Virus record (IMG/VR): IMGVR_UViG_3300005295_000060
Location: 1-20,503 of that record
Reading direction: 5' to 3' (one strand)
Length of the DNA stretch: 20,503 bases
Source of the DNA: a virus
A program made the position numbers and the translations under genes. The notes beneath the pieces are model-generated. The model saw only the letters and a program-made list of their open reading frames with translations, made no database searches and was not told where the DNA came from. Below are positions 1-20,503 of this stretch, piece after piece; positions within the stretch are counted from its first letter, which is position 1; the number at the start of each line of letters is the position of its first letter.

Positions 1-1
1 C

Positions 2-139
2 ATCACTCTGGCTCACACGGTCTTTTATGGAAAATATTTGGAATCATCGAATGGCGGTCGTTACGCGATCATTATGAGCACCATCGAAGCCAACCTTGGC
101 AATTTGGAACGTCAAGTCCAGGCTGTATTCAGAGGATGA
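2..139 (+). CDS. HK97 gp10-like head-tail connector protein, C-terminal fragment
   Basis: Open from the window edge to TGA at 137-139, so only the last 45 residues are present. The visible part reads ITLAHTVFYGKYLE, then a Gly-rich turn and GRYAIIMSTIEAN. This resembles the end of the HK97 gp10-like connector/tail-completion family, where a Tyr-Gly-x-Tyr-Leu-Glu strand is followed by a (K/R)YAI(I/L)xxT(I/L) segment. Family members sit at the head-tail junction of siphoviruses. The stop lies one base before the portal ATG, so the two genes are in one operon. A gp10-like gene upstream of the portal is unusual, since it normally follows the major capsid gene. The family call rests on a short tail and is moderate. 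Confidence 0.5.
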   Translation: MTLAHTVFYGKYLESSNGGRYAIIMSTIEANLGNLERQVQAVFRG

Positions 140-140
140 T

Positions 141-1415
141 ATGCCTTCTTTAAAGCAACGAATTGATGCTTTCCTACATCCTGCCTCAGCTGAGGTGGAG
201 ACCAGCACTGCGCCGGCCGGCACGCAGTCTGTTGTGGCTGAGTATGAAAAGCTGAAAGCGGACCGTGATCGCCTGGCGATCATCAAGACCTGCAGGCTGA
301 TGTATAAGACCGATCCGCGGGTTAAGAAGGCCTTGAAGATGTATGCCACCGATCTGGTGAAAGCTGGCTTCATCGTGAAGACCAAGGATGCCCAGGCAAA
401 ACAGGTGGCAACGGACCTGCAGAACCGGCTGGGATTGAACAAGACCCTGCAGGATGTGGTACGTCTCTCCGGAAGGGATGGTGATTCGTTCTATGAGATT
501 GTGGTGAACGAGCAATTGGACGTTGCCGAGGTTTCACGCAAGCCCACTCTTCGCATGCGAAGGAATAGCAACAAGGCGGATAAGTTCGACAATCCACAAC
601 AAGCCTTCTATATGGTGGATGAGAACTATATGGGACCAGGTGTTCCGAAGGATGCGATCTTCTTTCCAGACTGGCAGATCATCCATGCACGCTGGGAGCA
701 CGATGAAGAGAACGCCTATGGCACTCCCATGTGGGCGGCTGCCACCGGTGCATTCAAGCGTGTGAGCGAGGGTGAGACCGATATGGCTGTGCGGCGCAAG
801 GTGCGGGCAGGCATGAGGCTCCACCATGTGATCGAAGGCAATGCGGCAGATGTGGAAGCCTACAAAGTAATAAACAAACAAGCACTGGACTCTCCAACCG
901 CTGCTCATCTGGATCTGTTCTCGAATAAACCAGGCTCGATCACTGCGGTCCAGGGCGATGCGCACCTGGGTGAGATCGGTGACATCCTGCACCAGGTGGC
1001 AACGATGTTTGCAGCCTCCGATGTTCCGATGGAGCTCGTAGCGTATGGCGAGGGACTCAACAGGGACATCCTGAGTGAGAAAAAGGACGAATACGATGAA
1101 AGCCTCGATGACGGGCGGGAATGGCTTACAGAAGAGTTCCTGAAGCCACTGCTCGAACGCCAGTGGCTATTGAAGGGAATTCTGCCGGCGAGTGTGAATT
1201 ACCAGATCATATGGCGCACTGCCAAGCCGCTCACACCTGCAGGTCTGCGTGACCTGGCTGATGGGCTGGCTCGCCTGCGTGTGCTGGGTGTGCCTGAAGA
1301 GATCATCAAGCAGCTGGCTGCACTTTATATTCGCAACGTGGATGATGACATTTTGAATCTGGATAGTTTCAGTGCTGAGCAGTTTGCGAAGAGTTTGCAA
1401 GGGATTTCGATATGA
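141..1415 (+). CDS. Phage portal protein
   Basis: A 424-residue protein, within the usual size of portal proteins, which form the dodecameric ring at the capsid vertex through which DNA is packaged. Seen in the sequence: an N-terminal region rich in charged helices (KTDPRVKKALKMYATDLVKA), a central block with the order IIHARWEHDEENAYGTPMW near residue 190 (the Tyr-Gly-x-Pro turn common in portals), then a long helix with many Arg/Lys (AVRRKVRAGMRLHHVIEG) and a C-terminal helical region. The reading frame is open from TTG at 96, but ATG at 141 is preceded by AGAGG at 131-135 with good spacing and follows directly on the stop of the upstream gene, so I chose 141. The end overlaps the next ATG by four bases. 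Assignment by overall pattern and by its head-gene neighbours; specific portal subfamily not determined. Confidence 0.8.
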   Translation: MPSLKQRIDAFLHPASAEVETSTAPAGTQSVVAEYEKLKADRDRLAIIKTCRLMYKTDPRVKKALKMYATDLVKAGFIVKTKDAQAKQVATDLQNRLGLNKTLQDVVRLSGRDGDSFYEIVVNEQLDVAEVSRKPTLRMRRNSNKADKFDNPQQAFYMVDENYMGPGVPKDAIFFPDWQIIHARWEHDEENAYGTPMWAAATGAFKRVSEGETDMAVRRKVRAGMRLHHVIEGNAADVEAYKVINKQALDSPTAAHLDLFSNKPGSITAVQGDAHLGEIGDILHQVATMFAASDVPMELVAYGEGLNRDILSEKKDEYDESLDDGREWLTEEFLKPLLERQWLLKGILPASVNYQIIWRTAKPLTPAGLRDLADGLARLRVLGVPEEIIKQLAALYIRNVDDDILNLDSFSAEQFAKSLQGISI

Positions 1416-1570
1416 GAAACAAGCTCAGCCATTTTCTTCGCTTACTGATCGTCTTTCCGTTTCTGGTCGGATGGTTCATCTGTGCTGCGATGGTGCATCT
1501 GATCTATCCGGAATTTTCACGAACGATATGGATCGAATCGGTTGCTGCGATGCGACGGAAGAAAGCCTAA
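1412..1570 (+). CDS. Small single-pass membrane protein (52 aa)
   Basis: This ORF starts in an ATGA overlap with the portal stop and ends in a TAATG overlap with the next gene, so it fits exactly between them. The product begins MRNKLSHFLRLLIVF and has one hydrophobic segment of about 23 residues (roughly residues 9-31) flanked by basic residues, with RRKK at the C-terminus. That is the pattern of a single transmembrane helix. I do not recognise a family. The exact start/stop coupling on both sides is the main evidence that it is translated. Its place between portal and head morphogenesis genes is not where a holin normally lies, so no lysis role is claimed. The alternative is that the downstream head gene starts earlier and overlaps this one. 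Confidence 0.55.
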   Translation: MRNKLSHFLRLLIVFPFLVGWFICAAMVHLIYPEFSRTIWIESVAAMRRKKA

Positions 1571-2760
1571 TGAGCATCTATATGCCGTCCATCCAGCTGA
1601 ACGAAAAATCGAAAAATCAGAAGCTGATCGATCAGCTGGATTCCATCCCTTTGACACGGATGTACCAGGCTTCATTCAAAGCGGTGGTGCGTTTGCATTT
1701 GTATTTCACCGGTCGCACGCAGGAGATGATGCTGGATTTCACCGAGAAGGCTCAGGCATTGATTTTGAAGAAAGCGGGCAAAGATCAGATCTTGGATGGC
1801 ACATCGGGCTATGCGGTGCAGACCGGTCTGATGAAACTGTGGGGCGATACGTTCGAGGATTGGGCGGCTGAATTTGAGAAGGTGAGAGTGGAGGCGGTGA
1901 GCATCCCGTTTGGAGTGATGGCAGTGATGCATGAAAGAATGGTGTTGCCCATTGTGGAAAGTGGAAAGTTGACAGAGGCTGTGGAGGATGGCGTCTTCAG
2001 TCCTCAGCTGAACATCCTTTTGAATGCAGCCGGCGAACATCTGTATGGGGATTCGTTGAATCTCTCCCAACGGATCTGGCGCATCGATCGTGAAGCCAGG
2101 GATGGCATCAATGCGGTGATCATGAATGGGATCTCCAGCGGTTCATCCGCCTGGGATATTGCGCAGCAGCTGGAGCAATACCTGGGAGCGAACCAGGATT
2201 GCCCGCGCTGGACCAGCACCAGGCTATATGGCAAGACCAAGAGCCAGATCGCATCCGGTGATACGGGTGGATTGCTTTCAGGCAGTGCGTGCGATGCAAG
2301 GGGAGTGGCTTATAACGCACTCCGCCTGGCACGAAATGAGATCCAGAAAGCGCATGCGCTGGCTACCGATCGGGTGCTGGCTCAGCAGCCCTGGGTAGAG
2401 AAGGAACAAATCCACCTGAGCGCAGCTCACCCCGAGACGGATATTTGTGACAGTGTAGTGGGCGGAGGGGAAAAAGGGGAAGGGGTCTACGAGGTTGGCG
2501 AGATCGAGCTTCCGCTGCATGTGCACTGCCTATGCTACAAGACCGGCGTGCTGATGGATGAAGCGGAGTTCACCTCGAAGCTGCGTGGCTGGATGACCGG
2601 TTCAAGCCCCTGGAGTGAGATGGACGATTATGAGCAGATGATCGGCGGCGATGTGAGCAAGAGCATCATGCCAAACGCGATCAATCTGGCCGTGTGGATG
2701 TTCAGCGAAGAGCTGGATAAGTGGCTTCAGATGACTGTTGGAAAGGTGGTGCTGCAATAA
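1570..2760 (+). CDS. Phage head morphogenesis protein (Mu gpF / SPP1 gp7 family)
   Basis: A 396-residue minor head protein. Proteins of this family bind the portal and are carried in the head, where SPP1 gp7 affects DNA ejection. The diagnostic region is in the last third: LARNEIQKAHALATDRVLA (about residues 252-270), then a Cys-Asp pair with a Gly-rich stretch (CDSVVGGGEKGEG, about 292-304), then LPLHVHCLCYK (about 314-324). This is the family order of Arg/Glu helix, CD...G and LPxHxxCxC. The chosen start ATG 1570 overlaps the previous stop (TAATG) and has GGAAG upstream at 1556-1560. An in-frame extension back to 1372 exists but would run over the portal and the small membrane gene. The position directly after the portal is the classical one for this family. 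Confidence 0.8.
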   Translation: MSIYMPSIQLNEKSKNQKLIDQLDSIPLTRMYQASFKAVVRLHLYFTGRTQEMMLDFTEKAQALILKKAGKDQILDGTSGYAVQTGLMKLWGDTFEDWAAEFEKVRVEAVSIPFGVMAVMHERMVLPIVESGKLTEAVEDGVFSPQLNILLNAAGEHLYGDSLNLSQRIWRIDREARDGINAVIMNGISSGSSAWDIAQQLEQYLGANQDCPRWTSTRLYGKTKSQIASGDTGGLLSGSACDARGVAYNALRLARNEIQKAHALATDRVLAQQPWVEKEQIHLSAAHPETDICDSVVGGGEKGEGVYEVGEIELPLHVHCLCYKTGVLMDEAEFTSKLRGWMTGSSPWSEMDDYEQMIGGDVSKSIMPNAINLAVWMFSEELDKWLQMTVGKVVLQ

Positions 2761-2975
2761 TGGCAAAAGCGACTGGCACGATTAAGTTTGAAATTGAGCC
2801 CTGGGTTAAGTTGACCTGTTTGAATTTCGGCTGTGTTCACAATTTGTCCAGTAACGTGATCGAGCCAGAAGCAGCATGCAATCTCAAACAGATCAGCATT
2901 GACCGGGACGGTAAGTGCGCCAACATGGTTTTGAAGGCAGATAAGGATAAAAAACCTCATGTCTTTGAGGGATGA
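2760..2975 (+). CDS. Small Cys-rich protein, possible zinc-binding (71 aa)
   Basis: Starts in a TAATG overlap with the head morphogenesis gene and overlaps the next gene by 17 bases. The product has four cysteines: CLNFGC (C20, C25, followed by His-Asn), then C40 in ACNLKQISIDRDGKC and C53. The arrangement Cys-x4-Cys-x-His ... Cys-Asn-Leu ... Ile-Asp-x-x-Gly-x-Cys resembles small metal-binding or knuckle proteins found in phage genomes. I cannot name the family with certainty. Tight coupling on both sides supports translation. A longer frame beginning at 2721 lies inside the upstream gene and is not preferred. Its role in the particle or in assembly is unknown. Confidence 0.65.
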   Translation: MAKATGTIKFEIEPWVKLTCLNFGCVHNLSSNVIEPEAACNLKQISIDRDGKCANMVLKADKDKKPHVFEG

Positions 2976-3387
2976 TCTCAAAGCGGTCCTGGATGCGGAT
3001 GAAGACCTGATGGAGATGATCACAGGTGGGGTGCATATCGACATCCCTGAGTTGAGCAGGCAATTTGCACCAAGCGCTTTTGATAGCAATTCAGAAATCA
3101 AGCCCGCGATCCTGATCAAGGAAGGGAATGAAATTCCGAGCGGACCGTATTCGAGAAGCGTGCAAACGCCACTGGTTTTTTATTTCTACCAGCGAGCAGG
3201 CTATGACGTCATCGAAGCAGGGATCAACATTGTGTTCAATTTGTTGCACGAACAAAGAATAGGAGGCACCACCTGGCAAATATTTTATGACGGAAGCATG
3301 GTCGATAATCGTTCAGGAGATATCCGTGATGCTGCGCTGGATTGCTCGATGGGTGTTGGGCGGTTCAGGGCAGTGCGGATGAAATAA
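2959..3387 (+). CDS. Putative tail terminator / head-tail joining protein (142 aa)
   Basis: A 142-residue alpha/beta protein that begins with a helix (MSLRDDLKAVLDADEDLMEMI), continues with GGVHIDIPELSRQFAP, and has strands such as PAILIKEGNE and TPLVFYFYQRAGYDVIEAG before FNLLHEQRIG. Proteins of this size, with a helix-strand pattern ending in a basic strand and placed directly before the tail tube gene, are typically tail terminators (lambda gpU-like or SPP1 gp17-like). They cap the growing tail and dock it to the head. The assignment rests mainly on gene order and general pattern, not on a clear motif. It overlaps the previous gene by 17 bases and is followed by a small gap with a strong ribosome binding site. 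Confidence 0.5.
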   Translation: MSLRDDLKAVLDADEDLMEMITGGVHIDIPELSRQFAPSAFDSNSEIKPAILIKEGNEIPSGPYSRSVQTPLVFYFYQRAGYDVIEAGINIVFNLLHEQRIGGTTWQIFYDGSMVDNRSGDIRDAALDCSMGVGRFRAVRMK

Positions 3388-3408
3388 ATCAATAAGGAGA
3401 AATTGAAA

Positions 3409-3912
3409 ATGGCAGACCCAACAAAACCCTTTGGATTGCGTGATGTGAAGTTGGTTGCACTGGATGGCTTAACATCCGCCGACTTACCGGCTTCACGCAC
3501 ATTATCGTTCAAGGAACGTGTGATGAGCGCCGAGTTCACCGGTGACGATGAACTGCAAGGTATTGTGACCATCCCGATCGGCTGTGAAGGCAGCCTGGAA
3601 GCGGGCGGCATCAGCTTGGAGGCTTACGCGATGATGACGGGCCACACGGTCACCCCTGGTGGATCGAGCGATACGCTCGAAGCCGATTCGTCTTCATTCC
3701 CATACTTCAAGATCTATGGAAAGAGTGTGGACGATGAAGGTGGCGATGTGCACTGTAAGATCCTGAAAGCCAAACTGACTGAGGCACTCGAAGGCGATTT
3801 CAAGTATGGCGAGTTCTTCGTAAATAAGATGAGCTTTGTGGGTGTGAGATTGAATGGCAAAGCATTCGAGTTCGTTGCCAACGATACCGAAACAGAATTG
3901 CCTTCTTCGTAG
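3409..3912 (+). CDS. Major tail tube protein
   Basis: A 167-residue protein rich in beta strands, Gly, Ser and Thr. It has the look of a siphovirus tail tube subunit: MADPTKPFGLRDVKLVALDG, a strand-loop-strand region with SAEFTGDDELQGIVTIPIG near residues 43-61, GISLEAYAMMTG, and the ending KMSFVGVRLNGKAFEFVAND. Tube proteins polymerise around the tape measure into hexameric rings. The start ATG 3409 has AAGGAG at 3394-3399, nine bases upstream, a strong site that suits a highly expressed structural protein. The TTG at 3403 is too close to that site. It is followed directly by the two chaperone frames and the tape measure, which is the canonical order. Confidence 0.75.
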   Translation: MADPTKPFGLRDVKLVALDGLTSADLPASRTLSFKERVMSAEFTGDDELQGIVTIPIGCEGSLEAGGISLEAYAMMTGHTVTPGGSSDTLEADSSSFPYFKIYGKSVDDEGGDVHCKILKAKLTEALEGDFKYGEFFVNKMSFVGVRLNGKAFEFVANDTETELPSS

Positions 3913-3919
3913 GTGAGAG

Positions 3920-4399
3920 ATGAGCGACTTTCAGAACCGAATCAATCAGTCGCAGGCAGACCTACGCAAGATGCTGGCTGAGTGGCGTTCCCATAATTTC
4001 GAGGAGGTGGAATTGCCACTCAGCAAACGCGTGCTGCAGGTGCGGGATGTGGGTGTGATCGATCTGGCGATCGAAGGCAAAGTGCCCAACACGATGATGG
4101 ACCTGGTGCAGCAGCTTTCGGAGAACAAGATCACGGAAACGCAGCTGATGAAGGAGCATTCGGCAGAGTTTGGCGCCCTGCTGAACATGGTTTTTGTGCA
4201 TGCGGTGGTTTATCCGCCGGTTGCAGAGGAGCCGGATGATGAGCACATCAGTCCGAAGGATTTTGTGTATGGTGACAAGATGGCACTCTTCAACTGGGTG
4301 AACCGGGAGGCGATGATTGTGCGTCCCTTTCGCGAAGGAAATGGCAAATCTGTGGCGCCTGCACCTAACGGGCAAAAGCTACGGGAAGAGACCCAGTGA
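3920..4399 (+). CDS. Tail assembly chaperone, upstream frame (gpG-like)
   Basis: A 159-residue protein between tail tube and tape measure, where lambda-type phages encode gpG. It is mostly helical (SDFQNRINQSQADLRKMLAEW, TMMDLVQQLSENKITETQLMKEH) with a beta segment FEEVELPLSKRVLQVRDVGVIDL near the N-terminus, a pattern seen in Gram-positive phage gpG proteins. In this family the short protein and a frameshifted longer gpG-T form coat the tape measure during tail assembly and are absent from the virion. The last 83 bases overlap an open frame in the +1 register that continues to 4607, so a fusion product is likely. Start ATG 3920 follows a GGTGAGAG stretch. The function follows from position and from the overlapping frame. 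Confidence 0.75.
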   Translation: MSDFQNRINQSQADLRKMLAEWRSHNFEEVELPLSKRVLQVRDVGVIDLAIEGKVPNTMMDLVQQLSENKITETQLMKEHSAEFGALLNMVFVHAVVYPPVAEEPDDEHISPKDFVYGDKMALFNWVNREAMIVRPFREGNGKSVAPAPNGQKLREETQ

Positions 4400-4607
4400 C
4401 CTGCTGGGGCTTGTCACGGAATGGGGAGCCTGGCAACTGAATGAATTATGTGCAATTGTGGGCGCATGGGTTGAAGGCAATCTGATGAACGGAAAACCAG
4501 CGTTCGAAGGATTGGCAGTGACTCCTTCCTCGGACGGCAAACGGTTTCGCAGTGCGAAGGATCGTGTGAAGAGGAAGATCAAAATACCGAAGAATGGAAT
4601 CTGGTAA
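4317..4607 (+). CDS. Tail assembly chaperone, downstream frame (gpT-like), probably made only as a +1 frameshift fusion
   Basis: Open in the +1 frame relative to the upstream gene. The frame is bounded by TGA at 4314-4316 and ends at TAA 4605-4607. The protein part reads ANLWRLHLTG, then KRPSDLLGLVTEWGAWQLNE. The (R)PS-x-LLG ... W-x-LNE arrangement is what the T part of phage gpG-T chaperones looks like. There is no convincing independent start: ATG 4341 has its GAAGGA directly against it with no spacing. If ribosomes shift at CCC TTT (4325-4330), the fusion has about 228 residues, against 159 for the unshifted product. Immediately followed by the tape measure gene, as expected. The exact shift point is an inference. 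Confidence 0.7.
   Translation: MCVPFAKEMANLWRLHLTGKSYGKRPSDLLGLVTEWGAWQLNELCAIVGAWVEGNLMNGKPAFEGLAVTPSSDGKRFRSAKDRVKRKIKIPKNGIW
4322..4333 (+). promoter_or_regulatory. Candidate +1 programmed ribosomal frameshift site
   Basis: The upstream chaperone frame reads CGT CCC TTT CGC here. Slippage of the proline tRNA from CCC to CCT moves the ribosome by +1 into the gpT-like frame (TTC GCG AAG). Shifts at CCC-T proline codons are known from Listeria phage PSA structural genes. The two frames overlap only from 4317 to 4399, which bounds the site. No classical -1 heptamer would join these registers, because the offset is +1 (equivalently -2). Confidence 0.5.
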
Positions 4608-4610
4608 TTA

Positions 4611-6833
4611 ATGGCGATCCAATTAGGTAGTGCATACGGTAAAGTTTCGCTTGATTCAAGCAGCTTTGTGTCTGGGATTAAGAATGCCAAGAGCAGCCTG
4701 CAGGAATTAATCTTTGGTGCACCCAGCGCGAGCAGGAGCATTGAGAGCATTGGCGCGTCGATGAAGAGAGTGGGGGCAACAATGACTGCGGCTTTCACCC
4801 TGCCCATCGCCATTGCAGGGAAGAAGGCTTTTGATATCTTCAGGGATTTTGAGCAGAGCCTGAACGTGTTGAAAACTGTCAGCGGGGCAACGGGCGAGGA
4901 GATGACCAAGCTTTCTGATAAAGCCAGGGAGCTGGGGGCAGACCTAACATTACCTGGGACATCGGCTGCAGATGCAGCGGACGCTATGGCAGAACTCGCC
5001 AAAGCTGGTTTGGATGTGAACGAGATCCTGGCGGCTTCGCGGGGCGTTTTGCAATTGAGTGTGGCAGGACAAATCAGCAATGCGGAAGCAGCCAGAATTA
5101 CAGCCAATGCTTTGAATGCATTCAAGCTCGAGGGTGCGGATGCGACACGGGTGGCAGATCTGTTGGCGGCTGCAGCTCTCGCATCCACTGCGGAAGTGAA
5201 CGAGATGGCTGACTCCCTGCAGATGGCTGGGGCTGTAGCGGCGATGTCTGGAATGCAGATCGATGAGCTGGTCACATCCATTGCGCTCATGTCGAATGCG
5301 GGCGTTCAGGGAAGCGATGCAGGCACGAGCATCAAGCAAATGTTACTGGCTTTGCAGACACCCACCAACAAAGCAAAAGAGTTGATGAGTGACCTGGGAA
5401 TCAATATTTACGATGCGGCGGGCAATCTCAGATCGATGCGAGATCTGATCAAAATCTTTTCCACTCAACTGAAAGGGCTGACCCAGGAACAAAGGAATTA
5501 TGCGCTTGGGGTAATTTTTGGCAGTGACGCGATCCGCGCCGCCAATATCGTGTTGATGGGTGGAGTGGATGCCTATGACCAGATGGCTGCATCTGTGAAT
5601 AAGACCGGTGCGGCGGCTGGGCTGGCAGCATCGATGATGGAGGGTTTGACGGGTTCTGTGGAGAACATCAAGAGTGCTCTTGAAACCGCAGCGATCGCTG
5701 CGATCGAGCCTTTCAAGGATGATATCAAAGCCATCCTGGATTTTGTTGCCAGGGCAATCAATGCGTTCTCCGCCCTACCGGAGCCTGTCCGTAAAGTGAT
5801 CGTGGTGCTCGTGTTGCTGGTGGCGGTGATCGGTCCGCTGATGTTTATTTTGGGAAGCCTGCCCGGATTGCTCAAAATTACAACCCACAGTTTCAATCCC
5901 CTTTCGGGCGGAATTATTGGATTGATTTTTAGCTTTGTGAAGTTGGTGGCTGCAGCGGCGATCGTAGTTAAGGTGCTGACGTTCCTTGGAATCTCAACTG
6001 GTCCGGTGGGAGCCGCGGTGCTGGGATTGAATGGGGCGATTGCAGGGACGGCCGGCACGATCTGGGCAGCGTTGGTTCCAGCGATTGGAGCGATATTCAC
6101 AGCGTTGTTGCCTGTGCTGGCAATTATCGCTTCACTCATTCTGTTTGCAGGCATCTTTGCAATTGCCTGGAAGACGAACTTCCTGGGCATCCGAGACATC
6201 ATGAATACATCGGTGAAGTTCTGGACGAATATCCTGAAGGCATTCTTTGCTTTTCTAAAAGGCGATACAGCAGGCGCGATGGCATATTTGAAGGAAGCCT
6301 TTCAGAGCCTGGTGGACCACATCAATAATGTGTTTCAAAAACTATTTGGCATTCAGGACGCATGGGGTAAATTCCTGGAATGGATGAAGAATGCGTTGGG
6401 CAGAGTGGTCTCTTACATCAGCGATGTGTTCACGAAAACGAACTGGAGCCAGCTGGGGAAGTACATCACGCTAGGGATTGCCAACGGGATGCTGTTGGGC
6501 TTGCCCACGCTGATCCTGGTGGCGGCACAAGCGGGTGCAGCAGCATTAGCTGCAATCAAAGCAAAGCTGGGCATTCACTCTCCTTCGAAGGCGTTCGAGC
6601 AACTGGGGATCTTCTCTGCACAGGGATATCAACTGGGGCTGGCAAAAGCGATGAGCGCGGATTCGATTGCAGGCGCCATGCTGAAACCTGTGAACCAATT
6701 GGCAAACTCGCAACAGCAAAACATCACCATGCAATTCGCCAGCGGGCTGAGCATCCAGCAGGTGAGGAGCATGATCGACGCGAATAGTGAGCAAATGATG
6801 AACACCATCATCGGTGCCCTGGGAGGCGCATAA
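4611..6833 (+). CDS. Tail tape measure protein
   Basis: A 740-residue protein that sets tail length and passes into the host envelope with the DNA. Seen: N-terminal Ala/Ser-rich helices, a conserved TP901-type minor tail region (about residues 85-330, with SLNVLKTVSGATGEEMTKL, AAARITANALNAF-type repeats of Ala-rich helix and LVTSIALMSNAGVQGSD), a large hydrophobic block at about residues 395-520 with several membrane-spanning segments (VRKVIVVLVLLVAVIGPLMF and others), and near residue 655 the motif GIHSPSKAFEQLG ... GYQLGL typical of tape measure C-termini. At about 1.5 angstrom per residue the tail would be roughly 110 nm. It starts three bases after the chaperone stop with a weak ribosome binding site, suggesting translational coupling. 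Its stop overlaps the next ATG (TAATG). Confidence 0.9.
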   Translation: MAIQLGSAYGKVSLDSSSFVSGIKNAKSSLQELIFGAPSASRSIESIGASMKRVGATMTAAFTLPIAIAGKKAFDIFRDFEQSLNVLKTVSGATGEEMTKLSDKARELGADLTLPGTSAADAADAMAELAKAGLDVNEILAASRGVLQLSVAGQISNAEAARITANALNAFKLEGADATRVADLLAAAALASTAEVNEMADSLQMAGAVAAMSGMQIDELVTSIALMSNAGVQGSDAGTSIKQMLLALQTPTNKAKELMSDLGINIYDAAGNLRSMRDLIKIFSTQLKGLTQEQRNYALGVIFGSDAIRAANIVLMGGVDAYDQMAASVNKTGAAAGLAASMMEGLTGSVENIKSALETAAIAAIEPFKDDIKAILDFVARAINAFSALPEPVRKVIVVLVLLVAVIGPLMFILGSLPGLLKITTHSFNPLSGGIIGLIFSFVKLVAAAAIVVKVLTFLGISTGPVGAAVLGLNGAIAGTAGTIWAALVPAIGAIFTALLPVLAIIASLILFAGIFAIAWKTNFLGIRDIMNTSVKFWTNILKAFFAFLKGDTAGAMAYLKEAFQSLVDHINNVFQKLFGIQDAWGKFLEWMKNALGRVVSYISDVFTKTNWSQLGKYITLGIANGMLLGLPTLILVAAQAGAAALAAIKAKLGIHSPSKAFEQLGIFSAQGYQLGLAKAMSADSIAGAMLKPVNQLANSQQQNITMQFASGLSIQQVRSMIDANSEQMMNTIIGALGGA

Positions 6834-7216
6834 TGGCTTCGAGCTTTATGATCGGCACAACCTCAAGCACAACTTCATTGGATGCGTTGACCACGCCTGT
6901 TCCCGATCCGAAGTCTTCCTATCTGCCCTATGCCCGGATCAACAACAAAGGCAATGGCGGCACGCGTGGGATTGGCTCACCGGTGGCGCAATGGACATTT
7001 CCAGTTTTGGAATTGGCTGAATATAGCCAGCTCAAAACATTCTGCCCAGGGGCATCCGCGGATGTGTATATCCAGACAAAATTGGATGACGATACTTTTG
7101 AACTATTCCAGGGGAAGATGATCTGGCCCAACGAGCCACAGGATCGCTGGTATGGGGAGCGAAAGAATTTCACAGTTATTTTCCGCAATCTTATTTTGAT
7201 CCCTGAAGGGTCATAG
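6833..7216 (+). CDS. Small tail protein after the tape measure (127 aa, function unknown)
   Basis: A 127-residue protein, mainly beta by appearance: PYARINNKGNGGTRGIGSPV, then QWTFPVLELAEYSQLKTFCP, VYIQTKLDDDTFELFQGKMI and FTVIFRNLILIPEGS at the end. It starts in a TAATG overlap with the tape measure gene. The place just after the tape measure is usually taken by the distal tail protein, which forms the ring at the tail tip. This protein is short for a typical distal tail protein and could be only its core ring domain. The strand-rich ending (a putative tube-like sandwich) is consistent but not diagnostic. Treat as a tail-tip component by position. Confidence 0.65.
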   Translation: MASSFMIGTTSSTTSLDALTTPVPDPKSSYLPYARINNKGNGGTRGIGSPVAQWTFPVLELAEYSQLKTFCPGASADVYIQTKLDDDTFELFQGKMIWPNEPQDRWYGERKNFTVIFRNLILIPEGS

Positions 7217-7218
7217 CC

Positions 7219-10200
7219 ATGGCGCGTGCGCTCACCTCCGATGAACTCAACTTGCTGCGCGCCGATGGTCAATGGACAAAGCTCTATCTTGCGGTCCTGA
7301 ATCCCAACACGGTTTATACAGCACGCCTGGCATCGCTCCCCAGCTCCATGGATAACGTCAGTCAGATCTCGGTCAACACCGAATCGGGCACTTTAAGTGA
7401 CGTGAAGCCTGGCATGACTGTTTATGTCGGGTCCACGTCCGGAGCGAGCGATCTGGGCATGTGCCGCGTGCGCAAGGTTCCGATCACGGGCACCTGGTAC
7501 ATCGGGCTCACGAGTGAGGTCACCTGGCAGAGCACGTGCTTCCTCACGATCGTGGACGATTTTGATCTGTGGGCGAAACATGCCGTCCTGGCAGATAGTG
7601 CGCTCGTGATGGATGTGGATGTGGCTTATAGCGATCAGCACTCAGCTTTCAGCCCGGTGCCGATCCTGGGTCCGCATGCGGTAGCAGAGCTTGAAGGTGC
7701 AAGCGTTGATGTGCAATTCGGTCCACCAGCTGGGGAAGAGTCCTGGGTGTTCGATTCAACGATTGCTTCGGTGCTGTGGGAAATCCCTGATGCCATTGCC
7801 ATCGATGATGATACGGCGATCCGCCCGATCGCAACCTTTGACACCACAGGAACGCATGTGGCTTATTGCACGGTCACAGCAACGAACGGTAAATCCACGA
7901 CAGGTGTGAGAAAAGCGTTCATCTGGGACGCTGATGACATGCCGGCCACCGTCTTCCAGCTCGCCCAGTGCCAGGCGGAATATGAAACGGGCGGTTGGAT
8001 GTTCGATGTCAACATGGAAGCGGAGGCATCGCTGAGCGAGATCCGTGATCGATCATTGGTGATTTTGTTTGCTGAAGACTGGTATGGCGTCCCACCCAAT
8101 CAGGTCAAGCAATCGATCGGACCCATCGCAGGGCGTGAGAACATCGTGTGTGTGGGGCGGATCGTGGGACAAAGCATCCGCTGGGACCGTGAAGCCGGCA
8201 ATGTCCATTTTGTGGTGCAGGGCCCGCATTACTGGCTGAACAAGATCAAGGGATTCCCGATCCAGATCCAGCCTGCTACGGTTGCCTCCAGCTGGAGCCA
8301 GATGCCGCTCATGACGCCCGATCGGGTGTTGTGGCATGTGCTGTTCTGGCATTCCACCGTGATCGAAACGATGGACTTTTATCCAACGAATGACACACGC
8401 TACACGGATCAGGGCATGAGCATGGCTTCATCTGTGTGGGGGCAGCTGGTGGATATCGCGTTCAGCAAGATCCTGGCCTCGCCCGGTGTGGACCGCTTTG
8501 GCAGCTTGTTCATCGAAATCGATCCAAATGCCACTCCAGAAGCAGACCGTGACTTTCCCACGGTGATGGCTCTCACCGATGATGACTGGCAGGAAGGGAT
8601 CGATCTCCAACGCGTGACCGTGGATGATGTTTCGCTCATCCGGCTCACATCGCAGGTGGTGAACGAATCGGGCAGCTCGCTCACCCTTTACAGCCTTTCA
8701 CCTGGCCACACACCACGCAGATTTGGCGAGCCTGAATTGCTCGATCGCTTGCTGGCTTCGAGCCAGGCTCAATCCAATGAAACCGCGGGCTTGGTGCTGG
8801 GCTGGCGCATCAATGAATTTCCCGATGTGCCTGTGATCTTGCTTCAGAATAATCGCATGTTCGATTTGTGGCCCCGCCAGTTTGCTTCGCTCACAATGGC
8901 CGCAGAAGATAATCCACGTGGGGTGGCTTACGATGGCAACTTGATCCCGAGGCGTGTGGCTTTGTATCATGACAGTGAGATCAGCTTCATGCATCCGGAG
9001 CTGAACTTCGAGGGGGAGATCTTCGAGCTGCTTTCATCCAATGGCGATATTCCGGATACGGACATGGATGATTTGAGCCTCCCGCCCATCCTAAGCCTGC
9101 CTTCGCTGAGCCTGCCGGATATTCCCGTTATCCTGCCAGGAACGGTTGAGCCCTCTGCCAGTGGACCCACGCGGGTTTTGGCGTTGGATAACAACAAGGG
9201 ACTGGCTTACAGCGAGGATTTTGATACCGGCTCTCCACACTGGATCCTGGTGAATGGCGGGCTGAGTGCTCTGTATGACGGAAATCCCCTGTACTCATAT
9301 CTAACTAGCTTCGGTGTCTGTCCCAATGGATGTGTCTATGCTATTGCTAGAGATGCGATTGCTGGAGGCGCTACCTGGTTCCCATCAGGTGGATACTTTG
9401 CAATTGCACGCGCTCCTTCTGTTGGGGGTACCTTCACGATCATTCACGATAATTTTCTCTGGGACGCTCTTTATCCACCTCCCTCTAGTCAATCAGGCGT
9501 GATGGCTTTCGGGATCAATCCGCTGGTTTCGGAGCAGGTGGTGTTTTTGTTGAAGGGTGGTCCGGTTGCAGGCGGCGATTATGGATTTTTTATTGGTTCC
9601 GGTGGCAGCTACTCTGCGGGATATGTCAACTCGCTTTTAGGGTCGGGCGGAGGCAACAACTCAACAGATATCAGTTATGGATTGGGGGTTTGGGTGCAGA
9701 CAAAAAGGCTAGGATATAAGGTGTTCGATGCGGGTGTCACAGCACAGGTGAGCAGCGGAAGCGTTACCGGTGGGGACCCGTGGCATATACGCGCTTCCAC
9801 AACAGCCAGGATGATTGTCGCAGGCGGAGTGGGGACAGGCGCCGGGGCGATGATCATCACCCCGGACAACCTCATCACACAAGCACCCACAACAGATGTC
9901 AATTTGCATGGACAGACTGATATACCTTTTGCAGCTTGTGATCCAACTGGGCAAGTCATTATGGCTCGCTATGGTTCTTTCAGTGCCCGCAGCTTCGACG
10001 GTGGTGGTTCGTGGTCTAGTATGGCAAGTCAACTCGCAGTGGGGAGCCCGGTTTTTGGATATGCTGGTCCTGGCAGTACAGTCTCAAATTCGAGGTGGCT
10101 CGCCGCGGGCGGAACGCAGATCTATTACTCCGAAAATGGCGGTTCCAGTTGGATAAACAAGACAGGCAATCTTGGTACCACCGTGGGTGGCATTCCTTCC

Positions 10201-10230
10201 ATTTTGCAGATTCGGGCACTTGGGTATTAA
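7219..10230 (+). CDS. Large tail-tip / receptor-binding protein with Asp-box (propeller-like) C-terminus
   Basis: A 1003-residue protein, the longest in the window. AAGGG lies eight bases before ATG 7219. The N-terminal part is a probable tail-tip structural region. Around residues 150-240 there is an Ig/PKD-like segment (TFDTTGTHVAYCTVTATNG). A Pro/Leu-rich linker (LPPILSLPSLSLPDIPVILP, about residues 620-640) then leads to a C-terminal domain that carries Asp-box-like turns: YSEDFDTGSPHW (near 663), ARSFDGGGSWSSM (near 925) and YYSENGGSSW (near 970). Asp boxes (S-x-D-x-G-x-x-W) mark sialidase-type beta-propellers, a common shape of glycan-binding or glycan-cleaving phage tips. No catalytic residues of a sialidase can be claimed. 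Codon choice from about 9290 on looks somewhat different from the first two thirds (more AGA, CTA, ACT), which may reflect a swapped receptor module. Confidence 0.7.
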   Translation: MARALTSDELNLLRADGQWTKLYLAVLNPNTVYTARLASLPSSMDNVSQISVNTESGTLSDVKPGMTVYVGSTSGASDLGMCRVRKVPITGTWYIGLTSEVTWQSTCFLTIVDDFDLWAKHAVLADSALVMDVDVAYSDQHSAFSPVPILGPHAVAELEGASVDVQFGPPAGEESWVFDSTIASVLWEIPDAIAIDDDTAIRPIATFDTTGTHVAYCTVTATNGKSTTGVRKAFIWDADDMPATVFQLAQCQAEYETGGWMFDVNMEAEASLSEIRDRSLVILFAEDWYGVPPNQVKQSIGPIAGRENIVCVGRIVGQSIRWDREAGNVHFVVQGPHYWLNKIKGFPIQIQPATVASSWSQMPLMTPDRVLWHVLFWHSTVIETMDFYPTNDTRYTDQGMSMASSVWGQLVDIAFSKILASPGVDRFGSLFIEIDPNATPEADRDFPTVMALTDDDWQEGIDLQRVTVDDVSLIRLTSQVVNESGSSLTLYSLSPGHTPRRFGEPELLDRLLASSQAQSNETAGLVLGWRINEFPDVPVILLQNNRMFDLWPRQFASLTMAAEDNPRGVAYDGNLIPRRVALYHDSEISFMHPELNFEGEIFELLSSNGDIPDTDMDDLSLPPILSLPSLSLPDIPVILPGTVEPSASGPTRVLALDNNKGLAYSEDFDTGSPHWILVNGGLSALYDGNPLYSYLTSFGVCPNGCVYAIARDAIAGGATWFPSGGYFAIARAPSVGGTFTIIHDNFLWDALYPPPSSQSGVMAFGINPLVSEQVVFLLKGGPVAGGDYGFFIGSGGSYSAGYVNSLLGSGGGNNSTDISYGLGVWVQTKRLGYKVFDAGVTAQVSSGSVTGGDPWHIRASTTARMIVAGGVGTGAGAMIITPDNLITQAPTTDVNLHGQTDIPFAACDPTGQVIMARYGSFSARSFDGGGSWSSMASQLAVGSPVFGYAGPGSTVSNSRWLAAGGTQIYYSENGGSSWINKTGNLGTTVGGIPSILQIRALGY

Positions 10231-10231
10231 C

Positions 10232-11521
10232 ATGGCAAAACTTCTAACGCAATCCCGCTTGCGCAAAGCACTCAGGAAAGTCTCAGCTCCACAGACTGGC
10301 TGGCTGGATATCTTTGTTGCCATCACGGGCAGGGCAGATGGCACGGTGCTCACAGACATTCCTGGTGTTATCTATGTTCGGAATATTCTGAATGGGCAAG
10401 TGTTGGCAGTCTATAACGGCATTGTTTCCAATCGTCCGAATGTGCAGGTGGAAGTGGGCAGGCGTGTGGACCAACCTGGTCTCTGGCGGATCAAAGGGGA
10501 AACACAGATCTTCAGTCAGCCTGCAACAGGTAGTGAGATTGGTGTGCATGCATCCCAGCATGAGTTCCCGGATGGATCAGATATTGTCTGGTTGGACCGC
10601 AAGCAGGTTCTGACCCTGACTGTGCTAGTTGAAGATGCTGAAAATTTTGTGGTGCGAGTTTATGGTGGCATCATCCGCACGGGTGATACCTATATTAAGG
10701 TTGACACACAATCGTTTGATTTATCAGCCTATGTAGTTTCAGCAGGTGCGGTATTCGTCAACATTGAAGCGAATGAAAACGGGGTGCTATCTGCCAACAC
10801 CGGCACAAATTTCGGAGCGCCTGAGATTGCCTCAGCCGCCGACATTCCGGTCCCTACGGGCGGCAACGTGCTAATCGCCACTGTGCTCATGTTCGAGTCG
10901 CAAACCGAATTGATCAACGAAGAGATCCTGATCCCGTGGAACATCGAGCGCGGCGGTGCGGGAGCCCAAATCTTTTCTGCGATCGAGAAGGCTGTTATCT
11001 CAGAAAAAGATTTTATTGGTTTCTACAGTGCTGCTGATGGACGGCTGCGCAGAATATCCTTTCGAAATTTCAAGTACCTCCTGAGGGATTATGCAGATCG
11101 CCTGCATGCACTGGCTGTAGGCATGGTCAATCAGCTGCGGGCAGAGATCAACGGCGTCCTGGAGAGCCTGAAGAACTACATCAAACAGGGCGATCCGGCG
11201 GGCGGTGACCTGGCTGGCACGTATCCCGATCCAACGGTTGCAGGGATTCGGGGGATTGCCATTGATCCGGCTCTGGCGCCTTCAGACGGGGATACGCTGA
11301 TCTATGTCTTGGCAAACAATCGCTTCGAAGCAGGCTCGGGGTCTGGATTCGTTCTGACGGTGGAGGAAGAGGACGGGACGCCTTCGGTGTCCAACGTGAC
11401 CGGGATCAAAGTTACCAATGGTACTCTGATCGATAATGGAGACGGGACGGTTTCCGTTGTGATCAGCGCAAGCGGGGGCGGTGACGATAATCTATCGATT
11501 GCAATGGCGGTGGCATTATGA
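10232..11521 (+). CDS. Tail fibre-like protein (429 aa)
   Basis: Starts one base after the previous stop at ATG 10232. An in-frame start at 10172 would overlap the upstream gene and is not preferred. The first half is beta-rich (DIFVAITGRADGTVLTDIPG, VQVEVGRRVDQPGLWRIKG). A charged helical segment follows near residues 290-315 (YADRLHALAVGMVNQLRAEI), and after it GGDLAGTYPDPTVAGIRG at about residue 323. The GDLxGxYPxPTV motif recurs in many phage and prophage fibre or collar proteins, often after a trimeric coiled coil. The C-terminal part is Gly/Ser/Thr-rich (GIKVTNGTLIDNGDGTVSVV). It therefore looks like a trimeric fibre or adaptor at the tail tip. Its stop overlaps the next start by ATGA. 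Receptor specificity cannot be read from the sequence. Confidence 0.65.
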   Translation: MAKLLTQSRLRKALRKVSAPQTGWLDIFVAITGRADGTVLTDIPGVIYVRNILNGQVLAVYNGIVSNRPNVQVEVGRRVDQPGLWRIKGETQIFSQPATGSEIGVHASQHEFPDGSDIVWLDRKQVLTLTVLVEDAENFVVRVYGGIIRTGDTYIKVDTQSFDLSAYVVSAGAVFVNIEANENGVLSANTGTNFGAPEIASAADIPVPTGGNVLIATVLMFESQTELINEEILIPWNIERGGAGAQIFSAIEKAVISEKDFIGFYSAADGRLRRISFRNFKYLLRDYADRLHALAVGMVNQLRAEINGVLESLKNYIKQGDPAGGDLAGTYPDPTVAGIRGIAIDPALAPSDGDTLIYVLANNRFEAGSGSGFVLTVEEEDGTPSVSNVTGIKVTNGTLIDNGDGTVSVVISASGGGDDNLSIAMAVAL

Positions 11522-11838
11522 GTACCCCAGAACAGATTACGGTGGCAGTTGCCGCATCGAACACAACGCTGTATACGGCCTTCGTGGACACCTCCACGCG
11601 CGGCATGCTGGTGAGCCTGGACCTGACGAATACGACCACGGCAGACATCACAGTTTCCTGCTGGCATGAGAATGCTGCGGGGAGTGTCCTGACGTATTTC
11701 GCGAAGGATATGGTCGTGCCCGCCAAGTCGGTGGCGTCCTGGCGTGGGATCGTCGTGCTGGATGCAAGCAGCGAGAAGATCCGGGCAGTTGCCAGCGCGA
11801 CGGGCGTGGATGCGGCCGGTGCGGTGATGGAGAGCTGA
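11518..11838 (+). CDS. Small beta-rich tail-tip protein (106 aa)
   Basis: Linked to its neighbours by ATGA at its start and TGATG at its end, so it belongs to the tail-tip gene block. The product (MSTPEQITVAVAASNTTLYT ... ITVSCWHENAAGSVLTYF) alternates hydrophobic and polar residues as in a small beta sandwich. I do not recognise a family. Its overall style (Thr/Ala/Val-rich strands, no signal peptide) is like that of the 131-residue protein at the end of the block, and both could be jelly-roll-type decoration or fibre-head proteins. That is inference only. Confidence 0.6.
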   Translation: MSTPEQITVAVAASNTTLYTAFVDTSTRGMLVSLDLTNTTTADITVSCWHENAAGSVLTYFAKDMVVPAKSVASWRGIVVLDASSEKIRAVASATGVDAAGAVMES

Positions 11839-12443
11839 TGTCGAAAGGCTGGAGTATTGAACGGAACAAGTTTCCCGTCCCCTGGCAGATCCCCTGGGCA
11901 ACAGGGCGGTTTTATTCGTTCACGCTTTCCGGGTCGCTGACCTCGGCAGTCCTGGGCAGCAGCATCATCTATCTCGTACCGATTTATGTCCCAAACGTGG
12001 CGGGTGTCACAGTTACCAGCATGGGGCTGGAGGTCACTTCGGCAGGCGCGGCTGGCAGCCTGGCGCGTTGCGCATTGTACGAATATCTGGAGGACATGAC
12101 GTTTGGCAAGCGAGTCATAGATACCGGCTCTTTTCTTACAGATGGCACAGGCTACAAATCAGGCTCTGTGAGCGTGGCTGTGCCTCAAGGCTGGTATATG
12201 GCAGCCGCCTGCTCGAATGGGGGGACGGTTCGGATCGCAGGCAACGCGTTCGTGCCGAACTTTCTGACCGGCAATTCCTACCCGCTGGACACGGGCTCCA
12301 CTGGGATCAGCATCCGTGTGAATCTATCGACGGCAGCCGTCCAAAGCATTATTGACAATGGATATCCGCTTTATCTGCCCAACACCGCGGAGATCATCTC
12401 GATCACGGTAGGAAGCTCTCCGCACACTTTGATAGGAATCTGA
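11838..12443 (+). CDS. Tail-tip protein, first of two paralogues (201 aa)
   Basis: Starts with TGATG overlap. The sequence begins MSKGWSIERNKFPVPWQIPW, then TGRFYSF, later YLVPIYVP, EVTSAGAAGS and QGWYMAAACSNGG, and ends LIGI. The following gene shares the same landmarks in the same order (WSIE, PW, TGRYYS, YAIPILLP, NWYWLALVANG, LLGI), so the two are tandem paralogues. Predicted to be all-beta and placed among tail-tip genes, a likely site for receptor contact, but no known domain is recognised. Only two cysteines, no membrane segment. Function unknown. Confidence 0.7.
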   Translation: MSKGWSIERNKFPVPWQIPWATGRFYSFTLSGSLTSAVLGSSIIYLVPIYVPNVAGVTVTSMGLEVTSAGAAGSLARCALYEYLEDMTFGKRVIDTGSFLTDGTGYKSGSVSVAVPQGWYMAAACSNGGTVRIAGNAFVPNFLTGNSYPLDTGSTGISIRVNLSTAAVQSIIDNGYPLYLPNTAEIISITVGSSPHTLIGI

Positions 12444-12445
12444 TT

Positions 12446-12997
12446 ATGTGGTCGATTGAAAAAACCCTTGCAAACAAAAATACGCCCTGGCTGCCCTTGT
12501 CAACAGGCAGATATTACTCCAACCCGGCTACGAATGCGCTGACCACGCTGACGCTTTCCACGAATACTTTGTATGCCATCCCAATTCTTTTGCCGGAACT
12601 GCATACCGCGACCTCGATCAACATCGAAGTGACGACGCAAAGCGCAGGCAATAACCTGCGCATGGGGATTTATTCTGACCTGAGCGGTGTTCCGGATACG
12701 CTGCTCCTGGACGCGGGCACGGTCTCACTGACTGGAACTGGCAACAAGGCGATCACGATCAGCCAGTCCATGCCAATGAACTGGTACTGGCTGGCTTTGG
12801 TGGCAAATGGAGCTGCAGCAGTGAGAGCCTTATCCCAGACGAATGCGATGCCGATGCTTGGGTTCAGTTCAGGCACGGATACAACGTTCCATGTGGGATG
12901 GTCGGTGGCGTTCACGTATGCGGCGCTGCCTTCCACATTCACCGGTGGTGGCGCGTTGATGTCCGGCGCTGCACCCAGACTGTTATTAGGAATCTAA
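12446..12997 (+). CDS. Tail-tip protein, second of two paralogues (183 aa)
   Basis: Starts two bases after the previous stop with AGGA about nine bases upstream. The sequence MWSIEKTLANKNTPWLPLST, GRYYS, YAIPILLP, RMGIYSDLSGVPDTLLLDAG, NWYWLALVANG ... LLGI aligns by eye along its whole length with the preceding protein (201 aa), with many substitutions and short indels. This indicates an old duplication, not a recent one. Such duplicates in a tail-tip block often diversify for host-range variation; that role is inferred. Its stop TAA lies within the strong ribosome binding site of the next gene. Confidence 0.7.
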   Translation: MWSIEKTLANKNTPWLPLSTGRYYSNPATNALTTLTLSTNTLYAIPILLPELHTATSINIEVTTQSAGNNLRMGIYSDLSGVPDTLLLDAGTVSLTGTGNKAITISQSMPMNWYWLALVANGAAAVRALSQTNAMPMLGFSSGTDTTFHVGWSVAFTYAALPSTFTGGGALMSGAAPRLLLGI

Positions 12998-13009
12998 GGA
13001 GAGTGCAAC

Positions 13010-13405
13010 ATGACGATGAATACCCAACCTGTATATGAGCGAATTCCCGTGGTGGGGAGTGTGGTGGTATCAGCAGCCAACACTAACCGGGACGGGACCG
13101 GCACAGTCGTGACTGTGCTCACGGCTGGAACCGATGGCACACGGATCCGGCGCATCACGATCAAAGCCACGGCAACAACCACGGCCGGCATGATCCGATT
13201 GTTTATCCATGACGGGACAAACTTCCGCTTGTGGAAGGAGGTGATTGTTACGGCCATCACACCCAGCGCGGCAGTGGAGACATTTGAAGAGATCATCGAG
13301 CTGTTTGGTGAAGATGCGTTAACGCTTCCCACCACCTACAGTCTTCGAGCATCGACTCACAATGCCGAAACCTTCCATGTCACTGCCGAAGGCGGAAATT
13401 ATTAG
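13010..13405 (+). CDS. Small beta-rich protein ending the late operon (131 aa)
   Basis: ATG 13010 is preceded by AAGGAG at 12996-13001 with eight-base spacing, one of the best ribosome binding sites in the window, suggesting high expression. The product (MTMNTQPVYERIPVVGSVVV ... TDGTRIRRITIKATATT ... IRLFIHDGTNFRLWKEVIV) is a regular beta-strand protein without signal peptide or membrane helix. Similar short proteins occur at the end of phage tail-tip gene blocks and are often of unknown function. It is the last gene before the hairpin at 13425. Not recognised further. Confidence 0.65.
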   Translation: MTMNTQPVYERIPVVGSVVVSAANTNRDGTGTVVTVLTAGTDGTRIRRITIKATATTTAGMIRLFIHDGTNFRLWKEVIVTAITPSAAVETFEEIIELFGEDALTLPTTYSLRASTHNAETFHVTAEGGNY

Positions 13406-13424
13406 GTCATCTACCAAAAGCAAA

Positions 13425-13453
13425 ACCCGCTCACTTCGGGCGGGTCTTTGTTT
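13425..13453. terminator. Bidirectional hairpin terminator between converging late operon and integrase
   Basis: ACCCGC at 13425-13430 pairs with GCGGGT at 13440-13445 (nine-base loop). A T-rich run TCTTTGTTT follows on the + strand, and TTTTGCTTTTGG follows on the - strand side. It stands 20 bases after the late operon stop and overlaps the last codons of the integrase on the - strand, so it can end transcription from both sides. Confidence 0.7.
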
Positions 13454-15044
13454 CAGAAACGACGTGATATGTAAATGTTTGTCTATAGAGATGTGCCCCC
13501 ACGGGGGTTAGTGACATAGACAAACTGCCTGTGGGGGCGAGGTCAAAAGGGGGCGGATAATAATAGGTGATGAAGGCTTCCAGGCGTGGGCCATCACGCT
13601 CCGCCACAACTTCAAAGATTATACCGCGCAGGGTTTCCCTGCGGGTTTCCAAGTTGGAACTTTTCAGGCGCTCGATCAGACGCTTCGAAGCCGATTCAAT
13701 TTGCGGCGGGGAGAGATTCGGGATGGGCTCGATCGGGATCTCCAGTTCCTTCAGCTCGGAGTTGATCACTGCCCGCTCAGCTTCCTTTTCATGCAGCGCA
13801 TCCAACAGGGCTTGAGAGTGACCTGTGGATGCAATTGCCCTGGTGATATTGGCGATCTCTCTGGAAAGGACTCTGGCATCTTCCTGCTTGGTCCTTTTCT
13901 TTTGTTCCCGTCTGGCTTCTCCATGGACCTGGTTATCCAGGGCGATCTCCTGGGTGGCCAGCATACTATCCGGGATCAGGATGTATTCTTCAAGGGTGGA
14001 GATGACCAGATCTTCGAGGCGCCGGCGTGAGATCCGGCTGGAGTCGCAGTCACGTTTGCGCCTGGCACGACTGCAGCGATAGGCTTCATCACGCTTGGCT
14101 GGATCGCTGACCGTGTTGCCATACATCGGAGATCCACATTTGGCGCACTTCACCATGCCGCTCAGCAGATAGGGAGAATTAGCGCGGCGTGGATGCAGTT
14201 CCGTAAATCGTTTTTGTGACGTTTCCTCGATGCGTTTTTGAACTGCTTTCCAAGTTTCCATGTCGATGACCGGATCGCAATAGTGTTCGATCACTGTGCC
14301 ACCGAATTCCAGGATGCCAATATAGATCTTATTCGTGAAAAAGGTTCGATAGGAATTGAGCGAGCCATATAGCCGCGTTGCTTTGTGGATCTGCAGCAGC
14401 GTGGACCCAGCTGCACGCATCTCGAATGCCTGACGCACTTTATCGATCAGATCGGGATCCGGATCCCACCGGTGATTCTTACGTTCTTCACCGGTCCGTG
14501 GATTGATTGTCACGATCGGGACGCGCTTAAACCCACGAGGCGGGGTCCCTGACACAGCTCCCTGCATCACAATGGACCGCAATCCATCCTTGGCATCGAT
14601 GCTGGTTTGGCGGGATCTCTCTTCGTTGGAGATATCGATCAGGGTCTCCACGAAGCGTGCATACGGTCCCTCCGGAATGGGATCGGTGAGCGAGTGGATG
14701 ATCAAGCCGTTTCGACGAAGCAACGATTTGTAGTACGTAGAGTCATCCAGGTCACGGGCAAAGCGGGCATAGTTCCACAAGAGCAAGCCCATGGGATTGG
14801 ATTCCAGTTCCTTGCTTTGTGCGATCATCCGCTGGAAGTCATCTCTGCCGGCAGTGGTGGTGCCGGATCTGGCTTCATCCTGGTACACGTGGACCAGCTG
14901 CAGCTGGTGCTTTGTGCAATATTCCTGGATCGCTTCGAGCTGACGGTTAATCGAGCGGTCCTGATCCTGCCCACCGCTATCTCGCAGATATGCCCAGACC
15001 GTTGCACCAGGTGGAAGTGTGGATGGGGGAGGGAGGAGATTCAT
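13431..15044 (-). CDS. Large serine recombinase (phage integrase)
   Basis: A 537-residue large serine recombinase, in the usual size range. It joins attP to attB by a double-strand cut with a 5'-phosphoserine link. Seen: resolvase-type N-domain with AYLRDSGGQDQDRS, where Ser23 is the expected nucleophile, then NYARFARDLDD (Arg94, Arg97), typical of the active site; a recombinase domain with GTPPRGFKRV; a zinc ribbon with Cys300, Cys303, Cys324 and Cys333 (KCAKCGSPM ... YRCSRARRKRDC); and a charged coiled-coil insertion at about 385-435 used for synapsis control. Start ATG 15044 overlaps the upstream stop (ATGA) and has no clear ribosome binding site, so it is translationally coupled to the membrane protein gene. 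Normally the family binds its own attP next to the gene. A candidate lies inside its last codons. Confidence 0.93.
   Translation of the reverse strand: MNLLPPPSTLPPGATVWAYLRDSGGQDQDRSINRQLEAIQEYCTKHQLQLVHVYQDEARSGTTTAGRDDFQRMIAQSKELESNPMGLLLWNYARFARDLDDSTYYKSLLRRNGLIIHSLTDPIPEGPYARFVETLIDISNEERSRQTSIDAKDGLRSIVMQGAVSGTPPRGFKRVPIVTINPRTGEERKNHRWDPDPDLIDKVRQAFEMRAAGSTLLQIHKATRLYGSLNSYRTFFTNKIYIGILEFGGTVIEHYCDPVIDMETWKAVQKRIEETSQKRFTELHPRRANSPYLLSGMVKCAKCGSPMYGNTVSDPAKRDEAYRCSRARRKRDCDSSRISRRRLEDLVISTLEEYILIPDSMLATQEIALDNQVHGEARREQKKRTKQEDARVLSREIANITRAIASTGHSQALLDALHEKEAERAVINSELKELEIPIEPIPNLSPPQIESASKRLIERLKSSNLETRRETLRGIIFEVVAERDGPRLEAFITYYYPPPFDLAPTGSLSMSLTPVGAHLYRQTFTYHVVSETKTRPK
13477..13525. 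other. Candidate attP of the serine integrase (49-bp dyad)
   Basis: Perfect 10-bp inverted arms GTTTGTCTAT (13477-13486) and ATAGACAAAC (13516-13525) flank a 29-base centre that itself holds CCCCC-AC-GGGGG (13496-13507), almost at the dyad axis. Size, outer arms and GC-flanked centre are what serine-integrase attP sites look like. From memory, the Bxb1 attP also begins GTTTGTCT and ends ACAAAC and is about 46-48 bp long. It lies within integrase codons 507-523. An RNA hairpin is the alternative. Confidence 0.45.
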
Positions 15045-15589
15045 TGATCAATTGCTGGATGCAAAGTGACTGAATCTGCAATGATAAAGATGTTATCAGT
15101 GATGAAGTTGTCCCACTGGATTTTTTCAATTGTGTTTTTACTATAGTATGCAACGACAACCTGTTGTTCGCTTGAGTTGCCAAAAGCATCTACCAATGGA
15201 AATGAACCATAAAACGAAACTTGTTGATATGGATAAGGAACATCGTTTTGCGAGATATATTTGAGCACATTTGAGATATCGAGCATTGCCCCCCGTTTTA
15301 CTAAGCCAGTCGATAAGTTGTCATTTAATGCCCATTTGATTATCAATTGCCCATTCGTTGCATTGTATTGGAGCTCGCTCAATCTCTTAACATTGCGATT
15401 GCTTTCACCCAATGTCTTTTCAATGGTTTTTTCAAACTGGGCTTCAGGGGGAAGAAGTGATGTTTGAACGGAGCTCATTGCATCACTGGCATAAGAAATG
15501 ATTATGCACAGACCGCAGATTCCACAGAGTGACGCAAAGATAATGAGCCAGAGGGATGTTTTGTTCGTTACTGGTTGAGTGCTCATCAT
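15041..15589 (-). CDS. N-terminally membrane-anchored protein in the lysogeny operon (182 aa)
   Basis: Runs from ATG 15589 (ATGA overlap with the upstream small gene) to a stop that overlaps the integrase start. Preceding GGGTGA is a plausible ribosome binding site. A hydrophobic stretch at about residues 13-34 (SLWLIIFASLCGICGLCIII) follows a short polar N-terminus and is a probable anchor. The remaining 145 residues would face outside the membrane or stay peripheral. The C-terminal half has YPYQQVSFYGSFPLVDAFGN and EQQVVVAYYSKNTIEKIQWD, a mixed alpha/beta pattern. No known family is recognised. The gene is visibly richer in A+T than the surrounding phage genes. Co-transcription with the repressor means it is probably expressed in the lysogen, which suggests superinfection exclusion or another lysogenic trait. 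That is inference. Confidence 0.65.
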   Translation of the reverse strand: MMSTQPVTNKTSLWLIIFASLCGICGLCIIISYASDAMSSVQTSLLPPEAQFEKTIEKTLGESNRNVKRLSELQYNATNGQLIIKWALNDNLSTGLVKRGAMLDISNVLKYISQNDVPYPYQQVSFYGSFPLVDAFGNSSEQQVVVAYYSKNTIEKIQWDNFITDNIFIIADSVTLHPAIDQ

Positions 15590-15798
15590 TTCACCCAATG
15601 CGCTTTATATAACTGATAGGTAATCCAAACACTGGTTCGATCCTGGACCCATTCCACGATTTCAATTGCAGTTGGCAGTGACCACCAGAAGGCGAGAAGA
15701 AATAACCAGGCACGATGCCACCAGTGAAGGTATTGCCATGCTCGATTAACTCTCTGAAGTCTTTCTTCTCTTAGATGCTCTTTTAGCGTTTGCTTCAT
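15586..15798 (-). CDS. Tryptophan-rich small membrane protein (70 aa)
   Basis: Start ATG 15798 has the strong site GAGGTGG seven to eight bases upstream. The first 53 bases overlap the end of the repressor gene, and the stop overlaps the next start (ATGA). Sequence begins MKQTLKEHLREERLQRVNRA, then a hydrophobic, aromatic segment WLFLLAFWWSLPTAIEIV, one likely transmembrane or interfacial helix. It has nine tryptophans in 70 residues, which is exceptional. A longer frame upstream to 15963 lacks support. Unknown function. Expressed with the repressor, so a role at the membrane of the lysogen is likely. Confidence 0.6.
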   Translation of the reverse strand: MKQTLKEHLREERLQRVNRAWQYLHWWHRAWLFLLAFWWSLPTAIEIVEWVQDRTSVWITYQLYKAHWVK

Positions 15799-16132
15799 TG
15801 TTATCCACCTCATATCGTTCTGCCATTTCAGCCAATTTCTGTTGATGCTCCGGAGAGAGACGTTCAAACACCTGATTGATCTTTTGAAGATATGGATTTG
15901 GACGGGGCAGACCAAGAACGTCATAAACCTCTGGTCCGAATTTCTTGGCAAGGATTTGGACATTTTCCAAACCAGGTATTGTTCCTTTCAGCCAATAAGA
16001 AACCAGGGGGCGGCTCACGCCAATATATTCAGCAAACTTATCCAGTGATGTTCTTTGCCCCCTTTCCTTTTCAAAGTCTTGCAGTTTGGAGAGAAGATAT
16101 TCGGAAAATGTGGGCACGACGCGATTGTACAT
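15746..16132 (-). CDS. Cro/CI-type helix-turn-helix repressor (128 aa)
   Basis: A 128-residue DNA-binding protein with a Cro/CI-type HTH at about residues 27-66 (TSLDKFAEYIGVSRPLVSYW ... GLENVQILAKKFG). The recognition helix is expected in GVSRPLVSYW. The C-terminal 55 residues are charged helix (LQKINQVFERLSPEHQQKLA ... RASKRRKTSES). There is no LexA/S24-type peptidase domain, so lysogeny is unlikely to be ended by RecA-stimulated self-cleavage. Transcribed leftward from the divergent control region with AAAGG shortly before ATG 16132, and followed by the two membrane protein genes and the integrase. Very probably the lysogeny repressor that binds the three operators upstream of it. Confidence 0.85.
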   Translation of the reverse strand: MYNRVVPTFSEYLLSKLQDFEKERGQRTSLDKFAEYIGVSRPLVSYWLKGTIPGLENVQILAKKFGPEVYDVLGLPRPNPYLQKINQVFERLSPEHQQKLAEMAERYEVDNNEANAKRASKRRKTSES

Positions 16133-16147
16133 TTAACCTTTCAATTC

Positions 16148-16165
16148 TGGTAAACCCCTTGACAA
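16148..16165. promoter_or_regulatory. Operator O1 (imperfect)
   Basis: TGGTAAA-CCCC-TTGACAA: one perfect left half-site of the 18-bp operator motif and a right half-site that matches 5 of 7 positions of TTTACCA. It overlaps the -35 element of the rightward promoter, so binding would block polymerase. Confidence 0.6.
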
Positions 16166-16186
16166 GTCCGTAAAAGTATGTAGAAT
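16159..16186 (+). promoter_or_regulatory. Sigma70-like rightward early promoter
   Basis: TTGACA (16159-16164) is a perfect -35 box, followed by a 16-base spacer and TAGAAT (16181-16186), which matches the -10 consensus at 5 of 6 positions. It drives the Cro-like gene at 16276. Operators O1 and O2 overlap its -35 and the end of its -10. Confidence 0.75.
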
Positions 16187-16203
16187 GGTAAATACGTTTA
16201 CCA
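16186..16203. promoter_or_regulatory. Operator O2 (perfect dyad arms)
   Basis: TGGTAAA-TACG-TTTACCA: perfect 7-bp inverted arms around a 4-base centre. It defines the motif. It begins at the last base of the -10 element and covers the expected start of the rightward transcript. Confidence 0.75.
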
Positions 16204-16215
16204 AATATCTATGAT

Positions 16216-16233
16216 TTGTAAAACGTGTAACCA
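16216..16233. promoter_or_regulatory. Operator O3 (imperfect)
   Basis: TTGTAAA-ACGT-GTAACCA: left half matches 6 of 7 and right half 5 of 7 of the O2 arms, with the same 4-base spacing. Centre-to-centre distance to O2 is 30 bp (O1-O2 is 38 bp). It lies downstream of the rightward promoter, where it could act on the leftward transcript. Confidence 0.55.
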
Positions 16234-16275
16234 AGACATAGCTTTCACGTCAAGTAAAAGGATACCGGAAAACAA

Positions 16276-16590
16276 ATGAGTGACGAAATCAAACAAATTA
16301 TGGAAGCCGAACTTAAAGCGCAAGGGGACCCCACCATGCGCAAGTTTGCAGACTGGTTGATGGAGGGATTGTCCAAAAATGGGGATGCAACATTGACTCA
16401 TGCCACAATCATCAATTGGAAAAACGGAAAATCGCCATCAACTGACTTATTGCAAGACCTGCTTGCAGTCTATCCGGTCAGTGACAGGCGGTTTTTGTTC
16501 GCACTGCGAATGCTGGCAGCCAAGAGCCCGCACATCTGGGGTCCTGACGGCGTGATCTGGACCTTGAAGAACAACCACCCCAATAAGTAA
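16276..16590 (+). CDS. Cro-like HTH regulator (104 aa)
   Basis: First gene of the rightward early operon, divergent from the repressor across the operator region. The sequence TMRKFADWLMEGLSKNGDAT ... HATIINWKNGKSPSTDLLQD has the form of a short Cro/CI-type HTH: a helix with Lys-Phe-Ala, then a recognition helix near HATIINWKNGK. The C-terminal part has LFALRMLAAKSPHIWG. Start ATG 16276 follows GGAAAACAA with GGA about eight bases upstream. Divergent partner of the repressor with shared operators is the arrangement of a lambda-type genetic switch. A directly following hairpin terminator may limit read-through to the rest of the operon. Confidence 0.75.
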   Translation: MSDEIKQIMEAELKAQGDPTMRKFADWLMEGLSKNGDATLTHATIINWKNGKSPSTDLLQDLLAVYPVSDRRFLFALRMLAAKSPHIWGPDGVIWTLKNNHPNK

Positions 16591-16599
16591 CCCTCCCGA

Positions 16600-16647
16600 T
16601 GCGCCTCTCCATCTTCCTTGGCTCGGATGGAGGGGCGCACGATTTTT
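16600..16647 (+). terminator. Strong hairpin terminator behind the Cro-like gene
   Basis: Fourteen bases from 16600 (TGCGCCTCTCCATC) pair with GATGGAGGGGCGCA at 16626-16639 with only one G-T wobble. The loop is 12 bases and TTTTT follows at 16643-16647. The following early genes have no promoter I can identify, so read-through or antitermination is implied. Confidence 0.8.
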
Positions 16648-16684
16648 GAAGCGCTGAGCCAAGCATAGCACACCGGCATTCTTA

Positions 16685-16903
16685 GTGAAATTACAAACTT
16701 ACAACAGAAATGCAAGCACGCAAAAACAGGAAGAACCCACCCAAGACAAGATCACGATTCGCTACATTCCCCTCCCACCCGAAAAGCAACCAGCCTGGGA
16801 ACGATCCATGCGAATTCTCACCCAAATGATTTTGGAAATTATCGAAGAGCAAGCAATTATTGAAAGGAACGAACATGAACGAATTCAACAGAGAAGAACT
16901 TGA
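16685..16903 (+). CDS. Small early protein (72 aa, unknown)
   Basis: Open frame from GTG 16685 to TGA 16903, overlapping the start of the GGDEF-like gene by 29 bases. The product is polar and helical: ASTQKQEEPTQDKITIRYIP then EKQPAWERSMRILTQMILEI and a Glu/Arg-rich end. No family recognised. The GTG start has a weak ribosome binding site and there is no in-frame ATG near it, so the start is uncertain. The downstream overlap with a well-started gene supports it being part of the operon, but a chance frame cannot be excluded. Confidence 0.45.
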   Translation: MKLQTYNRNASTQKQEEPTQDKITIRYIPLPPEKQPAWERSMRILTQMILEIIEEQAIIERNEHERIQQRRT

Positions 16904-17381
16904 AGCAATTATCAAATCATTGGCATGGAACGACGGGTATGGCTGCTATACCCGTGCGGGCTTCGAAAAAACCATCTGGCCGCACATCCAGGACAAAGCC
17001 CGCTGGATCATCTTTTTTGACGTGGACTATATGCACGAGCTCAATGCAGAACTTGGCTATGAGGGCGTGAATGCCATTATCAAGAAAAGCCTTTCCATGC
17101 GTGGATCGGACTTCATGGCAGGGCAATGGTTTTCTGGCGATGAATTCATTGTCTGTATTACGGATGACGATCCCATGCGGGGTGTTTCCAACCCGATCGA
17201 ATTCAGCATGCGCCTGGCGCAAGTCTTCCAGGCGAATGGCGCTCCAGCGACCTTTGTGATTGCTCCCGTTGTATCGAGCGATCTCTTCACAAATGTGGCT
17301 CCCGCCCATCAGCGCTGCCAGGAAGCCAAAGCTGAAAACAACCGCGGCTCCATCAGCATCGTTCCAGGAGATCCACGATGA
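16875..17381 (+). CDS. Stand-alone GGDEF-like (SGDEF) protein, possible cyclic dinucleotide synthase
   Basis: A 168-residue protein, essentially one GGDEF domain without sensor or partner domain. ATG 16875 has AAAGGAAC upstream. Motifs in order: DGYGCYTRAGFE (20-31, as in D-x-LTGLxNRxxFE), FFDVDYMHELNAELGYEGVN (47-66), WFSGDEFIVCI (85-95) and AHQRCQEAKAENNRGSI near the C-terminus (the AD-x-A-x-Y-x-AKxxGRN region). Metal-binding Asp49 and the signature Asp89-Glu90 are kept, with Ser replacing the first Gly. Ser-Gly variants have been reported active in other bacteria. Asn57, which contacts guanine in PleD, is kept, but the second guanine-recognising position (Asp in G-H-x-x-G-D) is Asn66, and His of that motif is Tyr62. 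Product may therefore not be c-di-GMP. Phage GGDEF proteins are rare. Ends in ATGA overlap. Confidence 0.75.
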   Translation: MNEFNREELEAIIKSLAWNDGYGCYTRAGFEKTIWPHIQDKARWIIFFDVDYMHELNAELGYEGVNAIIKKSLSMRGSDFMAGQWFSGDEFIVCITDDDPMRGVSNPIEFSMRLAQVFQANGAPATFVIAPVVSSDLFTNVAPAHQRCQEAKAENNRGSISIVPGDPR

Positions 17382-17605
17382 AGACACAAACCAATCCCTT
17401 CATGGACACGCACGGCAAGATCATGCCCTATTCCTTCAGCCGCACAAGCAACGGAAAGATCAAGATCAATATGCTCAGTGGACAGATCGTGATCGTGAGC
17501 CTGGATGAAGCAGAGCGCATCCTGAGACGGGAAGATCTCACTACGCAAAAGAAAAAGATGTACCAGGCTGTGCTCGCATGGAATGACCAGGATGTGCAGC
17601 AATGA
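17378..17605 (+). CDS. Small early protein (75 aa, unknown)
   Basis: Coupled by ATGA to the GGDEF-like gene before it and by ATGA to the next gene. The product MKTQTNPFMDTHGKIMPYSF, then strand-rich GKIKINMLSGQIVIVSLDEA followed by a helix with RILRREDLTTQKKKMYQAVL, looks like a small alpha/beta protein. No known domain recognised. Its tight coupling to the GGDEF-like gene means the two are made in similar amounts and might act together, but this is only contextual. Confidence 0.6.
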   Translation: MKTQTNPFMDTHGKIMPYSFSRTSNGKIKINMLSGQIVIVSLDEAERILRREDLTTQKKKMYQAVLAWNDQDVQQ

Positions 17606-17736
17606 ACATCTCCGAACGTCTCACTGTCTTCCTTCTCACGATCTTCGATCGCATTATGAACCTGGTCACATTCGGACTGTGGGAAAAGGTCCGTGGTGAA
17701 CAAATTGTCATTATCAAAATCAGAGAGGAAAACTAG
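17602..17736 (+). CDS. Very small early protein (44 aa)
   Basis: ATGA overlap with the previous gene. Ends at TAG 17734-17736. Sequence MNISERLTVFLLTIFDRIMN, then LVTFGLWEKVRGEQIVIIKI. The first half is an amphipathic or weakly hydrophobic helix that might associate with the membrane. The last 31 bases (VIIKIREEN and stop) reappear with three mismatches 245 bases downstream, after the next gene. No family recognised. Confidence 0.5.
   Translation: MNISERLTVFLLTIFDRIMNLVTFGLWEKVRGEQIVIIKIREEN
17706..17736 (+). repeat. 31-bp direct repeat, copy 1
   Basis: The last codons of the 44-residue gene. The first 19 bases (TGTCATTATCAAAATCAGA) are identical to copy 2 at 17951-17969, and the full 31 bases match at 28 positions. 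Likely a trace of duplication of a gene end. Confidence 0.8.
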
Positions 17737-17738
17737 CT

Positions 17739-17930
17739 ATGGATCACATGCTTTACGACACCGAGTTCACCACATTTATATTCACACTTCACGCAATTAT
17801 GAGCAGCATGGGGCTTGTGTTCGGCATTTACTACCTTTGCAAGTTCAATTGGGAAAAAGTTGGGATCTGCCTGATCCTCTTCCTTATGCCCCTGAACTAT
17901 ATCTGTTCCGTCCTGGAATTTCACGTGTGA
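17739..17930 (+). CDS. Small two-segment membrane protein (63 aa)
   Basis: Starts two bases after the previous stop, with AGAGAGG about ten bases upstream. Two hydrophobic stretches: FIFTLHAIMSSMGLVFGIYY and VGICLILFLMPLNYICSVLE, separated by a short polar loop CKFNWEK. This is a helical hairpin typical of small phage membrane proteins (holin-like size, but no proof). The position in the early operon argues against lysis. Past the TGA the same frame is open for 16 more codons, ending TVIIKIRKPN, which is a copy of the end of the previous gene. Unknown function. Confidence 0.6.
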   Translation: MDHMLYDTEFTTFIFTLHAIMSSMGLVFGIYYLCKFNWEKVGICLILFLMPLNYICSVLEFHV

Positions 17931-17933
17931 AAA

Positions 17934-17947
17934 CGTTCGTGCGAACG
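17934..17947. repeat. 14-bp perfect inverted repeat
   Basis: CGTTCG-TG-CGAACG in the 64-bp gap between the small membrane gene and the 384-residue gene. Too short a loop for a normal RNA hairpin. Could be a protein-binding dyad. No other copy noticed. Confidence 0.4.
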
Positions 17948-17950
17948 AAC

Positions 17951-17981
17951 TGTCATTATCAAAATCAGAAAGCCAAACTAG
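17951..17981 (+). repeat. 31-bp direct repeat, copy 2
   Basis: Repeat of 17706-17736 with 28 of 31 identical positions, here in a non-coding gap. In frame it would read TVIIKIRKPN and stop (the first copy reads IVIIKIREEN), as a remnant of a duplicated gene end. Confidence 0.8.
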
Positions 17982-17994
17982 AAAGGAAAATATC

Positions 17995-19149
17995 ATGTCT
18001 CAAATCGTTGAATCCATCGTCAGTGAAATTGCTAATCAGCAAGAAGCTGAAAAGCAGCAGAAGACCCAGAAATACCAGAATCTTTTGGGCACAGCTCGCA
18101 TTGAGCTGCAGGCTGTTCTTGAACATATCCCTGGTCTGTATGAAACTTTGAAGCCCTACATTGGAGAAAATTACCGACTCATCAACAACTGGCGTGATGA
18201 GGCTGTGAAGCTGACATGGACCATCCAATCCGATGAGCTCCAGCTTGCACCGATCACCCTACATCTACAGAAGCCCGCCGGTGGATATCAAACGGCCTAT
18301 ATCAGCATACCAGGTTGTAACCAACGCGAATTTTCCAAGATCCGTGAAGCGATTGCACTGGCTCGTACCGAATATGTTGAATGGAAAGTTGAAGAGAATA
18401 AAAAGTTTGAAAGCGATCGCACCTACAAGTTCAATTTCTGGGGTCAGCGTGATGAGCAAGTCATGCACACTGCCTATGCTGAACTGGTTGCACGGTTCCC
18501 TGAAAGACAACCTGAATTCGATCAAAAACGCCAGGAGTGGCTCAAAGACCGAGCTGGGTATGAAAAATCTGAGGAAGAAGACAGGCAACGTAAGGCAGAT
18601 GAAGATCAAGCCAAGGATGAATTCCTTACTCAGATGATCGCCTATTTCCAGAAGGATGTTGAAATCAAGGACCACAACATGGCCAAAGCTGAGACCATTC
18701 AAGTGGCTTTGGATCAACCCTTCAATGCCTGCCAACTCACGTATGCCATTGTCTCTAACCTGGAGGGCGAACCCTATGTGGAAACTGCAACGAAGTGGGT
18801 AACAGGCGAATTTCCAAACGATAAGGGCTATTGGACCACCTTCCAGGGTGATGAGTTCATCTTCTTCTATCCGGTCTCGGTTGAAAAGTTCCAAGTCCTT
18901 CCCAGCGAGAAACGACCGGGCTTGTATAAAAGCATTCGGCGCTCGGAATATGACATCGAGTTTATTGCACATCCCCATGTGGATGTGGCTGATTTGAATC
19001 GCCAGATTGATGAGGCAGGTTTTGAGAAGTTGCCTAAGAAGCCCTCTCGCTCTGATCTTCTGAGCTGGCACACCCTCGAAGACATTGAGAAGAAAGCCTA
19101 TCGTGCTGTATACAAGCAAGATCAAGATCAAGACGATCTCGCATTCTAG
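17995..19149 (+). CDS. Unknown early protein, 384 aa, partly coiled-coil
   Basis: ATG 17995 has AAAGGA eight bases upstream, a good site. The protein starts with charged helices (EIANQQEAEKQQKTQKYQNL), has a beta-rich segment with LQLAPITLHLQKPAGGYQTA, then a strongly charged probable coiled coil around residues 175-215 (KSEEEDRQRKADEDQAKDEF), and a C-terminal half with PFNACQLTYAIVSNLEGEPY and YWTTFQGDEFIFFYPVSVEK. The string GDEF in that half is not part of a GGDEF domain. No membrane helix, no signal peptide, no catalytic motif that I can identify. It sits between small genes and the tyrosine recombinase in the early operon, so a role in takeover, replication or regulation is possible. Function unknown. 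Confidence 0.75.
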   Translation: MSQIVESIVSEIANQQEAEKQQKTQKYQNLLGTARIELQAVLEHIPGLYETLKPYIGENYRLINNWRDEAVKLTWTIQSDELQLAPITLHLQKPAGGYQTAYISIPGCNQREFSKIREAIALARTEYVEWKVEENKKFESDRTYKFNFWGQRDEQVMHTAYAELVARFPERQPEFDQKRQEWLKDRAGYEKSEEEDRQRKADEDQAKDEFLTQMIAYFQKDVEIKDHNMAKAETIQVALDQPFNACQLTYAIVSNLEGEPYVETATKWVTGEFPNDKGYWTTFQGDEFIFFYPVSVEKFQVLPSEKRPGLYKSIRRSEYDIEFIAHPHVDVADLNRQIDEAGFEKLPKKPSRSDLLSWHTLEDIEKKAYRAVYKQDQDQDDLAF

Positions 19150-19157
19150 GTGCAGCC

Positions 19158-20075
19158 ATGCAGCTCACTTCTCAACCTATTACTGTCTCTACAGCCTCCC
19201 AGAACACCTTTGCCGCTCATGTCTCCAAGCAATTTCGCAATGCGAAAACTGCCAGGCTGGCCATGCAACACGTGGGAGTCTTCCGCTTGTGGTACGAAGC
19301 CAAATTCAACCAGGCGTTCGAACCGTCTCTGCTCACCAACTATGACTTTCACCTTTATCGTGAATGGTCGCTGAAGCAGGAAAAGGTCAAAGCCAGCACC
19401 TGGAATTCCCGTCTTTGGGCTTTGGGCATCCTTTGTGAATGGATCGGCGATCCGGATCTCCTGCAGGGCGTTGAACAGCAGGGGCAGGTCCGCGGCTCCA
19501 CCAAACACCGATCGCTCACCGATAACGAATATCACCGCCTGGTCCACCAGCTGGAACAAAACCTGAAGCGCACCGTCACAGCGTTCGAATATCAGAATGC
19601 GGTCCGTGACTGGGCATCGGTCATGCTCATGCTGCACGGCCTGCGAGTGGAGGAGTGCTCTCTGGTGGAAGTGGGCGATATCACCATCAACGAACGGAGT
19701 GGCTTCGCCCTGGTGCGCAATGGCAAGGGGAGCAAAGAACGGACCGTCCCACTTAACTTGATCGCTCGCAAAGCTTTGTCTACGTGGCTCACCATTCGTG
19801 CTGAGCGTGACTCCAGTGCACCGAATGGGCATTCCCTGTTCAAAACCACGGTTCGCACGCTGCAGCGCTCTGTAGAGTCACTGGGCAAGCAGATCGGCGT
19901 TCCCGATCTCACACCCCATTGGCTTCGCTACACCTTTGCCAAGCGCCTCGAACGCAACGGACAGGCACTGGAGACCATCCGAGATCTGCTTGGACATGAA
20001 TCCATCGAAACCACCAGGCGTTATCTGAGATCTTCGCTTGATGAGCTCACATCCGCTGTGGAAGGGGTGATGTGA
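19158..20075 (+). CDS. Tyrosine recombinase (XerC/D-like integrase family)
   Basis: A 305-residue tyrosine recombinase of Xer size. N-terminal core-binding helices (about 15-97) and a catalytic domain (about 115-300). The full active-site set is visible: Arg163 (HGLRVEECSL), Lys190 (RNGKGSKERTVPL), His254 and Arg257 (TPHWLRYTFAKRL), His280 (LLGHESIETTRRYL) and the nucleophile Tyr289. An intact catalytic set indicates an active enzyme. AGGTG lies five bases before ATG 19158. It is in the early operon, far from the serine integrase, so its job may be dimer resolution of a circular or plasmid-like form, a second integration system, or inversion or excision of another element. Its stop overlaps the next ATG. 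Which sites it uses is not visible here. Confidence 0.92.
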   Translation: MQLTSQPITVSTASQNTFAAHVSKQFRNAKTARLAMQHVGVFRLWYEAKFNQAFEPSLLTNYDFHLYREWSLKQEKVKASTWNSRLWALGILCEWIGDPDLLQGVEQQGQVRGSTKHRSLTDNEYHRLVHQLEQNLKRTVTAFEYQNAVRDWASVMLMLHGLRVEECSLVEVGDITINERSGFALVRNGKGSKERTVPLNLIARKALSTWLTIRAERDSSAPNGHSLFKTTVRTLQRSVESLGKQIGVPDLTPHWLRYTFAKRLERNGQALETIRDLLGHESIETTRRYLRSSLDELTSAVEGVM

Positions 20076-20266
20076 TGAAAAAAGCTGAATACAGGACACA
20101 CAAGAACAAGGTCTATTTTCTCTGGCAACCCAGCGGCGGATGGGTCTTTTTCATCCGTGATCTCGAAAAGGGATCAGAGGTCTTCGAGAACAAAGAAGAT
20201 GCGATGTCAGAAGCCCGCAAGCAGATCGAGATTGCGGTGCTCGAAAAGAAGTTTGGGAAGCGGTGA
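20075..20266 (+). CDS. Small early protein (63 aa, unknown)
   Basis: ATG 20075 overlaps the recombinase stop (TGATG), preceded by GGGGTG. Sequence MKKAEYRTHKNKVYFLWQPS, GGWVFFIRDLEKGSEVFENK, then a basic-acidic helix EDAMSEARKQIEIAVLEKKF. It is a small alpha/beta protein with a short strand pair followed by a C-terminal helix, a type common in phage early regions. No family recognised. Coupled to the recombinase before it and to the methyltransferase after it. Confidence 0.65.
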   Translation: MKKAEYRTHKNKVYFLWQPSGGWVFFIRDLEKGSEVFENKEDAMSEARKQIEIAVLEKKFGKR

Positions 20267-20270
20267 TGTG

Positions 20271-20503
20271 ATGGCTCGCAAGAAATCCTTCATCACTTTA
20301 ACTGATCAATTCTGTGGAGCTGGTGGCAGTTCTATTGGTGCAACCATGGCAGGTGCAGAAGTGCGGCTTGCCATGAACCATTGGAAGCTGGCAATTGAGA
20401 CTCACAACACCAACTTTCCAAAAGTCGATCATGACTGCACCGATATTTCAGCAGTCAACCCACGCCGGTATCCCTCCACAGATATTCTCATCACAAGCCC
20501 GGA
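20271..20503 (+). CDS. C5-cytosine DNA methyltransferase, N-terminal part (cut by window end)
   Basis: Only the first 77 residues are present. Motif I, DQFCGAGGSSIGATMAG (about 12-28), binds S-adenosylmethionine, and the segment ending ILITSP at the window edge is the strand that leads into motif IV, where the catalytic Cys would follow (Ser-Pro-x-Cys in a group of phage and bacterial enzymes). The enzyme would transfer a methyl group to C5 of cytosine in a recognition site that cannot be read from this part. No restriction partner is seen upstream, so a stand-alone phage methyltransferase protecting phage DNA is likely. ATG 20271 with GGTGATGTG before it; the stop of the preceding gene lies four bases upstream. 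Confidence 0.88.
   Translation, partial: MARKKSFITLTDQFCGAGGSSIGATMAGAEVRLAMNHWKLAIETHNTNFPKVDHDCTDISAVNPRRYPSTDILITSP

Follow-up and report, generated by a model that had tools for sequence, protein, structure and literature searches.

Evidence that the 3' end of a phage serine integrase gene contains an attP site directed at a host tRNA-Glu gene

Introduction

An inverted repeat within the last codons of a phage gene for a large serine integrase raises the question of whether the enzyme's own attachment site lies inside its reading frame and, if it does, what happens to the gene and its product when the phage integrates. The repeat occurs in the stretch of viral DNA analysed here (20,503 nucleotides of IMG/VR record IMGVR_UViG_3300005295_000060; hereafter the window), and an initial annotation had taken it for an attP whose use might alter the tail and stability of the integrase. 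We consider it highly probable that positions 13477-13525 are the attP of the window's own serine integrase, that this enzyme targets a host tRNA-Glu gene at its 3' end, and that integration both restores the tRNA and swaps terminators. In relatives of the window phage we observed both junctions, an intact tRNA, a shared core, empty sites, the terminator swap, new integrase tails and a conserved strand.

Results

The integrase gene and the dyad at its 3' end

The features on which the argument turns are as follows.

13431..15044, minus strand: large serine integrase gene (int), 537 aa; Pfam, PHROG 95 integrase, AlphaFold2 and PDB matches
13477..13525, minus strand: attP of the large serine integrase; a dyad with co-varying arms in about 20 relatives, split into attL and attR when integrated
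13516..13525, minus strand: attP left arm, GTTTGTCTAT in the sense of int; at 15-24 bp from the axis, where A118-type attP sites have the zinc-domain motif
13477..13486, minus strand: attP right arm, ATAGACAAAC in the sense of int
13492..13506, minus strand: copy of the tRNA-Glu 3' end, CCCCGTGGGGGCACA, containing the core
13493-13502, minus strand: core GTGGGGGCAC, common to attP, attB, attL and attR in integrated relatives
13452..13481, minus strand: predicted C-terminal beta-strand QTFTYHVVSE, codons 522-531 (AlphaFold2), on the far side of the crossover
13461..13475, minus strand: codons 524-528, immediately beyond the attP half-site; under purifying selection at the protein level in relatives
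13425..13445: terminator that overlaps the final codons of int and its stop

By its domains and predicted fold the window protein is a large serine integrase, and recombinase activity is predicted for it. Pfam identifies Resolvase, Recombinase and Zn_ribbon_recom domains, and there is a coiled coil in addition. The N-terminal resolvase catalytic domain (PF00239, E 1.3e-19) contains the catalytic motif RDSGG with an invariant Ser23 and matches 3guv in fold (Z 14.6); the Recombinase domain and the zinc ribbon (PF07508 and PF13408) are both present, and the coiled coil corresponds to long helices at residues 358-434 of the AlphaFold2 model, with fold matches to 4kis, 9y66 and 9iu2. Among solved structures, sequence searching returned catalytic-domain relatives only and fold comparison reached whole integrases. 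Among the best matches listed from sequenced phages, identity to the window integrase was about 28%, that is, below 30%. Elsewhere in the window, divergent HTH genes (15746-16132 and 16276-16590) lie between int and the early region and are a probable repressor/Cro pair; a good sigma-70-like match is found at 16159-16186, within this region. The window also contains a tyrosine recombinase gene (19158-20075), which many relatives retain at 24-69% identity.

The dyad is confirmed as it had been described: perfect 10-bp inverted arms at 13477-13486 (GTTTGTCTAT) and 13516-13525 (ATAGACAAAC) span 49 bp, an inner CCCCC-AC-GGGGG lies at 13496-13507, its axis (13501.5) being displaced by half a base from that of the arms (13501), and the whole occupies codons 507-523 of the 537-codon minus-strand gene. 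Read in the sense of int, the arms GTTTGTCTAT and ATAGACAAAC flank the centre CCCCCGTGGGGG. In A118-type integrases the zinc-domain (ZD) motif corresponds to half-site positions 16-24 (PMC3783163). Dinucleotide shuffling gave an expectation of 0.82 comparable dyads per 20.5-kb window, compared to three present, and of 0.047 such dyads within int alone. With three dyads in the window against 0.8 expected, the dyad by itself is only suggestive; dyad statistics alone being weak, the certainty of the attP assignment comes from the comparative evidence.

Conservation of the site among relatives

Relatives comprised 24 viral loci from two scans and nine loci from one scan of bacterial genomes, eight of the nine lying in Chloroflexota MAGs, mostly Anaerolineae. 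The 3' end of int carries the same site in about 20 relatives and, in almost all of those that reach the end of the gene, the layout is left arm, about 15 bp, core, about 10 bp and right arm; at the int end of L016 the site was absent. Among phages the arm pairs vary jointly (GTTTGTCTAT/ATAGACAAAC, TTGCCTATA/CTATAGGCAA, TGTGCCTACA/CGTAGGCACA and ACTGTGTCT/AGACACAGT). Arm symmetry 14-25 bp from the axis averaged 9.15 of 12 over 20 sites versus 6.45 for mismatched halves, a level reached in none of 10,000 permutations (P < 1e-4, the kinship of the sequences being ignored).

Among the findings that, according to the initial annotation, would speak against an attP were close relatives in which the end of the integrase is kept as protein and the dyad is lost through synonymous changes. 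The data contradict this case: the arms co-vary, synonymous changes were absent from the core codons in both groups tested, and identical amino acids use identical codons in 96% of instances in the core, as opposed to 47% in the body of the gene. A frame change in L004, and likewise in L021, its metagenome-assembled counterpart, makes the integrase end ahead of the site, where an intact dyad nevertheless persists as non-coding DNA. The frame change in L004 falls in a C run before attP (11470-11570) and is either a natural tail loss or an assembly error.

Integrated copies and empty sites

Integrated relatives in bacterial genomes were expected to reveal where attL and attR lie: their junctions match the site, and both fall within the dyad, as befits an attP. 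In an IMG/VR contig (G001, locus L014) the phage right half begins directly behind an intact tRNA-Glu(TTC) gene, at 1482, and the opposite junction, between host DNA and the left half with int, is at 45569. In a Chloroflexi MAG (G005, contig 138, locus L023) the tRNA-Glu/right-half junction is at 62780 and the int/left-half junction at 20784. The junctions of these two fully bounded proviruses are 42-44 kb apart and both share GTGGGGGCAC. We did not find the window's own phage in integrated form; where both junctions are available, the relative's integrase has about 42-46% identity to that of the window.

Single junctions and unoccupied targets complement these two cases. The attR arrangement, tRNA-Glu followed by the phage right half, is additionally present at L051, L044 and L105, and ARAGORN called a tRNA-Glu at L040, L044, L051 and L052, intact at the junction and completed by the phage copy. 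Int is joined to host sequence (attL) in L020 and L026. Empty tRNA-Glu genes from related Anaerolineae (L056, L058 and L062) run straight into a terminator, and two of the three (L056 and L062) show synteny with the host DNA at the L026 attL; another host flank is common to L014 and L028. When attB was inspected for the A118-type arm motif about 5 bp inward, 2-4 of 10 positions matched at the expected distance, the best matches (5-6) being elsewhere.

Several loci appear to have a more complicated history. In L023, and probably in L022 and L024, the DNA beside attL resembles the right half of another phage, and in L023 the host flank starts about 2.7 kb further on. These are signs of accretion at one tRNA-Glu gene, in which case the integrase tail would come from the other phage. 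In G005 contig 101 (5604-5703; L038 and L043) a tRNA-Glu(CTC) gene and its terminator are followed, 90 bp on, by a phage right half preceded by another copy of the 3' end of the tRNA, possibly a scar or a second insertion. At a tRNA-Glu(CTC) gene of G007, a 2.8-kb integrase-free unit (L101, 2007-4880) lies between matched half-sites with 15-bp perfect arms; it contains a short ORF without known family, a Ser/Thr kinase resembling the PADLOC mad6/PD-T4-6 models and a 391-aa ORF, and beyond it come another right half and a gene for an Mrr-type nuclease. The unit may be a defence cargo that integrases of this family mobilise in trans, or else a deleted prophage.

Terminator exchange and new integrase tails

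In the reaction as we read it, with high probability, the integrase recombines attP, whose centre carries the last 14-15 nt of a tRNA-Glu gene, with the 3' end of the host tRNA-Glu gene, the crossover falling near tRNA position 65/66, at the boundary of T-stem and acceptor. The tRNA would then be completed by GTGGGGGCAC(A) from the phage, and the former 3' end of int, together with its terminator, would end up behind it. At attL, int would be joined to DNA that once lay downstream of the tRNA and would stop at the first in-frame stop there, adjoining the old terminator of the tRNA.

The integrated loci display this exchange. An equivalent of the hairpin at 13425 follows the tRNA at the attR loci L040 and L052, and integrated int meets the terminator formerly behind the tRNA in L014, L020 and L026. 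The predicted loss of the int terminator on integration thus holds in integrated relatives, with the difference that the terminator downstream of the host tRNA replaces it. The anticipated exchange of the last 20 or so residues is likewise borne out: the integrated integrase retains its own residues to about 517 and is host-coded thereafter, with tails of 21 (L014), 35 (L020) and 8 (L026) residues that have nothing in common. In L023, where the neighbour resembles the right half of another phage, the new tail is 2 residues long.

Core dinucleotide and tRNA alleles

In the tRNA, the core takes in the last part of the T-stem and then the acceptor strand, and its variable dinucleotide occupies positions 65-66. 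This dinucleotide is GT in the window and most relatives, TT in L019 and L024, AT in L031 and TC in L006, L007, L008, L010 and L017. Among 150 genomes of the class, tRNA-Glu genes with TT were common and one with AT was found, such that the TT and AT cores match other tRNA-Glu alleles of the class; the GT allele was found in five. The TC core matches the ends of tRNA-Asp(GTC) genes; a search of IMG/VR for tRNA-Asp proviruses gave no integrated example, and a search for the tRNA target of L012 did not find one. We infer that the window phage uses the GT-allele tRNA-Glu of an Anaerolineae host.

Crossover takes place inside GTGGGGGCAC, probably at GT (13501-13502) or TG (13500-13501), and the bases previously predicted to be shared, 13500-13502, coincide with the start of the common core. 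Because the outer axis falls on tRNA position 66, a crossover at 65/66 is indistinguishable from one at 66/67.

A C-terminal strand beyond the crossover

In the AlphaFold2 model of the window integrase, residues 501-520 are disordered and residues 522-531 form a strand at a pLDDT of about 82; the model of a relative (L009) has a strand, SIEFEFT, at residues 540-546 at about 81. The strand is encoded beyond the crossover, and most of its codons are outside the attP half-site. In six independent pairs, pS was 0.88 and pN 0.16 (P 5e-5) for codons 9-13 following the core, and codons after the strand are relaxed. The sequences thus show that the free integrase has a C-terminal strand under selection and that the reaction it catalyses takes this strand away.

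Discussion

We give about even odds to the possibility that the attP is as proposed and that the exchange of strand and tail has no regulatory role, the strand only slightly stabilising the integrase and the prophage enzyme working equally well. Consistent with this, L004 and L021 are without the strand through their frame change, which hints that it may be dispensable; the codons after the strand are relaxed; and the integrated tails outside the accretion cases are unrelated and 8-35 residues long, indicating that no new functional tail is gained. Against it stand the codons just outside attP, whose pS of 0.88 and pN of 0.16 argue that the strand matters in the free phage. Any functional effect of its loss would have to leave the prophage integrase able to excise, and the strand may therefore favour integration or hold the integrase in a form requiring the RDF. 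Our more tentative suggestion, to which we give roughly one chance in three, is a self-amputating integrase: the strand-bearing enzyme would be made only from free phage DNA, would perform integration and would thereby delete the strand from its own gene, leaving a prophage integrase that is altered, either less active without the RDF or biased towards excision.

A degron switch, in which the tail of the free form marks the integrase for proteolysis, we regard as very improbable. There is precedent for such an arrangement in mycobacteriophage integration-dependent immunity, where attP also lies inside a gene and integration changes the C-terminus (PMC8092301). However, the conserved part of the window integrase is an internal strand, not the last residues, and a search for an ssrA-like -AA tag in the C-termini of 17 free-form integrases found no shared -AA end (they end in RPK, SKI, SRS, KPR, PPS, HSV, SRR, SHK and similar). 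On these C-termini we reject the degron switch, and they do not support the stability switch that had been suggested by analogy with mycobacteriophage repressors. Integration rewrites a C-terminus in both systems, but the free-form mycobacteriophage repressor carries an ssrA-like tag, whereas here an integrase loses a conserved beta-strand and no tag was seen. With no tag, and with an integrase rather than a repressor as the rewritten gene, the window system is not a member of the mycobacteriophage-type switches.

Slightly less probable still is that the tyrosine recombinase integrates the phage and that the serine integrase and dyad serve some other end. It is a genuine Phage_integrase protein and is kept in many relatives, but its presence and sequence are far more variable and it lies away from the junctions, which fall in the dyad at the end of the serine integrase gene in both bounded proviruses and also in L020 and L026; on these junctions we reject it as the integrase. 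The least probable of all, with next to no chance, is that the dyad is a by-product of a conserved protein tail, for while conservation of PVGAxLYR is seen in the protein and selection also acts on the protein strand encoded past the arm, the core codons lack synonymous change in two groups (gene body, 47% identical codons), the arms covary across the axis, the L004/L021 site is intact outside the reading frame and the junctions of integrated relatives fall in the site.

The attP assignment places the window enzyme beside the A118/LI, Bxb1 and phiC31 integrases, with which it shares domain order, catalytic Ser/Arg motifs, the coiled coil, a short common core and an attP of some 50 bp whose inverted arms occupy half-site positions 15-24 (PMC3783163). 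The initial annotation also pointed to a possible resemblance of the arms to those of the Bxb1 attP. Unlike in those systems, the window attP sits within the int reading frame, and attB, which has no clear arm motif, lies at the 3' end of a tRNA gene that the phage copy restores. The literature searched contained one report of a recombination site within a serine integrase gene, that of IME_Spy2096_SNF2 of Streptococcus (PMC5357655), but its target is an ICE helicase gene, which is disrupted, and no tRNA copy is involved. Repair of the tRNA 3' end was described, in the literature searched, for tyrosine integrases or islands generally (PMC8092301, PMC12884075); in tyrosine-integrase phages and islands at tRNA genes attP likewise copies the tRNA 3' end and restores the tRNA, although the recombinase belongs to a different superfamily and the core is 25-76 bp in M. 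abscessus prophages as opposed to 10-15 bp here. Within the partial coverage of our literature search we found neither a serine integrase targeting a tRNA gene nor any system that combines such a target with an intragenic site and the loss of a strand under selection.

For a family of tRNA-targeting serine integrases from Chloroflexota phages that had not been studied, these results define attP, attB and core, and they offer new orthogonal integrase/site pairs useful as tools. Because the core dinucleotide tracks host tRNA alleles, an attP can suggest both host and target. A single stretch of 49 bp encodes part of the integrase, acts as the recombination site and supplies a spare end for the tRNA; the editing of the integrase protein by integration is a candidate switch that is directly testable. 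If the integrase does remove its own strand to such effect, the state of the DNA would itself set the direction or activity of the enzyme.
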